DNA from: an uncultured Alphaproteobacteria bacterium
GTDB taxonomy: Bacteria; Pseudomonadota; Alphaproteobacteria; Micavibrionales; Micavibrionaceae
DNA length: 64,000 nucleotides
Direction of reading: 5' to 3'
Assembly: GCA_900696495.1 (NCBI GenBank)
Contig: CAADGI010000008.1
Location: forward strand, 1-64,000
Part shown: positions 1 through 64,000 of the stretch, piece by piece
How the letters are laid out: each line of letters opens with the position of its first letter
Position numbering within the stretch: position 1 is the first letter of the stretch
The notes under the pieces: model-generated
What the model saw: only the letters and a program-made list of their open reading frames with translations
Database searches by the model: none
What the model was told of the DNA's origin: nothing
Position numbers and translations under genes: made by a program

Positions 1-975
1 ATTCCCAACCCGGCGAACGCGGAGCTTATCAAGCGTGTGTTTCAGGAATACTCAACGGGAGTTTATTCACTGTCCGAGCTTGCGCGTGTATCGAGGGGAT
101 GGGGCCTGAGATCGAACAACGGAAATAAACTGGGTACGCAGCAGCTTCATCATATGTTCCAAAACCCGTTTTATTACGGGATGATGAAGGTGAAGGGGCA
201 ACTGTACCCGCATAAATACGAACCCCTCATCAGCAAGGGCATCTTCGAAGTCTGTGAATATGTCCGTACAGGCAGAGGGCGCAAGGATGCGGTGAAGGAA
301 ACCAAACATCCGTTTCTGTTCCGGGGGCTGATTAAATGCGCTGTCTCGGACAGGATCGTTTCCTGCGATCTCAAGAAGGGCAAATATGTTTATCTCATAT
401 GCCGCGACCCGGAAAACCCGGAGCGTAAATTATGGGTCAAGGAAAGCGACATTCTTAAACAGGTGGAGGATGTCTTTGCCTCGATCCAAGTCCCTCCGGC
501 GTTCCTGCCTGAGATCATCGGGCATATCAACAAACTGCATGAGAATGAAAAACGGTTTCACCATGATAACATCAACGCCCTGAATGCCGAGATGCAGGAG
601 GTCAATGACCAGCTAGACAAGCTGACAGACCTTCTCCTTAACGAAACCATTAACAAAGTAACCTATGACCGCAAGCACACCCGGCTTCAAACCCGGAGAA
701 TGGAAATCTCTGCCCTGCAAACCGAGCATCAGGAGGGTAATGAGGAGTTCAAGATGGCGATTACAACACTGGCTGTTTTGCTGTCCAAAGCCCCTGAGAT
801 TTTCAGGAGTTCGAAAACCGACGTAAAACGCGCTTTGATGGGCTTCGTGTTTTCGAACTTGAGTATAGAGGGCCGGAAGCTGCGGTTTTCCTTGCGTGAG
901 CCGCTGTCGGGCTTCGAAAATACCGCCGACTTCAATAGATGGCTGGGTGACCGGGGATCGAAAACCGCTCGTTAG
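1..975 (+). CDS. Large serine recombinase, C-terminal part (5' end outside window)
   Basis: The frame is open from base 1 to a TAG at 973-975, giving 324 visible residues, so the catalytic serine-resolvase domain lies upstream of the window. The visible part begins in a Recombinase domain (PF07508-like; NPFYYGMM near residue 56), continues into a zinc-ribbon-like segment (about residues 95-150) and ends in a helical, probably coiled-coil stretch (about 165-240). This order is typical of large serine integrases and recombinases of phages and integrative elements. The ribbon is degenerate: three cysteines are visible, at GLIKC, VSC and YLIC, and they do not form two CxxC pairs. The gene probably marks one end of an integrated element, but no attachment core can be defined from one side. 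Confidence 0.85.
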   Translation: MPNPANAELIKRVFQEYSTGVYSLSELARVSRGWGLRSNNGNKLGTQQLHHMFQNPFYYGMMKVKGQLYPHKYEPLISKGIFEVCEYVRTGRGRKDAVKETKHPFLFRGLIKCAVSDRIVSCDLKKGKYVYLICRDPENPERKLWVKESDILKQVEDVFASIQVPPAFLPEIIGHINKLHENEKRFHHDNINALNAEMQEVNDQLDKLTDLLLNETINKVTYDRKHTRLQTRRMEISALQTEHQEGNEEFKMAITTLAVLLSKAPEIFRSSKTDVKRALMGFVFSNLSIEGRKLRFSLREPLSGFENTADFNRWLGDRGSKTAR

Positions 976-1106
976 AAGACGGCGTGACGGCCTTTAGGCC
1001 GAAGCCATTGGACATGCACCGCCACCCCCCGGTCAAAGACCGAGAAGCGGCATCCATGGCGCTATCCATAAAGGGAGAGCACCAATGACGGCTGATGCCA
1101 GCCGTC
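970..1106 (+). other. Hairpin-rich region after the recombinase, possible structured RNA or leader
   Basis: Several stems nest in about 130 bases. There is a hairpin at 988-1001 (CGGCC/GGCCG). A nested arm has GCCAT at 1004-1008 with ATGGC at 1056-1060, CCGC at 1019-1022 with GCGG at 1047-1050, and CGGTC at 1030-1034 with GACCG at 1038-1042. A last hairpin pairs GACGGCT (1087-1093) with AGCCGTC (1100-1106). The 3' arm of that last hairpin can instead pair with CGTTAG...ACGGC at 970-983. The final hairpin starts at the ATG of a small ORF, so the two pairings could affect its translation. This is seen by eye; no known RNA family was recognised. Confidence 0.35.
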
Positions 1107-1240
1107 TAACGAATGGGGGTTTCGAGCCCCGGAAAACAGCAACTCGCTATTTCCGGTTCGATGGTATCTTCAAAAGAGCGGGTAAATCAATAAGAATAAA
1201 GACCGGGCGGCGTGGGGGTCTTGTCAGGCCCCCGCTTTAA
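1085..1240 (+). CDS. Small basic protein of 51 aa, hypothetical
   Basis: ATG at 1085 is preceded by a strong Shine-Dalgarno sequence, AAGGGAG at 1071-1077, with 7 nt spacing; the frame closes with TAA at 1238-1240. The 51-residue product starts MTADASRLTNGGFEPRKTAT and is rich in arginine and lysine, with no cysteine and no membrane segment. No family is recognised. It lies 109 nt after the recombinase on the same strand and may be co-transcribed as part of the same element. The ribosome-binding site is the main support, and a chance ORF cannot be excluded. A G/C hairpin (1212-1235) lies inside its last codons. Confidence 0.45.
   Translation: MTADASRLTNGGFEPRKTATRYFRFDGIFKRAGKSIRIKTGRRGGLVRPPL
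1212..1240 (+). terminator. Possible intrinsic terminator hairpin
   Basis: GTGGGGGTC at 1212-1220 pairs with GGCCCCCGC at 1227-1235 (9 bp including two G-T wobbles, loop TTGTCA). It is followed by only three T residues, so termination would be weak. It overlaps the end of the small ORF. Confidence 0.3.
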
Positions 1241-1294
1241 AAGTTTGCCGCATTCGCGGCGGGCGCGGGGAAGACGGAAAAGAACATCGTCCAT

Positions 1295-1435
1295 CGTCAT
1301 CCCGGCGAAAGCCGGGATCCATGGGACAGAAAAATAATTGCGAATGGACGCAGATAAGCGTGGATATTCGTGTCAATTCGTGTTCATGCGTGGTTTCTGA
1401 AATGATGTATGGATCCCGGCTTTCGCCGGGATGAC
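1295..1435. repeat. Family A dispersed stem-loop repeat, inverted pair
   Basis: Two copies of a short stem-loop lie head to head: CGTCATCCCGGC-GAAA-GCCGGGATCC at about 1295-1320 and its inverse at about 1409-1435, separated by about 90 nt. The same design, with varying stem sequence but constant GTCAT and ATCC flanks, recurs at many intergenic sites in this window. The 90-nt interior encodes nothing recognisable. Confidence 0.85.
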
Positions 1436-1500
1436 AATGAGGGTTGGGATGACAATGGGGGATTGGGATGACGATGGAAGGCGGGATGGCAATAGGAGGC
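1428..1500. repeat. Degenerate tandem repeat, about 16-20 nt units
   Basis: Four imperfect units start at 1428, 1444, 1463 and 1483, each based on (TT)GGGATGACAATGGGGG. The unit matches the outer end of the adjacent family A repeat (GGGATGAC), so it looks like local amplification of that end. Confidence 0.6.
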
Positions 1501-1558
1501 CGGGCTCTGACGAGGGCCGGGATTACGGGGAGGTGCAGACCGGCACACTGCCAGAAAA

Positions 1559-2014
1559 TCAGGCGGCTTTTTTGCCCGACGGCGCTTTTTCGATCGAGGA
1601 CTGGATTTCGTTCATCGTCGCGGCGACGCGCTTGTTGATGATCGCCGAGGCTTCCTGGTTCGATTTGTTGATCATGTCGGACAGGTCTTTCATGTTGCCG
1701 ACGGTGCGTTCGTAAATATTTTTGAACAGCTTGGCGTTCTTGGCGATTTTTTCTTCGGGCGTGCCTTCGGTGAGAAGTTCCTTGGCGAGCGATGAATTGT
1801 CCTCGACGATCTGCGAGAGGATTTCGGTCTGACGCTGCGCTATGGTTTGCAGGTTGCTCATGGAAACCTGGTTGGCTTCGGTGATGGCCTGCACGTTCTT
1901 GCGCTGCGTTTCGAGAAGCGCCTTCAGGTCGAAAGCGCTGGTTTGATAGTTTTCAAACAGCTTCGCGAAATCGTTCTGGGCGAAAAAATCGGCGAAAGGG
2001 TTCTTCTGGGCCAT
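1559..2014 (-). CDS. Phasin family protein
   Basis: The product has 151 residues and is almost wholly helical with no signal peptide or membrane segment, typical of alphaproteobacterial phasins (PF09361-like). The N-terminus (NPFADFFAQNDFAKLFENYQ) and the following heptad-rich stretch (LETQRKNVQAITEANQVSM) are characteristic. Phasins coat polyhydroxyalkanoate granules and stabilise the PHA surface in the cytoplasm. The pha genes lie about 14 kb away, so the pathway is present in the same window. AAGGA lies shortly before the ATG, supporting this start. The gene stands alone, transcribed towards the repeat region. The exact phasin subtype cannot be assigned. Confidence 0.9.
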   Translation of the reverse strand: MAQKNPFADFFAQNDFAKLFENYQTSAFDLKALLETQRKNVQAITEANQVSMSNLQTIAQRQTEILSQIVEDNSSLAKELLTEGTPEEKIAKNAKLFKNIYERTVGNMKDLSDMINKSNQEASAIINKRVAATMNEIQSSIEKAPSGKKAA

Positions 2015-2262
2015 GGTTTTTATCCTTATTGATTAATCGGGGTTTGGAGCCGCAGTAACGCAGGAAAGTGTAATGAATACAGCATTTTTGGGGTGCGCGC
2101 AAACGGTTTTGCCTTAATCCTTAATATTCCGCATCGCATTAAAAAGGCTAAAAAATGGCTGTTTTTTGCCAAAATTAGGGGGTTTTTAACCGCTTTAGGG
2201 CAATTTCATAGTGGGGCAGTATCATTTTGATTCTGCACCGCTTTATCGTTTTTTGTGCGCGC

Positions 2263-4884
2263 ATGACCATAAAAAATAAAAGGAAAAGCCGAACGCCGGC
2301 AGCAGAAAAACCAACGTCGCGAAAAACGCTGACGAAAGCGAGCTTTGCCGAATTCGCATCCGTGCTGACCGGCCTTGCGCTGACGATGGCGGCGTTTCTG
2401 ACCATGAATTTTTTCGTGAAGGGCATTATCGGGACTGAATACGAAGGTATATCGGATTCCGGCGCGCAGGCGATCGCCGAAAAATTCAGCCAGTTCGAAA
2501 ACACCATGAATACGCTCGGGACGGTTTTTTCGATTTCAGGCCAGATGGACAAGGACGAAGTCGCGAGCAGAATCCGCGAGTCGAAAATTCCCGTCGAGAA
2601 GTTCGACCAGATTTTCCTGGCCTATAAAAAGACCAGCGGCGCGTGGTCGTTCAAGACATTGTATAAAACCGACAGCCAGAACAATCCGAGACCGGTTTAT
2701 ACCCTGAATTCCGACAAGATCATGCTGTCGCGTATTTTAAAGCCGGCGCATTTTGAGATTTTAAGCCCCCAGATTCTCAGTGACGCGGAATTATTTGTGC
2801 CATCGAAAGATGCGCAGACCGAGACGGGCTCAATTCCTTTTATGCTGATCCGCCCGATCAAGCAATATGATCAGAATGCGGGATTGCTGGTAGGCATCGC
2901 GCAGGCGGATGGCGTTTTAAATCAAAGCTGGCAGGATAACCCGACGCTTGCGCATATCAGCATTCGCGATCCGGAGAAGAACCACGACATCTATCTTCTG
3001 AGCCGTTACGACGAAGGCGCGAAGCCGTGGACTTACGACCGGGTTTATGAATTTTCGTTCGGCGACCGGTTGTGGGAAGTGCGCACGGAATATACCAAGA
3101 AAGACGGAACGGCGTTTCTTGAAGCCATTCCGGGCATGACCGTTCTTTTCGGTTTCGTCCTGACGCTGATCGGCGCGGGTTATCTGCGCAGCCATAAACT
3201 GCAGAACCAGAGAATGATGAACCTGAACCGCGTGCTCGAGGGCAAAAACATCGAGTTGCACGAGGAAATGGTCAAGCGCGAAAACCTGACGTCGACGCTT
3301 ATCAAATCGGAAAGCGAAAACCGGGCGGTTATCGACTCGGTCAGCGACGTCATTTTTGAAACCGATATCAACGGCAAGATACTGTTCCTGAACAAGACAT
3401 GGCAGAAGATCACCGGTTTCGAGATCGAGCAATCGAAGGGGCAGGACATTTTCAAGATGCTGCACCCGCAAGACCAGGAAAAGCAGGCCAAGGATTTCCA
3501 GCTGATGGTGCGCAGCCAGAAGCAGCCTTACCGTTCGTTCACGCGCCTGCGCACCGCCGACGGCACGTTCCGCGCGGTCGAGCTGGCGATATCGATGTTG
3601 CGGCAGGATGAATCGCGCGCGCAGCGCGTTGTGGGCACGTTCACGGACGTTGAAGAACGCCGCCGCGCCGAACGCGCGCTTGGCGAAGCGGAAAAGAAAT
3701 TCCGCGCCATCGTTGAAAACGCCGCCGGAGGCATTTTCCAGCTTACGCCGGAAGGCATGTATTTGAGCGCCAACCCGGCGCTGGCGCGCATTCTTGGCTA
3801 TGACGGCCCGGAGCAGTTGCTGCGCCAGATCAAGAACGCCAACGAGACGGTTTACGGCGGCATCCGCGAAAGACAGGTGTTTTTAAAAGAGCTGGAAGCG
3901 CGCGGCGCAATATATAACCATGAAACGCAGGTCAAGAAGCTGAACGGGGAATCGATCTGGGTGAACGAAAACCTGCGCGTCGTGCGCGATGAATCGAGCA
4001 ACACGCTTTATTACGAAGGCAGTATGGAAGACATCACGCAGCGTAAAGAGGGCGAGATCGCCCTGCGCGAAGCGAAGATCCGGTCCGACCTTGCCAACCG
4101 CGCGAAGTCGGAGTTCCTTGCGAATATGAGCCATGAATTGCGCACGCCTTTGAATTCGATTATCGGGTTCTCGGAGATCATTCATAAAGAGACATTCGGG
4201 CCGATCAGTCAGGATCCATATAAAGAATATTCCCGCGAGATTTACGACAGCGGCAAAAGGCTGCTGAAAGTCATCAACGAAATTCTGGATATTTCACGCA
4301 TCGAAGCGAATGAACGCCGCCTGAATGAAAGCCTGGTGGCGGTGCCGGATGTCGTGAAGGCCGCATTGAGACTGCTGGAGAGCAAGTCGGAAGCCAACAA
4401 GCTGACGATTACAAATACGCTCGGGAATTTGCCGCAGGTGGTGGGCGAAGAGCTCGCGATCAAGCAGATCGTCCTGAACCTGCTGTCGAACGCGATCAAG
4501 TTCACGCCGCCCGGCGGACGCGTCACGATCAGCGGCGAAGTGGACCGCCAGGGTTCGCTGCGGCTTTCCTTCACCGATACGGGCGTCGGCCTTGACGAGC
4601 ATGAAATTGAGAAAGCGCTGTCGCCGTTCGGGCAGGTGGATAACGCGCTCAGCCGGAATACGGCGGGCACGGGTCTTGGCCTGACGCTGGTCGATGCGCT
4701 GATCAAGCTGCATGACGGCAAATTGGAACTTTTCTCGAAAAAGGGTATCGGCACCACGGCGACGATTATCTTCCCGCCGGAGCGCGTGCCGCAGCAGCAG
4801 AAACGGCCGTGGTCGAATACGACGGCACCCGGGACGCCCGCAGCGCCCGCGAATGCCGCCAAAGACGGCGAAAAAGTCTCTTAA
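2263..4884 (+). CDS. Membrane-bound PAS/PAS sensor histidine kinase
   Basis: The product has 873 residues from ATG 2263; an in-frame TTG at 2227 would add 12, and neither start has a convincing ribosome site. Two membrane helices (about residues 30-54 and 288-308) bracket a roughly 230-residue extracytoplasmic sensor region of unknown fold. Two PAS domains follow (about 350-470 and 475-605), then HisKA with the phospho-acceptor His624 in SHELRTP and a HATPase_c domain with NLLSNAIKFTPPGG (N box), DTGVGLD (G1) and GTGLGLTLV (G2). No receiver domain is attached and no response regulator gene is adjacent, so the partner is probably encoded elsewhere. The ligand is unknown. Confidence 0.93.
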   Translation: MTIKNKRKSRTPAAEKPTSRKTLTKASFAEFASVLTGLALTMAAFLTMNFFVKGIIGTEYEGISDSGAQAIAEKFSQFENTMNTLGTVFSISGQMDKDEVASRIRESKIPVEKFDQIFLAYKKTSGAWSFKTLYKTDSQNNPRPVYTLNSDKIMLSRILKPAHFEILSPQILSDAELFVPSKDAQTETGSIPFMLIRPIKQYDQNAGLLVGIAQADGVLNQSWQDNPTLAHISIRDPEKNHDIYLLSRYDEGAKPWTYDRVYEFSFGDRLWEVRTEYTKKDGTAFLEAIPGMTVLFGFVLTLIGAGYLRSHKLQNQRMMNLNRVLEGKNIELHEEMVKRENLTSTLIKSESENRAVIDSVSDVIFETDINGKILFLNKTWQKITGFEIEQSKGQDIFKMLHPQDQEKQAKDFQLMVRSQKQPYRSFTRLRTADGTFRAVELAISMLRQDESRAQRVVGTFTDVEERRRAERALGEAEKKFRAIVENAAGGIFQLTPEGMYLSANPALARILGYDGPEQLLRQIKNANETVYGGIRERQVFLKELEARGAIYNHETQVKKLNGESIWVNENLRVVRDESSNTLYYEGSMEDITQRKEGEIALREAKIRSDLANRAKSEFLANMSHELRTPLNSIIGFSEIIHKETFGPISQDPYKEYSREIYDSGKRLLKVINEILDISRIEANERRLNESLVAVPDVVKAALRLLESKSEANKLTITNTLGNLPQVVGEELAIKQIVLNLLSNAIKFTPPGGRVTISGEVDRQGSLRLSFTDTGVGLDEHEIEKALSPFGQVDNALSRNTAGTGLGLTLVDALIKLHDGKLELFSKKGIGTTATIIFPPERVPQQQKRPWSNTTAPGTPAAPANAAKDGEKVS

Positions 4885-4890
4885 TCCACA

Positions 4891-4986
4891 CGTCATTGCG
4901 AGCCCCCGCCTTCGCGAGGGCGGGCTGCGCGAAGCAATCCAGAAAAAATGGATCGCCACGGCCGCTTCGTGGCCTCGCGATGACGG
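4891..4986. repeat. Family B dispersed palindromic repeat
   Basis: It begins CGTCATTGCGAG and ends CTCGCGATGACG, with internal GCGAAGCAATCC and GGATCGCCACG segments. It fills the spacer between the kinase stop and the recX 3' end. Relatives are at 7151-7192, 22933-23006 and 33450-33536. Confidence 0.8.
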
Positions 4987-4987
4987 A

Positions 4988-5557
4988 TCAGGAGTTGAGA
5001 ATCTCTTCGGCCTCGGCGCGGTCCATTCTCATGGCCTGGGCGGCAGTATCGTATGAAAACCCGCCGCGGGCGAGGGCGGCTAAAGTTTTTTCATTATCGC
5101 GATCGCCAAAGGGGCCGGCTTTTTTACGGCGCAGGACCGTCAGCGCGGCGCGTAGCTCGGAGTCTTCCGTATCCTGCGCGCCCAGCGTTTCGGTGACGAG
5201 AGAAGCGTCGATGCCGCGCGTTTTCAGTTTCGACAATATGGCGCTTTTCGATTTTCCCTGCCGGCGCAGCGAGGCGACGACTCCGCGCGTATAGAGTTCG
5301 TCGTTCAGCAATCCCGCGCGCTCGAATTTTTCGACGATTTCACCGACCATGGCGGCGCAGGCCTGGTAATCCTGGTCCCGGTGTTCCATGCAGGAGCGCC
5401 TGACCTTGCGGAGCATGACGGAGCGGAACTGGCCGCGGCTGGCGGCGAAACGCTGCAAATAATAAAGCCCGGCATTGTGGAGATACTGAGCGGTGATTTT
5501 TTTCGGCTTCTTGCGGCCGGTTTTTTTCTCAGGTTTTTTATTTTGGACAGAATCCAT
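4988..5557 (-). CDS. recX: RecX family regulatory protein
   Basis: The 189-residue product has the three-helix repeats of RecX/OraA, seen in segments such as YLQRFAASRGQFRSVMLRKV, VEKFERAGLLNDELYTRGVV and KSKSAILSKLKTRGIDASLV. A basic, lysine-rich tail of about 20 residues opens the protein. RecX proteins bind RecA filaments and usually restrain recombinase and co-protease activity. In many bacteria recX is next to recA; here it stands alone, divergent from hslO with only 36 nt between the start codons. No clear Shine-Dalgarno sequence precedes the ATG. Confidence 0.85.
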   Translation of the reverse strand: MDSVQNKKPEKKTGRKKPKKITAQYLHNAGLYYLQRFAASRGQFRSVMLRKVRRSCMEHRDQDYQACAAMVGEIVEKFERAGLLNDELYTRGVVASLRRQGKSKSAILSKLKTRGIDASLVTETLGAQDTEDSELRAALTVLRRKKAGPFGDRDNEKTLAALARGGFSYDTAAQAMRMDRAEAEEILNS

Positions 5558-5581
5558 TCTGGAAGGCTAGCAAACTTTCGG

Positions 5582-5587
5582 TATAAT
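5582..5587 (+). promoter_or_regulatory. Consensus -10 box immediately before hslO
   Basis: A perfect TATAAT lies 6 nt before the hslO ATG at 5594. A transcript from it would start at or very near the start codon, so the mRNA would be leaderless. No Shine-Dalgarno sequence is present, which agrees, but the -35 region is weak (CTGGAA at 17 nt spacing). Confidence 0.4.
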
Positions 5588-5593
5588 GGACAC

Positions 5594-6559
5594 ATGGCAC
5601 GGCGGAAGGCCCCGGACGGGGCGATCAACGATAATGCAGACGGTTTCGACAAGGCGGACGATAATATCGTCCAGCCTTTTCAGCTTGAAAAAACGCAATT
5701 GAGGGGGCGCGCGGTGCGGCTGGGCAGCGTGCTGGACGATATCCTCGGTCCGCATGATTACCCCTTGCCGGTGGCGCATCTGGTGGCCGAGACTATAACG
5801 CTGGCGGCGCTTTTGTCCTCGATGCTTAAATATGAGGGGATTTTCACGCTGCAGACCAAGGGCGACGGGCCGGTGGGGATGCTGGTGGCCGACATGACGT
5901 CGAAGGGGGAGGTTCGCGGCTGCGCGTCTTTCGACAAGGAGCGCGTTGCGAAATTCGGGAATGAGATCGACCTGCTGCCGCTTTTCCTGGGGAAGGGTTA
6001 TATCGCCTTTACGGTCGACCAGATGGGAAAAACGGACAGGTATCAGGGCATCGTCGAGCTGAAGGGCAAGTCGCTGGTGGAGTGCGTCCAGCATTATTTC
6101 ACCCAGTCGGAGCAGATCAGCACCGGCATTAAGATCGCCGTCGGGCAGTATGATGGAAAATGGCGGGCCGGGGGGATCATGTTTCAGCTCATGCCAGAGG
6201 ATGCGCAGGGAGATACCACGCTGGCGCGTAAAGAGGACTGGAACCGTTCGATGACCCTGCTTGAAACCATGAAAGACAGCGAAATTCTCGATCCCGCCCT
6301 GCATTCGCGGGAATTGCTGCTGCGGCTTTTTCATGAGGAGGGCGTGCGGGTTTACAAGCCGATGCATGTCTCGAAAGGATGCCGCTGCGATTCAGAGAAA
6401 ATCGAGAAGGTGCTGGCGGGCCTCGCGGATGACGATATCGAATATCTCGCGGAAAACGGCACGATCAAGATGCACTGCGAATTCTGCAGCCGCGATTTCA
6501 CGTTGGATCCGGATACGGTCAAGGACCGGACCAGGAAAAAGAAACCCAAAAAGAAGTAA
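5594..6559 (+). CDS. hslO: Hsp33 redox-regulated chaperone
   Basis: The 321-residue product is Hsp33, a cytoplasmic holdase activated by oxidation. The N-terminal domain opens with QPFQLEKTQLRGRAVRLG, and the C-terminal redox switch has the four zinc cysteines as CRC and CEFC in GCRCDSEKIEKVL and KMHCEFCSRDF. Reduced zinc-bound protein is inactive; disulfide formation unfolds the linker and exposes the client site. An upstream extension of the frame would overlap divergent recX, so ATG 5594 is preferred; it has no ribosome site but sits just after a TATAAT. The following lipoprotein gene starts 10 nt after the stop and may be co-transcribed. Confidence 0.95.
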   Translation: MARRKAPDGAINDNADGFDKADDNIVQPFQLEKTQLRGRAVRLGSVLDDILGPHDYPLPVAHLVAETITLAALLSSMLKYEGIFTLQTKGDGPVGMLVADMTSKGEVRGCASFDKERVAKFGNEIDLLPLFLGKGYIAFTVDQMGKTDRYQGIVELKGKSLVECVQHYFTQSEQISTGIKIAVGQYDGKWRAGGIMFQLMPEDAQGDTTLARKEDWNRSMTLLETMKDSEILDPALHSRELLLRLFHEEGVRVYKPMHVSKGCRCDSEKIEKVLAGLADDDIEYLAENGTIKMHCEFCSRDFTLDPDTVKDRTRKKKPKKK

Positions 6560-6569
6560 GGAGATGTTT

Positions 6570-7130
6570 ATGACCAGATATGGATTTTTGAGTTTTGCAT
6601 CGCTGGGCGTTCTGGCGGCGTGCGCGAGCGGCGCCGGTCTGCCGCAGCCTGGTATCACGTTCGATCACCTGCAGCCGATGCCGGTCAATGTCGCGCATGT
6701 CGAGACGGAGGTCCTGGGCGGTAGCGAGGCCGATGGTTTCGCAATTTCACCGACCGAGGCGTCGGAGCGTTATCTGTCGTCGCGTTTTAATGCCGTGGGG
6801 GGCCGCGACACGTTGCGGGCGGTGATGGAAGAAGCCACGGTACGCCATGTTTACTCGCCCTCGAAGGGCAGGATGACGGGCTATCTGAATGTTGCCGGGC
6901 ACGATGTTTACGATGTGAAACTGATTTTGCGCCTCGAACATATCAGCGACAGCGGCACGGTTTTATACAGCAACACGCTGAAGGCGCAGCGCACGATGAA
7001 CATCACCGAGCATGCCTCGGTCGCCGAGCGCGAGCAGCACCAGCTCGAGGGTATCGAACAGCTTTTCGCCGATCTCGATCGCCAGGTGGTGCGGGTGGTG
7101 CTGACGGATATGCGGTTGGGTACTCAGTAA
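6570..7130 (+). CDS. Putative lipoprotein, conserved hypothetical
   Basis: ATG 6570 lies 6 nt after AAGGAG (6558-6563); an in-frame ATG at 6564 would be too close to it. The 186-residue product opens with a lipoprotein signal peptide ending in lipobox LAAC (Cys at about residue 16). The mature part is a soluble alpha/beta sequence with no recognised domain, and contains SPTEASERYLSSRF and EREQHQLEGIEQLFADLD. It should be anchored to the inner or outer membrane on the periplasmic side. The gene follows hslO by 10 nt and probably shares its transcript, but nothing in the sequence ties it to Hsp33 function. Confidence 0.75.
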   Translation: MTRYGFLSFASLGVLAACASGAGLPQPGITFDHLQPMPVNVAHVETEVLGGSEADGFAISPTEASERYLSSRFNAVGGRDTLRAVMEEATVRHVYSPSKGRMTGYLNVAGHDVYDVKLILRLEHISDSGTVLYSNTLKAQRTMNITEHASVAEREQHQLEGIEQLFADLDRQVVRVVLTDMRLGTQ

Positions 7131-7150
7131 TCGTCCCAGACCCAAGACAG

Positions 7151-7192
7151 AAAAATGGATTGCTTCGTCGCATTCGCTCCTCGCAATGACGG
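7151..7192. repeat. Family B repeat, partial copy
   Basis: AAAATGGATTGCTTCGTCGC, then CTCCTCGCAATGACGG, matches the right half of the copies at 22933-23006 and 33450-33536. The left half is missing. Confidence 0.65.
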
Positions 7193-7201
7193 AGCAAATA
7201 A

Positions 7202-7231
7202 AAAAAGGCCGGAATTTCTTCCGGCCTTTTT
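7202..7231. terminator. Bidirectional intrinsic terminator
   Basis: AAAAAGGCCGGAA at 7202-7214 pairs perfectly with TTCCGGCCTTTTT at 7219-7231 around a TTTC loop (13 bp). It has A and T tracts on both sides, so it can end the lipoprotein transcript and the convergent OmpA-family transcript. Confidence 0.9.
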
Positions 7232-7247
7232 AATTTTTAGGTTCCGC

Positions 7248-8144
7248 TTATTGGAACGAGATGTTCACACGGCGGTTGGCCGGCTCGCGGACGTTGTCCG
7301 GGGTGGCAACCAGAGGCTCGCTCTCGCCTTTTGCATCGACCATGATGATCGAGGCATCAACACCGCGCTGGACGAGGGCGTCCTTTACGTTGTTGGCGCG
7401 CTTCAGAGCCAGGCGCTCGTTGTAATCGGTCGGGCCGGAGGTGTCGGCGTGACCAACGACGCTGATGGAAGCGGGCGGGTTTTTCGCGACTTCGGCGGCG
7501 ACGGCGTCAAGAACGCTTTGGGCGCCGGAACCGATGTTCGAACGGTCCCAGTCGAAGAACACGAGGTACATCGCGTTTTCAGCGGCCATCGGCGCATTCG
7601 GGTCAACGCCGTAGTTGTTCATCGGCTCGACGACGTCCTGTACAGGAGCCTGCGGCTGGAGCTGGCCTTCAAGCTGCGCGAGCGCATCCATGAAGTCCTT
7701 TTTGCAAGGAACGTCTGTGTCGTTCCAATGCTCTTCCTGCGATTCAATCCAGCAGTCGAACTTGGCTTGAGCGCGGGCCGAGAGGGCCGGTGCGGTTTCA
7801 CGCGCGCCGAGATCGTACGCAACGATCAGGCGGCCACGGGCGGCGCCGAGTTCCTGGATGTGTTTCTCGCTGAGGTTCCAGTCGGCAACCGGTTCAGGCA
7901 GAACGGTTTCACCGGAAGCGGCGGCGAGACCCTTGCGCGCGAAGTGCAGCGCATCGGGATAATCGAAGTTGTCTTTTTCGCTGTTCGAGAATTGGCGGTA
8001 CTCGCCGGTGAGAGCCTGGGTGAAGGGGCTGCCGACGGGCTGGGCGTCATTCAGCGCCTCAACTTCGCTAAAGCTTGTGAAGGCGGTACAGCCGGACAAT
8101 GCGACCATGCCTGTGACCAAAATGACGTTACGAAGAATATTCAT
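7248..8144 (-). CDS. OmpA family outer-membrane lipoprotein
   Basis: The product has 298 residues. A signal peptide ends in lipobox LSGC (Cys at about 19). The N-terminal half (about 20-185) is helical and unassigned, with two cysteines (FDCW and VPCKK). The C-terminal OmpA domain (about 190-298) contains YLVFFDWDRSNIG, SVVGHADTSGPTDYNERLAL and EPANRRVNISF, and should bind peptidoglycan. The protein therefore probably tethers the outer membrane to the cell wall, like Pal or related OmpA lipoproteins. It lacks the tol neighbourhood, so it is not called Pal. Transcription ends at the terminator 7202-7231. Confidence 0.9.
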   Translation of the reverse strand: MNILRNVILVTGMVALSGCTAFTSFSEVEALNDAQPVGSPFTQALTGEYRQFSNSEKDNFDYPDALHFARKGLAAASGETVLPEPVADWNLSEKHIQELGAARGRLIVAYDLGARETAPALSARAQAKFDCWIESQEEHWNDTDVPCKKDFMDALAQLEGQLQPQAPVQDVVEPMNNYGVDPNAPMAAENAMYLVFFDWDRSNIGSGAQSVLDAVAAEVAKNPPASISVVGHADTSGPTDYNERLALKRANNVKDALVQRGVDASIIMVDAKGESEPLVATPDNVREPANRRVNISFQ

Positions 8145-8472
8145 AGAGTTCGCTCCTAATGGGTGCCTGAGTTACTTATAAATCCGTATAAATTAGACTT
8201 TTAAAGACCAGAATACGGAATGTAAAGACAAGTTATTCATTTTGCACCACATTTTTTGAAAAAAGTGTGGATTTCTAAGGGTTTCGGGTTTTGGGGCCTT
8301 TTCCCCCGGGGGCGGGCTCAGGATAATGCGGCGTTAATAGTGATTAATTCTTGACTTCCCAAGGGAAAAAAGCCAAATCTTCCCCCGCTTTTAAAAACAA
8401 GAAAATACTTCTCTCTTCCCGCGGGCGCCCGCCTGCCGTGAAGGCGGTATTACAACTCAGGAGTTCTACTCG
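8145..8472. promoter_or_regulatory. Divergent intergenic region with a 10-bp palindrome
   Basis: This 328-nt spacer separates the OmpA gene (leftward) from the DJ-1/PfpI gene (rightward). It holds an inverted repeat at 8247-8270, CCACATTTTT pairing with AAAAGTGTGG (one wobble, 4-nt loop). TTGACT at about 8352 could be a -35 box but no matching -10 is evident. GC-rich palindromic stretches lie near 8305-8320 and 8423-8453. No coding region was seen. Confidence 0.4.
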
Positions 8473-9039
8473 ATGACCAAGGCACTTCTCGGCCAGAAAC
8501 TGGCTGTTCTCGTCGCAAACGGATTTTGTGAAAAAGACCTCACCGAAATACAGCGCGCGCTGCTGAAGACCGGCGCCAATGTCCGCATCATCGGCATGGA
8601 CCAGGGGCTTGTGAATAGCTGGAACGATAATGGCTGGGGCCTGAATTTCGCCGCCGACCAGATGCTGAGCGAAGCGCTCGGCGCCAATTTCTCGATGCTC
8701 GTCATTCCCGGCGGACAGCGCAGCGTCGACAAGTTGAAACTCACCGCGCATACGCGCCGCTTCATCGGCAGCTTCCTTGATGCGCGCAAGCCTGTCGTCG
8801 CGTTCGACCAGGCGGTTGAACTCGTCGCCTTCGCGCAGCGCATCGCGGGACGCACGGTTACGGGTCCGGATAATCTGAAAGAAGAAATCGTCGGCGCAGG
8901 CGGCACATGGGCGGAAGAGGCTTTTGTCATCGACGGCAACCTGATGACCGGCGGCGAAGCCACGGGCCCGCGCGTGGAATTTGTCGCCGAGGCGCTGGAG
9001 TTCCTTACGGACTCCGCTACAATGGACAAAGTGGCTTAA
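8473..9039 (+). CDS. DJ-1/PfpI family protein with nucleophile position altered
   Basis: The 188-residue product has the class I glutamine-amidotransferase-like fold of DJ-1/PfpI proteins: KLAVLVANGFCEKDLTEI at the first strand, SMLVIPGGQRSVDKLK, then the elbow KPVVAFDQAVELV. Family members with protease, glyoxalase or deglycase activity have cysteine at this elbow (AICHG); here the aligned residue is aspartate, so the classical nucleophile seems absent. It resembles the non-catalytic GATase-like domain of large catalases. AGGAG at 8459-8463 supports ATG 8473. Substrate and role are unknown. Confidence 0.8.
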   Translation: MTKALLGQKLAVLVANGFCEKDLTEIQRALLKTGANVRIIGMDQGLVNSWNDNGWGLNFAADQMLSEALGANFSMLVIPGGQRSVDKLKLTAHTRRFIGSFLDARKPVVAFDQAVELVAFAQRIAGRTVTGPDNLKEEIVGAGGTWAEEAFVIDGNLMTGGEATGPRVEFVAEALEFLTDSATMDKVA

Positions 9040-9066
9040 GAGCCGTTTAACTCAAGGGATTTCAAA

Positions 9067-10171
9067 ATGCGTGCCGAAACGCAGGCAGTTGTTACGGACA
9101 TCGAAGGTTCGCTGGCGCTGCTGAGGAGGCATCTTTGACTGGGACGCGGCGCTCAAGCGGCTCGAAGAGCTGACGTCTCTTTCTGAATCTCCCGATCTCT
9201 GGAACAGTCCGGAAAAAGCGCAGAAAATCATGCGCGAGAAAAACCGTCTCGCCGCGCAGATCGATGGCGTGCGCACCATCGAGCAGGGGCTCAGCGACAA
9301 TACCGGCCTGATCGAAATGGCCGAGGAAGAGGGCGACGAGGCCGTCATCAACGAGGCGCACAAGGCGCTGGAAAAAATCCGCGAAGAGGCGCGCAAGAGT
9401 CAGATCGAAAGCCTGCTTTCCGGGGAGGCGGATGGGAATGACGCGTATCTTCAAGTCAATGCAGGGGCGGGCGGCACCGAGGCGCAGGACTGGGCGCAGA
9501 TTTTACTCCGCATGTATACGCGCTGGGCGGGACAGCGGGGATTCAACGTTTCGTTGCTGGATGAAAGCCAGGGGGAAGAAGCCGGGCTCAAATCCGCAAC
9601 GGTCAAGATCGAGGGCGACCAGGCCTATGGCTGGCTGAAGACAGAGACGGGCGTGCACAGATTGGTGCGGATTTCCCCGGTCGATTCCAACGCGCGGCGG
9701 CACACGAGTTTCGCGTCGGTTTCGGTTTCTCCCGTCATCGATGACGAGGTCAAAATCGAGATCGAGGAAAAGGATTTGCGCATCGATACCTACCGCGCGC
9801 AAGGGGCGGGCGGGCAGCACGTCAACAAGACGGAATCGGCCGTCCGCATCACGCATATTCCAACCAATACGGTTGCCGCCAGCCAGAGCGGCCGGTCGCA
9901 GCACCAGAACCGGGCGGAAGCCTATGCCATGCTCCGCGCGAAGCTTTATGAGCTGGAAATGAACAAGCGCGAGGCGGAGAAGGCGGCCTTGCAGGGCGAG
10001 AAGACGGATATCGGCTGGGGCCACCAGATCAGGTCATACGTCCTGCAGCCCTACCAGATGATCAAGGATTTACGCACAGGTGTGGAAAACACCGATGCGC
10101 AGGCCGTGCTGGACGGGGATATCGACGAATTCCTCGAAGCGTCGCTGGCGCACAGGCTGGGCCACAAGTAA
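9067..10171 (+). CDS. prfB: Peptide chain release factor 2, programmed +1 frameshift
   Basis: Translation starts at ATG 9067, runs 23 codons to CTT 9133-9135, and meets in-frame TGA 9136-9138. Skipping T9136 moves to the +1 frame, which runs from GAC 9137 to 10171; the joined product has about 367 residues, close to the 365 of E. coli RF2. The peptidyl-hydrolysis motif is present in [19 protein letters not shown]. The codon-recognition motif, SPF in E. coli, reads SPV here ([15 protein letters not shown]). RF2 releases peptides at UGA and UAA and autoregulates through the frameshift; UGA is used as a stop in this window (for example phaA). The gene is complete, not a pseudogene. Confidence 0.96.
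9124..9139 (+). promoter_or_regulatory. prfB: prfB programmed frameshift signal
   Basis: AGGAGG (9125-9130 region, internal Shine-Dalgarno) is followed by a 3-nt spacer and the slippery CTT-TGA-C. Element order and spacing match the classical RF2 recoding site: low RF2 slows termination at TGA and favours the +1 shift. Confidence 0.95.
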
Positions 10172-10320
10172 ATTCCCGCTTCTATTTCCATATCCATAAT
10201 CTTAATGAATCGTTTACGGAATCTATTGTCTCCGTGGATAAAATGTGTGATTCTGTGGATAAGAGTCACTGCATCTTCCTCGAACCCTTCTTCTCGCCTG
10301 CCTCGATTCGGAGCATTGCC

Positions 10321-13300
10321 ATGAGCAAAAGATCCTTTTTGTATTCCGCAGCCATTATCGGCCTTGTCGGCGCCAGCGGCGTCGCGATCCAGCCAGCGCT
10401 GGCGCAGAAGGGCGTCGCGCTCCAGCCCTCGACGCAGTGGGCGGTCAACAAGGTCGAGACCAGCAGCGACGGCAACGGCTATTGCGCGGTGGCGCGGCGT
10501 TTCCGCCCGAACACGATTTTGACTTTCGCGCGCAACAGCGGCAACGAGGCATCGTTCGCGCTCGATTTCCAGCAGCCGCGATTCCGGCAGGCGCAGGGCA
10601 TGGAAGTGATGCTTGATCCCGGCGCGGGCCAGCAGCGCGCCTTCGAGGTGTTTCCTGTTTCAAACCAGGCTTTCGTCATTCGCCTCGGTCAGGACGACGA
10701 GTTTTTTGAAGCGCTGGGCAAGACCGGATTCCTGCGGGTGGCGTTCGGCGACAAGGCCTACCATTTCGACCTTTCGGATATAGATACCGGCCAGGCGAAG
10801 CTCGCCACCTGCGTCGCCAGCACCCTGGGTCCGGCAGCGGCCGATGATGAGTATTACCCGGCAGTGGATGAGGCGTCGGCGGCGGATTCATCTGAAGAGT
10901 CGGCCGAGGATAAGGAATTCCAGCGCGTGCGCCGCCAGCTGGCGAAACTGCAGAGCGACAACAGGCGCATGACCAGCGGAATCATTCAGGCAGAGCCCGT
11001 TTCCGAAACGGGGGGGCGCGAAATCAATTCCGACCAGCTTTCCGGGCGTCTGGCCATGCTGGAGCGGGAAAATAACGACCTGAAATCGAAGCTGCGCGAT
11101 ATCAAAAAGGGCGACAGGGAATCCTTACGCTCGAAGAAAGATATAGAGACGATTTCAAGGCTGGAGACCGAAAATCTGCAGCTGGCCGCGGCGCTGGAGA
11201 CGGCGCAGGCGGGAGACATCCAGGGCGAGGTGCTGCACGACCAGGTTACGGAGTTGCAGGCGCAGAACGAGCGGCTGCGCAATGGCGAGGTCAGCGTTGA
11301 CGCGTCGGGCGTCGATCCGAACGATATTTTGTCCCTGATCCAGGAAAACGAGCGGCTCAAGGAACAGCTGACGCTCAGAAGCGCCGATGCGGACCGGGGC
11401 GACACGCTGCGCTCGATCATCGATAATCTCGAGAAGGAAAACGAGGCGCTCAAGGCCGGCGCGACGGAAGAGAGCGAAAAGTTACGCGCCGAGAGCACGC
11501 AGCAGATTGAAAAGCTGCAGCAGGAAAACAAGCGCCTGCAATCCGCCGTCGAGGCGAGCCAGGTTACGGGCGATGCGGGTTTCATCGTCAAGGAGTTGAA
11601 GGGCAAGGTCGACACGCTTTCCGCCGATGTGAAGGAGAAAGAACGCAAGATCGTCGAGATGTCGAAGCTCACGACCGAGGTCGAGCTTTTGAAATCCACC
11701 AATGAAGAGCTGGAAAAGCAATTGATCGAGAGCGCCCTGCGCGCGCCGGTGCATGCGCGCGGCATCACGCACAAGATCGCGGCGCTCGAGACGCAGAACG
11801 ATTCACTGCTGCAGAAAATCCAGTCGGAATCGGAAGAGACCGCGGCCGCCGATGCTGAATCGATCGAAGCGCTGAAGGCCGAGAACGAGAAGCTCAAGCA
11901 AACCATCGCGGAAGGCCAGACTCTGGTCGAGGAAAATAAAAGACTTCAGGGCGACCTGGAAAATCTTCGCAAGGAAAATGAAGAGCTGAAAGCGAAAGCC
12001 GCCGCGCCGGGCGGAGGTGGGGATCTCGCCGCCGAACTGCAGAAGGCCAAAGACGATAATGAAACTTTGCGCACGCAGCTTCAGCAAAAAGAAAACGAGA
12101 TGCGCGAGCTGACGGCATTAAAAGAGGAAGTCGCGCAACTGCGCGCCGAGAACGAGCGCCTCCGCAACAACCCGCCGGTCGAAACGACGCACAGCCCGAT
12201 TCCCGGCGGCGCGCCGAACCCGGAAGTCGATTTGTTGACACGCGAAAATGAAACCTTGCGCCAGCAGATCGCGAACACAAATGTTGCCGCCAAGGACACG
12301 GAAATCGCCGAGCTGAAAGCCAAGCTGCAGGAGCAGGAGGCGAAAGCCGCCAGCGCCGACGAAGCGGTGAAGAAAGCCGAAGAAGCCGCCAAGGCCGCGA
12401 AAGACGAAGCGAAGGCCGCCAAGAAAAAAGCCGAAGAGCAAAAGGCCGCGCAGGCTAAAATCGACGCGGAAGCGAAAGCCGCCGCTGCCGTTACCGCCCC
12501 GGCGCCGGGCGAGGAGATTGTTTCCGCGACGCTACCGGCGGATGACCTGCTGGCCGCGCCCGATGGCGCCGCCGCCGTATCGCCGCCGCCTGCGCCGCCC
12601 AAAGGCGTCGAGATCAAGTCCCAGCCCTTCGGCAGTTCGGCGGAGATCGAGCAGGAGATGATCCGGCTTGAGAATAAACTGAGCGAGGCCAAGGCCAGCG
12701 GCGACCAGATGGCGATCCAGCAGGCCGCCCGCAATTACATGAATCTGAAGAGCAGGCTGTCGGCCTCGCAGGAGCTGGCGCATTCATCGGCCATGTCTGC
12801 GCCGGGCAGCGACCAGGCGCAGGACCTGCTGGCTTTTGACGGCAGCGCAAGCCCGCGGGTTGTAAATCCCCCGCAGGCCATGAACGAGGCCCAGATGCAG
12901 GAACAGGAGCTGAAGGTCAGCGCCTCGGAAGACCCGTTTGCCGATATTAACGTTCAGGACGATTTCCAGGGTTATGAATCGGTGCGCGGCGGGCAGGTGA
13001 AGGAACAGTCGGCCGAGCAGCAGCAAGTCGCCCGGAACATGCGTCCGGAAGGACAAGCCGCTCTGCAGCAGGCCCCGGCGCCGTCGAGCGCAGAGTGGGG
13101 ACAGGCGACAAGTGCGAGCGCTACGGCTTCGCACGGCGGCGTTTACCAGCCGGCCATGGGCGTGCCGCAGATCCTCGATGCCGCGGATGTTGTTTCGTCC
13201 CAGTCGGTTAATGTGGTTCCGTCGGCTTCGGGCAGCGACAAGGTTTCATATCAGTGGAAATCGAACAAGGTTTACGGCTCGGCGGTTCAGCAGCCGCTAA

Positions 13301-13590
13301 CCGATCCGTCGCGTTTCGATAGTAAAGTGCAGGAATACCTGGCCCAGACGAAAAAGCGCTGCGGCGAGGATTTTGCCGCCGTCGCGGATGGCAGCAGCAG
13401 CCGGAACGGCACGCGCATCGATACTTACGAGATCGCCTGCGTGGGCAAGGGCGTGAGTTCGTCGGCGTCGCTGATCTTCGTCAACAAGCAAGGCACCTTC
13501 ACGGTGCTGGCGCACGAGGCGCCCGCCGAGGAGCTTGAGAGTGCGATGGATATCCGCGACCGCCTCGTGAAGGCGATCGGCGGATCGTAA
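10321..13590 (+). CDS. Large exported coiled-coil protein, unknown function
   Basis: The product has 1,089 residues from ATG 10321 (CGGAG upstream). A signal peptide ends near ALAQ (about residue 27). A globular N-terminal region (about 28-165) has two cysteines (GYCAV and ATCVA) that could form a disulfide. About 175-760 is a long, charged coiled coil with recurrent ENERLR/ENEELK phrases, ending in an Ala/Lys-rich helix. A Pro/Ala/Gln-rich low-complexity part follows, then a compact C-terminal domain (about 1000-1089), again with two cysteines (KKRCGED and EIACVGK). It should be periplasmic or surface-exposed. The N-terminal domain is vaguely like IalB-type domains, which is too weak for a name. 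Confidence 0.8.
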   Translation: MSKRSFLYSAAIIGLVGASGVAIQPALAQKGVALQPSTQWAVNKVETSSDGNGYCAVARRFRPNTILTFARNSGNEASFALDFQQPRFRQAQGMEVMLDPGAGQQRAFEVFPVSNQAFVIRLGQDDEFFEALGKTGFLRVAFGDKAYHFDLSDIDTGQAKLATCVASTLGPAAADDEYYPAVDEASAADSSEESAEDKEFQRVRRQLAKLQSDNRRMTSGIIQAEPVSETGGREINSDQLSGRLAMLERENNDLKSKLRDIKKGDRESLRSKKDIETISRLETENLQLAAALETAQAGDIQGEVLHDQVTELQAQNERLRNGEVSVDASGVDPNDILSLIQENERLKEQLTLRSADADRGDTLRSIIDNLEKENEALKAGATEESEKLRAESTQQIEKLQQENKRLQSAVEASQVTGDAGFIVKELKGKVDTLSADVKEKERKIVEMSKLTTEVELLKSTNEELEKQLIESALRAPVHARGITHKIAALETQNDSLLQKIQSESEETAAADAESIEALKAENEKLKQTIAEGQTLVEENKRLQGDLENLRKENEELKAKAAAPGGGGDLAAELQKAKDDNETLRTQLQQKENEMRELTALKEEVAQLRAENERLRNNPPVETTHSPIPGGAPNPEVDLLTRENETLRQQIANTNVAAKDTEIAELKAKLQEQEAKAASADEAVKKAEEAAKAAKDEAKAAKKKAEEQKAAQAKIDAEAKAAAAVTAPAPGEEIVSATLPADDLLAAPDGAAAVSPPPAPPKGVEIKSQPFGSSAEIEQEMIRLENKLSEAKASGDQMAIQQAARNYMNLKSRLSASQELAHSSAMSAPGSDQAQDLLAFDGSASPRVVNPPQAMNEAQMQEQELKVSASEDPFADINVQDDFQGYESVRGGQVKEQSAEQQQVARNMRPEGQAALQQAPAPSSAEWGQATSASATASHGGVYQPAMGVPQILDAADVVSSQSVNVVPSASGSDKVSYQWKSNKVYGSAVQQPLTDPSRFDSKVQEYLAQTKKRCGEDFAAVADGSSSRNGTRIDTYEIACVGKGVSSSASLIFVNKQGTFTVLAHEAPAEELESAMDIRDRLVKAIGGS

Positions 13591-13592
13591 GA

Positions 13593-14684
13593 TTAGTGCA
13601 TATCGTTTGAAAGTGGGTTGGTTCTAATTTCAGCAGCCAATACCGGGTTTGGCGTTAAGGGCGCCCATAGATTTTTTGCGGAATCGTACCCCTCATATGT
13701 ATAGCTTTGGTCTTTAAACACGACCATTTTTTCTGCCAGCGCGCCCGTATCGCGATTAAACCACCAAGTTGTCGTAGCGCCATTTTCCAAAGCTGTAAAC
13801 ATAGTCCTTTGGCCGGTTTCATGATTAATTCTTTTTTCTCTAAGAATGATAATGCCTTCTTTTTCGAGAACAATGCGGACGTCTTGTAAAGCTTTTCCTT
13901 TTTTATCGCTTTGCATGGCGCGAGAAGTCACGTTTCCTGCAGCTTCTATTTTCGCTTTAGCGTCGTCTATATTAATAGACACGCCTTCTGCAAGTATGAA
14001 ACTCACGATGACATCATGCGCGGGTACGTAATAGGATTCTTCTTTTCCCGGTTCCATGCTTTTCGCCATGCAGTTTTTATGCGTTCCTTCCTTGAGCGTG
14101 CAGTAACCATCCATAACGTATTTATGCGCGTAGATTTTTACTGTTTTCGCATTCGGGTCACGGGATGCGGCAGAAGCAGCCATGGCTGAATCATTCATAT
14201 TTGGTGTTGCCAATGCTTTTGCCGGATTTTCTTCCCTTTGGGCGGTTGAAGCGAAGGCAGCCGCAGCTTTGGGAGCAAGGGGCGCTGCCGAAGCGGGCGT
14301 CATCATCTGGTTTTCGGAAGAAATTTTTGCAACCGCTTGATGTCCGGGGTGCGGAATGGCAGGTGAATGTTGCGGCGGCGTGGTTGCAGCTTCTGCAACA
14401 GGCGCATTTGTAACTTCAGGTTCAGCGAATGATGGAGTAATTCTCGCAGTTCCCGGTTCGGTTCTTTCTACAGCCGGGACAAAAGCCGGCAGGGTGGCAA
14501 GCTTGATGTTGTGAGGCTTTAAAACAACCGCCTTGTTTTGTCCTTGAGGGGAAGGGCCCGAATTCATCCCGAAGCCGATATCGCCGTCATGGCCGGGTTT
14601 GAACATTAAAACCAGACCGAGCGCTGTCATGCCCAGAAAGAGGGGTTTGTTCAGCCTGCTATCGTTTTGTTTTGTATCGCCCAT
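13593..14684 (-). CDS. Hypothetical protein with one N-terminal membrane segment
   Basis: The product has 363 residues. A short cytoplasmic start is followed by a membrane helix (LFLGMTALGLVLMF, about 15-28), a Pro/Ala-rich low-complexity linker to about 180, and a C-terminal domain (about 180-350) containing DGYCTLKEGTHKNC and TTTWWFNRDTGALAEKMVVF. This topology puts the C-terminal domain outside the cytoplasm. No family is recognised. Base composition is AT-richer than the neighbours. It converges on the coiled-coil gene with only 2 nt between the stops. GGAG lies just before the ATG. Confidence 0.65.
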   Translation of the reverse strand: MGDTKQNDSRLNKPLFLGMTALGLVLMFKPGHDGDIGFGMNSGPSPQGQNKAVVLKPHNIKLATLPAFVPAVERTEPGTARITPSFAEPEVTNAPVAEAATTPPQHSPAIPHPGHQAVAKISSENQMMTPASAAPLAPKAAAAFASTAQREENPAKALATPNMNDSAMAASAASRDPNAKTVKIYAHKYVMDGYCTLKEGTHKNCMAKSMEPGKEESYYVPAHDVIVSFILAEGVSINIDDAKAKIEAAGNVTSRAMQSDKKGKALQDVRIVLEKEGIIILREKRINHETGQRTMFTALENGATTTWWFNRDTGALAEKMVVFKDQSYTYEGYDSAKNLWAPLTPNPVLAAEIRTNPLSNDMH

Positions 14685-14832
14685 TTGAGATTCTCCTGTC
14701 TCTGTCGTTGAATGTGGGCGATATTACGACAAATTAAGGAAGTCTGTCCAGAAATATTTTTATGGTAAATAAAGCCCCGGCCGGGAATTAGTTTGAGGGC
14801 AGGGTGGTCATACCTAAAATCAGGGTCAGCAA

Positions 14833-15003
14833 TTATGGGCTGCAAAACGGCAGCGAGGAGACAGTCTTTTCAGCCCCAGTCTTTTGAGTGCGGCGCAGAA
14901 ACTCACATTCTGCTGCTTCTGCTATTTGACTGCCCGGTTCATAATTGGCCATGCGGCGTAACAGAACGCTTATTCTTTCAGCGTTTTCTTCTGAATTGCT
15001 CAT
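14833..15003 (-). CDS. Small hypothetical protein, 56 aa
   Basis: On the minus strand ATG at 15003-15001 follows GGGAG with 7-8 nt spacing and the frame ends with TAA at 14833-14835. The product (starting MSNSEENAERISVLLRRMAN) has a charged helical first half and two cysteines; no family is recognised. It lies upstream of, and on the same strand as, the 363-residue hypothetical gene. Support is the ribosome site and an unbroken frame only. Confidence 0.45.
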   Translation of the reverse strand: MSNSEENAERISVLLRRMANYEPGSQIAEAAECEFLRRTQKTGAEKTVSSLPFCSP

Positions 15004-15129
15004 TTTTATCTCCCGTTCAACTCACCTTATTTTAGGGTATTCTTATATAAATGCTTATGGCAATGCAAATCCGGAAGATATAAACAGATAAATGAGCGGC
15101 CTGATGGCCGCCCGGTTAAGGGGATTGCG

Positions 15130-15303
15130 CTATAAAATTACCGGTTTGAGCGTGCGGGGCAAAGGTTGGCCACCGTGATAATGCCCCTGCTGCAGGCGAG
15201 CGATAATCATTCGTTCGGCTCGGGCGGCAAGCTCCTCAGGGACGTCTTTTTGGGTAACTATATCCCAGAGTTCATTCAGGGTGAAAGGTCTCGATTCAGT
15301 CAT
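15130..15303 (-). CDS. Small hypothetical protein, 57 aa
   Basis: The frame runs from ATG at 15303-15301 to TAG at 15130-15132. The product begins MTESRPFTLNELWDIVTQKD and reads like a natural small helical protein (VPEELAARAERMIIARLQQG). No Shine-Dalgarno sequence is evident. It precedes the 56-residue ORF on the same strand by about 125 nt. No family is recognised. Confidence 0.4.
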   Translation of the reverse strand: MTESRPFTLNELWDIVTQKDVPEELAARAERMIIARLQQGHYHGGQPLPRTLKPVIL

Positions 15304-15407
15304 TGAGCATTGCGATATTGTTAAAGTCCTTCCCTTTACTCCTGTTCAAATGTTGAAATTCGATCCTGGCCCGTTTTCAGATCATGTCAACGTAGCTGAA
15401 AAGCATG

Positions 15408-15440
15408 AAAAAACGGGCCGATCATGGACCGGCCCGTTTC
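15408..15440 (-). terminator. Intrinsic terminator after phaR
   Basis: AAACGGGCCG at 15411-15420 pairs with CGGCCCGTTT at 15430-15439. On the minus strand the stem is followed by a run of six T residues, placing it as the terminator of phaR. Confidence 0.85.
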
Positions 15441-15455
15441 GTAATTTCCGGATCT

Positions 15456-16121
15456 TTATTCAGCCGCGAGGCGGTTCAGTTCCTGTTCCATCTCGCGGAT
15501 GGTCTTTTTCAGGTCCTTGATCTTCTCTTCCTTGGAGCCGTTTTCGCTCGCGGCGCCGCTGCCCATGGAGAAGGGGGTGAACATCTTCATGGTGCGCTCG
15601 AACATCGCCATGTTCTGGCGGTTCATTTCCTCGAGGGCCGGGGGGACGGTGGGGAACATGCCTTTCATGTTGGCCATGTTCGCCATCGGGTTCATATTGC
15701 TGGCCATGGTGTTCGCCATGGTCATGGGGTTCATGCCGCCGAAGCCCTGCATGGATTTGCTCATCTGCTCGCGCAGGCGCTCCTGGTTCTTAACGAACAG
15801 GTCGATGGTGGTTTCGAGGTAATTCGGGACGAAGGGCTGGACGCCGTCGCCGTAGAAGCCGATGAGCTTGCGCAGGAAGCCGGTGGGCAGCATGGTCTGG
15901 CCGCCGCTGGTTTCCTTTTCCGCGATGATCTGGGTGAGGACCGAGCGGGTGATATCGTCGCCGGTTTTGGCGTCATAGACGATGAAGTCATAGCCGTCCT
16001 TGACCATTTCACAGAGGTCGTCGAGCGTGACGTAGCTGCTGCGGCCGGTGTCGTATAAACGGCGGTTCGCGTATTTCTTGATGACGGTTGGTTCATCCTT
16101 GCCATGTTTTGTCCTGGCCAT
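15456..16121 (-). CDS. phaR: PhaR polyhydroxyalkanoate synthesis repressor
   Basis: The 221-residue product has the PHB/PHA accumulation regulator DNA-binding domain at its N-terminus (VIKKYANRRLYDTGRSSYVT, then the segment containing LTQIIAEKE), a middle PHB-binding domain (MLPTGFLRKLIGFYGDGVQP, NYLETTIDLFV), a Met/Asn-rich linker with repeated NPMA/NM units, and a helical C-terminus. PhaR binds nascent PHA granules and leaves its operators, derepressing phasin and synthesis genes. It diverges from the phaC-like gene, and symmetric TGC-containing repeats lie in the 143-nt spacer. A terminator follows at 15408-15440. Confidence 0.95.
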   Translation of the reverse strand: MARTKHGKDEPTVIKKYANRRLYDTGRSSYVTLDDLCEMVKDGYDFIVYDAKTGDDITRSVLTQIIAEKETSGGQTMLPTGFLRKLIGFYGDGVQPFVPNYLETTIDLFVKNQERLREQMSKSMQGFGGMNPMTMANTMASNMNPMANMANMKGMFPTVPPALEEMNRQNMAMFERTMKMFTPFSMGSGAASENGSKEEKIKDLKKTIREMEQELNRLAAE

Positions 16122-16136
16122 TTCGCACCTTCACAT

Positions 16137-16252
16137 AATTTTGCTGCAATGAAATATAAGGCCATTATGCACAAAAACAAGTTAATGAAAAGTTGTTTCT
16201 GGATTTTTTTGCATAATTAGAATAGATTACGCAGCATTGTGCAGCAAAATTT
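16137..16252. promoter_or_regulatory. Candidate PhaR operators between phaR and phaC
   Basis: Two nested inverted-repeat pairs occupy the divergent spacer. The outer arms are AATTTTGCTGCAATG (16137-16151) and CATTGTGCAGCAAAATTT (16235-16252). The inner arms are ATTATGCACAAAA (16164-16176) and TTTTTTTGCATAAT (16204-16217). Each carries a TGC/GCA core, one arm of each pair near each start codon. PhaR proteins of alphaproteobacteria are known to bind TGC-rich sites, so autoregulation plus control of phaC is a reasonable inference. Confidence 0.5.
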
Positions 16253-16264
16253 TTCCCGGGCGAC

Positions 16265-17380
16265 ATGCGTAAAGGACCTCATCCGCTGTCAGTACAGATC
16301 AGCCTCGCGGCGAACGCGCCGGGGGTGAATGGTGCTGATTTTACGGCCCGCCCCCCGCTGGAAGCCGTGGAAGACATGAGAAACATGCTGCTCGGGATCC
16401 AGAAATACCAGAACCATCCCTACCAGCCGAAACGCGGGAAGCTGGAGACGGTCTGGGAGGCGGGGACGGCGAGCGTCAGCGCCATACCGGGGCATGCAGC
16501 AAAAAAAGATTTACCGGCCATCCTGCTGGTGCCGTCGATGGTCAACCGCGCTTATATACTGGACCTGGTGCCGGAGCGCTCGATGCTGCGCTGGCTGGGG
16601 GCGCAGAATGTCCGGCCTTATATTTTAGATTGGGGCGAAGGCGTCGAGGATGAAGGGCAGCAATCAATCGAGGATATCGTGCTGCAGAGATTAGTGCCTG
16701 CGATCGAATTTGTTGCGCAGGAAAGTGGCGGAAAGACTTGTGTTCTTGGCTATTGCATGGGCGGGACGCTGGTCGCCGGTGCTGCGCAAAATGCTGCGCA
16801 ATTTATCAGCTCGCTGGTGTTTCTTGCTGCGCCATGGGACTTCCATGCAGGCACGCGGACCATGCTCGGGCAGGTGCAGTTCTGGGCGCCGTCAGCCTTT
16901 CCGGCGATTGCCGAAAAGGGCCATCTGCCGATGGACTGGATGCAGGTGTTATTCGCCTCGCTGGCGCCCGGGTCGGCGGCAAAGAAGTTCGCATCCTTTG
17001 CCGAAATGGACCAGGACAGCGACGAGGCGCGGCTGTTCGTGGCGGTCGAGGACTGGCTGAATGACGGGGTCGACCTGCCTGGCCCGGTGGCCCAGCAATG
17101 CATCAAGGAATGGTTTTTCGAGAACGCGACGGCGGCGGGGAAGTGGCAGGTCTGCGGGCAGGCGGTGGACCCGGGCAAGCTCGATATTCCGGCGCTTATC
17201 ATTACATCGAAGCGGGACAGGCTGGTGGATTACGATACCGCCGTATCCGTAAGTGCGGGGATGGGGCGCAAGCAGATCATTGATACCGGGACGGGCCATA
17301 TCGGCATGATCGCCGGCTCCAGCGCGGTCGAAAAAGTGTGGGCGCCCATCGCCGGCTGGGTAAAAAAGAACGCCACTTAA
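16265..17380 (+). CDS. Short poly(3-hydroxyalkanoate) synthase-like alpha/beta hydrolase
   Basis: The 371-residue product has the lipase-like box of PHA synthases with Cys164 in GYCMGGT, the catalytic Asp318 in TSKRDRL and His345 in GTGHIG: the PhaC Cys-Asp-His triad. It lies directly upstream of phaA and phaB, opposite phaR. Class I synthases are about 590 residues; this length fits class III PhaC (about 355), which needs PhaE, but no phaE is adjacent. It may be a stand-alone or heteromeric synthase, or a PhaC-derived hydrolase. The RBS is weak (CGGGCG). Confidence is high for the fold and moderate for synthase activity. Confidence 0.8.
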   Translation: MRKGPHPLSVQISLAANAPGVNGADFTARPPLEAVEDMRNMLLGIQKYQNHPYQPKRGKLETVWEAGTASVSAIPGHAAKKDLPAILLVPSMVNRAYILDLVPERSMLRWLGAQNVRPYILDWGEGVEDEGQQSIEDIVLQRLVPAIEFVAQESGGKTCVLGYCMGGTLVAGAAQNAAQFISSLVFLAAPWDFHAGTRTMLGQVQFWAPSAFPAIAEKGHLPMDWMQVLFASLAPGSAAKKFASFAEMDQDSDEARLFVAVEDWLNDGVDLPGPVAQQCIKEWFFENATAAGKWQVCGQAVDPGKLDIPALIITSKRDRLVDYDTAVSVSAGMGRKQIIDTGTGHIGMIAGSSAVEKVWAPIAGWVKKNAT

Positions 17381-17436
17381 CCTTGCAAAAGCGGTCCCGG
17401 GTGCTATTGTCTTTCGCGTGAATCAGGAGGCCGCCC

Positions 17437-18639
17437 ATGAGTAACGACCCTGTCGTCATCGTCGCAGCAAAACGCACCGCCATCGGCAATCTGGGCGGGG
17501 CCCTCAGCAGCGTCCCGGCGCACGAGCTCGGCAGGACCGTGATCCAGGCCGTGCTGCAGGAGTCGGGCGTCAAGGCCGGGGAGGTCGACGAGGTCCTGAT
17601 GGGCCAGGTTTTAACCGCGGCGCAAGGGCAAAACCCGGCGCGGCAGGCGGCGGTGGCCGCGGGCATCCCGCATGAAAAGACGGCGATGACCATCAACCAG
17701 GTCTGCGGCTCGGGCCTGCGCACGATCGCGCTCGGCATGCAGTCGATCTTGCAGGGCGATGCCCAAATCGTTGTCGCGGGCGGGCAGGAGAGCATGTCGC
17801 AATCGCCGCATGCCGTGAATATGCGCGCCGGTGTTAAATTCGGCAATTCGGAACTGACCGACACGATGATCAAGGACGGCCTCTGGGATGTTTTCAACGA
17901 TTATCACATGGGCATCACGGCCGAGAATATCGCCGAAAAATACCAGGTGACGCGCGGCGACCAGGATAATTTTGCTGCAGCCTCGCAGCAAAAGGCCGAG
18001 GCGGCCATCAAGGCTGGCAAGTTCAAGGCCGAGATCGTCCCGGTTTCTGTTGCGGGCCGCAAGGAGACCGTGGTGGTCGAACAGGATGAATTCCCCCGCG
18101 CCGGCGTGACGGCGGAAAGCCTCGCCAAGCTCAAGCCCGCCTTCAAAAAAGACGGCACGGTGACCGCAGCAAACGCGTCCGGCATCAATGACGGCGCGGC
18201 GGCGGTGGTGTTGATGCGCGCCAGCGAAGCCAAGAAACGTGGGTTGCAGCCGCTGGCGACGATCAAATCATGGGCGACGGCGGGCGTCGACCCGGCGGTG
18301 ATGGGCACGGGGCCTATTCCGGCCTCCCGCAAGGCGCTTGAGAAAGCGGGCTGGAAAGTTTCGGATCTCGATCTCGTGGAATCGAACGAGGCTTTTGCCG
18401 CGCAGGCCTGCTGCGTACTCAAGGAAGTCGGCTTCGACCCGGCGAAAACAAATGTCAATGGCGGCGCGATTGCGCTTGGCCACCCGATCGGCGCCAGCGG
18501 CACGCGGGCGCTGGTGACGCTGCTGCACGAATTGTCGCGACGCGGCGGCAGACGGGGGCTGGCCACGCTTTGCATCGGCGGCGGCATGGGTATCGGGATG
18601 TGTGTCGAGCGTGACGACAGCATGAAAAAGGTCGCGTGA
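17437..18639 (+). CDS. phaA: Acetyl-CoA acetyltransferase (thiolase)
   Basis: The 400-residue biosynthetic thiolase condenses two acetyl-CoA to acetoacetyl-CoA, the first step of PHB synthesis. The acyl-accepting Cys is in [26 protein letters not shown] carries the active-site His, and [14 protein letters not shown] the second catalytic Cys. Length and motifs are standard. AGGAGG lies 5-8 nt before the ATG, a strong ribosome site. It follows the phaC-like gene by 56 nt and overlaps phaB at TGATG, so the three are probably one operon under PhaR control. Confidence 0.96.
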
Positions 18640-19367
18640 TGTCAAAGGGGGGCGTTGCCATCGTCACAGGCGGCACGCGCGGCATCGGCCACGCGATTTC
18701 GCTCGCGCTGCTGCAGGCCGGGCACAAGGTCGCGGCGGTTTACCACGGCAAGGACGAGGCCGCCCGCGCGTTCGAAAAAGAGACGAAGTGCAAGGCCTTT
18801 AAATTCGACGTGTCGGATTACGAGGCGTGCGAAAAGGGCGTGCAGCAGATTGAATCCGAGCTCGGCGCCGTATCGGTTCTCGTGAATAATGCAGGCATCA
18901 CGCGCGACGGCGTGCTGCACAAAATGAGTGCGGAGAACTGGCATTCCGTGATCGAAACGAACCTCTCATCCTGTTTCAATATGTGCCGTATCGTTATTAA
19001 CGGCATGCGCGAACGCAATTTCGGGCGCATCGTGAATATCAGCAGCATCAACGGCCAGAAGGGCCAGTTCGGGCAGGTGAATTATTCAGCGGCGAAGGCG
19101 GGCATTCTCGGTTTCACGAAAGCTTTGGCTCTGGAGTCGGCAGGAAAAGGAATTACCGTCAACGCGGTGTGCCCTGGCTATATCGAAACCGACATGACGA
19201 GCGCCGTACCGCCCGAGGTGATGGCCAGCATCATCAAACAAATCCCTGTCGCCCGGATGGGACAGCCCGACGAAATTGCTGCGCTGGTGGCTTTCCTGTC
19301 CTCCGAGAAGGCCGCGTTTATCACGGGTGCGACGATTGCCGCCAATGGCGGCCAGTACATGGATTAA
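18639..19367 (+). CDS. phaB: Acetoacetyl-CoA reductase
   Basis: The 242-residue short-chain dehydrogenase reduces acetoacetyl-CoA to (R)-3-hydroxybutyryl-CoA with NADPH. Visible motifs are TGGTRGIGHA (cofactor), VLVNNAGITRDG, catalytic Ser in NISSINGQKGQFGQ and YSAAK, and VCPGYIETDM, typical of PhaB. ATG 18639 overlaps the phaA stop by one base; an in-frame GTG at 18636 is possible. FabG is the main alternative, but the QKGQFGQVNYSAAK phrase and the phaA linkage favour PhaB. Confidence 0.93.
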   Translation: MSKGGVAIVTGGTRGIGHAISLALLQAGHKVAAVYHGKDEAARAFEKETKCKAFKFDVSDYEACEKGVQQIESELGAVSVLVNNAGITRDGVLHKMSAENWHSVIETNLSSCFNMCRIVINGMRERNFGRIVNISSINGQKGQFGQVNYSAAKAGILGFTKALALESAGKGITVNAVCPGYIETDMTSAVPPEVMASIIKQIPVARMGQPDEIAALVAFLSSEKAAFITGATIAANGGQYMD

Positions 19368-19426
19368 CCGTTTATTCTTCATCGATGGAATATTTGCGGA
19401 ACCCCCTGCATACGCCGAATGTTTGC

Positions 19427-19456
19427 TTGTCATAGGACCGTATTCCCCTATATAAA
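19427..19456 (+). promoter_or_regulatory. Sigma-70-like promoter for the AsmA gene
   Basis: TTGTCA at 19427-19432 and TATAAA at 19451-19456 are separated by 18 nt, about 40 nt before the AsmA-family start codon. This is by-eye evidence only. Confidence 0.5.
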
Positions 19457-19491
19457 TTAGCCTATTCATCCACTTTTTCGGGAGACCTGCC

Positions 19492-22400
19492 GTGAAACGC
19501 GCATTCATCATCGTTCTTGTCCTTCTGGTCGTTCTTATCGGCGGCGCATTGATCGCGCCGAGCTTCGTGGACTGGGACAAGTACAAGCCGCAGGCCATCC
19601 AGCAGATCAAGCTGGCGACCGGGTATAATATTGCGCTCAACGGCGACCTTGGCCTTTCGATTTTGCCGAGCCCGCGCATCTTCATCGAGAATGTCGACAT
19701 CGCGGCGCCTGCCGGATCGGTCGAGGAGCATCTTGTTCGGGTCAAAAGGCTGGATGTGAACCTGGCGATCGGGCCGCTGCTGGGCGGCAAGGTCGATTTC
19801 AGCTCGGTAAGCCTGATCGAGCCGGATATCGCGCTCGAAGTGCTGGCTGACGGTAAAGAGAACTGGATGACGCCCGAACTCGAGGCGATGAAGAAGCCCG
19901 CTGAACCCGGCACGCAGAAAAAAGCGCCCGCGATTGCGCTACGCGATGTTTCGATAGAAAAGGGCCGTTTTGTTTACCGCGGCGGCAAGGATGCGAAGCC
20001 TGTCGAGGTCAGCGATGTGAACGTGGATTTAAGCGCGGATACGCTGCAGGGGCCGTTTAAAATCGACGGCGAATTCACCAGCGCCGGGCAGACCATCAAG
20101 CTCGATGGCAAGACGGGCGCGATCATAGCGGACGCCAATTCCATCCAGGTGAATGTCGACGGCGAGGTGAACCCGCTCGGGCTTGCGGGTAGATATGCGG
20201 GCGTTGTCGGGCTGTCGGAACCTTATGATGTGCAGGGCGAGATTGAAGTCAATATTTCCGGGCTGGACGAAAAAATCAAAAATACGCCGGTTAAACTGGG
20301 CGATGACGCCCGTTTAAAAGGTATGGTGACCGGTTCAAAAAACGGCGCCCAGATCAAGGACGCGATTCTTGAAATCGCCGGCAATAAATTCACGGGCGAT
20401 ATCGCCGCGACGACCGAGCCGGCGAAACTCGCCGGTAGACTGACGGGCAACGGCACGGTCAACCTGGATTCCATGCTGCGGGCTGACGCTGGCAAGAAAG
20501 ATCCTGCTGCGGCGAAGGGCGGTTTTCTGCCCGCGACGATTGAACTTCCGGCATCGTTCGAGGCCGATCTGCAGATTGCCGTGCCCGGACTTGTGCTGCG
20601 CGGCCAGAGCTACAAGGATGTCGTGATCGAGTTCGCGAAGAAAGAAAACGTATTCACGGCGGGCTTTGCTGCGGGCGATATCCCCGGCAAGGGCACTATC
20701 GACGTGGCGGGCGACCTGAAATTCGCCTCCAAGTCGATTTCGAAGACGGGCAGCGAAATTTACTCGGACCCGAAAATGACCGGCACCATCAAGGGTCAGA
20801 CGCAGAATATCGCACTGACCGCCGAAGCGCTCAGCGGCGTGCAGAATCCGGCGCTGCAGGCGTTCAAAACCGGGGCCATCGATGGCGGCTTTTCCATTGC
20901 GCCTGATGTCGCGGAGCTGAAATCCAGTACGTTGCGTCTCGGAGATATGAACATGCAGGTCGCGGCGGCCTATTCGCCGCGCGGGAGCCGCCCTGCGCTG
21001 GCGCTTGACCTCACGGCTGATGCACTGAACTTCGATGAAATCGGCAAGAAATTCGGCGGCGGCGGCCAGCCCAAGGGCAGCATGGAAGACACGCTCCGCG
21101 GCCTCGCGCTGCCTTACGACATTGATTTCGATGTCGGCGTGCAGGACGCCGTCATGCAGGGGCAGGCGGTGAAGGGCCTGCGGGCGCAGGGAACGGCGCG
21201 GCAGAACGCGCTGAAATTCACGAACCTTTCCGCACAAAATTTTGCGGGATCGTCGTTCAAGCTTGAAGGCGGCATCGGCAATTTGAAAGAGCTGAAAGCC
21301 ATCGACGTTAAATTCCAGGGTGAATCCTCCGACGTGAAGGGCGTGGCGAAGATGGCGGGGCTGGACCCGGCCTCGCTCCCGGCCAATATCGACAAGGCCA
21401 GCGTGAACGCGACGCTGGCGGGCGATATGGCCAAAATGGCCGTGAAGGCGAGCGTCAAGGCGCTGAACGGCGAGCTGATCGCCAGCGGCGATGTCGGCAA
21501 TCCGCTGACCGAAATGAAGATCAGCGACATGGCGCTGCAGGTCAAACACCGCAGCATGAACGAGGCGTTGCGGATCTTCGCGCCGGGCGCGCCGCAATAC
21601 GCGTCGTGGAACAAGCCGCTCGATTTCTATGCCGAGATCGACACGCAGGGGAAGGTGCACAATCTTCGCAACATGAAGGGCGATATCGCCGGGGCGACGC
21701 TTTCGGGCACGTTCTCGGTCGACCAGAGCGGCGCGAAGCCCTCGCTCAAGGGCGATCTGACCATCGGCGACCTGGTCCTGGTGACCGATCCGAACGCAGC
21801 GGCGGCCGTGAGCAAGAATACCAGCGCCGCGCCGGTGGCGACGCGCAGCAGCGGCAAGTGGTCGTCCGAGCCGATCAACGCGGCGTGGATGAACGCGTTC
21901 AACGCCAACATCACGGTCAAGGCGAAATCGATCACCTATGAAACATGGGCGTTTTCCGCGCCTTCGCTGGGATTTGTGTTACAGGACGGCGCGTTGCAGA
22001 TCAAAGACATGAAGTCGGGCATCTATGGCGGCCAGATGGCGATGAACGCGACGATGAAATCGAACGCCGGGAAAGCGCCGCTGAATGTCGACGCCAACGC
22101 CAAGTTCGACAATGTGCAGGTCGAGAACCTTGCCGCGTCGCTCGCGCGCGGCACGCGCCTGATCAAGGGCACGGGGCAGGCGAGTTTGGATGTGAACGTC
22201 AAAACGACGGGCGCGAGCCAGCAGGCGCTGGTGTCGGGCCTGAATGGCGGCGGTTCGGTTTCGGGCAGGAATATCGTGCTGGAAGGATTCGACCTCACGC
22301 GCTTCGGCCGCGCGATGGCGGCGGACAACAAGCCCAAGGATACGCTGCTTGGCCTCTATAAGACCAGTATTAAAGGCGGCAGCACGGCTTTCGATACGCT

Positions 22401-22929
22401 CAGTGGCAATTATGCGATCAACCAGGGCATCGTGCATATCACGAAGCTGGACCTCGACGGGCCGACGGCTTCGGTGGCGACGAAAGGCAATCTCAATCTT
22501 CCGGCCTGGACGATCGCGACCGACCACACGATCACGCTGAAGGGAGACGTGGCGGCGGAAGTGCCGCCGTTCACCATCAAGCTGGCGGGGTCGCTCGACA
22601 ATCCGGGCCAGACGTTCGGCCAGGGCCTGATCCAGGATTATTTCAACCGCAAGCTTGAGAGGAAACTCCAGGGCCTCATCAGTGACAAGATTGGTGACGA
22701 CGAGGTTGGCGGCGCTCTCGGCACGCTGCTTGGTATCCAGAAACCGGCACCCGCACCAGCGCCGGCCCCGGCGGCGCAGCCTTCAGCCGAACCGGCAGCG
22801 GGCGATGAAGCCGCCACACAGGCTGCACCGGCTGAACCGGTTCAGAACGCACCAGCGCCGGCTCAGGAAGAAGTGACGCCGGAACAGGCGATCCAGGGTG
22901 TCCTGGAGGGATTGATTCAAGGTAACTAA
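19492..22929 (+). CDS. AsmA family protein
   Basis: The 1,145-residue product has an N-terminal membrane anchor (AFIIVLVLLVVLIGGALIAP) followed by the AsmA start (FVDWDKYKPQAIQQIKLATG and the GDLGLSILPSPRIFIENV strand). A very long beta-rich region follows, then the typical C-terminal motif FDLTRFGRAMA with LPAWTIATDHTITLKG. A Pro/Ala-rich tail with AP repeats ends the protein. AsmA-like proteins are inner-membrane-anchored, span the periplasm and are linked to phospholipid transport or outer-membrane protein assembly. The gene is monocistronic here; a promoter-like sequence lies at 19427-19456. Confidence 0.92.
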   Translation: MKRAFIIVLVLLVVLIGGALIAPSFVDWDKYKPQAIQQIKLATGYNIALNGDLGLSILPSPRIFIENVDIAAPAGSVEEHLVRVKRLDVNLAIGPLLGGKVDFSSVSLIEPDIALEVLADGKENWMTPELEAMKKPAEPGTQKKAPAIALRDVSIEKGRFVYRGGKDAKPVEVSDVNVDLSADTLQGPFKIDGEFTSAGQTIKLDGKTGAIIADANSIQVNVDGEVNPLGLAGRYAGVVGLSEPYDVQGEIEVNISGLDEKIKNTPVKLGDDARLKGMVTGSKNGAQIKDAILEIAGNKFTGDIAATTEPAKLAGRLTGNGTVNLDSMLRADAGKKDPAAAKGGFLPATIELPASFEADLQIAVPGLVLRGQSYKDVVIEFAKKENVFTAGFAAGDIPGKGTIDVAGDLKFASKSISKTGSEIYSDPKMTGTIKGQTQNIALTAEALSGVQNPALQAFKTGAIDGGFSIAPDVAELKSSTLRLGDMNMQVAAAYSPRGSRPALALDLTADALNFDEIGKKFGGGGQPKGSMEDTLRGLALPYDIDFDVGVQDAVMQGQAVKGLRAQGTARQNALKFTNLSAQNFAGSSFKLEGGIGNLKELKAIDVKFQGESSDVKGVAKMAGLDPASLPANIDKASVNATLAGDMAKMAVKASVKALNGELIASGDVGNPLTEMKISDMALQVKHRSMNEALRIFAPGAPQYASWNKPLDFYAEIDTQGKVHNLRNMKGDIAGATLSGTFSVDQSGAKPSLKGDLTIGDLVLVTDPNAAAAVSKNTSAAPVATRSSGKWSSEPINAAWMNAFNANITVKAKSITYETWAFSAPSLGFVLQDGALQIKDMKSGIYGGQMAMNATMKSNAGKAPLNVDANAKFDNVQVENLAASLARGTRLIKGTGQASLDVNVKTTGASQQALVSGLNGGGSVSGRNIVLEGFDLTRFGRAMAADNKPKDTLLGLYKTSIKGGSTAFDTLSGNYAINQGIVHITKLDLDGPTASVATKGNLNLPAWTIATDHTITLKGDVAAEVPPFTIKLAGSLDNPGQTFGQGLIQDYFNRKLERKLQGLISDKIGDDEVGGALGTLLGIQKPAPAPAPAPAAQPSAEPAAGDEAATQAAPAEPVQNAPAPAQEEVTPEQAIQGVLEGLIQGN

Positions 22930-22932
22930 CAC

Positions 22933-23006
22933 CGTCATCGCGAGGCCACGAAGTGGCCGTGGCGATCCATTTTTTTCTGGATTGCTTCGCTACGCTTGCA
23001 ATGACG
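22933..23006. repeat. Family B dispersed palindromic repeat
   Basis: CGTCATCGCGAGGCCACG opens the element and CTTGCAATGACG closes it, with GGCGATCC and GGATTGCTTCGC inside. It starts 4 nt after the AsmA stop and runs into the end of the convergent ribbon-helix-helix gene. Confidence 0.8.
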
Positions 23007-23202
23007 ATTTCTTTAAACTCTTTAAAACGTAGAGCCTGAGCGCGCTTGAGAGATTTTCGCTACGTTGCTTATCGATTTTGGCAATGAGGGCGTTCAGGGA
23101 GAGCTTTTCGGCTTTGGCCAGCGTCTTGAGCTCCCGCCAGAACTCTTCTTCTAGCGACACGCTGGTCAGGTGACCCGAGATTTTCACCGACCGCTTTTTC
23201 AT
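22990..23202 (-). CDS. Ribbon-helix-helix domain protein
   Basis: The 70-residue product matches the RHH_4 type of small alphaproteobacterial proteins: a beta strand with KRSVKISGHLTSVSLEEEF, then two helices (FWRELKTLAKAEKLSLNALI). Such proteins dimerise into an Arc-like DNA-binding fold. The ATG is 9 nt after the fumC stop on the same strand, so it is probably co-transcribed with fumC. Its last codons overlap the family B repeat at 22933-23006, so the C-terminal residues may derive from repeat insertion. Targets are unknown. Confidence 0.85.
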   Translation of the reverse strand: MKKRSVKISGHLTSVSLEEEFWRELKTLAKAEKLSLNALIAKIDKQRSENLSSALRLYVLKSLKKSSLQA

Positions 23203-23211
23203 TTTATCCGC

Positions 23212-24633
23212 TTATTCGCCCGGCTTGATCATGTCGAGCGGGTTGACCCATTCGTCGAACTGTTTGGCGGTGAGCAGACCGAGCGCGACCCCTGCTTCCT
23301 TGAGCGATGTGTCTTCCGCGTTCGCCTTCTTGGCGATTTTCGCAGCGTTGTCATAGCCGATATGGGGGTTCAGGGCGGTCACCAGCATCAGGGAATTTTC
23401 CATGAGCTCCTTGATGCGGGCGTGATTGGGCTCGATTCCCGACACGCACCGGCTTTCGAAACTGCGCGTAGCGTCTGCGAGCAAACGTATTGATTGCAAT
23501 ACGTTATATATGATCACGGGCTTGAAGACGTTGAGCTCGAAATGGCCGTTTGACCCTGCGATTGTCACCGCCGTGTGGTTGCCCATGATTTGGGCGCAGA
23601 CCATGGTCATGGCTTCGGACTGGGTCGGGTTCACCTTCCCGGGCATGATCGAGGAGCCGGGCTCGTTGGCAGGCAAATTGATCTCGCCGATACCGCTACG
23701 GGGCCCCGAAGCCAGCAGGCGGATGTCGTTGGCAATTTTCATGAGGCTGACGGCCAGCGTATTCAATGCGCCGGAATGTTCGACCAGCGCGTCATGCGCA
23801 GCAAGAGCCTCGAACTTGTTAGGCGCTGTTATGAAGGGAAAGCCGGTTATCTTGGCGACATGCGCAGCAAATTTCTTGTCGAAACCCACCTTGGCATTGA
23901 TGCCCGTTCCCACGGCCGTGCCGCCCTGCGCGAGCTGCAGCAAGGCAGGCATGGTGTCCTGCACGCGGCGAATGCCGTTTCTTATTTGTGCAGCATAACC
24001 GGAGAATTCCTGTCCCAATGTGAGGGGCGTCGCGTCCTGCAGATGGGTGCGGCCGTTTTTGACGATGTTTTTGAATTCCCTGGATTTTTTGTCCAGCGCC
24101 TTGTGCAATTGCTGCAGCGAAGGGATGAGGGCATTCTGCGCCTGGTCGACGGCGGCGATGTGCATGGCGGTGGGGAAGCTGTCGTTGGACGACTGGCTCA
24201 TATTGACGTGGTCGTTGGGATGAACCGGCTTTTTGCTGCCGACCTGGCCGCCTAAAATCTCGATGGCGCGGTTCGAGATCACCTCGTTGGCGTTCATGTT
24301 GGTCTGGGTGCCCGAGCCGGTCTGCCAGACGGAAAGCGGGAATTCATCGGAAAGCGTGCCGTCGATGACCTCATTGGCTGCCTTGACGATGGCATCGCCG
24401 AGCTTCTTGTCGAGGATTTTGAGTTCCATATTGGCCAGCGCGGCGGCTTTTTTCTGGATGCCGAGGGCGCGGACGAGCGGGGCGGGCATTTTTTCCTCGC
24501 CGATATCGAAATTCTGGAGGGAGCGCTGGGTCTGGGCGCCCCAGTAACGGTCCATGGGGACGTCGATCTGGCCGATCGAGTCGGTCTCTTTACGGGTTTT
24601 GGAGGATTTTTTAACGGCGGCTTTGGCTGACAT
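23212..24633 (-). CDS. fumC: Class II fumarate hydratase
   Basis: The 473-residue product catalyses fumarate to L-malate in the citric acid cycle, in the cytoplasm, as an oxygen-stable tetramer without an iron-sulfur cluster. The superfamily signature [17 protein letters not shown] is intact, as are the substrate-binding segments [13 protein letters not shown] and [15 protein letters not shown] lysine-rich N-terminal tail of about 18 residues precedes the conserved DSIGQIDVP. It is followed at 9 nt by the ribbon-helix-helix gene. Confidence 0.97.
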
Positions 24634-24693
24634 GTTCGATACTCTTTCCGGTTGCGGGGGAATAATAGCACCCAGCGTTCAAAAGAAAAACGA

Positions 24694-25755
24694 TCAGGCG
24701 GGCTTTTTCAACATGGTTATGTGGCCCATTTTACGGCCCGGGCGGGATTCAAGCTTGCCGTAGAGATGGATGAATGTACCCGGCTTACCCTCGTATCCAG
24801 GGATGATTTTGATGTCGTCGCCGATGAGGTTCAGCATTTCGGCGGGGCGGCAGGAGGGATTAAGCGCGGGCAGGCCGCAGACCGTGCGCACATGCTGCTC
24901 GAATTGCGAGACGTCGCAGGCGTCGATGGTGAGGTGGCCGGAATTGTGCGTGCGGGGGGCGATTTCGTTCGCAAGAATTTGTCCGTCTTTGGTGACAAAC
25001 ATCTCCAATGTTACAACGCCGCGCAGGTTCATTTGTTGCGCCAGTTTTTCAGTCATTGCGATTGATTGCGCAGCAATCGGCGCAGCAATATCGGCGGGAA
25101 ACGTCGTTTTGTGCAGGATATGGCGTTTGTGTTCGTTCATCATCGGGCCAAATGTGACGGTTTTTCCGAATCGATCGCGTCCCACGATGACGGAAATTTC
25201 CGAAGTGAAATCGACAATTTCTTCCACAATGATGCGATCGCTGTTTAGGCTACGCCACGTTGCGTCTAGATCATCCCCTAAAGTGTAATGGGACTGGCCT
25301 TTTCCGTCATATCCGAAGCGTGCTGTTTTTAAAATGCAGGAGGTTTTCCCCCATTTTTCCACGATGTTATCCACATTTTTCGCATTTTTGGCCTCTTCCC
25401 AGCGGGCGGTGGCGATTCCGATGGAATTCAGGAAGGATTTTTCGCGAATTCGGTCCTGCGCGACTTCCAGAACGTTTTTTTCCGGATAAACAGGTTTAAA
25501 GTTCGTTAGATATTCCACTGTTTCAACTGGAATATTTTCGAACTCATAAGAAATCACATCAACTTTTTCGGAAAATTTTTCGAGCGATTCCCGGTCTTCA
25601 TAAGCACCGACAATGGTTTCATGGGCGATTTGGGAGGCGGGGGAGTCTTTTTCGGGTGTGTAAATGACAGTGCGGATGCCCAGTTTGCGGGCAGCCATCG
25701 CGCTCATGCGCCCGAGCTGCCCGCCGCCGAGAATGCCTAATGTTTTTGCTTCCAT
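24694..25755 (-). CDS. purK: 5-(carboxyamino)imidazole ribonucleotide synthase
   Basis: The 353-residue ATP-grasp enzyme carboxylates AIR to N5-CAIR with ATP and bicarbonate in purine synthesis. The N-terminus LGILGGGQLGRM is characteristic; ILKTARFGYDGKGQ (ATP-grasp) and NEIAPRTHNSGHLTIDAC (metal and substrate site) are intact. PurE, which converts N5-CAIR to CAIR, is encoded 120 nt upstream on the same strand, so the two probably form an operon. An AT-rich spacer with a 7-bp inverted repeat lies between them. Confidence 0.96.
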   Translation of the reverse strand: MEAKTLGILGGGQLGRMSAMAARKLGIRTVIYTPEKDSPASQIAHETIVGAYEDRESLEKFSEKVDVISYEFENIPVETVEYLTNFKPVYPEKNVLEVAQDRIREKSFLNSIGIATARWEEAKNAKNVDNIVEKWGKTSCILKTARFGYDGKGQSHYTLGDDLDATWRSLNSDRIIVEEIVDFTSEISVIVGRDRFGKTVTFGPMMNEHKRHILHKTTFPADIAAPIAAQSIAMTEKLAQQMNLRGVVTLEMFVTKDGQILANEIAPRTHNSGHLTIDACDVSQFEQHVRTVCGLPALNPSCRPAEMLNLIGDDIKIIPGYEGKPGTFIHLYGKLESRPGRKMGHITMLKKPA

Positions 25756-25875
25756 GACTTGGTGATAACAGGAAAGCCCTGAAAATCAAGGATTTTTAAA
25801 CGCCACGCACGCTACGTTCGCCACGATTTAAAGCAAATTCGTTGCGTTCGTTCGCGCGCGCGGCGTTTTAATTTT
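25756..25875 (-). other. purE-purK spacer with inverted repeat
   Basis: AAACGCC at 25798-25804 and GGCGTTT at 25862-25868 bracket about 57 nt of CG-rich sequence with several CGAACG/CGTTCG units. It is not a clear terminator (poor T run). It could modulate purK expression or be a worn repeat. Confidence 0.35.
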
Positions 25876-26370
25876 TTAAGTCGGGATTTCGGCAACGGAG
25901 GCAGTCTGTTTGGCCCTGAAAGCTTCAAGGGCCTGGGCCACTTTGGCGTCATTGAGGGCGATGATGGAGGCGGCCAGAATCCCTGCGTTCTTCGCGCCTG
26001 CTTTACCAATCGCCAGCGTGCCGACGGGAATGCCGCCGGGCATCTGGGCGATGGAGAGCAGGCTGTCGAGGCCCTTCAGGGCCGCGCTTTCGACGGGCAC
26101 GCCGAGCACGGGCAGGGGCGTGTGGCTGGCGGTCATGCCCGGCAGATGGGCGGCGCCGCCGGCCCCGGCGATGATGACCTTAAGCCCGCGGTCCTTCGCG
26201 GTTTTGGCGTAATCATCCATGCGGCCCGGGGTGCGGTGGGCGGAGACGATCTTGACCTCGTGGGGCACGCCGAGCTCGTGGAGAATCTCGTGTGCATGCG
26301 CCATGGTTTCCCAGTCGCTCTGGGAGCCCATGATAATGCCGACCTGTGGATTGGGGTCAGAATGGGTCAT
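25876..26370 (-). CDS. purE: N5-carboxyaminoimidazole ribonucleotide mutase
   Basis: The 164-residue product is class I PurE. The N-terminal [13 protein letters not shown] binds the substrate phosphate, SAHRTPGRM carries the catalytic His, and [25 protein letters not shown] is the usual core (given in part here). It works with PurK, encoded just downstream. The start codon is followed by [10 protein letters not shown], a normal short tail. Confidence 0.96.
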
Positions 26371-26398
26371 GAGTGATTATATAAAGGGGGGGGGGGTT

Positions 26399-26602
26399 TT
26401 ACGCAATGATATCGTCGATGAGGGCGGATTCAAGCTTCTGGATGACGTCCTTGAGCCAGAGTTTTTTCTTCTTAAGCTGCTGAATCTGCATGAGATTAAC
26501 CGCGCCGCCGCCATGGAGCGACTGCTGGATCATTTCGTCGAGGGCCTTGTGCTCGGATTTATATTCCGAGAGCTTCAGGCGTAGCTCTTCGCGATCTTCC
26601 AT
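26399..26602 (-). CDS. DUF465 family small protein
   Basis: The 67-residue product from the ATG at 26602 has two helices with the DUF465 pattern: EHKALDEMI, then LKKKKLWLKDVIQKLES. The KxxLKD end is conserved in this widespread family of unknown function. An upstream TTG at 26635 would add 11 residues; neither start has a strong ribosome site, and ATG is preferred. It lies upstream of purE by 28 nt on the same strand. A run of about nine C residues (G on the plus strand near 26387-26396) sits between them. Confidence 0.8.
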   Translation of the reverse strand: MEDREELRLKLSEYKSEHKALDEMIQQSLHGGGAVNLMQIQQLKKKKLWLKDVIQKLESALIDDIIA

Positions 26603-26717
26603 ATAAGAAAAGTCGTACAACGTTAATTCCTGCAATCGTTTGCTAAAAACCTTAGCGATTTATGTAACTCAACCAGAATATCACAAACTGCGGAAAACTG
26701 CAAAAAATAATCAAAAT

Positions 26718-26819
26718 CGTCATCCCGGCGAAGGGCCGGGATCCAGGGATCCGTTTTCTCAAATAATTGATTTTAAGGCCTATTCCAACCATGGATTCCA
26801 GCTTTCGCTGGAATGACGG
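26718..26819. repeat. Family A repeat, inverted pair
   Basis: CGTCATCCCGGCGAAGGGCC with GGGATCC (26718-26745) and ATGGATTCCAGC-TTTC-GCTGGAATGACGG (26791-26819) face each other. The two stems differ in sequence (CCCGGC against TTCCAGC) but each is self-complementary. The pair lies just upstream of the phosphofructokinase gene. Confidence 0.85.
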
Positions 26820-26865
26820 CGTGACAAGTGTTTATTTTCCTGTAGAATCAAGGGCCGGGGGTGTC

Positions 26866-27951
26866 ATGGTGAAACAATCCAAAAAGATAGCGATATTGAC
26901 GAGCGGGGGCGACTGCGCCGGGCTGAACGCGGTTCTGCGGGCGGTCGTCTGCCGGGCCGATAGGCTGGGCTATGAGGTCATCGGGATCGAGAACGGGACG
27001 GCGGGCCTGCTGGAAAAACCCTATCATACACGCCCCTTAAGCCCGGCCGATTTCGACGGGCACGTGATGCGCCTCGGTGGCACGATTCTGGGGACCACGA
27101 ATTCACGCAACCCGTTCGAGTACAAAATGCCGGACGGCAAAATCAGGGATCGCTCGGGCGAGGTGATCGAGGGATTCAAGAAACTGAAAGTGGATTATGT
27201 GATCGGAATCGGCGGCGACGGGAGTTTCGATATTCTCTCGCGGATCGCGGCCAAGGGAAAGCTCAAATTCATCGGCATTCCAAAAACGATCGATAATGAC
27301 CTCTCGATGACCGATGTTTCGGTCGGCTTTGACACGGCCGTTTCCGTTGCTACAGAGGCTTTGGACCGTTTACAGCCCACCGCGGCGTCGCATGACCGGG
27401 TCATGATTCTGGAGGTTATGGGCCGCGACGCGGGTCATATCGCCCTCAATGCGGGAATCGCGGGCGGGGCGGATGTCATTTTGATTCCGGAAATAAAATA
27501 CAGCGTCGAGAAGATCGCGAAGAAGATCAAAGAGGTCAAAAAGACGGGCCGGAATTTCGTGCTGGTGATCGTGTCGGAGGCGGTGAAATCGCCCGACGGC
27601 AAGAAAATCGAGGTGACCTATCCGGACGGGTCAAAACGCTATGGCGGGATCGGGGAATACCTAGCGCCGAAGATCAGCAAAGCCACGGGGTCGGAGGCAC
27701 GGGTCACGGTGCTGGGCCATGTCCAGCGCGGCGGGGCGCCGACGTGGAATGACCGGCTGGTCGCCCAGGCGCTCGGCGTCAAGGCGGTGGACATGGGCGA
27801 GGACAGGGAATTCGGCAAGATGGTCGCGTGGCAGAAAATGCGCGCCGCCGCCGTGCCGGTGAAAGAGGCTATCGCGAAATGCCGGACGGTCGACCCCAAG
27901 GGGGCGCTGGTGCACACGGCGCGGAGCTTAGGGATTTCATTCGGGGATTAG
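26866..27951 (+). CDS. 6-phosphofructokinase
   Basis: The 361-residue product from ATG 26866 is a group A phosphofructokinase: IAILTSGGDCAGLNAVLRA (phosphate loop), GIGGDGSFDI, PKTIDNDL, MGRDAGHIALNAG and VTVLGHVQRGGAP. Gly in GGDGS is the residue of ATP users, while Lys in PKTIDND is that of pyrophosphate users; the Gly/Lys combination defines the mixed group III (as in actinomycete enzymes), normally ATP-dependent. It converts fructose 6-phosphate to the 1,6-bisphosphate in glycolysis. An upstream extension of the frame runs into the family A repeat and is rejected. It converges on, and overlaps by 15 nt, the next gene. Confidence 0.93.
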   Translation: MVKQSKKIAILTSGGDCAGLNAVLRAVVCRADRLGYEVIGIENGTAGLLEKPYHTRPLSPADFDGHVMRLGGTILGTTNSRNPFEYKMPDGKIRDRSGEVIEGFKKLKVDYVIGIGGDGSFDILSRIAAKGKLKFIGIPKTIDNDLSMTDVSVGFDTAVSVATEALDRLQPTAASHDRVMILEVMGRDAGHIALNAGIAGGADVILIPEIKYSVEKIAKKIKEVKKTGRNFVLVIVSEAVKSPDGKKIEVTYPDGSKRYGGIGEYLAPKISKATGSEARVTVLGHVQRGGAPTWNDRLVAQALGVKAVDMGEDREFGKMVAWQKMRAAAVPVKEAIAKCRTVDPKGALVHTARSLGISFGD

Positions 27952-29775
27952 GGCGAACTCCGGTTCGTGGATTTCTTCCGCTGCGGTTTCTAAAGCTGCC
28001 GCATTTTCCAAAAGCAGATTCTGACCATCTGTATGTTCCGGAATTATATTTTCCGGAGTTTTGCTTTTTTCAGCATGTCGCCGCGCCCAATAAGCATGTA
28101 TGCCAGCTAGACGCTTTTGTTGAAATACAGGGTCATCATTTAACTTTTTTGCGCGTTTTTTGTGTTCAGCAGCAAATTCTGGGTCGTTATTTAATTTTGT
28201 CATGGTTGCGCGCGCCAGTTGACTTATTTTAGCGACGAATTCTGGTTTGGCATGAAGTTTGGCCATGTGTTCGCGTCCGCGTTCGCGCTTTTCGGAGGCG
28301 AATTTTGGATCGGCATTAAGCCTTCTCATATGTTCGCTGGATCGCTTGCTATGGTTCGCAGCAAAATCTGGATCGGCATGCAGTCTCTTCATCCTTTCAC
28401 TACTGAGGGCAATAAATTTTGGATCAGTATTTAATTTTTTTATAAGTTCACTCGATCGCTTCTTTTTTTGGGCTGCGTATACCGGGTTTGCATGTAATTT
28501 TTTCAGGCTTTTACTAGCACGCTCGCGATGTTCAGCAGAAAATTGCTTGTTTTCATGAAGTTTTTTCATGTGTTCGCTGGATCGCTTGCTGTGTCTGATG
28601 GCGTAATCCGGATCGGCGAGGAGCTTTTTCATGCGCTCGCGCGCGCGTTCGGAGCGTAGGTTTTTTTTCTCCTCTTCTAGCTGACGTTTGCGGTTGGTAA
28701 GATTTTTCATTCTCTCTATATGTGCGGCGGCATATTTGGGATCCTGATGGCGTCTTTTCATGCCTTCGCTAATGCGTGCCGCGCGGCGGGCGACGTAAAC
28801 AGGGTCTTTATGAAGACTTTTCATTCTTTGTTTGTGCGCGGCGAGATACTCGGGATTTTTATACCGCTTTTTCATTTCTTCGCTCATCTTGGCGGAAATG
28901 GAGGCAATGATTTTCGGGGTTAGTCTCTCCGCGTGTGGCACGGGCGCGCGTTTAGAGGCTTGTGGTTTTTTGGTAAAAAATTTATCTGCAATGATGCCTA
29001 GCACGGCATGCTGAAGTTCATCTGAAATATGCTGATAGTTGAGGACTTCCACCGCCATTTTGAAATCGCGGAATTGCTTTAATATTTCGGGAAGTATTTC
29101 AGGCGTTTTGGCGCGGATGGCGGCAATGGATGAATCACTGTCGATTATTTTTGACAGCTGTTCCTCGAGGTCATCGGGAATTTTACCAAGTGCCAGTACA
29201 CGTTTTTGCTGAACGGGATCGAGCGTCGAATTCAAGATTTTTTCCGCGCGCTGGTAAAGCAGAGTTTGCTTATCCTGGATTACGGGCGCGTCTTTTGCCT
29301 GCGCCTTCTTTCGCAGCGGCGCCGTTCTTTTTGCAGAGGGAGCAGAAGTATGTTCCTGCGGTTTTTGTTTTTCGTTTTTTACCCGCTGCAGGACCGGCGC
29401 GGGGCGGGTTTCAACAGGCTTGTTCAGCAATTCGTTTGCAATAAGCGTTATAACCGCATTCCGGATATCGGGGCTGGCAGAGGTTTCCAGTTCCTTAAGC
29501 GCGATTGTAAAATCATAGAACGCTTTACGGGCATCATCGAGAAGGTTGGCACGACGGGATCGGAGTGCGTTTACTGTTGCATTGCGATTAAATGTTTTTG
29601 CCAGTTCCTTGTCGAAATAGCCTCGGTTGAATTCACCGACCTCGACGCGTTCGCGTTTTATCGCGACGCGCGCGGAAAGAAGAAAGTTACGAGCCTGCTC
29701 CTCGACAGGCTGAACATCTCTGCCGGGAATGGCAAAAGACGCATAATCGGGCCGTTGGTGACTCTTGTTTTCCAT
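27937..29775 (-). CDS. Tandem-repeat protein, unknown family (long paralogue)
   Basis: The product has 612 residues from the ATG at 29775 (AGG shortly upstream; a GTG at 29793 is possible). Two copies of a roughly 95-residue helical module come first (about residues 24-125 and 165-265); shared features are an FxxF helix, an [AV]xxxL helix and a final AVxxLIANELL-like helix. From about residue 290 to the end run about 13 units of 17-22 residues with core RMKKLHADPDFAAxHSKR. The sequence is basic, has no signal peptide, no membrane segment and no recognised enzyme motif. Such repeats recall NUMOD3-like or helix-turn-helix-like DNA-contact motifs, which is only a resemblance. Base composition is AT-richer than flanking genes. 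Confidence 0.75.
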   Translation of the reverse strand: MENKSHQRPDYASFAIPGRDVQPVEEQARNFLLSARVAIKRERVEVGEFNRGYFDKELAKTFNRNATVNALRSRRANLLDDARKAFYDFTIALKELETSASPDIRNAVITLIANELLNKPVETRPAPVLQRVKNEKQKPQEHTSAPSAKRTAPLRKKAQAKDAPVIQDKQTLLYQRAEKILNSTLDPVQQKRVLALGKIPDDLEEQLSKIIDSDSSIAAIRAKTPEILPEILKQFRDFKMAVEVLNYQHISDELQHAVLGIIADKFFTKKPQASKRAPVPHAERLTPKIIASISAKMSEEMKKRYKNPEYLAAHKQRMKSLHKDPVYVARRAARISEGMKRRHQDPKYAAAHIERMKNLTNRKRQLEEEKKNLRSERARERMKKLLADPDYAIRHSKRSSEHMKKLHENKQFSAEHRERASKSLKKLHANPVYAAQKKKRSSELIKKLNTDPKFIALSSERMKRLHADPDFAANHSKRSSEHMRRLNADPKFASEKRERGREHMAKLHAKPEFVAKISQLARATMTKLNNDPEFAAEHKKRAKKLNDDPVFQQKRLAGIHAYWARRHAEKSKTPENIIPEHTDGQNLLLENAAALETAAEEIHEPEFALIPE

Positions 29776-29843
29776 GCTTACCTGAAGGAACACATTTTTT
29801 TTATAATTCCGTCAACCCTGTTCGTTAACGGTGCTTTTAGTTA

Positions 29844-30482
29844 TCAGTTGATTGCGCAATCATCGAGCCAGTCGAGCAGGTGAGGGTCGTAGTCCTCATC
29901 GTTCGCGGGCAGTCTCATTTTCTTTATTCGCTCATTTTTCCAGCGCGTTTTCAAAAGTTTGCTTATGCGCTTGCCATGGGCAGCGACGAATTCCGCATCG
30001 TCGAAGAGGTCTTTCATGCGCTTGGCGGATGCGGCGACATATTCCGGATGATCTCCCATAAATTTTTTCATCCGCTCGCTGCGCGTATTGGATATTTGTA
30101 AATGCTTTTCCCAAATTTCACCGGCAAGAATGCCCGCTATAGCGATGTGAACATTTTTATTTGTCCTGGCTTCGTCAAGCCTATGTATTGCGACTTCAAA
30201 TGTTTGGAAAAGTCTGAAAGCCTGATCCCCGAGCTCTGGCATGTTTGTTTTCATGAACACTGCGACAGCGCTACGGTTGAACCATTCGGATATTTTTTTC
30301 TTAAGTTGTTTGGAGGGTTTGCCACCAAAATGAAGAGTTTTATCCGCTTTCGCTGTGCGTACAGATTCAATTATTCCCTGCGCCTGCTCTTCCGGATCGA
30401 AAGGGTCATAGATCTCAAAATCTGCGGCCCTCAGGGAACGCAATTCGTCCGTGGGCGCCATAATATACTCGCTGTTATACAT
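29844..30482 (-). CDS. Tandem-repeat protein, unknown family (short paralogue)
   Basis: The 212-residue product is a shortened relative of the protein encoded just downstream on the same strand (68-nt gap). One copy of the shared module lies at about residues 28-130: EEQAQGIIESV against EEQARNFLLSA, WFNRSAVAVF against TFNRNATVNAL, and NVHIAIAGILAGEIW against DIRNAVITLIANELL. Only about three C-terminal repeats follow (SERMKKFMGDHPEYVAAS, KRMKDLFDDAEFVAAHG and a worn third). An acidic tail (LLDWLDDCAIN) ends the protein. Function is unknown; the pair may act together as a complex or as a decoy and effector. Confidence 0.7.
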   Translation of the reverse strand: MYNSEYIMAPTDELRSLRAADFEIYDPFDPEEQAQGIIESVRTAKADKTLHFGGKPSKQLKKKISEWFNRSAVAVFMKTNMPELGDQAFRLFQTFEVAIHRLDEARTNKNVHIAIAGILAGEIWEKHLQISNTRSERMKKFMGDHPEYVAASAKRMKDLFDDAEFVAAHGKRISKLLKTRWKNERIKKMRLPANDEDYDPHLLDWLDDCAIN

Positions 30483-30582
30483 AGCCGTGGATTTACAATT
30501 TTTTTATCATTATGTCAATAAAAACCGGCCCCGGTTGCGGCGGCATTTCCTTTAGTCCTTAAAAAGGTTAGGCTATTAGAGC

Positions 30583-31113
30583 ATGCTATACGTCCAGCAA
30601 TCCCTCGGCCCCGATGAAGAACTTGTTCATATAGGCAAGTTTCACTGGATTTACACGTTTAACGCCTTCATGGCCATTTTATGGGGTGTCTTGGGCACCA
30701 CCGTGGTGGTTGCCGGGGCGGTGCTGATGTATCACCAACTCGGCCTTCTGGACCCGAATATAACCTGGCTGGAGGCCGTCCGGAGGCTGCATCCGGGCTT
30801 GCGGATCTTCGCTTTTGTCATTTTTATCCTGGGTTTGATGAGTTTTGCCCGGATGATGGTGGTCAAGGTCACGACCGAAATTGCCATTACAAATTCGAGG
30901 CTTATCTACAAAAGGGGGCTTATCGCCCGCCAGGTTGGCGAAATGAGCGTCGACCGGATAGAGGGAGTTAACATATTGCAGTCAATTTTTGGTAGAATAT
31001 TTAATTATGGGCGGATTGCCATTCGGGGGATGGGGATCGGGGAGGTTATACTCCCGCCGATCGAGGACCCGATTGCGTTCCGGCAGGCCATAGAAAAAGC
31101 GAGGTCTTTATGA
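30583..31113 (+). CDS. PH domain-containing membrane protein
   Basis: The 176-residue product has two membrane segments (about residues 24-46 and 68-88) followed by a bacterial PH domain (bPH2 type): EIAITNSRLIYKRGLIARQVGEM, then SVDRIEGVNILQSIFGRIFN and YGRIAIRGMGIGEVIL. The domain faces the cytoplasm by the positive-inside rule. Role is unknown; related proteins are linked to membrane or lipid homeostasis. Its stop overlaps the next start as ATGA, and the next gene encodes a similar protein, so the two probably function together. Confidence 0.85.
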   Translation: MLYVQQSLGPDEELVHIGKFHWIYTFNAFMAILWGVLGTTVVVAGAVLMYHQLGLLDPNITWLEAVRRLHPGLRIFAFVIFILGLMSFARMMVVKVTTEIAITNSRLIYKRGLIARQVGEMSVDRIEGVNILQSIFGRIFNYGRIAIRGMGIGEVILPPIEDPIAFRQAIEKARSL

Positions 31114-31601
31114 GCACTGAGAGCACATCCGGCAAGAAAGCTTCTGCCGCCGAGGAAAGGCTTCTGCCCGGCGAGGTCATTATCGAGAGCGCGGTCATTC
31201 ATGCGGGCATTTTCTGGAAGGCCGGCGCGGTGTTCATCATCGCCGTCCTGTTCACGCTGCTGACGGGGATTGTGCAGCTTGGCATGCTGCTCGGCGTCGT
31301 CGCCGTTCTGATGGCGATTTACGCCATCATCAAGAAAGAGATTTTGATGCTGGTCGTGACCAACAAGCGCGTGCTGGCGCGGTACGGCATCCTGCAGGTC
31401 GATGTGGTCGACATCCATTTCGACAAGCTGGAGAGCATGGAATTAGAGAGAATGCTGCCCGGCTATATCATGGGCTATTCGAACGTCGTGCTGATGGGAA
31501 CGGGCAGCCGTTTCATCGTCATTCCCTATGTCGCGAACGGGATCGCCGTGCGCCGCGCCTATAACGAGGCGGTGCTTGTCAGCAAGGAAGAAAAAAAGTA
31601 A
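31110..31601 (+). CDS. PH domain-containing membrane protein, paralogue of the preceding gene
   Basis: The 163-residue product repeats the two-helix plus bPH2 layout: membrane helices at about 35-75, then LVVTNKRVLARYGILQVDVVDI and YSNVVLMGTGSRFIVIPYV. The N-terminal tail is longer and charged. The ATGA overlap with the upstream gene suggests translational coupling. No other partner is visible; a family C palindrome follows 6 nt after the stop. Confidence 0.85.
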   Translation: MSTESTSGKKASAAEERLLPGEVIIESAVIHAGIFWKAGAVFIIAVLFTLLTGIVQLGMLLGVVAVLMAIYAIIKKEILMLVVTNKRVLARYGILQVDVVDIHFDKLESMELERMLPGYIMGYSNVVLMGTGSRFIVIPYVANGIAVRRAYNEAVLVSKEEKK

Positions 31602-31607
31602 AAGTTT

Positions 31608-31680
31608 TTACCACGAAGACACAAAGAGCACGAAGATTTTAAATAATGCTTCGTGCACTTCGTGACTTCGTGGTTATTTT
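31608..31680. repeat. Family C palindrome of 9-nt units
   Basis: ACCACGAAG, ACACAAAGA and GCACGAAG (from about 31610) face the inverse units GCTTCGTGC, ACTTCGTG and ACTTCGTGGT (to about 31674), with a short AT-rich centre. The right edge is 13-20 nt before the ilvD ATG. Confidence 0.8.
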
Positions 31681-31692
31681 TTAAGGATAAAT

Positions 31693-33444
31693 ATGTTCAA
31701 TAAAAACCGCGCCCATCCGAAAGGATGGGATAAAAGCAGACTCGTTTCCCGGTACGTCACGGTAGGGGCCAAGAGCGCGCCGCACCGCGCGATGCTGCGC
31801 GCCATGGGGCTGAATGATGCGGATATCGCGCGGCCGCTGGTCGGCGTCGCGACCTGCTGGAACGAGGCCGCGCCGTGCAATATCGCGCTGTCACGCCAGG
31901 CGCAGGCGGTGAAAAAAGGCGTCAGTTCGGCGGAAGGCACGCCGCGCGAATTCACCACTATCACTGTCACCGACGGCATCGCGATGGGGCATGAAGGCAT
32001 GCGGTCGTCGCTGGTGTCACGGGAGGTCATTGCGGATTCAGTTGAGCTCACGATGCGGGGTCACTGCTATGACGGGCTGGTCGGGCTGGCGGGTTGCGAC
32101 AAGTCGCTGCCCGGGATGATGATGGCGATGGTGCGTTTGAATGTGCCCTCGATTTTTATGTATGGCGGCACGATCTTGCCGGGCAAGTTCCGCGGGCGAG
32201 ATGCCGACATCGTGACGGTGTTCGAAGCCGTCGGCGAGCACGCGGTCGGCAAGATCGATGACAAGCAGTTGAAGGAATGTGAATGCGGCGCGCTGCCCGG
32301 CGCAGGCGCGTGCGGCGGCCAGTTCACCGCCAACACGATGGCATGCGTGAGCGAGGCCATAGGATTGGCGCTGCCGAATTCGGCGGGCGCGCCGGCGGTT
32401 TATGAATCGCGCGATGAATACGCTGAAGCGTCAGGTGAGGCGGTCATGCGCCTCATCAAGAGCGGCGGGCCGTACCCGCGCGATATCGTCACGAAAAAGG
32501 CACTCGAGAATGCGGCGGCGATCGTCGCGGCGACGGGCGGATCGACCAACGCGGCGCTGCACCTTCCGGCCATCGCGCACGAGGCGGGCATCAAGTTCGA
32601 CATGTTCGATGTCGGCAGGATTTTCAAGAAAACGCCGTATCTCGCGAACCTTCGCCCCGGCGGGAAATATGTCGCGAAGGATTTATACGAAGTCGGCGGT
32701 GTCGGCGTGGTGCTGAAGGAATTGCTGGATCACGGATATATCCACGGCGATTGCATCACGGTCACGGGCAAAACGATTGCCGAGAACCTTGAAGGCGTGA
32801 AGCTGCCCGGCAACCAGGATGTCGTGTTCCCGGTGAAAAAGCCGATCTACAAAACCGGCGGCGTGGTGGTGCTGAAAGGCAACCTCGCGCCCGAAGGTGC
32901 CATCGTCAAAATCGCGGGGATGAAGGAAGAGGACATCGTGTTCGAAGGCCCGGCGCGGGTGTTCGACGGCGAGGAAAAATGTTTCGAAGCGGTGCAGAGC
33001 CGCAAATTCAAGAAGGGCGATGTCCTTGTGGTCCGTTATGAAGGCCCCGTTGGCGGGCCCGGGATGCGCGAAATGCTCTCGACCACGGCGGCGCTTTACG
33101 GCCAGGGCGCAGGCGGGGAGGTTGCGCTGATTACGGATGGGCGTTTCTCCGGCGGCACGCGCGGGCTGTGCGTCGGTCACCTCGGCCCCGAGGCCGGCGT
33201 CGGCGGACCGATCGCCCTGATCAAGAACGGCGACATCATCCGCATCGATGCGAAAAAAGGCACGCTGGATGTGAAGCTTTCGGCGGCCGAGCTCAAGGCG
33301 CGGAAGAAGAAATGGAAGCCGCGCAAGACCAACTATAATTCCGGCGCGCTGCAGAAATACGCCAAGCTGGTCGGCCCGGCCCGCGATGGCGCCGTCACCC
33401 ATGACGGCGGCAAGGGCGAGACCCATACATTCGTGGACCTTTAA
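31693..33444 (+). CDS. ilvD: Dihydroxy-acid dehydratase
   Basis: The 583-residue product catalyses dehydration of 2,3-dihydroxy-isovalerate and its isoleucine counterpart in branched-chain amino acid synthesis. The iron-sulfur ligands appear in [24 protein letters not shown] and [29 protein letters not shown] is the usual C-terminal signature. Phosphogluconate dehydratase is the alternative in the same superfamily, but the N-terminus and length fit IlvD. AAGGA lies about 8 nt before the ATG. The gene stands alone between a family C and a family B repeat. Confidence 0.96.
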
Positions 33445-33449
33445 TTCCG

Positions 33450-33536
33450 CCATCGCGAGGAGGCTCCCATTCTTTTTTGGGGCCGACGAAGCGATCCATT
33501 TTTAACTGGATTGCTTCGCTACGCTCGCAATGACGA
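33450..33536. repeat. Family B dispersed repeat
   Basis: It begins CCATCGCGAGGAGG, contains GACGAAGCGATCC and GGATTGCTTCGC, and ends CTCGCAATGACG. It follows the ilvD stop by 5 nt. Confidence 0.8.
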
Positions 33537-33624
33537 AGTTGTTAATAATGCACTGTTAAGGGCTTTGTGGTAGGATCATTAATGCAGGTCACACGTTGGT
33601 GGGGTGCCTGTTTTAGAGTGATCC

Positions 33625-35379
33625 ATGCCTTGGAAGTTCATATTCACCCGCAGAATCAAAACGCTGCTCGCGATATCCACAATTGCGTGCACAGGCGTGA
33701 TCGTTTCATATGAACCTTCGTTAGCCCAGTTTTCGCAGGTCAAAAAGACACTCGGCGGGTTTTACAACCCGTCCTCCATCGATCACGCCGCCCTGGCCAG
33801 TTTCCTGGAGACAGGGCGGATCGGCGATATGCCGATGGGGCAGGCGGACGAGATACGGGCCTTTTACGCGTCACGCGAGGGTCAGCCGATCTGGACGGGC
33901 AGCGGCGGCGCGCAGAAAATCCGCCAGTTCGCCGCCTTTATCGATAATGCAAAGGCGCATGGCCTTAACCCCGAGCGTTACAATTCGCGCCAGATCGCCG
34001 ACCGCATCGGCGAGCGGGACGAGACATTGCGGGCCGAGCTCGAGCTTTTCCTGAGCGACGCCGCCATCAAATACGCCCGCGACATGACGGGCTATCATCT
34101 CGGCGGGCAGGCGCTGCGTGGCGAGATCGCGCCGCTGGCGCCGCCGGTGCAGCCGCGGGTCATCCTGGAGAAGATCGCGGAGTCGAGAAATGTGCAGCCG
34201 ATTTTCGCCGGTATGGAGCCGAAAAGCGCGACCTACAAGCGTTTGAAAGAGGCGCTGGCCGATCTCACCAAGCAAAACGAAGCCGCTTATGCCAAATATC
34301 TGCCGCTCGATTTCGGCGGGGCGGTGATCAGGCCGGGATTGCGGCACAAGAACATGCCGGGTTTGCGGGCGCGGCTCGGCGCCGTCCAGCAGACGGCAGA
34401 TCCCACGCTTTATGATGACGCGCTGTTCGCCGCGTTGACGAAATTCCAGCGGGCCGAGGGGCTCAAGGATGACGGGATTATCGGGCTCGATACGCTTGCC
34501 GCCCTGAACCGGACGAACCGAGACCGCGTAGCGCAATTGAAGGTCAATATGGAACGTTTGCGGTGGATGGAAGGGGAGCAAAGGCCTGAAAAATTTATCG
34601 TTGTGAACATACCGGCTGCGACTCTGTGGGCCGTCAACAAGGGTGGCGTTGAATTCGAAATGCAGGTCATCGTCGGGCGGCCCGAGCGCGCGACGCCGGC
34701 CATCGTCACCGACATTACGGGAATCCGGTTCAACCCGGACTGGACCGTGCCGCCGACAATCAAGAAGGAAGACATATTGCCGAAACTGCGCGAGGACCCC
34801 TGGTACCTGACCAACAAGGGCATCGAGCTGACCTATCGCGGCGAGAACGGGATCGAGACGTTAGACCCATCCGCCGTGGACTGGGAGCGGGTGACGAATG
34901 CCGATCTCAATGTCCTGAACATGGTGCAGGTGCCGGGCACTGCCAACCCGCTCGGCCGTGTGCGCGTCCTGATGCCGAACAAATATTCCATATATCTCCA
35001 CGATACGAACCAGAAGGAATATTTCGACAAATATGCCCGGGCGCTGTCGTCGGGATGCATCCGGATGAAGGAGCCGCTGAAGGTCGCCGAGTTCATCATG
35101 TCGGGCGAAAAAGGATGGGATTTAGCTAAAATCACTTCCGTCATCGCGCAGGGGCGGACGAGCGACCGTCTGATCACCAACAAAATTCCCGTTTATATCC
35201 TGTATTATACGGTCTGGATCGACGACAAGGGCCGGGTCGTGTTCGGCCGCGATATTTACGGGCGCGATAAAATTCTCGCCGAGGCGCTGGAAAAGATTGA
35301 CGGTGTTTCGCTGGCAAGTCATAATGAAATTATGACTAATCCCCGGCAAAAACTTGCGTCGCTGGGGGAAGAGGATTAA
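33625..35379 (+). CDS. L,D-transpeptidase (YcbB/LdtD-like)
   Basis: The 584-residue product opens with a signal-anchor-like segment (TLLAISTIACTGVIVSY), has a long N-terminal scaffold, a PG_binding_1 domain (DALFAALTKFQRAEGLKDDG, about residues 270-300), and a YkuD catalytic domain with LHDTNQKEYFDKYARALSSG directly followed by CIRM, giving the catalytic His and Cys. It should form 3-3 cross-links in periplasmic peptidoglycan. The next gene encodes a DUF882 peptidase, the same order as E. coli ldtD and mepK. Size and the interrupted YkuD domain match the YcbB subfamily. Confidence 0.93.
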   Translation: MPWKFIFTRRIKTLLAISTIACTGVIVSYEPSLAQFSQVKKTLGGFYNPSSIDHAALASFLETGRIGDMPMGQADEIRAFYASREGQPIWTGSGGAQKIRQFAAFIDNAKAHGLNPERYNSRQIADRIGERDETLRAELELFLSDAAIKYARDMTGYHLGGQALRGEIAPLAPPVQPRVILEKIAESRNVQPIFAGMEPKSATYKRLKEALADLTKQNEAAYAKYLPLDFGGAVIRPGLRHKNMPGLRARLGAVQQTADPTLYDDALFAALTKFQRAEGLKDDGIIGLDTLAALNRTNRDRVAQLKVNMERLRWMEGEQRPEKFIVVNIPAATLWAVNKGGVEFEMQVIVGRPERATPAIVTDITGIRFNPDWTVPPTIKKEDILPKLREDPWYLTNKGIELTYRGENGIETLDPSAVDWERVTNADLNVLNMVQVPGTANPLGRVRVLMPNKYSIYLHDTNQKEYFDKYARALSSGCIRMKEPLKVAEFIMSGEKGWDLAKITSVIAQGRTSDRLITNKIPVYILYYTVWIDDKGRVVFGRDIYGRDKILAEALEKIDGVSLASHNEIMTNPRQKLASLGEED

Positions 35380-35482
35380 TATCCCTCTTTACACCCCGCC
35401 GGAATCCAAATAAGTTCCGGTCTCCTCAACAATCGACTAAACAATCAACATAAAAATGATTTAATTGAATAAAGGATTTTCC

Positions 35483-36091
35483 ATGTTTGACGACCTTGAG
35501 TCAAAATTGAAATCTCGCACGTTTTTTGGTGATAATGCCGCGCAGCTCGAGCGCCGTGATATTTTAAAAGTGGGTCTCCTGGGGGTCATTGCAGCGTCGG
35601 TTCCCCTCATTTCCGCGAAATCAGCCTATGCAGCCGGCCAGTCGCAGTGGCGCGTCGCCTTCAAGCATGCGCATACGGGCGAAAGCTATTCCGGCGTCTA
35701 CCGTGTGGGCGATAAATACCTGCCGGACGCCTTCAAGCGGATGAATTATGTCCTGCGCGATTTCCGCACGCACGAGGTTTTCCCGATGGACCCGCATGTG
35801 CTCGACCTGGTCAGCATTATCCAGAATAAAATGGGAACCGGCAAACCGATCGAGGTTCTGTCCGGTTACCGCAGTCCGAAAACCAATGCCATGCTCCGCC
35901 ATGGCTCGGACCGCACGGGCGTGGCAAAAAACTCTTTACATATGTACGGGCAGGCCATCGATATCCGGGCGGACAATTACAGCAGCAAGCGCATCCGCGC
36001 CATTGCCTGCGGCCTGAAAGCCGGGGGCGTGGGCTATTACCCGCGCAGCGATTTCGTGCATGTCGACACCGGCCAGGTCCGCACCTGGTAG
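35483..36091 (+). CDS. DUF882 (YcbK/MepK-like) murein peptidase
   Basis: ATG 35483 follows AAAGGA; an in-frame TTG at 35465 is less likely. The 202-residue product has a twin-arginine-like signal (ERRDILKVGLLGVIAASVPL, cleavage near AYA). The metallopeptidase ligands of the LAS/M15 group are visible as HMYGQAIDIR (His...Asp) and FVHVD (His). MepK of E. coli cuts 3-3 and 3-4 cross-links; here the neighbour is the L,D-transpeptidase that makes 3-3 links, supporting a joint wall-remodelling role. The gap between them is about 100 nt. Confidence 0.9.
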   Translation: MFDDLESKLKSRTFFGDNAAQLERRDILKVGLLGVIAASVPLISAKSAYAAGQSQWRVAFKHAHTGESYSGVYRVGDKYLPDAFKRMNYVLRDFRTHEVFPMDPHVLDLVSIIQNKMGTGKPIEVLSGYRSPKTNAMLRHGSDRTGVAKNSLHMYGQAIDIRADNYSSKRIRAIACGLKAGGVGYYPRSDFVHVDTGQVRTW

Positions 36092-36156
36092 TTTCCTCTT
36101 CTAAAAGCCTGCGGGCTTACGCTATAACGGCGCATTACTGAAAAGGATGCGCCGTT

Positions 36157-36651
36157 TTGATTCTGATCGCCCTCGGGGCCAATTTGCCGTCACGCTATGG
36201 AAATCCGGAGCGGACTTTGGAGGCCGCCAAAGCCGAGCTGGAGCGGCGCGGGGTTAAGGTTCTGCAATCCTCCACGACGATTGTGACCAGGCCGGTGCCG
36301 GCCTCCGACCAGCCGGATTACCGGAACGGGGTGATTTCCGTGGCTACGAAGCTCGGGCCGGAGGCGCTGCACGATCTGCTGAAGGAGATCGAGCGGGATT
36401 TCGGGCGGACGGACGGGGAAAAGAATGCCGCCCGGCTGCTGGATCTCGATCTGCTGGCTTATAACGGAGTGGTGATGCGGGAAGGGCGCGTGCTGGTGCC
36501 GCATCCCCGGATGCACCAGCGGGGATTCGTGCTTGGGCCGCTGTGCGAGATTGCACCGGAGTGGGAGCACCCGGTGCTGAAGCTAACAGCCACAAGACTT
36601 TTCCACAGTTTGCCAGAAAAAGTTTCACGTGAAACAGGGGCGCACGGATGA
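36157..36651 (+). CDS. folK: 2-amino-4-hydroxy-6-hydroxymethyldihydropteridine pyrophosphokinase
   Basis: The 164-residue HPPK transfers pyrophosphate to 6-hydroxymethyl-dihydropterin in folate synthesis. LIALGANLPSRYGNP opens the fold; the conserved LLKEIERDFGR, RLLDLDLLAYNG (two Asp binding magnesium) and VLVPHPRMHQRGFVL are present. The start is a TTG, with AAAGGA about 11 nt upstream. It overlaps folP as ATGA, so both steps of the pathway are translationally coupled. Confidence 0.95.
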   Translation: MILIALGANLPSRYGNPERTLEAAKAELERRGVKVLQSSTTIVTRPVPASDQPDYRNGVISVATKLGPEALHDLLKEIERDFGRTDGEKNAARLLDLDLLAYNGVVMREGRVLVPHPRMHQRGFVLGPLCEIAPEWEHPVLKLTATRLFHSLPEKVSRETGAHG

Positions 36652-37493
36652 CGCAGCCGGTTCAGCTGAAACTCCGTGACACGCATGTTTTCGGGGGCGG
36701 CCTTCACGTTATGGGAATAATAAACGTGACACCGGACAGTTTCTCCGACGGCGGAAAATTTTTTAACCCGGACAAGGCGATAGAACATGGGCTGCAATTG
36801 ATCCGGGAAGGGGCTCACATCCTGGATATCGGCGGGGAGTCAACGCGGCCGGGCGCGGAAGTGATTGATGTAGAAGAGGAAATCCGCCGCGTGGTGCCGG
36901 TGATTAAGGGGCTGGCCGGGAAGGCGTCCTGGATTTCCATAGATACACGGAATGCGAAGACAATGGAGGCTGCGATCGCTGCAGGAGCCAATGTAATCAA
37001 TGACATAAGCGCTTTATCCCATGATATCCACAGCCTGGATGTAGTGGCGGAGGCGAAAGTGCCGGTGTTTTTGATGCATATGCAGGGCACGCCGCAAACC
37101 ATGCAGAAGAATCCAAGTTATAACAATGTGGTTGAGGATATTTTTCAATATTTACAGCAGCGTATAAAGGCCTGCGAGACGCGCCGTATCGATAATAAAA
37201 TGCTTGTTTGCGATCCCGGGCTCGGTTTTGGAAAAACACTTGAGTATAATCTTGCAATACTCAGAAATATAAAACGATTTCATGATTTAGGTGTGCCGAT
37301 CATGCTCGGCGCGTCGAGAAAATCCTTCCTCGAGAAAATCTCAGGCGGGGCAAAACCGGAGGAGCGCATTTCCGGTTCAATCGCCGCCGCACTCTGGGGA
37401 TTATCCCAAGGCGTGCAGGTTTACAGAGTCCATGATGTGAAGGAGACGATGGCGGCTTTCAAAACCTGGCGTGCGATTTCGGAAAATATTTAG
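36648..37493 (+). CDS. folP: Dihydropteroate synthase
   Basis: The 281-residue TIM-barrel enzyme joins p-aminobenzoate to the pterin pyrophosphate made by FolK. MGIINVTPDSFSDGG and ILDIGGESTRPGAE are the two family signatures; LVCDPGLGFGKTLEYN and MLGASRKSFLEKI provide the remaining substrate-binding loops. It is the sulfonamide target. The gene overlaps folK by 4 nt. Confidence 0.96.
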   Translation: MTQPVQLKLRDTHVFGGGLHVMGIINVTPDSFSDGGKFFNPDKAIEHGLQLIREGAHILDIGGESTRPGAEVIDVEEEIRRVVPVIKGLAGKASWISIDTRNAKTMEAAIAAGANVINDISALSHDIHSLDVVAEAKVPVFLMHMQGTPQTMQKNPSYNNVVEDIFQYLQQRIKACETRRIDNKMLVCDPGLGFGKTLEYNLAILRNIKRFHDLGVPIMLGASRKSFLEKISGGAKPEERISGSIAAALWGLSQGVQVYRVHDVKETMAAFKTWRAISENI

Positions 37494-37591
37494 CAGCGTA
37501 ATTTTGTTACCGATATATTATTACATAATACAATTTAAAGACGGGTGGATATTCTTCTTCTTCGGTTGGGGTGAGTAAGAGGGGCAGTAAC

Positions 37592-38212
37592 CTACTTATA
37601 GAAAATATCGGCGCGGGAGCGGATGAGCGTGGCAGTGTAGTCATAATGCCAGACATCCCAGGGGAAGACCGGCACAGAATTTTCGGGCGCGGCCGCGACG
37701 GGGGAAAATTCGTGAAGATGACAATTGCGCACGCCCGGGATGCTGATTCCATAAAGCTTGGTGAAGGCGCGGAAGACACCGCCGTGGCTCACGATCAAAA
37801 CCGGGCCCGGTTCTGACCCTAAAATGCGGTTCTTGGCCCGGCGCACGCGCGCGAAAAAATCCTCGAAACGTTCGCCGTTGGGCATGTCGCGGTAATCATC
37901 AAAATGATGGCAATGCTCCCAGCCGACTCCCTCGAGGTCGCCGGCATGAATTTCGGCGAAGTCCGAATCCTCGATCATCGGCACTTTCAGCGCTTCATTT
38001 ATAATGCTCGCGGTGTCGCGGGCGCGGGAGAGATGGCTATGCACTATAAGTGTGGGTTTGTCGCGTAAATCCTGGATGACCCGGTGCACGGCGCGGGCCT
38101 GGTCGCGGCCCGCCTGAGTCAGCGGCGAGTCAAGAGAACCGGCCATAATCCGGGCGGCGTTGGCTTCGGTCTCGCCATGGCGGATCATGTAAAAGCGGCG
38201 CAAAGGTATCAT
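37592..38212 (-). CDS. Histidine phosphatase family protein
   Basis: The 206-residue product carries the phosphoglycerate mutase-like motif MIRHGETEANAARIM, with the phosphorylated His, SHLSRARDTA, and a second catalytic His in LIVSHGGVFRA. Substrate cannot be read from the sequence; members include cofactor-dependent mutases, alpha-ribazole phosphatases and others. It has no cobalamin or glycolytic neighbours. An 8-bp hairpin, TTCTGTCT with AGACAGAA, lies about 50 nt upstream (38263-38282). Confidence 0.88.
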   Translation of the reverse strand: MIPLRRFYMIRHGETEANAARIMAGSLDSPLTQAGRDQARAVHRVIQDLRDKPTLIVHSHLSRARDTASIINEALKVPMIEDSDFAEIHAGDLEGVGWEHCHHFDDYRDMPNGERFEDFFARVRRAKNRILGSEPGPVLIVSHGGVFRAFTKLYGISIPGVRNCHLHEFSPVAAAPENSVPVFPWDVWHYDYTATLIRSRADIFYK

Positions 38213-38393
38213 TATAATGTCATTTCTCTAAACATAATTATTTTACATAATGCAATTCTTTATTCTGTCTTTACAGACAGAAAGGAGGAGGGTGTTCGGC
38301 CTTCTTGGGAGTCCCGTGGCAATGCCGAGCAAGAAATAGAGTCCTGGGCGGCGCGTCGAATAATAAACGGAGTTCTGCAGCAACGTGCACCAT

Positions 38394-39182
38394 TCATCCG
38401 CGCACCACGAGCGGTTCAGTCATGCCGCGTAGCATGGCGACGATGGATTGGGCGGCGAGCACGGAAGAGCGCGGATTCTGCGGGTCCGGCTGGTTTTCGA
38501 TGCGGGCGTTGACGGTGCTGTAGGCGCTGGTCACGTGAATTTCATGGGTGTTGCCGCGCGCCTCGGGGTCGGCCCAGATTTCAACTTCGGTTTTTTCAGG
38601 GCCGATGCCGGCAAGGCTTAAAGTCACCGCGACATTGACGTTGGCGGGGAAGCCATGGGCGGCCTCGAACGCGTTGCCGGAGAACAATTTCTGGCGCGCT
38701 TTTATTTTCGATAAATCGATATTGTTTTCGACGATGAAGGGCGCTCCAGCGAAGCCTGCGGGTTTTTTGGTGGTCGCAATCCGGGCGCTTTTGATGCCGA
38801 CCTGCGACAGTGCGCGAACCGCATCTATTCCAGCCAGGGCGCCACTTGGAACGAGAATGCGGCCCTTCGAGGCACGCAGATGATCCATAATTTCGGGGTG
38901 CAGCAGAAGCGCCGAGGAACTGATGAGAATCATCTCGCGGTTTTTCGGTAATACTTCTTTGGTCAGCAGCGGGACGACCTGCGGCGGCAGGCATTCGACG
39001 ACCAGGTCGCACTGATCGGCGAGTTCGGCGAACGAGACGTTCGGGACTGTGAATTCCGGTTTGGGCACGGTTTCGCTGACGGCGTGCAGGGTCATGGCCT
39101 CGATGCCCCTGCCGGTGGTGAGGGCGCGGGCGACAGCGGAGCCGATGGCTCCCAGTCCTGCTATGCCGATTTTTTTGGTCAT
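38394..39182 (-). CDS. Aspartate dehydrogenase-like NAD(P) oxidoreductase
   Basis: The 262-residue product from the ATG at 39182 has a Rossmann start (IGIAGLGAIGSAVARAL), LVVECLPPQVVPLL, and the DUF108/aspartate dehydrogenase C-terminal phrases VPSGALAGIDAVRAL and FPANVNVAVTLSLAGIGP. Family members oxidise L-aspartate to iminoaspartate, sometimes feeding NAD synthesis, but nadA and nadC are not adjacent, so the substrate is unproven. A longer upstream reading would enter the family C palindrome at 39209-39294. Confidence 0.85.
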   Translation of the reverse strand: MTKKIGIAGLGAIGSAVARALTTGRGIEAMTLHAVSETVPKPEFTVPNVSFAELADQCDLVVECLPPQVVPLLTKEVLPKNREMILISSSALLLHPEIMDHLRASKGRILVPSGALAGIDAVRALSQVGIKSARIATTKKPAGFAGAPFIVENNIDLSKIKARQKLFSGNAFEAAHGFPANVNVAVTLSLAGIGPEKTEVEIWADPEARGNTHEIHVTSAYSTVNARIENQPDPQNPRSSVLAAQSIVAMLRGMTEPLVVRG

Positions 39183-39208
39183 AATTATATCTTTTAAAAA
39201 AAAGGATT

Positions 39209-39294
39209 TAACCACAGAGGACACAGAGAACACAGAGGAAAGCACAGAGTTTTATCATTTTTCTCTGTGAAACTCTGTGTCCTCTGTGGTGAAT
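39209..39294. repeat. Family C palindrome between two divergent genes
   Basis: ACCACAGAG, GACACAGAG, AACACAGAG and GCACAGAG (39211-39249) face CTCTGTG, ACTCTGTG and TCCTCTGTGGT (about 39262-39290). It lies 27 nt upstream of both the dehydrogenase start and the recO start, filling the whole spacer. Confidence 0.85.
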
Positions 39295-39321
39295 CTTTTT
39301 TTATTTGCATATTTTAACTTT

Positions 39322-40140
39322 ATGGAACGCTGGCAGGATCAAGGGATAGTACTATCGGTGCGGCCGCACGGGGAAAACGGGGCGGTGGTGTCGTTACTGA
39401 CCGAGCATCACGGTCGGCATGCCGGTTATATGCGCGGGATGCATTCGAGCAAGGGGCGCGGGACGTTGGAGCCCGGGAACCTGGTGGATGTCGACTGGCA
39501 GAGCCGGGTGGCGGACCAGCTGGGGTCGTTCAGCCTCGAGCTTTCAAAGAATCCCGCGGCGCATTTTATCTCGGAGCCGTTGCAGCTCAGCGCCTTGCAA
39601 TCGGCCTGCGCGCTGTGTGACGCGGCGCTGCCTGAGCGCGAGGGGCACCCGGGGTTGTTTTACGGATTACAAAGTTTGTTCGAGGCCTTGAGAGAGGATA
39701 TTTGGGCGCCGGCTTATGTGATGTGGGAGATCGCGTTCCTGCGCGAGCTGGGGTTTTCGCTGGATTTGTCGAAATGCGCGAGCGGGGGGAATGACACGGA
39801 CCTGATTTATGTCAGCCCCAAGACAGGTCGTGCTGTGAGCCGGAGCGCGGGGATGATTTATAAAGAACGATTGTTAAGTTTGCCCCTGTTTTTAAGACCC
39901 CCTCACAAGTCATTTCCCCCTCACCCTGACCCTCTCCCCCATGGGGAAGCTGAGCGAAGCGAGGCGGGTGAGGGGGAAGATGTCCTTGAAGGATTAAGGC
40001 TGACTTCCTTCTTTTTCGAGCACTGGGTGTTCACGCATCACAGGGGAATTCCAGAGCCGCGCTTGCGTTTTGAGGCCCGGTTTGCCAAAAGAGTGGGGCA
40101 AGAGAATCAAGATGGCCAAAAAGAGTACGCCCACCGCTGA
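39322..40140 (+). CDS. recO: DNA repair protein RecO, with in-frame repeat insertion
   Basis: The 272-residue product from ATG 39322 is RecO, which loads RecA onto SSB-coated DNA with RecR. The N-terminal OB fold reads [20 protein letters not shown] and the helical domain has [40 protein letters not shown]. Residues about 193-220 ([20 protein letters not shown] and on) are unrelated to RecO and encoded by a family D palindrome; they sit between LPLFLR and the conserved last helix. The frame stays open, so the protein is probably still made. It overlaps parC by 29 nt. Confidence 0.9.
39899..39983. repeat. Family D palindrome inside recO
   Basis: TTTCCCCCTCACCC at about 39914-39927 and GGGTGAGGGGGAA at about 39966-39978 are complementary arms around GACCCTCTCCCCCATGGGG and GAGCGAAGCGAGGC. 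The same ends and GAGCGAAGCGA core occur at 42391-42499. The insert keeps the recO frame. Confidence 0.8.
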
Positions 40141-42367
40141 AAAATCCGCGCAGGAAATCATCGACCAGTCGTTCGGTGACATTCTTTCCGAGAAATATTT
40201 ATCGTATGCGCTGAGTACGATCATGAGCCGGTCGCTGCCCGATGTGCGCGACGGTTTGAAGCCTGTGCACCGGCGTTTGCTGTATGCGATGTACCAGCTG
40301 AAGCTGAACCCGACAACGCAGCCGAAAAAATCGGCGCGGGTGGTGGGCGATGTGATCGGTAAATTCCATCCGCACGGCGATGCGTCTGTTTATGATGCCA
40401 TGGTTCGCATGGCGCAGGAATTCGCGCAGAGATACCCGCTGGTCGACGGGCAGGGGAATTTCGGGAATATCGACGGCGATAACGCGGCTGCTTATCGTTA
40501 CACCGAAGCGCGGCTGACGGATGTGGCGCTTATTTTGCTGGACGGTATCGAAGAAAACGGGGTGGATTTCCGCCCGAATTTCGACGGATCGGAAGTTGAG
40601 CCGGTCGTGCTGCCGGGCGGGTTCCCGAATTTGCTGGCGAACGGGTCGAGCGGAATCGCGGTCGGCATGGCGACGAATATCCCGCCGCACAACGTGGCCG
40701 AGCTGTGCGAGGCGATGGAGCTGATGATCGATTCCGAGAAGGAAGTGACGGTCAAGGAGCTGGTTAAAATCGTTTCCGGGCCGGATTTCCCTACGGGCGG
40801 CATTTTAGTTGAAGATCGCAAGGATATCATCGCGGCGTATGAGACGGGGCGAGGGAGTTTCCGTTGCCGTGCGAAGTGGAAGATCGAGGAGCTGAAGCGC
40901 GGGACGTACCAGATCGTGGTCACGGAAATTCCGTACCAGGTGCAGAAATCGAAGCTGGTCGAGAAGATCGCGGACCTCATCAATAACAAGAAAATCCCGA
41001 TGCTGGACGATGTGCGGGACGAGAGCGCGGAGGATATAAGGCTTGTTCTGGTGCCGAAGTCGCAGAATGTCGAGGCGGAACTGCTGATGGAAGCTTTGTT
41101 CCGTAATACGGACCTCGAGACGCGGTTTGGATTGAATATGAACGTGCTGGACAAGGGGTTGGTCCCGCGCGTGATGAATTTGAAAGAGGTGCTGCAGGCG
41201 TGGCTGGATCACCAGCAGGACGTTCTCGTGCGGCGCTCGCATTTCCGGCTGGAGAAAATCGTTCACCGGCTTGAGGTTCTGGAAGGATATCTCAAGGCGT
41301 ATCTGGATTTAGACAAGGTTATTAAAATTATCCGCACCGAGGACGAGCCGAAGCCGAAACTGATGAAGGCGTTCAGCCTGACCGATATCCAGGCCGAGGC
41401 GATTCTGAACATGCGCCTGCGTTCATTGCGCAAGCTCGAGGAAATGGAGATCAAGGGCGAGCACAAGGCGCTGAGCGAAGAGAAGGACGAACTGGAAAAG
41501 CTGGTGAAGTCCGAGAAGAAGCAGTGGGCGAAGATCAGGAAGCAGGTCGGCGAGATCAAGAAGATGTTCGGGCCGGATACGGCGCTCGGCAAGCGCCGCA
41601 CCAAGGCGGGCAAGGCGCCGGCGCCGATGGCGGTCGAGGCGTTGACCGAAGCGCTGACGGAGAAAGAGCCGATCACGGTTATTGTTTCGGAGAAGGGCTG
41701 GATCCGCGCGATGAAGGGGCATGGCCACAACCCGAAAGATTTCAAATACAAGGACGGCGATTCCGAAGGGTACGTGATGGAAGCGCAGACGACGGACAAG
41801 ATATTGCTGTTCGGCACGAATGGAAGGTTCTACACGCTGGCGGGCGACAAGCTGCCCTCGGGACGCGGGCTTGGCGAGCCGGTGAAGCTGATGGTTGAAA
41901 TGGGCAATGACGCCGACGTGACGGGCGTGATGATTCACAGACCGGACGCGAAGATTCTCGTGGCGGCGACGGACGGGCGCGGGTTCATCGTGCCGTCGAA
42001 CGACGTGCTGGCGCAGACGAAGAACGGGAAGCAGATTCTCAATGTCGACGGCAATGTCGAGGCGAAAGTGTGCCGCTATATCGACGCGGCGGACGACCAT
42101 ATCGCCGTCATCGGCAGGAACCGCAAGATGATCGTGTTCAAGCTCGACCAGATCCCGGAGATGAGCCGCGGGCGCGGCGTGATGCTGCAGAAATACAAGG
42201 ACGGCACGCTGTCGGACGCGAAGACATTCAACTGGAAGACGGGGCTGACCTATAAATCGCGCGGCGCGGATGTTAAAACGCCGGACCTGAAGCCGTGGCT
42301 CGGCGAGCGCGCTCAGGCGGGGAAATTGCCGCCGAATGGATTCCCGAGCAATTCCAAATTTGGCTAA
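40112..42367 (+). CDS. parC: DNA topoisomerase IV subunit A
   Basis: The 751-residue product from ATG 40112 cuts and rejoins DNA through the tyrosine in [11 protein letters not shown] and decatenates chromosomes with Par[21 protein letters not shown] and [20 protein letters not shown] are typical. In the quinolone region the position of E. coli ParC Ser80 is Ala and Glu84 is Asp. The N-terminal domain is followed by the coiled-coil gate region and a C-terminal beta-pinwheel ([14 protein letters not shown] and similar blades), shorter than in GyrA and lacking a GyrA box. It overlaps the end of recO. Confidence 0.95.
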
Positions 42368-42390
42368 TTTTCGTCTTTGGGTCTGCGGAA

Positions 42391-42499
42391 CATTCCCTCA
42401 CCCAGCTTCGGCTAAACTCACATTCGTTCGTTAAGCCTCAGCAACCCTCTCCCTTCAGGGAGAGGGTGATTTGAGCGAAGCGAAAATCGGGTGAGGGAC
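42391..42499. repeat. Family D palindrome between parC and motB
   Basis: ATTCCCTCACCC (42392-42403) and GGGTGAGGGAC (42489-42499) form the ends. An inner hairpin ACCCTCTCCC-TTCA-GGGAGAGGGT lies at 42443-42467, and GAGCGAAGCGA follows. It fills the spacer between the convergent parC and motB stops and could act as a transcription barrier. Confidence 0.8.
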
Positions 42500-43537
42500 C
42501 TACGGGAACTCGACCTTGCCCGGGGTTTTTTTGAAGGTGCCGATGGGGATTTCGGGCATGTCGGGAACATCGGAACCTGCGTCGCCGGTTTCTTCGGCTT
42601 CTTCGGCGGCTTTTTTATCGAAGTCGGGATTTGTCAGTTCTTCTTTCAACAAAATAATAGAGATTCGGCGGTTGCTGGCGTCGGTGGGTTTATCCGGCGC
42701 GAGGTGATCGGTATCGGCCTTGCCGACGACGTTGTTGATGCGGGTGGCGGGCAGGCCAGCCCCCAGCATGACGCGGCGCGCGGCATTGGCGCGGTCGGAA
42801 GAGAGCTCCCAGTTCGTGTATTTAGCCCCGGCGGCGTAAGGCACGCTGTCGGTGTGGCCGCGGATGGAGAGTTCGTTCGGCAAGGTCTGGATGACTTTTT
42901 CGACCTGCACGATGAGTTGCTTGGTGTAGTCGAACATTTCGGCGGAGCCGGACGCGAACATGGGTTTGCCTTCGGAATCCACAATTTGAATACGCAGGCC
43001 TTCGGGCGTCATGTCGATGAGGAGGTTTTTGGCGAGGTCTTTCAATTGGGGGTCGGCGGCGATCGCCTCCTTGATTTTCTTTTCGGCTTCCTTGAAGCGC
43101 GCTTCCTCTTGCTTGCGGAGTTCCTGCTTGGCTTTTTCAATGGCGCGTTTCGAGACATTGGGCGCGAGCGTGTTGTCGTCGCGTTTTTCGCCGGAGCGCT
43201 TGTTGACGCTGGAGGAGGGCGGCGCGGCGGTGACGGGTTGGACTGTCGTTGCCATGGCGCCCTGGGGCGCCATGGAGAGACCGCCGAGCACGCCGCCCGC
43301 GCCGCTGTCGGACTGGGAGACTTTCGGGTGGGTGGGGTCGAAATAATTCGAGATCGCGTTTTTCTGTTCTTCCGTCGTGACGTTCAGCAGCCAGAGCAGC
43401 AGAAAGAAGGCCATCATGGCGGTGACGAAGTCGGCGTAGGCAACCTTCCATGCGCCGCCGTGGTGGCCGCCGCCTTTTTTGATCCGCTTGATGATGATCG
43501 GCTGTTTGGTTTTATCGTCTTTCGCTGCCTCGGCCAC
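42500..43537 (-). CDS. motB: Flagellar motor protein MotB
   Basis: The 345-residue stator subunit has a basic cytoplasmic tail (KRIKKGGGHHGGAWKVAYAD), one membrane helix with the proton-binding Asp in YADFVTAMMAFFLLLWLL, a long charged linker, and an OmpA-like peptidoglycan-binding domain (LSIRGHTDSVPYAAGAKYTN, RANAARRVMLGAG). The start is GTG with AAGGTG 6 nt upstream. MotA is encoded upstream on the same strand, but 482 nt away, separated by a GxxExxY cassette whose left arm ends about 15 nt before motB. Confidence 0.95.
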   Translation of the reverse strand: MAEAAKDDKTKQPIIIKRIKKGGGHHGGAWKVAYADFVTAMMAFFLLLWLLNVTTEEQKNAISNYFDPTHPKVSQSDSGAGGVLGGLSMAPQGAMATTVQPVTAAPPSSSVNKRSGEKRDDNTLAPNVSKRAIEKAKQELRKQEEARFKEAEKKIKEAIAADPQLKDLAKNLLIDMTPEGLRIQIVDSEGKPMFASGSAEMFDYTKQLIVQVEKVIQTLPNELSIRGHTDSVPYAAGAKYTNWELSSDRANAARRVMLGAGLPATRINNVVGKADTDHLAPDKPTDASNRRISIILLKEELTNPDFDKKAAEEAEETGDAGSDVPDMPEIPIGTFKKTPGKVEFP

Positions 43538-43552
43538 GGATTCACCTTTTTT

Positions 43553-44018
43553 AAACCACTGAGCGCACTGAGATCACTGAGTTTTCTTAAATTACGAACC
43601 TTCTGATGCCGTCCTTCAGAAGTTTGGCATTAAAATTCATAAGGAGGCCCGTTCTTATCTTTGAAAGCTTGAGATAAGTTAAAATTTGGGCTTCATGAAT
43701 AGGTAATATTTCTTCAATCGCCTTTAGTTCAACAATCAGGCGATTTTCTATGACCATATCTAAACGATAGGCATTTGCAACTATATGCCCATCGAACTCA
43801 ATTGGCATCATAGCCTGGTTGGTGTGAGCGATTCCGTTTTTATTTAGTACGAGAGAGAAGCATTCCTGATAGGCGCTTTCGAGTAGGCCCGGTCCTAGGT
43901 TTCTGTGAACGTATATAGCACTTTCAATGACTTTTTTTGTTAAATCATCCTGTGCCACTTCTATATTTATTACTTTCTCTAACATCTCTGTGTTCTCAGT
44001 GTTCCCAGTGGTTCAAAT
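43553..44018. mobile_element. GxxExxY cassette bounded by inverted family C arms
   Basis: The left arm is ACCACTGAG, CGCACTGAG and ATCACTGAG (about 43555-43581). The right arm is ATCTCTGTG, TTCTCAGTG and TTCCCAGTGGTT (about 43984-44015). They are inverted copies of the same 9-nt-unit array, and a complete GxxExxY gene fits between them. The whole block sits between motA and motB. No transposase is present; how it moves is unknown. Confidence 0.65.
43587..43985 (-). CDS. GxxExxY protein (PD-(D/E)XK-like)
   Basis: The 132-residue product has the name-giving motif in GPGLLESAYQECF and a nuclease-like core: Asp in YRLDMVIENRLIV followed by ELK in VELKAIEEI, the D...ExK pattern of PD-(D/E)XK proteins (PDDEXK_3/PF13366). 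Whether these proteins cut nucleic acid is not established. The ATG directly follows the inner family C unit (ACACAGAG ATG), so the repeat itself may serve as the ribosome site. The stop abuts the opposite arm. Confidence 0.9.
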   Translation of the reverse strand: MLEKVINIEVAQDDLTKKVIESAIYVHRNLGPGLLESAYQECFSLVLNKNGIAHTNQAMMPIEFDGHIVANAYRLDMVIENRLIVELKAIEEILPIHEAQILTYLKLSKIRTGLLMNFNAKLLKDGIRRFVI

Positions 44019-44019
44019 T

Positions 44020-44910
44020 TTAACTTGGCGGCGGGAGTTCGTTGAGCTTGGTTTCAAGCTCGAGGAAGCCGGGCTGGACGTCGTGCGTCAGGAATTTCCG
44101 GCCGAATTCAACCGCGACCTGCGGAGCGCTGGCGTTCAGGAAGGCGATCATGGAGACCTTGATGGCCTTGTAATACTGGACCTCGGTCTGGGCGCGGCCG
44201 GTCATGGCGCCGGCGATGGGCGAAACGAACGCGTAGGACAGCCAGACGCCGAGGAATGTTCCCACCAGCGCGCCGCCGATCATCTGGCCGAGGACTTCGG
44301 GCGGTTCGGAAATCGAGGCCATGGTTTTGATAACGCCGAGAACGGCGGCGACGATGCCCAGGGCGGGGATACCGTCGGCCATATGCTGGACGGCATGGCC
44401 GGGGTGGCCTTCATGCTCCTGGATGGTTTCGATTTCCATGTCCATGAGGTCGCCGATTTCGTGCGGGTTTTCCTTGCCGAGCGAGATAAGGCGGAGGTAA
44501 TCGCACAGGAACGTGACGGCGTAATGATTTTCGGCGAAGGAGGGGAAGCGCTTGAACAGCTCGCTCTCTTCCGGTTTTTCGATATGCGCCTCGAGCGCCA
44601 GCCAACCCTTGGTGCGGGCGAGCTTGAAGATGCTGAACAAGGCCGAGAACAGCTCGATATAATCTTCCTTGGTGTAGGAGGCGGGCTTGGCCAGCGCGCC
44701 GAAATATTTGATCGTGTGCTTGACGGTGTCCATCGAGTTGCCGATGAGGAAGGCGCAGATGGCGCAGCCCATGATGATGGTGACCTCGCCGGGCATCGCT
44801 TCGAGGATGCCCATCATGAGGTGGGTGAAGTGGCCCATGTTGAAGTGCATGGCGATCAGCAGGCCGCCGTAGGTGCACACAAAAACCATTAAAATGCCGA
44901 CAAACTTCAT
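44020..44910 (-). CDS. motA: Flagellar motor protein MotA
   Basis: The 296-residue product is the proton-channel subunit of the flagellar stator. Four membrane helices are visible (MKFVGILMVFVCTYGGLLIA; ITIMGCAICAFLIGNSM; ALGIVAAVLGVIKTMA; GGALVGTFLGVWLSYAFVSP) and a large cytoplasmic loop between the second and third. It assembles with MotB in the inner membrane. motB follows on the same strand, with a 482-nt insertion between them. AGGA lies about 11 nt before the ATG. Confidence 0.96.
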   Translation of the reverse strand: MKFVGILMVFVCTYGGLLIAMHFNMGHFTHLMMGILEAMPGEVTIIMGCAICAFLIGNSMDTVKHTIKYFGALAKPASYTKEDYIELFSALFSIFKLARTKGWLALEAHIEKPEESELFKRFPSFAENHYAVTFLCDYLRLISLGKENPHEIGDLMDMEIETIQEHEGHPGHAVQHMADGIPALGIVAAVLGVIKTMASISEPPEVLGQMIGGALVGTFLGVWLSYAFVSPIAGAMTGRAQTEVQYYKAIKVSMIAFLNASAPQVAVEFGRKFLTHDVQPGFLELETKLNELPPPS

Positions 44911-45029
44911 GGCAGCCAGAGATCCTTTTTTACGAAGGCCACTTTAGCAGACGCAGCAAGATATTCAGGGATTTGGACGCAGAAAACGGGGGTTTTCCCC
45001 GCATTAATACAGTCTAGCAAATTTCCGGT

Positions 45030-46643
45030 TCATTTGGCCACATAGTCGGTGCGGGGGCCGGCGGGGGCGTAGAGATTGCCTTGCGCGTATTTGACGCCCA
45101 TTTCGGCGAGGAGATCGGCCTGCGCTTTTTCCTCGACGCCTTCGGCGATCACTTCGGTGCCGTTGTCCTGGCACATTTTCACCAGGTTGCGGACAAGGGC
45201 AGCCTCGCGCGCGGAGGCGGTGATGCGGCGGATGTAGCGGCCATCGATCTTGATGAAGTCGGCCTTGATGGCATCGAGATATTGCCGGGCGGCGGCGGAG
45301 GGGTGAAAATCGTCGAGGCCGATTTTATAGCCGTCTTTCTGAAGATCCTTGATGAAGGCGGAGGCCCGCGAAAGACTTTCGATGTTCGCGGATTCGGTGA
45401 TTTCAAGTGAAAGGCGCTCGGCGATGCCTTTCTGTTTGGCGAGTTGCTCCTTCAGTTTTTCGCAGAATTCCTCATCGCCGATGGACTGGCCGGAAATATC
45501 GATCGAGAAGCGCGTGCGGGTGTTGCCGGCCTTGAATTTGATGTGGTTGATGGCGCGTTCGCAGACGGCAAGATCGAAATCGGGCGCAAGGCCCGCGTCT
45601 TCGCCGAAGCGGATCCATTCCTGCGTATCGCCGCTTTCGAAGCGCGAGAGGATTTCGTAATGGGTGGCTTCTTTGGTTTTCATGTCGATGACGGGTTGAA
45701 AAAATTGCGTGAAGCTGACGCGCTCGATGATGCTTTTGAATTCTTTCAGTTTGGCCTCGTTGGCGGCGATGTATTGCGCGTAGCCTTCGTCGAGATTGGA
45801 GATTTTCAGCTGCGCGCCCTTGTTTTCGAATTCATTGATGGCGAAGTCGAGCGCGCGGGAGATGTCTTTTTTATCGAGGGTTTTGAGGTCCCCGGTGACG
45901 GTTTTGGCCTGGAGGTCGACATCGGCGCCCGCGGTCTTGGCGATGGAAAGGATCTTCTGCTTGATTTCGTCGATGTTGACGGATTTGTCATGCACGAAAC
46001 TGTAGCGGCCTTCGGCAACCATGCCTGCGGAGTAACCGCCGAAGGAATATTGCGCCATCATTTCGCCGATCATCTGCTCGACCTTGCCCCAGCCGTCCTT
46101 GCCGAAACGCTGGCTCATTTCGTCGGCGTTCACGAAATCAAAGAAAGTGAGTTCGACGTCATGGCCCCAGAGTTTGGCATCGAAAACAGCATCGCGCGCG
46201 GCATCGGCGTAGGCGTCGCGGTCGGCAAAGCCCGTGGCGCCCGGAAGGCCGACGACAGGGGCGATGCGGGCGAGGAATTCATTGCTGACGCCGAGGCAGA
46301 TGTAGAAGCGGTCGTTCTTCGGCATGCGGATGGCGCTGAAGGAGGCGATTTTCTGGCCGATCTGCTCGTTCAGGGTCACAAGCACGGGGCCGATGCGGCG
46401 GCCGGGAACAGTATTGTCGCGCGCCTTGAGGAGTTTCGCCTGTTCGTAGGTTGAAAAAAGATCGAGCCAGTTACGGTTCAACAGCGCCTTTTCGTCAATG
46501 CCGGTGAGGGCTTTGGACGCGCCGGAGGCGTGGATGACTTTACCGTTTTCGGCGACCTCGATGAAGAGATCGGCGACGGCAAAACTGAAGGCGACGAAAC
46601 GGTCGCGTTGTTCTTTGAGGGTTTTTTCGTCGGACATGCACAC
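45030..46643 (-). CDS. PAS-like sensor and EAL domain protein
   Basis: The 537-residue cytoplasmic product has a PAS-like N-terminus (about 20-80), a middle region that may be a degenerate GGDEF domain (about 140-260), and an EAL phosphodiesterase domain (about 300-537). Active-site residues are mostly kept: YEILSRFE, LEITES, GLDDFH, FIKIDG, EGVEE and YAQGNLY. In FSIDISGQS the usual Asn (NxS) is Asp, so activity on cyclic di-GMP is uncertain. GGGAG lies 7 nt before the ATG. It lies upstream of motA by 119 nt on the same strand, suggesting a motility role. Confidence 0.85.
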   Translation of the reverse strand: MCMSDEKTLKEQRDRFVAFSFAVADLFIEVAENGKVIHASGASKALTGIDEKALLNRNWLDLFSTYEQAKLLKARDNTVPGRRIGPVLVTLNEQIGQKIASFSAIRMPKNDRFYICLGVSNEFLARIAPVVGLPGATGFADRDAYADAARDAVFDAKLWGHDVELTFFDFVNADEMSQRFGKDGWGKVEQMIGEMMAQYSFGGYSAGMVAEGRYSFVHDKSVNIDEIKQKILSIAKTAGADVDLQAKTVTGDLKTLDKKDISRALDFAINEFENKGAQLKISNLDEGYAQYIAANEAKLKEFKSIIERVSFTQFFQPVIDMKTKEATHYEILSRFESGDTQEWIRFGEDAGLAPDFDLAVCERAINHIKFKAGNTRTRFSIDISGQSIGDEEFCEKLKEQLAKQKGIAERLSLEITESANIESLSRASAFIKDLQKDGYKIGLDDFHPSAAARQYLDAIKADFIKIDGRYIRRITASAREAALVRNLVKMCQDNGTEVIAEGVEEKAQADLLAEMGVKYAQGNLYAPAGPRTDYVAK

Positions 46644-46676
46644 TCTCCCGGCCTACTGCCAGCCTCTTCAAGCTAC

Positions 46677-46702
46677 CAGATTCCGGCTTTCGCCGGAATG
46701 AC
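46677..46702. repeat. Family A stem-loop, single copy
   Basis: AGATTCCGGC-TTTC-GCCGGAATGAC lies between the hemB stop and the EAL gene start. Confidence 0.8.
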
Positions 46703-46709
46703 ATTGTTT

Positions 46710-47735
46710 TTATTTATTTTTTTGAATTAAACGGGCGTAATCCACGGCGCCGTAGGAGAGAATGCCGTCACAACCTGCGCGTTTGAAGGCCAGCAGGCTT
46801 TCGGCCAGCGCGGCGTCGTAATCAAGCCAGCCATTGGCGGCGGCGGCGCGGAGCATCGCGTATTCGCCGCTGACCTGGTAGGCGAAGGTCGGGACCTTGA
46901 ACGTGTCCTTCACGGATTTGATGATGTCGAGATAGGGAAGGCCGGGCTTGACCATGACCATGTCGGCGCCTTCGTTTATGTCCAATGCGACCTCGCGCAG
47001 CGCCTCGGCGGCGTTGGCGGGGTTCATCTGGTAGGTTTTCTTGTCGCCTTTCAGGACACCGGATGAGCCGACGGCGTCGCGGAACGGGCCGTAGAAGCAG
47101 GACGCGTATTTCACGGCATATGAAAGTATGGCGGTGTCGGTGAACCCGTTTGCATCGAGGGTGGACCGAATTTGGCCTACGCGGCCATCCATCATGTCGG
47201 ACGGGGCGATGACATCAGCGCCTGCCTGAGCCTGAATCAGTGATTGTTCACAAAGAACTTCGACAGTTTCATCATTTAAAATCTTACCGTCATGTATGAG
47301 CCCGTCGTGACCGTGGGTGGTGTAGGGGTCGAGGGCGACGTCGGTGATGACGCCCACTTCGGGCAATTCTTTTTTAATCGCCTGGATGGCACGGCAGATG
47401 AGGTTGCCCGGATTAAGCGCCTCGCGCCCGTCCATGGTTTTTTTCTCGGCCGGGACGACGGGAAAAAGGGCGAAGGCCTTGATTTCCAGGTCGTTGGCGC
47501 GGTTCAGGCTTTCAAGGAGGCGGTCGATGGTCAGGCGCTCGACGCCGGGCATGGAGGCGACCGGTTCGCTTGCATTCGTGCCTTCGGTGATGAAAACGGG
47601 CCAGATCAGGTCGGCGGGGCGGACATGATGCTCCTGCACCATGTCGCGGAGCCAGGTTTTGGCGCGCAGGCGGCGCATGCGGACCTGCGGGTAAGCGGGT
47701 GCTTCTTCGGGAATATTTTTAGGTTTTGTCTGCAT
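46710..47735 (-). CDS. hemB: Delta-aminolevulinic acid dehydratase (porphobilinogen synthase)
   Basis: The 341-residue TIM-barrel enzyme joins two 5-aminolevulinates to porphobilinogen in haem synthesis. RMRRLRAKTWLRDMVQEHHV and DLIWPVFITEG are typical; the Schiff-base lysines appear in YAVKYASCFYGPFRDAVGS and MVMVKPGLPYLDII. The metal region (ALDPYTTHGHDGLI) lacks the zinc-cysteine triplet DxCxCxYxxHGHxG, so it belongs to the magnesium-type or mixed alphaproteobacterial group. The gene is monocistronic. Confidence 0.95.
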   Translation of the reverse strand: MQTKPKNIPEEAPAYPQVRMRRLRAKTWLRDMVQEHHVRPADLIWPVFITEGTNASEPVASMPGVERLTIDRLLESLNRANDLEIKAFALFPVVPAEKKTMDGREALNPGNLICRAIQAIKKELPEVGVITDVALDPYTTHGHDGLIHDGKILNDETVEVLCEQSLIQAQAGADVIAPSDMMDGRVGQIRSTLDANGFTDTAILSYAVKYASCFYGPFRDAVGSSGVLKGDKKTYQMNPANAAEALREVALDINEGADMVMVKPGLPYLDIIKSVKDTFKVPTFAYQVSGEYAMLRAAAANGWLDYDAALAESLLAFKRAGCDGILSYGAVDYARLIQKNK

Positions 47736-47800
47736 TATTTACTTAATACCATATACTTGTTTGGATTGTCATCATCATCAAAGCACGGAATAATATTCAA

Positions 47801-47900
47801 TGTCATTCCAGCGAAAGCTGGAATCCATGGATCGACCGGGGACAAACACCGTATCACTCGAACAAGCGGATGGATGGACCCCTGCTTTCGCAGGGGTGAC
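47801..47900. repeat. Family A repeat, inverted pair
   Basis: TGTCATTCCAGC-GAAA-GCTGGAATCCATGG (47801-47830) faces TGGACCCCTGC-TTTC-GCAGGGGTGAC (47874-47900). The two stems differ but each is self-complementary. It ends 15 nt before the next start codon. Confidence 0.85.
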
Positions 47901-47915
47901 GAAAGGGCCAGGGGA

Positions 47916-48998
47916 ATGAATCAAGACCTTTCCAAGGATGAAGTGCTGACCAAAGTAAGGGGTTCGTTGGGGCTTATTACCCTCAACCGGCCGCAGGCGT
48001 TGAACGCATTGACGCTGGAGATGATCCGGCAGGTTTGCGGAGCCCTGCGACAATGGGAAAACACCCCGGCCGTGAAGGCGGTTTTGTTCACGGGCGCGGG
48101 CGAGCGGGCGTTCTGCGCCGGAGGAGATGTGAAGGCGTTTCACCGCGCCGGGATGGCGTATCGAAGGGGCGATATCAGCCAGCCGGTTTCGGCCATGTTC
48201 TTCGCCGAGGAATACAGTTTAGATCGCCAGATTTTTCATTATCCGAAGCCGACTATTTCGTTTATGGACGGAATCGTCATGGGCGGAGGATACGGCATCG
48301 GCGGGAACTGCGCGCACAGAATCGCGACCGAGAAAACCGTGTTCGCGATGCCGGAGACGGGGATCGGGTTTTTCCCGGATGTGGGTGCGGGGTTTCATTT
48401 GCTGCGCGCGCCGCAGAATCTCGGGAAATATTTAGCTCTCACAGCGGCGCAGGTGAATGCCGCCGACATGATGCAGGCGAAGCTCGCGGAATATTTTGTA
48501 CCGTCGGACAAGCAAGAGGAATTGATCGCGGCGCTGGCTGGCGGCGGGGATATCAAAAAGATTCTGTCGGAATTTGAGGGAGGCAAAGCCGAGGAAGGAA
48601 TTTTTGCCAAAAACGCCGATCGCATCGAGCGCAACTTCAATTACCCGACGCTGAAGAAAATCCTGAAGAGCCTCGCGGAGGATACTTCACCGTTCGCGCT
48701 GGAAACTTTGAGTTTGATCGAATCGCGCTCGCCGACCAGCGTGATGGTGACGGCGGAGCACCTGCGGCGTTCGGAGGGAAGGAGTTTCGATGATGTGATC
48801 GCGGGCGATTTTATCCTGACGCAGCGGTTCCTCGAGCGGGGCGATTTCTATGAGGGCATACGCGCCGCCGTGATCGACAAGGACCGCAAGCCGCGCTGGA
48901 ATCCGCCGGGTTTTGACGGGGTGAGCGGGGACGAGGTCATGGCGCATTTCGCGCCGACTGGCCATAATCTGGAGGATATAAGGCTTTTTGCGCGTTAA
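47916..48998 (+). CDS. Enoyl-CoA hydratase/isomerase family, 3-hydroxyisobutyryl-CoA hydrolase-like
   Basis: The 360-residue product from ATG 47916 has a crotonase fold: GSLGLITLNRPQALNALTLE, GERAFCAGGDVKAFHRAG (oxyanion hole), KPTISFMDGIVMGGGYGIGG and MPETGIGFFPDVGAGF with the catalytic Glu and Asp. Length and the C-terminal FLERGDFYEGIRAAVIDKDR fit 3-hydroxyisobutyryl-CoA hydrolases of valine breakdown. Upstream in-frame codons run antisense through hemB and the repeat, so this start is preferred, although AGGGG is unusually close to it. No valine-catabolic neighbours are present. Confidence 0.88.
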   Translation: MNQDLSKDEVLTKVRGSLGLITLNRPQALNALTLEMIRQVCGALRQWENTPAVKAVLFTGAGERAFCAGGDVKAFHRAGMAYRRGDISQPVSAMFFAEEYSLDRQIFHYPKPTISFMDGIVMGGGYGIGGNCAHRIATEKTVFAMPETGIGFFPDVGAGFHLLRAPQNLGKYLALTAAQVNAADMMQAKLAEYFVPSDKQEELIAALAGGGDIKKILSEFEGGKAEEGIFAKNADRIERNFNYPTLKKILKSLAEDTSPFALETLSLIESRSPTSVMVTAEHLRRSEGRSFDDVIAGDFILTQRFLERGDFYEGIRAAVIDKDRKPRWNPPGFDGVSGDEVMAHFAPTGHNLEDIRLFAR

Positions 48999-49064
48999 AG
49001 GCCGATAATTAAGGCTTTGATAACCTCTTTATCTTCATTATTATAATAGTCAGAGGTTTATCCC

Positions 49065-49583
49065 TTGAAACAGCATTCGACCCTTCCTTCTGAAAACAAA
49101 GCATTCCGGAGCGATCCCGTGACCAGTACGCCTTATTACGAAGCCATCCAGCTTATCGAGCGCCTGCACCGTCATTTCCTTGACGTGCTGAAGGTGGAGC
49201 TCGACAAGAAGGGCATCCAGGACATCAACAACGTCCAGAGCATGATCCTGTACAATATCGGGACCGACGAGATGACAGTCGGGGAACTGACGATCCGCGG
49301 TTATTATCTCGGCTCGAACGTTTCCTATAACGTCAAAAAGATGGTTGAGAATGGCTATCTCGTGCAGGAGCGTTCAGTGCATGACAAGCGCTCGATCCGC
49401 GTCAAGCTTTCGCCGAAGGGCGTTTCGCTGCGCGATGCGATTTCGGATATGTTCCGCCGCCATGAAAAGGCGATCGCGGGAACCGAGATCAATGACGCGA
49501 AGCTGAACGGCCTGAATGATACGCTCAAAATGGTTGAAAGATTTTGGGCAAGCCAGGCCAACTTCTCCGGCGGCGGCTACTAG
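49065..49583 (+). CDS. MarR family regulator (LdtR-like)
   Basis: The 172-residue product has a winged helix: DEMTVGELTIRGYYLGSNVS recognition region and NGYLVQERSVHDKRSIRVKL wing. It matches the alphaproteobacterial LdtR type (conserved IQDINNVQSMILYNIG), which in Liberibacter controls an L,D-transpeptidase gene. Here a transpeptidase gene lies at 33625, so regulation of it is possible but not shown. TTG 49065 (AGAGG upstream) or GTG 49119 (GGAG 7 nt upstream) may be the start. Confidence 0.85.
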   Translation: MKQHSTLPSENKAFRSDPVTSTPYYEAIQLIERLHRHFLDVLKVELDKKGIQDINNVQSMILYNIGTDEMTVGELTIRGYYLGSNVSYNVKKMVENGYLVQERSVHDKRSIRVKLSPKGVSLRDAISDMFRRHEKAIAGTEINDAKLNGLNDTLKMVERFWASQANFSGGGY

Positions 49584-49603
49584 TCAATTTTCGACTTTCA
49601 TTT

Positions 49604-49718
49604 CCGTCATCCTTGCCCCTGCTTTCGCAGGGGTAAACTGCGGCAGGTATCCATTGATCCATAAGCACAGACCGTCAAAATTGAGAAATGGATCCTCCGC
49701 CTTCGCGGAGGATGACGA
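49604..49718. repeat. Family A-like repeat, inverted pair
   Basis: CCGTCATCCTTGCCCCTGC-TTTC-GCAGGGG (49604-49633) with GGTATCCATTGATCC faces ATGGATCCTCCGC-CTTC-GCGGAGGATGACG (49688-49718). It lies between the stops of the regulator and gcdH. Confidence 0.8.
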
Positions 49719-49728
49719 TTTAGAGATA

Positions 49729-50904
49729 TTACCCAAACGCCTGAATACCTGTTTGAGCTTTGCCCAAAATAAGCGCGTGGATATCGTGCGTGCCTTCGTA
49801 GGTGTTCACGGCTTCGAGATTCATCATGTGGCGGATCACATGATATTCATCGGCGATGCCGTTGCCGCCCAGCATGTCGCGGGCGAGACGGGCGATGTCG
49901 AGGGCCTTGCCGCAATTGTTGCGCTTTAACAGCGAGATGGATTCGGGCGCGGCGCGGTTTTCATCGCGGAGTCTTCCGAGGCGGTGACACGCGGCGAGGG
50001 CGAGCGTGATTTCAGTCTGCATATCGGCGAGTTTTTTCTGGATGAGCTGCTGCGCGGCTAAGGGTTTGCCGAAGAGTTTGCGCTCCAGCACGTAATCGCG
50101 GGCGATGTGCCAGCAGGCATCCGCGGCTCCAAGCGCGCCCCAGGCGATGCCGTAGCGGGCGGAGTTGAGGCATTGCATCGGGCCCTTGAGGCCTTTGACC
50201 TCGAGTTTGTTGGCGGCGGGGACTTCGACATTGTCCATGGCGATGCCGCCGGTGACCGAGGCGCGGAGCGAAAATTTGCCTTCGATCTTCGGCGCGGTGA
50301 GGCCCTTCATGGATTTTTCGAGGATGAAGCCGGCGATTTCGTTATCGTCGTCCTTAGCCCAGACGACGAACACATCGGCGATGGGGGAATTGGTGATCCA
50401 TTGTTTTGAACCGGAGATGCTATAGCCCTTGCCAGATTTTTTGGCGCGTGTGCGCATCGCGGACGGGTCAGACCCACCATCGGGTTCAGTTAAACCAAAA
50501 CATCCGATAAATTCGCCAGAGGCCAGTTTCGGCAGGTATTTTTGTTTCTGCTCCTCGGTGCCGAAGAGATAGATCGGCAGCATGACGAGCGAGGACTGAA
50601 CCGAGTAGCAGGAGCGGTACGCGGAATCGACGCGCTCCATTTCATAGGCGATAAGCCCGGCAGCAGTGTAGGAGGCCCCGGCGCAGCCATAGCCCTCGAT
50701 CATCGGGCCCAGCAGGCCGAGCGCGCCCATTTCGCGCATGATCTTAGGGTCGAATTTTTCGTGGCGGTTGGCCTCGACGATGCGGGGGAGGAGCTTTTCC
50801 TGCGCGTAGTCGCGGGCGGTCTGCTGAATGGCGCGTTCCTCGTCGGTGAGGAGTTCGGTCAGGAGCAGGGGGTCTTGCCAGTTGAAGTCGGGGCGGTGAT
50901 TCAT
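49729..50904 (-). CDS. gcdH: Glutaryl-CoA dehydrogenase
   Basis: The 391-residue flavoprotein is an acyl-CoA dehydrogenase of the glutaryl-CoA type: [20 protein letters not shown] at the start, [36 protein letters not shown] and the catalytic Glu in [15 protein letters not shown]. It oxidises and decarboxylates glutaryl-CoA to crotonyl-CoA in lysine and tryptophan breakdown, passing electrons to ETF. A family C arm lies about 10 nt upstream of the ATG (50915-50950). Other acyl-CoA dehydrogenases are the alternative, but the N-terminal and C-terminal phrases fit GCDH. Confidence 0.92.
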
Positions 50905-50914
50905 GATAAGAATT

Positions 50915-50950
50915 TAACCACAGAGAACACAGAGTTCACAGAGGAAACAC
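50915..50950. repeat. Family C half-palindrome
   Basis: TTAACCACAGAG, AACACAGAG and TTCACAGAGG form a single arm just upstream of gcdH. The opposite arm is missing, and family A sequence follows directly. Confidence 0.75.
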
Positions 50951-50952
50951 AC

Positions 50953-51050
50953 CGTAATCCCGGCCCCCGCTTGCGCGGGGGTAAACTCCAGGTCGGGATC
51001 CATGGGAAAGGCGGATAAATCCTATGGGCCCCGGCTTGCGCCGGGGTTGC
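50953..51050. repeat. Family A repeat, inverted pair
   Basis: CGTAATCCCGGCCCCCGC-TTGC-GCGGGGG with GGTCGGGATCCATGGG (50953-51005) is followed by GGGCCCCGGC-TTGC-GCCGGGGTTGCG (about 51026-51051). It joins the family C arm on its left. Confidence 0.75.
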
Positions 51051-51069
51051 GAATGAGGGAAAATTTCAT

Positions 51070-51270
51070 ATGACCAAGGATTTATTGCAGGGCCGCGAGA
51101 TTATTATTGAATTTATGCCTGTGGGCCAGTTGGTGAAGGTTTCCGCGATCGACAGCCAGAGCCTGACGGAAATTTCGATCCAGGGGCCTGCGAGCGCCGG
51201 GAAAGAGACGCTGAAATATAACGCGATTAAACGCCTGGAGTATGTGCTGAAGAAAAAAGGTTTGCTCTAA
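51070..51270 (+). CDS. Small conserved alphaproteobacterial protein (DUF6898-like)
   Basis: The 66-residue product is a compact alpha/beta protein: IIIEFMPVGQLVKVSAIDSQ, then TEISIQGPASAGKETLKYNA and a lysine-rich helix to the end. It resembles the DUF6898 family of unknown function, from memory of the family. The ATG has AGGGAAAA upstream. It converges on the next gene with stops overlapping by 4 nt. Confidence 0.7.
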   Translation: MTKDLLQGREIIIEFMPVGQLVKVSAIDSQSLTEISIQGPASAGKETLKYNAIKRLEYVLKKKGLL

Positions 51271-52088
51271 GACAAATGCGGTTGGTAAGAGCTGCCGCTT
51301 TGTTTCAAAGTCAGCTCCCTGTGAAGACCTAAATCCCCGCCAATTGAATAATGTTGTACCCCATACATGCCATGATCGACCATGGATTGGTCGATGCCAG
51401 CCGGCACTGTATCCATATGCTTATATTCTGAGGGCTGTTGATACTGGCCGAGAAAATCTCTTTTCATGACAACTTCCATGTAGCTTTCTTTGGCGATGCC
51501 GCATTCCGGTGGCACATGGATGTAAAAACGAACAGGCGTAAGCGCAGCTCGCCAGCCTAGTTCTTTGCGGATTTCCGTGGCGATGTTTTCTATATTATTC
51601 ATGGGTGACCTACCATTATTCTCGCCGGGTATATGAGATACGCACACATGATAACCCGAGTGGGTTTTATCGATATTAATCAAGGCTGGTGCGGTTTTAG
51701 AATAATAATGGCCTTCGCGGCCGGGCATAACGTAAGACTTCAAGTGAGGTCTTGTGAGGCAAAATGGCTGTTCGTCATGTTCGCGTGCATGGGGAAGTTT
51801 TGCCATTCTGGCGCGATCAATTTCTGAAGAGATATCGACATTAATTCTTAGTCCGTCGGGATTCAGTTGTTGAAGAGTTTGATAGACATTAGCCGGGATC
51901 GCGCTGGAAGCAGATGCAAAGTGTTTATAAATTACCAGTCTGTATTCGTTCCGAAGTTCTTTCTCGCGGTCATATAACGATTGGGGTTTTTTATTAAGAG
52001 TCCGTGTCCTTCCCTCTCCATAAAGGGTGTTTTGAACGGCATCGAATTCATCAGAAATGCGCTTTAAGTTAGCTTGCAAATGAGACAT
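51267..52088 (-). CDS. Hypothetical protein, no recognised family
   Basis: The 273-residue product from the ATG at 52088 follows AGGAG with 7 nt spacing; a longer frame reaches 52181 but lacks such a site. The first 100 residues are helical and charged (LQANLKRISDEFDAVQNTLY). The rest is mixed, with TRPHLKSYVMPGREGHYYSK, SGYHVCVSHIPGENNGRSPM and PVRFYIHVPPECGIAKESYM. No signal peptide or membrane helix is visible. Base composition is AT-rich against its neighbours, and it sits alone between rpiB and the DUF6898-like gene, consistent with recent acquisition. No function is proposed. Confidence 0.65.
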   Translation of the reverse strand: MSHLQANLKRISDEFDAVQNTLYGEGRTRTLNKKPQSLYDREKELRNEYRLVIYKHFASASSAIPANVYQTLQQLNPDGLRINVDISSEIDRARMAKLPHAREHDEQPFCLTRPHLKSYVMPGREGHYYSKTAPALINIDKTHSGYHVCVSHIPGENNGRSPMNNIENIATEIRKELGWRAALTPVRFYIHVPPECGIAKESYMEVVMKRDFLGQYQQPSEYKHMDTVPAGIDQSMVDHGMYGVQHYSIGGDLGLHRELTLKQSGSSYQPHLS

Positions 52089-52221
52089 GTCGGCTCTCCT
52101 AATTGTATGTTTTTGTATTATACATAATAATTTTATGTAGTCAATTAAATAAGCTATTTTGTTGAAGAGCCATAGCCGCACGCACTATATATAGTGCTCC
52201 AAAGATGAATCGAGGATTCTA

Positions 52222-52659
52222 ATGTCCATAACCAAAATCGCCATTGCCAGCGACCATGCCGGTTTCGAGCTGAAACAGGCCGTGGTGAAGCATCTGGGCG
52301 CGGAAAATGTGCTGGATCTTGGCACCAACACACTGGATTCCGTCGATTACCCTGATTTCGGCTATGCGGTGGCCAAGGCGCTGGAGGAGGGCAAGATCGA
52401 GCAGGGCATCGTGATCTGCGGATCGGGCATAGGGATTTCGATCGCGGCGAACAGGAATCCGGCGGTGCGCGCGGCGCTGTGCATGAACACGGAAATGGCC
52501 AAGTTGGCGCGGCAGCATAATGATGCGAATGTATTGGCGCTCGGTGCGCGGCTGGTGGACGTGAAAGAGGCGTTGGATATCGTGAATGTATTTTTCAAAA
52601 CGGAATTCGAGGGCGGGCGTCACGCGCGCCGGGTCGAGAAGCTGACATCCTGTTGTTAG
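52222..52659 (+). CDS. rpiB: Ribose 5-phosphate isomerase B
   Basis: The 145-residue product interconverts ribose and ribulose 5-phosphate. KIAIASDHAGFELKQAVVKH is the substrate-binding start, VDYPDFGYAVAKAL and GIVICGSGIGISIAANRNP (with the catalytic Cys) follow, and NVLALGARL is typical. CGAGGA lies about 6 nt before the ATG. glyA follows on the same strand after a family A pair; pairing of rpiB with glyA is common in bacteria. Confidence 0.96.
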   Translation: MSITKIAIASDHAGFELKQAVVKHLGAENVLDLGTNTLDSVDYPDFGYAVAKALEEGKIEQGIVICGSGIGISIAANRNPAVRAALCMNTEMAKLARQHNDANVLALGARLVDVKEALDIVNVFFKTEFEGGRHARRVEKLTSCC

Positions 52660-52660
52660 G

Positions 52661-52730
52661 ATGTCATCCCGGCGAAAGCCGGGATCGAGTAGGTTAATAG
52701 CAACCCGATTCCGGCTTGCGCCGGAATGAC
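52661..52730. repeat. Family A repeat, inverted pair between rpiB and glyA
   Basis: ATGTCATCCCGGC-GAAA-GCCGGGATCG (52661-52687) faces CCCGATTCCGGC-TTGC-GCCGGAATGAC (52704-52730). This is the tightest pair, starting 2 nt after the rpiB stop. Confidence 0.85.
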
Positions 52731-52753
52731 AAAAAGGAATGAAAGGGAAAACA

Positions 52754-54070
52754 ATGGGCATGGCACAGAAGAAGAACGAATATACGGAAGACGGATTTTT
52801 CACGGCGAACCTGGCGACGGGTGATGCGGAAGTCTTCAAGGCGATGAACCAGGAGCTGCAGCGCCAGCAGGACCAGATCGAGCTGATCGCATCGGAGAAT
52901 ATCGCGAGCCGCGCGGTGATCGAGGCGCAGGGTTCGGTGCTGACCAATAAATACGCGGAAGGTTATCCGGGCAAGCGTTATTATCAGGGTTGCGAGTTCG
53001 TCGACATAACCGAGCAACTCGCGGTCGACCGCGCCAACAAGATTTTCGGCACGAAATTCTGCAACGTGCAGCCGCATTCCGGCGCGCAGGCGAACCAGGC
53101 GGTGTTCATGGCGCTGCTGCAGCCGGGCGATACGATTCTCGGTATGAGCCTCGCATTCGGCGGTCACCTGACGCATGGCGCGGCGCCGAACCAGTCGGGC
53201 AAATGGTTCAAGGCGGTGCAATACCAGACGCGCAAAGAGGACGGGCTGCTGGATTACAATGAGATCCAGAAGCTCGCGAACGAGCATAAGCCGCGCATGA
53301 TTATCGCCGGCGCATCGGCCTATCCTCGGGTCATCGACTGGAAAAAATTCCGCGAGATCGCGGATTCCGTTGGTGCTTACCTGTTTGTCGATATGGCGCA
53401 TTATGCGGGCCTGATCGCAGGTGGATCATACCCGTCGCCGGTGCCGCATGCGCATGTTGTAACCACGACGACGCACAAAACGCTGCGGGGCCCCCGCGGC
53501 GGCATCGTACTGACGAATGACGAGGAGATCGCGAAGAAGATCAACTCGGCGGTGTTTCCAGGCCTGCAGGGCGGGCCGCTTGAGCATGTCATCGCGGCGA
53601 AAGCGGTGGCGTTCGGTGAAGCGCTGCAGCCGAGCTTCAAGGTTTATGCAAAGGCCGTGGTTGAAAATGCAAAAATCCTGGCCGATGTGCTGGTAAAAGG
53701 CGGCCTTGAGATTGTCACCGGCGGCACGGACAGCCATATTGTTCTTGTCGATCTGCGCCCGAAGAAGCTGACGGGAAAGGTCGCGGACCTAGCGCTGGAG
53801 CATGCAGGGATCACCTGCAACAAAAATGCCGTGCCGTTTGACCCGGAATCGCCTTTTGTGACTTCCGGCATTCGTCTCGGGACGCCCGCCGGCACAACGC
53901 GGGGCTTCGGTCCGGCTGAATGGAAAGAGATCGGCGGATATATTCTCGAGGTGCTGGACGGCGTTGCCAAAAACGGACCGGAAGGCAACGCCGCCGTTGA
54001 AAAGGCAGTGCGCGCGAAGGTCAAGGCGCTGTGCGCACGCTTCCCGATTTATGAGGTGGCAACACCATAA
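52754..54070 (+). CDS. glyA: Serine hydroxymethyltransferase
   Basis: The 438-residue PLP enzyme interconverts serine and glycine with tetrahydrofolate. [58 protein letters not shown] and the PLP lysine in [16 protein letters not shown] are all intact. ATG 52754 follows AAAGGGAAAAC; an upstream ATG (52739) touches AAGGA too closely. It supplies one-carbon units for purine and folate metabolism, whose genes (purE/K, folK/P) are also in this window. Confidence 0.97.
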
Positions 54071-54080
54071 AGGAGACGTC

Positions 54081-54509
54081 ATGAGCATAATGAATATTTT
54101 GAGAAATGCGGTTCTTCCGACCGAGAAAAAAAACAGCCTGAATTTTTTTATCGGCGGGGAGCAGCGTTCAATTTTTAATGATGCAGGGCTCGAAATCGAC
54201 ATCGCGCATGATATCGATTTGCAAAGCGTAACCGACAAACTGGCGAACTGGCTGGAATTTGTTGAAGATGACGGCCAGGCGCGTTTTTACGGCATCGAGG
54301 ATGTAGGGGAGGCGGAAGCGGAATACCTCCAGCTTAAACATACCGATGACCAAGGCCGAGAAGCCGGTTTTACCTTTACCGGCGACGAGCTTGACGTGGC
54401 GTGGAACAGCCGGATCCATAAATTCGACAGGCAGGAACTCAGGGCTCTTCTCCAGCAAAAATTAGGGCCGAAGACTATGAATTTAAAATATGAGCCTATA
54501 GAGCCGTAG
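54081..54509 (+). CDS. Hypothetical protein between glyA and nrdR
   Basis: The 142-residue product from ATG 54081 follows AAGGAG with 7 nt spacing, 10 nt after glyA, so co-transcription is likely. It is acidic, with alternating strands and helices (AEYLQLKHTDDQGREAGFTF, GDELDVAWNSRIHKF), and no cysteine, signal peptide or membrane segment. No family is recognised. It is followed by nrdR at 10 nt. Confidence 0.75.
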   Translation: MSIMNILRNAVLPTEKKNSLNFFIGGEQRSIFNDAGLEIDIAHDIDLQSVTDKLANWLEFVEDDGQARFYGIEDVGEAEAEYLQLKHTDDQGREAGFTFTGDELDVAWNSRIHKFDRQELRALLQQKLGPKTMNLKYEPIEP

Positions 54510-54519
54510 AGGTTTTTAA

Positions 54520-55011
54520 ATGCGCTGCCCGTTTTGCGGAGATGAAGAGACGCAAGTGAAGGATTCGCGGCCGACGGAGGATAATTCCGCCATCCGCCGC
54601 CGCCGGTCCTGCCCGAAATGCGAGGAGCGTTTCACGACGTTCGAGCGCGTGCAGCTCCGCGAGATGACGGTGATCAAGAACGGCAACCGCAAGCAGCCTT
54701 TCGACCGCGACAAGATCATCCGCTCGATGCAGGTGGCGCTCCGCAAGCGGCCCGCGCAACTCGAGCAGATCGAGAAGGCGGCGAACGACATTGTGCGCCA
54801 GCTGGAGACGCAAGGGGAAGCCGAAATCAGTTCAAAGCAGGTCGGCGAACTGGTGATGAAGGCGCTGATTGATCTGGATGTTGTCGGCTATATCCGCTAT
54901 GCGTCGGTCTATAAGGATTTCAGGGATCCCGCCGATTTCGATGAATTCCTGCAGAGCGTCAAGGACCTCCAGGAATCGGAGCGCAAGACGCGGAATAAAC
55001 GCGCCGGTTAA
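54520..55011 (+). CDS. nrdR: Transcriptional repressor NrdR
   Basis: The 163-residue product has a zinc ribbon ([32 protein letters not shown]) and an ATP-cone domain ([37 protein letters not shown]). NrdR senses dATP/ATP and represses ribonucleotide reductase genes by binding NrdR boxes. Its place before the rib genes and nusB is the common alphaproteobacterial order. AGAGG lies about 7 nt before the ATG. Confidence 0.97.
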
Positions 55012-55016
55012 TATAT

Positions 55017-55106
55017 GTCATGCCCGCCCCCCCTGCCTTCGCAGAGGGCAAGCTGCGGCGGGCATCCGGCAAAAAGACCGGACCCCCGCCTTCGCGGGGG
55101 TGACAT
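55017..55106. repeat. Family A-like repeat between nrdR and ribD
   Basis: CATGCCCGCCCCCCCTGC-CTTC-GCAGAGGGC with GGCGGGCATCC (about 55019-55067) is followed by CCGGACCCCCGC-CTTC-GCGGGGGTGACAT (55078-55106). It sits inside the nrdR-rib gene series. Confidence 0.75.
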
Positions 55107-55134
55107 TTGTTTTTATTTCTTTAATTATTCCAGC

Positions 55135-56184
55135 ATGACAGATGACGTTGATTACATGCGCATCGCGCTGAGCCTGGCGCGCAGGGGACTGGGCAATGTC
55201 GCGCCCAATCCAAGCGTGGGCTGCGTGCTGGTCAAAAAAGGCGTGATCATAGGGCGCGGGCGCACGGCGCCGGGCGGCCGTCCGCACGCGGAAGCGGAAG
55301 CGCTGGCGCAGGCCGGAAGCGCGGCGAAAGAGGCCACGGCCTATGTGACGCTGGAGCCCTGCGCGGTTGCGGGAAGAGACAGGCCGTGCGCCGGGGCCCT
55401 GGCGCAGGCAGGCGTCAGGCGCGCGGTGATCGGGTGCATCGACCCGAACAAGCTGGTGAATGGGAACGGGATCGGGATTTTAAAGGATGCGGGTGTCGAG
55501 GTTATTACAGGCGTGCTGGAGAAAGAATGCGCGGAACTGAACCGCGGATTCTTCCTGCGCGTGACAGAAGACCGCCCGATGGTGACATTGAAGATGGCGG
55601 TGACGGGCGACGGGATGATCGCACCGGCGTCCGGCAAACGGGAATGGATAACGGGCGAGCTGGCGCGCCGGCATGTGCACCTGATGCGGAGCCAGCATGA
55701 TGCCATTCTGAGCGCAATCGGGACAATTAAGAATGATAATCCGATGCTTACGACGCGGTTTGAAGGTGTGACACATAAAGCGCCGCGTATCATACTGGAT
55801 AAAAAACTGGAAACTCCTCTGGATTCGCAATTGATGCGAACCGTGGATGAAGCGCCGGTATGGATCTTTCATGGCGAGGGGGATGGCAGGGAGCATGAAA
55901 AGCGCGGCGCGAGGCTGTTCAATGCCGGTTATGAGTTGAAGGGGGTTTTGGCGGCGTTGGCAAAGGAAGGGATTACGCGGCTGTTCTTTGAAGGGGGCGG
56001 GACGGTTTTGCAGGAGTTCGTCAAAGCCGGGTATGGCGACCGGTTCCTGCTTTATACGAATCCGGCGAAGCGCTGGCCGGGCGGGCGGGCGCTGAATTTC
56101 CCGGAAATACAGCAGAAACTGGGGCTCAGGCTGGCGGAAACGCAGGCGCTGGGTGAAGATTTGCTGGAAATTTATGAACATTAA
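55135..56184 (+). CDS. ribD: Riboflavin biosynthesis deaminase/reductase RibD
   Basis: The 349-residue bifunctional enzyme deaminates and then reduces the pyrimidine intermediate of riboflavin synthesis. The deaminase domain (about 1-145) has the zinc ligands in PHAEAEAL and LEPCAVAGRDRPCAGAL; the reductase domain (about 150-349) has VTLKMAVTGDGMIAPASGKR and LFFEGGGTVLQEFV. The ATG at 55135 begins the usual MTDDVDYMRIALSLARRGLG; no strong ribosome site is visible, and an upstream extension would translate the repeat. Confidence 0.96.
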   Translation: MTDDVDYMRIALSLARRGLGNVAPNPSVGCVLVKKGVIIGRGRTAPGGRPHAEAEALAQAGSAAKEATAYVTLEPCAVAGRDRPCAGALAQAGVRRAVIGCIDPNKLVNGNGIGILKDAGVEVITGVLEKECAELNRGFFLRVTEDRPMVTLKMAVTGDGMIAPASGKREWITGELARRHVHLMRSQHDAILSAIGTIKNDNPMLTTRFEGVTHKAPRIILDKKLETPLDSQLMRTVDEAPVWIFHGEGDGREHEKRGARLFNAGYELKGVLAALAKEGITRLFFEGGGTVLQEFVKAGYGDRFLLYTNPAKRWPGGRALNFPEIQQKLGLRLAETQALGEDLLEIYEH

Positions 56185-56196
56185 GCCTAAAACAAC

Positions 56197-56223
56197 CAGA
56201 TCCCGGCTTTCGCCGGGATGACG
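56197..56223. repeat. Family A stem-loop between ribD and ribE
   Basis: CAGATCCCGGC-TTTC-GCCGGGATGACGG, single copy, ends 10 nt before the ribE ATG. Confidence 0.8.
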
Positions 56224-56233
56224 GGAAAAAAGA

Positions 56234-56836
56234 ATGTTTACGGGCATTATCCAGACAACGGGCACGGTCAAATCCATCGAGAATGATGGCGATACGCGCA
56301 TTACGATCGAGACGGACATGAACCTCGAGGCCATGCCGCGCGGGGCTTCGATCTGCTGCTCGGGTGTGTGTCTCACCGTGGTTCAGAAGGGCACAGGCTG
56401 GTTTTCTGTGGATGTTTCGCGCGAAACGCTGAGCCGTAGCGGGATTGGCCTGTGGATAAAAGGCACGAGGATCAATCTTGAACCGTCCTTGAAGATGGGC
56501 GACGAGCTGGGCGGGCATTTTGTTTTCGGCCATGTCGACGGGCAGGCCACCATTAAGGATATCAAGATGTCCGGGGAGTCGATGGTTCTGAGCATCGAGG
56601 CGCCGGGGGAGTTGGCCGGGTTTATCGCATCGAAGGGATCGGTGACGCTGGACGGCGTTTCGCTGACGGTGAATGAAGTGCGCGGCAATGTTTTTACCGT
56701 GAATATTATCCCGTTTACTTGGGGCGTGACGACGCTCGGTGAGCGGAAGCTGGGCGATAAACTCAATATCGAGATCGATATGCTCGCACGCTACGTGGCG
56801 CGGGCGCTCGGCATGAACCAGAGGAGCGCGGCATGA
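56234..56836 (+). CDS. ribE: Riboflavin synthase alpha chain
   Basis: The 200-residue product dismutates two 6,7-dimethyl-8-ribityllumazines to riboflavin. The duplicated barrel starts with MFTGIIQTTGTVKSIEND, and each half shows the family pattern: SICCSGVCLTVV with FSVDVSRETL, then SVTLDGVSLTVNEV with FTVNIIPFTW. It overlaps the next gene as ATGA. In this naming ribE is the synthase and ribH the lumazine synthase. Confidence 0.96.
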   Translation: MFTGIIQTTGTVKSIENDGDTRITIETDMNLEAMPRGASICCSGVCLTVVQKGTGWFSVDVSRETLSRSGIGLWIKGTRINLEPSLKMGDELGGHFVFGHVDGQATIKDIKMSGESMVLSIEAPGELAGFIASKGSVTLDGVSLTVNEVRGNVFTVNIIPFTWGVTTLGERKLGDKLNIEIDMLARYVARALGMNQRSAA

Positions 56837-57969
56837 GCAATATCCTGAAGATGCTGAAGCCGGGCGCGGACCCGAGCCCGTTTTCCTCGATCGAGGAGAT
56901 CATCGCGGATATCCGCGCGGGAAAACCGGTGGTGATCGTTGATGACGAGAACCGCGAGAATGAGGGCGACATCATTATCGCGGCGCAATTCGCGACGCCG
57001 GCGGCGATCAATTTCATGATCCAGGAATGCGGCGGTTTTGTATGTTTACCGATGGAGGGCGCGATGGTGGACCAGATTGGCCTGCCGCTGCAGCCCCGCC
57101 AGAATGTCACGGATAACCAGGCGCGCTTCACTGTTTCGATCGAGGCCAAGGAGGGCGTGCATACGGGCGTATCCGCCGAGGACCGCGCGAAGACAATTCA
57201 GGCGGCGATCAACCCGAAGGCGACGCCGGATGATATTTCAACGCCGGGACATGTTTTCCCGCTGCGCGCGAAGGATGGCGGCGTGTTGGTGCGCGCGGGT
57301 CACACGGAGGCGGCGGTCGATCTGGCGCGGCTGGCGGGATTGCGCCCGGCTGGAGTCATTTGCGAGATCATGAACAAGAATGGCAGCATGGCGCGGCTGC
57401 CAGACCTCATTCCTTTCGCCGAGAAACATAAATTGAAAATCGGGACGATTGCGGATTTGATCGCTTACAGGAGAAGAACCGAGTCGCTGGTGCAGAAGAT
57501 TCACGAGAGTGATTTTACAAGTGTTTACGGCGGCGAGTTCAAGTTCAATCTTTATGCAAGCACGGTGCAGTATGCAGAGCATATCGCGCTTACCAAGGGA
57601 AATATCAAACAGACTCAAGGCGATGCAGGCGAGCCAGTGCTGGTGCGCATGCATGCTGTGGATTTTATCGGGGATATCCTTGGGGGTAACCCGAATCCTT
57701 CGCTGCGGCGGTCGATGGAAATCATCGGCAAGGAAGGGCGGGGAATTATCGTTATCCTGCGCGACCCGGATCCGAAATCGCTGTCGCACCGGCTGGCGGT
57801 TCACAAGGACGGGAAGCAGGGTGCATTAAAAGATTACGGCATCGGCGCGCAGATTTTACTGGACCAGGGCGTCCGGAATATGACGCTGCTGACGGATCAT
57901 CCGAAAAACGTTGTTGGCCTCGAGGGCTATGGGTTGTATATAGCCGGTCACAGGCCGCTTGGCGCGTAG
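56833..57969 (+). CDS. ribBA: 3,4-dihydroxy-2-butanone-4-phosphate synthase with degenerate GTP cyclohydrolase II domain
   Basis: The 378-residue product has an intact N-terminal RibB domain (VVIVDDENRENEGDIIIAAQ, HTGVSAEDRAKTI, TPGHVFPLRAKDGGVLVRAG, ICEIMNKNGSMARL). The C-terminal half (about 205-378) follows the GTP cyclohydrolase II fold, but the zinc-cysteine region CLTGDxxxSxxCDCG is replaced by VDFIGDILGGNPNPSLRRSM, without cysteines. The cyclohydrolase activity is therefore probably lost, as in other alphaproteobacteria, and a separate RibA would be needed. The start overlaps ribE by 4 nt. Confidence 0.93.
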   Translation: MSNILKMLKPGADPSPFSSIEEIIADIRAGKPVVIVDDENRENEGDIIIAAQFATPAAINFMIQECGGFVCLPMEGAMVDQIGLPLQPRQNVTDNQARFTVSIEAKEGVHTGVSAEDRAKTIQAAINPKATPDDISTPGHVFPLRAKDGGVLVRAGHTEAAVDLARLAGLRPAGVICEIMNKNGSMARLPDLIPFAEKHKLKIGTIADLIAYRRRTESLVQKIHESDFTSVYGGEFKFNLYASTVQYAEHIALTKGNIKQTQGDAGEPVLVRMHAVDFIGDILGGNPNPSLRRSMEIIGKEGRGIIVILRDPDPKSLSHRLAVHKDGKQGALKDYGIGAQILLDQGVRNMTLLTDHPKNVVGLEGYGLYIAGHRPLGA

Positions 57970-57981
57970 GGAAAATTTCTC

Positions 57982-58434
57982 ATGACCATTGCACATGTTC
58001 TCATTGTCGAGGCGCGGTTCCACGAAGATATCGGTGACATGCTGGTACGCGGCGCGAGAGAGGCGCTCGACGCGGCGGGCGCGACCTATGAACATGTCAC
58101 GGTGCCGGGCGCACTGGAAATTCCGGCGGTAATTAAAATCGCATCGGAAAGAACGGTGAACCGGTTCGATGCCTATGTGGCGCTTGGGTGCGTCATCCGC
58201 GGCGAGACCTATCATTTCGAAATCGTCAGCGACGAGAGCGCTCGCGGGATCGGCGAGCTTGGCGTTCATTACAATCTGCCTGTCGGTAACGGTATCATCA
58301 CCGCTGAAAATATTGAACAGGCGCGGATACGCGCCAATCCGGAGCAGAAGAATGTCGGCGCAGGCGCGGTTCGCGCAGCGTTGCGCGTTCTCGAGATCAA
58401 GCGCGAGAATTCCAAAGCACGGAAAGTTTCCTGA
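57982..58434 (+). CDS. ribH: 6,7-dimethyl-8-ribityllumazine synthase
   Basis: The 150-residue product condenses the butanone phosphate and the ribityl pyrimidine to lumazine. ILIVEARFHEDI-like start, VPGALEIPAVIKIA, ALGCVIRGETYHFEIVSDES (with the catalytic His) and LPVGNGIITAEN are family signatures. It forms pentamers or capsids. It follows ribBA by 12 nt and precedes nusB by 1 nt. Confidence 0.96.
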   Translation: MTIAHVLIVEARFHEDIGDMLVRGAREALDAAGATYEHVTVPGALEIPAVIKIASERTVNRFDAYVALGCVIRGETYHFEIVSDESARGIGELGVHYNLPVGNGIITAENIEQARIRANPEQKNVGAGAVRAALRVLEIKRENSKARKVS

Positions 58435-58435
58435 G

Positions 58436-58894
58436 ATGAGCGCGGAGAGCAGGAAACCATCGGCCAAGGCCAAGAACCTCGCGGCGCGTCTGCTCGCGGT
58501 GCAGGCGCTATATCAATCCATCCAGAACAAGCAGCGCATTTCAAAGGTGAGCCAGGAATTTTTGGCGACGCGGGTCGGGATGGAGGTCGAGGGTGAGACG
58601 ATGGTGGCTCCCGATGGCGCGTTGTTCGAAAAGATTTTGGGTGCAATCGAGGAGCGAGGCGACGATCTCAACGATATCATTAATGCGAATATAACGAATG
58701 AGAACAAGGATGTCGGGATGTTGCTTAAAGCGATACTTATGTGCGCCTCGGCTGAGCTGCTGGTGAACCGGGAAACGGATCAGGGCATTATCATCAACGA
58801 TTACGTCAACGTCGCCCACGGATTCTTCGATTCCGGCGAACCGGGCCTCGCGAACGCCATTCTTGACGCAGTTGCGAAGGCTGTCCGTTCATAA
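58436..58894 (+). CDS. nusB: Transcription antitermination protein NusB
   Basis: The 152-residue all-helical product starts with a basic tail and AKNLAARLLAVQALYQSIQN, the RNA-binding helix. The C-terminal half has LLKAILMCASAELLVNRETD and IIINDYVNVAHGFFDSGEPG, the conserved NusB end. NusB with NusE binds boxA of rRNA leaders for antitermination. ATG 58436 starts 1 nt after the ribH TGA. Placement after ribH is standard. Confidence 0.95.
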   Translation: MSAESRKPSAKAKNLAARLLAVQALYQSIQNKQRISKVSQEFLATRVGMEVEGETMVAPDGALFEKILGAIEERGDDLNDIINANITNENKDVGMLLKAILMCASAELLVNRETDQGIIINDYVNVAHGFFDSGEPGLANAILDAVAKAVRS

Positions 58895-59025
58895 AATAAT
58901 CAATAAAATCAGTAATTTATAAGGTTGAGACCGCTTATTTCCGGTGTTTGTAACATGCCGTTAATCATTTAAGGGTTATGATTAATATTAGGGTTCATAA
59001 AAGAATAAAAATAAGGGGTTTTCTA

Positions 59026-59523
59026 ATGCGCATGGTTTTAATCGCGGTCGTCGCGTTACTTGTGCTCGGCGGGGGTGGCGCCGGCGCATATTTCTATTTC
59101 TCCAAGCCGGCGGAAGCATCGGCCGGTGAAGCGGCCAAGGAAGTCGCCGCAAGTCACGAAAAAGGCAAGGACGAGAAGAAAAAAGGCGGCGGTCATGGCG
59201 GCGGAACGGAGTTCGTCGAGCTCGACCCGCTGATCCTGCCGATCATCGACAATTCAGGCGTGACCCAGACGGTGAGCCTCGTGATCGCGCTGGAGGTCGA
59301 AGACAAGGTGAAGGCCGAAGAGGTCAAGAAACTGACCCCGCGCCTGAAAGACGCTTATATCCAGGATATGTATGGGGTTCTTAACAAGCACGCGGCCCTG
59401 AAAGGCGGCGTGGTGCAGGTTTCGGCGGTGAAAAGCCGCCTGACCAAGATTACGACGGATGTCCTCGGCGAGGACATGGTGTCGGACGTGCTGCTGCAGG
59501 TGGTGCAACAGCGTCCCATTTGA
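59026..59523 (+). CDS. fliL: Flagellar basal body-associated protein FliL
   Basis: The 165-residue product from ATG 59026 (AAGGGG 7-8 nt upstream; an ATG at 58978 is less likely) has one membrane helix (MVLIAVVALLVLGGGGAGAY), a Lys/Gly/His-rich linker (EKGKDEKKKGGGHGGG) and a periplasmic FliL domain (TEFVELDPLILPII, LTPRLKDAYIQDMYGVL). FliL surrounds the stator near the basal body; motA and motB are also in this window. It is transcribed away from nusB and ends at a strong terminator. Confidence 0.9.
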   Translation: MRMVLIAVVALLVLGGGGAGAYFYFSKPAEASAGEAAKEVAASHEKGKDEKKKGGGHGGGTEFVELDPLILPIIDNSGVTQTVSLVIALEVEDKVKAEEVKKLTPRLKDAYIQDMYGVLNKHAALKGGVVQVSAVKSRLTKITTDVLGEDMVSDVLLQVVQQRPI

Positions 59524-59550
59524 GTTTAATGTGAACCCTCTATTTATATG

Positions 59551-59583
59551 GCCCGGGGCTTAAAAGGTCCCGGGTTTTTTCTT
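59551..59583 (+). terminator. Intrinsic terminator after fliL
   Basis: CCCGGGGCT (59552-59560) pairs with GGTCCCGGG (59566-59574), loop TAAAA, followed by six T residues and more. Confidence 0.9.
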
Positions 59584-59589
59584 TTTACG

Positions 59590-59709
59590 GCATCCCGGCC
59601 TCCGCCTTCGCGAGGGTAAACTACAGCCGGGATCCATCCATCCGTTAGCTCAATAATCAGGTTTTGAGCTGTCCTATCCATGGATTCCAGCTTTCGCTGG
59701 AATGACGGA
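59590..59709. repeat. Family A-like repeat, inverted pair
   Basis: GCATCCCGGCCTCCGC-CTTC-GCGAGGG with CAGCCGGGATCCATCC (59590-59641) faces CATGGATTCCAGC-TTTC-GCTGGAATGACGG (59679-59709). The rest of the spacer to hppA shows no gene. Confidence 0.8.
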
Positions 59710-59818
59710 GGGAAAAAGGCCATTGTTTTTGTTTAAAAATCTCATAAACCCTCTTTTCCTGCCGATAAATAATCGTTAGTCTCTCCCCGGATTTTGAAAA
59801 ATAATAACGAGGATCAGT

Positions 59819-61975
59819 ATGACTCTTTCTTTCACCGACCCCTATGTAATCATCGCCCTGTGCGGCATCCTGGCTCTTTTATATGCCATCGTGTCTGCGA
59901 AGCAGATCATGAGCAAAAGCGCCGGTAACGCGCGCATGCAGGAAATCGCTGCCGCCATCCAGGAAGGCGCGAGCGCATATTTGAACCGCCAGTACAGCAC
60001 CATCGGCCTCGTCGGCGGCGCTGTCGTTCTTGTTCTTTACTTCACGCTCGGCTGGCACGTCGCCGGCGGCTTCATCGTCGGCGCGGTTCTTTCGGGGATC
60101 GCCGGTTATGCGGGCATGCTGGTTTCGGTGCGCTCGAACGTCCGCACGACGCAGGCGGCGACCGAAGGTCTTGAGAAAGCGCTGAACGTCGCGTTCAAAG
60201 CGGGCGCGATCACGGGCATGCTGGTTGTCGGTCTCGGACTGCTTGGCGTTGCGGGTTATTACTACGGCCTGCAGCAGCATTTCGGTCTCGACGCCCTGAA
60301 AGGCGATGAGCGCGCGACAATCCTGCGCGTCATTCTCGAAGGTCTTGTCGGTCTCGGCTTCGGCGCGTCGCTGATTTCGATCTTCGCGCGTCTGGGCGGC
60401 GGTATCTTCACTAAAGGCGCCGACGTCGGCGCCGACCTCGTCGGTAAAGTCGAAGCGAACATCCCGGAAGACGACCCCCGCAACGCGGCAGTTATTGCTG
60501 ACAACGTGGGCGACAATGTCGGCGATTGCGCCGGCATGGCCGCGGACCTGTTCGAAACCTACGCGGTGACTGTCGTTGCGACGATGCTGATCGCGTTCAG
60601 CACGTTCGGACCGGACAATGTCGAAACGATGATGATGCTCCCGCTGCTGGTCGGCGCGGTGTCGATCGTCGCGTCGGTGATCGGGACGTATTTCGTCCGT
60701 CTCGGCTCCAACAAAAATATCATGTGGGCTCTTTATAAGGGCTTCATCGTCAGCGCGCTGCTTTCGGCGGCGCTGGTATATTTCGGCGGCACGAAGCTCG
60801 GCCTTCCGGCTGAAGTGACGGCGCTGAACGAGCAAGTCATTACGCTGAAGGACCTGTTCCTGTGCGTGTTGACGGGTCTTGGCGTTACGGGCCTGCTGGT
60901 GTGGATCACCGAGTACTACACCTCGACGAAGTTCCGTCCTGTCAAGGTCGTGGCGAAAGCCTCCGAAACCGGACACGGCACGAACGTCATCCAGGGCCTC
61001 GCGATTTCCCTGGAAGCCACCGCGCTTCCGGTTATCGTGATCTGCGCCGGTATCTATATCGCCTTCACGCTCGCGGGCCTGTACGGCATCGCGATGGCGG
61101 CGACGGCGATGCTCTCGCTGGCGGGTATGGTCGTGGCGCTCGACGCTTACGGTCCTGTCACCGACAACGCAGGCGGTATCGCCGAGATGTCGGGTCTCCC
61201 GGATGAAATCCGCGTGACCACTGACGCATTGGATGCTGTCGGCAACACGACGAAAGCGGTGACGAAAGGCTATGCGATCGGTTCTGCCGGTCTGGCGGCG
61301 CTGGTTCTGTTCGCCGGTTTCACGGAAGAGATCAAGCACTACCTGCCTGAATATGCAGATCTGCAATATTCGCTGCAGGAGCCGTTCGTGATTATCGGAC
61401 TGTTCCTCGGTGGTCTGCTGCCTTACCTGTTCGGCGCGATGTCGATGACGGCCGTTGGCCGCGCGGCGGGTTCCGTCGTGGTCGAGGTCCGCAGGCAGTT
61501 CCGCGAGATCAAGGGTATCATGGAAGGCACCGCGAAGCCGGAATACGGCCGCGCCGTCGACCTGCTGACGAAGGCCGCGATCAAGGAAATGATCGCGCCG
61601 TCGTTGTTGCCGGTCGCCGCGCCTGTGGTTCTATTCGTGATCGTTTACAAACTCAGCGGCGACCTTGGCGACGCGTTCCAGGCTTTGGGCGCGATGCTGG
61701 TCGGTACGATTGTCACGGGTCTGTTCGTCGCCATCTCGATGACCTCGGGCGGCGGCGCGTGGGATAATGCGAAGAAGCTGATCGAGGAAGGCCATCATGG
61801 CGGCAAGGGCTCTCCGGCCCACCATGCTGCCGTTACGGGCGACACGGTCGGCGACCCCTACAAGGACACGGCCGGCCCGGCGGTCAACCCGCTGATCAAG
61901 ATCGCGAACATCGTCGCGATCCTGCTGGTGGCGATTGTCGCGAAATATTTCGGCGTCGCACCGGTCGCGCACTAA
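59819..61975 (+). CDS. hppA: Membrane proton-pumping pyrophosphatase, K+-independent type
   Basis: The 718-residue multi-span membrane enzyme couples pyrophosphate hydrolysis to proton export. About 16 membrane helices are visible. The substrate site has [40 protein letters not shown] and the C-terminal [20 protein letters not shown]. The [15 protein letters not shown] segment has Lys and Thr at the two positions that mark the K+-independent class (Ala and Gly/Ala in the K+-dependent). AACGAGGATC lies before the ATG. A terminator follows at 61992-62019. Confidence 0.97.
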
Positions 61976-61991
61976 GGAAAACCAAGACACG

Positions 61992-62019
61992 AAAAACCCC
62001 GCTTCGGCGGGGTTTTTTT
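61992..62019. terminator. Bidirectional intrinsic terminator
   Basis: AAAAACCCCGC (61992-62002) pairs with GCGGGGTTTTT (62007-62017) around TTCG, followed by more T. A and T tracts on both sides serve hppA and the convergent bamE-like gene. Confidence 0.95.
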
Positions 62020-62041
62020 ATTTGCGTGAATTAGCGCCCGA

Positions 62042-62521
62042 TTAACGGCCAGGTCTGGTGGGTGAGCTATTAGGCTGCGAGTTGAAACGACCGATATTGC
62101 CGAGCATCTGCTGCATGATGGTCATGTCGTTGCCGTGCGTGGGGGTTTTGCTGCGCTCGATCGGTACGTCGAGGCTCGCGCCCTTGGGCATTTCCTTCAG
62201 GAAATAAACCGTGCTGTCGGGATTGAAGACGACGACCACGACGCGCTCTTTCGTCACTTCGGGGTCAAGAATGCCCTTTTTCTCAGTTTCCTGGCCGATG
62301 TAATACCAGACGTCATCGTTGAATGGCGCCTGTGTCGTGGGCGAGCCAAGGATGCGGAGAACGTCGGAGCGCGTATGAATGCCGGGAATGATGGTTTTCA
62401 TCTGCTGGTCTTCCAGCATGTTGCCGCGCTGCGCCACCGTGGGCGTGCAGGCGGGAGCGGCGAACAATGCGGCTGCGGCCAGGAGCAGGAATTTCGATGT
62501 CTTCGGTTTCATATATTTCAT
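62042..62521 (-). CDS. bamE: Outer membrane assembly lipoprotein BamE (SmpA/OmlA)
   Basis: The 159-residue product has a lipoprotein signal peptide ending in APAC (Cys at about 25). The SmpA/OmlA domain follows: IIPGIHTRSDVLRILGSPTT, NDDVWYYIGQETEKKG and VVVVFNPDSTVYFLKEM. It is a periplasm-facing outer-membrane lipoprotein of the BAM complex. The Pro/Ser/Asn-rich C-terminus is variable. It diverges from the cytochrome bc1 chaperone gene; this order, with DUF177 and rpmF behind, is widespread in alphaproteobacteria. Confidence 0.9.
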   Translation of the reverse strand: MKYMKPKTSKFLLLAAAALFAAPACTPTVAQRGNMLEDQQMKTIIPGIHTRSDVLRILGSPTTQAPFNDDVWYYIGQETEKKGILDPEVTKERVVVVVFNPDSTVYFLKEMPKGASLDVPIERSKTPTHGNDMTIMQQMLGNIGRFNSQPNSSPTRPGR

Positions 62522-62583
62522 GTACTCATCCGGGCTTTTAATCTATATGTCATCACGAGCCAAGTCGAGAGGGCTTAGGAAAC

Positions 62584-63114
62584 ATGCTGGCTTTTCTGAA
62601 AAAGAAGACACCCCATGCCGATCCGGCGAAACGGGCCTATGCGCAGATTCTGCAGCATATCCGCGCGCCGGTTTTCTATACAACGTATGGCGTGCCCGAT
62701 TCCTTCGACGGGCGGTTCGACCTGCTGCTGGTGCACCTGTTTATCGTGATCAACCGGCTGGCCGGGGAGGGGGAGCAAGCCAGAGAATTCAACCAGGCCC
62801 TGTTTGACGTCACGTTCGCGGATATGGACCAGACTTTACGCGAAATGGGCATCGGCGATATGGGCGTGCCCAAGCACCAGCGCCGGATGATGAAAGGTTT
62901 CAACGGGCGCATGCATGGCTATGATGAGGCGTTGAAGCAGGGTGAAGGCGCATTCGTGATTGCCCTGCGCCGGAATCTTTACGGGACGCTTGAAGACAGC
63001 GAGGTTCCTGACATCCAGAAAATCATGCGCTATATAAGAGAGAGTATGGCGGTTATGGCGAAAAAGCCGGTTCCGGAGATTTTGAACGGCGAGGTCGCCT
63101 TCGCGGGAGTATAG
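62584..63114 (+). CDS. Ubiquinol-cytochrome c chaperone family protein
   Basis: The 176-residue all-helical product belongs to the Cbp3/UbiqCytC chaperone family (PF03981): ILQHIRAPVFYTTYGVPDSF, FDLLLVHLFIVINRLAGEGE, FDVTFADMDQTLREMGIGDM and HQRRMMKGFNGRMHGYDEAL. In mitochondria Cbp3 assists cytochrome b translation and assembly; the bacterial role is inferred to be similar for the bc1 complex. It is 1 nt before the DUF177 gene and probably co-transcribed. Confidence 0.92.
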   Translation: MLAFLKKKTPHADPAKRAYAQILQHIRAPVFYTTYGVPDSFDGRFDLLLVHLFIVINRLAGEGEQAREFNQALFDVTFADMDQTLREMGIGDMGVPKHQRRMMKGFNGRMHGYDEALKQGEGAFVIALRRNLYGTLEDSEVPDIQKIMRYIRESMAVMAKKPVPEILNGEVAFAGV

Positions 63115-63115
63115 A

Positions 63116-63721
63116 ATGACACGTAAAAAACAAGACATAACCGCGCCTGAATGGTCGCATTTCGTGGAGGTCGAGAAAATCGGCGCCGTGCCGGTGAAGA
63201 TGACGATTTCGCCGACCGCCGACGAGCGCAAGAGGCTGGCGAAGCGGATGGGGTTGGTCGATTTGCGCAGCCTTGAGGCTGATTTGGTCATGAGCCGCGA
63301 TTCCGGCAGCAACGTGATTTTCATTTCAGGACAGATACGGGCGGCAGTGACGCAGAATTCCGTCGTCAGCGGCAAGGCCGTGAAGAGCGACATCATGGAC
63401 AGTTTCGAGGCGTGGTATGCCGACCCGGAGCAGGCGGTGTCGTTCGCGAAGGCCAAGCAGGAGCGGCTGACGCGCGACGGGCAGGCCGACATGCCGTTCC
63501 TCGATGAAAGCGAAGACCCGGAGCCGGTGGTGGATGGCAAGATCGACGCAGGCGAGTTGGTGGCGCAATATTTGTCGCTGGCCATAGATGCCTATCCCCG
63601 GCTGGAGGGGGAGGAATATGAGGGCGAAGGGGTGATGAAGGCGCAGGCCGGCGAACCCTATGAAAATCCTTTCGCGGCTTTAAAGGATTGGAAAAACAAG
63701 CAGGAAAAAGGCGATTTTTAA
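63116..63721 (+). CDS. DUF177/YceD family protein
   Basis: The 201-residue product has the DUF177 core: KRMGLVDLRSLEADL, then IRAAVTQNSVVSGKAV, where many homologues have a cysteine (TQTC) replaced here by Asn-Ser, and the acidic C-terminal YLSLAIDAYPRLEGEEYEGE with NPFAALKDWK. YceD proteins are needed for 23S rRNA accumulation and usually precede rpmF, as here (87-nt gap). It follows the chaperone gene by 1 nt. Confidence 0.92.
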   Translation: MTRKKQDITAPEWSHFVEVEKIGAVPVKMTISPTADERKRLAKRMGLVDLRSLEADLVMSRDSGSNVIFISGQIRAAVTQNSVVSGKAVKSDIMDSFEAWYADPEQAVSFAKAKQERLTRDGQADMPFLDESEDPEPVVDGKIDAGELVAQYLSLAIDAYPRLEGEEYEGEGVMKAQAGEPYENPFAALKDWKNKQEKGDF

Positions 63722-63807
63722 GCGTTTTCAGGCCGTTTCGCAGGTTTTGCTTGCATCCCGTGGCCGTTTTCGTTAATAAAAGCGCCTGATTTGGAAGGAT
63801 TACAAAA

Positions 63808-63987
63808 ATGGCTGTTCCCAAGCGAAAAACATCGAAATCCCGCCGCAACATGCGCCGCTCGCATGACGGCCTGACGGCTACGAACTGGGCCGAGGATTCA
63901 CACACCGGCGAACCTGTGCGCCGCCATCATGTCGACCTGAAAACCGGCATGTACAAAGGCAAGCAGGTTCTCGCAGCCCGCGACTAA
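63808..63987 (+). CDS. rpmF: 50S ribosomal protein L32
   Basis: The 59-residue product begins [20 protein letters not shown], the standard L32 start, and ends [15 protein letters not shown] at 63793-63799 gives a strong ribosome site and TAA closes the frame at 63985-63987. There is no zinc-cysteine set (C- form). rpmF is commonly followed by plsX and fabH, which would lie beyond the window. Confidence 0.97.
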
Positions 63988-64000
63988 TTCTCTATTCCCC

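Follow-up and report, generated by a model that had tools for sequence, protein, structure and literature searches.

The flagellar motor operon motA-motB in the 64,000-nucleotide stretch of DNA analysed here (the window) is interrupted by a small insert, in which a complete gene of the GxxExxY family is enclosed by two inverted arrays of short units. The insert is missing from the corresponding spacer of two genomes of the same genus, and most simply it was gained in the host after the split from these congeners. Across bacteria and archaea the word and the spacing of the arms are coupled to the subfamily of the protein. In our view the insert is probably an intervening element of the selfish kind, and its PD-(D/E)XK protein would recognise and cut the arms of the element and thereby drive its spread, with gene-less copies as MITE-like derivatives.

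The motA-motB insert and its protein

Open reading frames and family matches define the following features at the locus.

44020..44910, minus strand: motA, the upstream neighbour (open reading frame; Pfam MotA_N and MotA_ExbB)
43986..44017, no strand assigned: arm on the 5' side of the GxxExxY gene, units CTCTGTG, CTCAGTG and CCCAGTG, then GTTCAAA (reverse complement of AACCACTGGGAACACTGAGAACACAGAG)
43587..43985, minus strand: GxxExxY gene, a PD-(D/E)XK nuclease of 132 aa (TIGR04256, PF13366, AlphaFold pLDDT 91)
43550..43581, no strand assigned: arm on the 3' side of the GxxExxY gene, TTTAAACCACTGAGCGCACTGAGATCACTGAG, three nonamer units
42500..43537, minus strand: motB, the downstream neighbour (open reading frame; Pfam MotB_plug and OmpA)

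The preliminary description of this DNA had placed motA and motB on the same strand with 482 nt between them, and the open reading frames together with the family matches agree with this (43538-44019). It had also read a complete GxxExxY gene in the gap, which is confirmed by the TIGR04256 match (E 1e-40, 138.8 bits against a cut-off of 35), and inverted nonamer arrays at both gene ends, which an inverted-repeat search recovers as two arms of 32 nt each with 81% complementarity. The ATG of the gene (43985) immediately follows a repeat unit, as described. The motB ribosome site AAAGGTGAAT is likewise intact beside the arm, but the edge of the arm lies 12 nt from the motB GTG and not about 15 nt as given earlier. 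The outer ends of the insert are AT-rich and stand in for the stop-to-start spacer of motA and motB. When up to three mismatches are allowed, the sequence CACTGAGNNCACTGAG has nine matches in the window against 2.5 expected, a number reached by 0 of 100 shuffles. With up to two mismatches there are 60 matches throughout the host genome (G000, 2.04 Mb in 25 contigs), compared with 2 for the reversed control.

An empty site was sought in the motA-motB spacer of close relatives. In both same-genus genomes, G001 and G002, the spacer is 14 nt long (...CGAGCTAGGGAGAGCGCTGATG...), whereas by the same count it is 485 nt in the host, and the motB genes of these congeners are 92-94% identical to that of the host. 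The short spacer favours an inserted element, which most simply entered after host and congeners had split. The other relatives that were read have spacers of 0 to 107 nt. The cleanest junction belongs to a gene-less copy, CCGCCC-TAT[AAAAATTGAACCAC...GTGGTTAAAAAA]TAT-GACAGC, to be compared with CCGCCCTATGACAGC. The TAT that flanks it on both sides is a possible candidate for a 3-nt target duplication, seen in this one clean case among about ten junctions, the others being blurred by divergence. Among the plasmid records there was no pair of strains of which one has the element and the other lacks it.

The protein carries the marks of the GxxExxY family, namely the motif GPGLLESAY and, in the alignment, Asp-63, Glu-73 and Lys-75; 132 of the 141 loci have the pattern D-x(7-12)-E-x-K. 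Its suspected PD-(D/E)XK nature is borne out by a match to PF13366 PDDEXK_3 (E 1e-39, 135.8 bits against a cut-off of 22). The AlphaFold model (pLDDT 91) has a compact PD-(D/E)XK core. The best solved structural match is SSO0001, a Cas4-type nuclease (Z 9.2); restriction-type nucleases come next, and archaeal Hjc is found at Z 6.8, although a Z near 7 may reflect merely a common arrangement. A sequence search found no solved structure related by sequence to the GxxExxY protein. Because the Foldseek E-values were all about 1e-3 or worse, the fold assignment is based on the matches to PD-(D/E)XK profiles together with the VIA-align Z of 9.2. Cas4/RecB-type nucleases and Hjc resemble the GxxExxY protein in its predicted fold and in the ExK active site, and Hjc also in its small size, but they have no detectable sequence relation to it.

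Arms, protein types and operon sites

To survey the arms, the left and right 200-nt flanks of GxxExxY genes were compared as inverted repeats, with a 99.5% shuffle threshold. Inverted arrays above the threshold flank 63 of the 78 named loci, from more than 15 phyla and including archaea, compared with 2/69 at positions 600 nt further out and 0/30 at motB. The preliminary description had proposed looking for such arrays at GxxExxY genes elsewhere, and their presence favours an inserted element. Loci of the four-helix-bundle family TIGR02436 also have inverted arms (19/30, against 1/30 further out), with units that are mostly heptamers such as GTAGGCA, GTAGTGA and GTGAGGA. In genus g62, which has four-helix-bundle genes, GTAGNNAGTAGNNAGTAG has 2 to 48 matches in each genome, against 0 for its reversed control, and several of the matches are short gene-less inverted pairs. 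Four plasmid copies, three from Nostoc and one from Azospirillum, have comparable short-unit arms. In biased collections, GxxExxY was found in 8 of 72,556 plasmids and in 0 of 50,697 phage records, and this scarcity argues against an ordinary transposon.

At 96 of the 141 loci, units could be delimited in both arms. Within an element the variable unit letters agree at 78%, compared with 45% for permuted partners, and linker length agrees at 92% versus 35%; the linker letters are nearly free (50% versus 39%). Equal spacing, kept words and free linker letters suit recognition of each unit by a protein. A stem with internal loops, in DNA or RNA, is a possible alternative role of the arms.

The units follow the type of the protein. 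For LLE/LYE-type proteins they end in G (AG for LLE) in 82 of 82 cases and are mostly 8-9 nt long, and for FLEK/GHG-type proteins they end in T (AT for FLEK) in 12 of 12 and are 10 nt long, as in the FLEK-type decamer CACGAATNNA. On the protein tree the terminal G or T requires 1 change, compared with a shuffled mean of 12, so the LLE/FLEK split is a single event on the tree. Within the G class the unit period takes 16 changes (30 ± 2.5 when shuffled) and the unit word 33 (42.6 ± 1.8). Host phylum takes 30 on the same tree versus 36 shuffled, and the period thus drops further below its shuffles. Where two protein types occur in one genome (L124 and L139 in G019, L128 and L140 in G026), the arms match the protein, which speaks against a gene landing in any available hairpin. 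The coupling could come from joint inheritance alone, and it fits a protein that would act on its own arms.

The preliminary description had called the insert a non-autonomous mobile cassette with a passenger gene. Its insertion is upheld by the empty sites. Passenger is a poor term for a gene that keeps its active-site residues and is co-inherited with its arm type, and it is rather the gene-less copies that look like the non-autonomous form.

By NCBIfam annotation, gene-bearing elements lie within core operons between motA and motB, atpA and atpG, and nuoC and nuoD; further sites are before atpD, after carA, before carB, and beside sdhA and gmd. An annotated Sphingomonas sequence has a gene-bearing element with a left arm only between fabD and fabG. 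As read from the sequence, accB and accC of the host are split by a four-helix-bundle gene with short AGTTAAT-type arms (L295, G000:C22:14198-17521). The nuoC-nuoD spacer of one genome (L126) contains a GxxExxY element, and in other genomes (L274 and relatives) the same spacer contains four-helix-bundle elements. At atpA-atpG the GxxExxY insertion is orthologous in the host (L003) and G001 (L119), with arm units that have diverged yet are mutually inverted.

Where the two neighbours are codirectional, the gene shares their direction in 83 cases and opposes it in 11, and in 80 named, more independent loci the ratio is 34:11 (p 8e-4). Neighbour strands were called by open reading frame length, which is noisy at high GC (nuoD of L274 was placed on the wrong strand), so the bias is diluted. 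An element with symmetrical ends can owe this bias only to its gene, and expression of the gene by read-through therefore seems to matter.

Gene-less palindromes in the host genome

The host has four GxxExxY genes, and inverted arms lie directly outside all four. Their arm words differ, being CACTGAG, AACGCAACG, CACGAAG and a CACAG-based word. In addition there are at least about 22 gene-less palindromes of 56-154 nt with similar arms and a loop that is mostly AT-rich, a lower bound since they were listed by pattern for CACNNAG-type arms only. The window contains a gene-less palindrome and a solo arm.

39213..39288, no strand assigned: gene-less palindrome, CACAGAG units with an AT-rich loop, not in either congener
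50919..50943, plus strand: solo arm without a partner, three CACAGAG units; the same place in a congener carries a CACGAAG array

When the sites were located by their flanking pieces, about 20 of the 22 palindromes were absent from both congeners, which marks them as recent gains. At C21:30238 a palindrome is present in G001 too, where the flanks match well and the unit letters differ, and at several sites a congener has a palindrome of another family. Six of the host palindromes share a layout of two units, 8-10 A/T-rich nt, GAG and a third unit. Among the gene loci examined, this layout occurs elsewhere only at LYEK-type genes of relatives (L120 and L123), so that gene-less copies have ends matching those of a gene-bearing element, as expected of MITEs. 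The LYEK-type gene at L123 (G028:C48) has in-frame stops, which may represent decay or a frame artefact, and its arms are intact. With respect to their neighbours, 12 gene-less palindromes are in codirectional, 6 in convergent and 5 in divergent surroundings, with no codirectional preference. Over 58 relatives the number of arrays tracks the number of genes (Spearman 0.58, p 1.5e-6); G029 and G052 have several arrays and no detected GxxExxY gene.

A second palindrome family (TGTCATCCCGG... / ...CCGGGATGACA, as well as a GTCATTGCGAGG type; L052 at G000:C21:37450-37603, and L167, L144 and L172 in the congeners) fills the same intergenic sites in the congeners and in one case lies within the loop of a CACTGAG palindrome. 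Two further palindromes are nested, L045 (G000:C14:94990-95160) and L049 (G000:C20:61930-62110), with ACGCGAAG..ACGAAG arms outside and a CACAGAG palindrome inside, as if loops served as targets. The palindrome at 39205-39295 of the window has sub-threshold Rfam matches to plant and animal microRNAs, which reflect only the hairpin and are a trap for automatic annotation.

Proposed mechanism and related systems

In the mechanism that we favour, the inverted arrays of about three short units per side would be the ends of the element, and the PD-(D/E)XK nuclease would recognise the unit word of its own arms. It would cut them, either in the form of duplex ends or once they have extruded into a cruciform or hairpin, and so start copying or moving the element. 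Gene-less palindromes with the same arms would be MITE-like derivatives mobilised in trans. The gene would survive where an operon transcribes it, and the AT-rich ends would spare the ribosome site of the neighbour. Both the binding and cutting of the arms and the mobility driven thereby are what we infer from these comparisons.

The arms could instead act in RNA: an intervening sequence whose transcript stem is cut by RNase III, with the protein binding the stem or the processed RNA and with rare, recombinational spread in DNA. In the predicted transcript fold the arms indeed form a closing stem that encloses the entire gene (z -5.0), as the terminal repeats of 23S rRNA intervening sequences do, and the genes are co-oriented with the operons. 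The four-helix-bundle protein of the 23S intervening sequences has the same layout, also in the nuoC-nuoD spacer, and the Coxiella element is cut by RNase III (PMC4990558). However, the letters of the inter-unit linkers are not kept complementary, gene-less palindromes also lie between convergent and divergent genes, the PD-(D/E)XK fold suggests a DNA substrate, and cuts in RNA leave new DNA copies unexplained; we judge this explanation unlikely. In a further reading, the palindromes form a repeat family of their own that another enzyme mobilises, and GxxExxY genes are trapped cargo. This reading would accommodate the excess of palindromes over genes in the host, about 5 to 1, and the genomes with arrays and no detected gene. 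It is nevertheless distinctly improbable, given that arm word and spacing track the protein tree, and follow the protein rather than the genome where two types coexist, and that a different protein family has the same layout with a different unit. The Y1 (RAYT) transposase, the only transposase type searched for, is also absent from the host.

Hardly credible is an immobile, functional operon gene, for instance a repair or defence nuclease, with stabiliser or terminator hairpins. Core operons are hit repeatedly and the active site is conserved, as such a gene would have it, but congeners have empty sites, turnover is high, neighbours are unrelated between genomes, the same palindromes occur without the gene, and there is no PADLOC match. 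On this last result a defence island was rejected too. A REP/RAYT system was rejected because G000 has no PF01797 (Y1_Tnp) match, and a phage gene on the phage records and a PHROG match that is not significant. The sole gene being a PD-(D/E)XK nuclease, the element is not an insertion sequence with a DDE, HUH or serine/tyrosine transposase, and it has no Rfam match above the gathering score. A 23S rRNA intervening sequence proper is excluded, as the motA-motB site is not an rRNA gene and the open reading frame does not encode a four-helix bundle.

Among known systems, the 23S rRNA intervening sequences (S23p open reading frame, TIGR02436, PF05635) share with our preferred selfish element a length of about 430-480 nt, one small open reading frame, terminal inverted arms, a position within a conserved transcript, a patchy distribution and a proposed mobility (PMC4990558). 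In contrast, the element encodes an unrelated protein, a nuclease, lies in protein-operon spacers, has arms made of short-unit arrays, and has gene-less copies elsewhere in the genome. In Coxiella the intervening sequence is a selfish element of 428 nt that has an S23p open reading frame and a terminal stem of 28 bp; its origin is described as unclear, and a role in mobility was once proposed for its open reading frame (PMC4990558). MITEs and autonomous insertion sequences are similar in having gene-less inverted-repeat copies beside gene-bearing elements, matching ends and high turnover. They differ in that the element has no known transposase family, its ends consist of tandem unit arrays, which differ from copy to copy, and its target duplication is only a candidate. 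Avd is a partner of the reverse transcriptase in diversity-generating retroelements. It is homologous to the four-helix bundle (PMC10053308). The heptamer (STRR) hairpins between cyanobacterial hupS and hupL, of unknown function, also consist of tandem short units in an intergenic hairpin and also occur in operons (PMC2670836); their units are 7 nt long, and the heptamer arms observed here flank four-helix-bundle genes, not GxxExxY genes.

The literature searched, with subscription journals mostly outside its coverage, yielded no description of the arms or flanks of GxxExxY genes. We tentatively suggest that bacteria and archaea may harbour a broad class of selfish, operon-intervening elements that has so far gone undescribed. 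In it, two or more small proteins that are unrelated to each other, among them the PD-(D/E)XK nuclease and S23p, the four-helix bundle, would each go with a repeat word of their own, give rise to gene-less hairpin derivatives and insert into the same core-operon spacers; the 23S intervening sequences and the cyanobacterial heptamer hairpins would then count as special cases. The widespread GxxExxY genes are annotated by motif only. If the favoured mechanism is right, they encode the enzyme of a tiny element that can enter core operons and leave them unbroken, and the CACNGAG-type hairpins that abound in these genomes are derived from it. The S23p parallel makes both the origin of the 23S intervening sequences (PMC4990558) and the nature of the cyanobacterial heptamer hairpins (PMC2670836) directly testable, and the coupling of arm word and protein offers natural nuclease-site pairs for biochemistry. 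On Nostoc plasmids (L339-L341), four-helix-bundle genes have heptamer arms that resemble the cyanobacterial STRR repeats.
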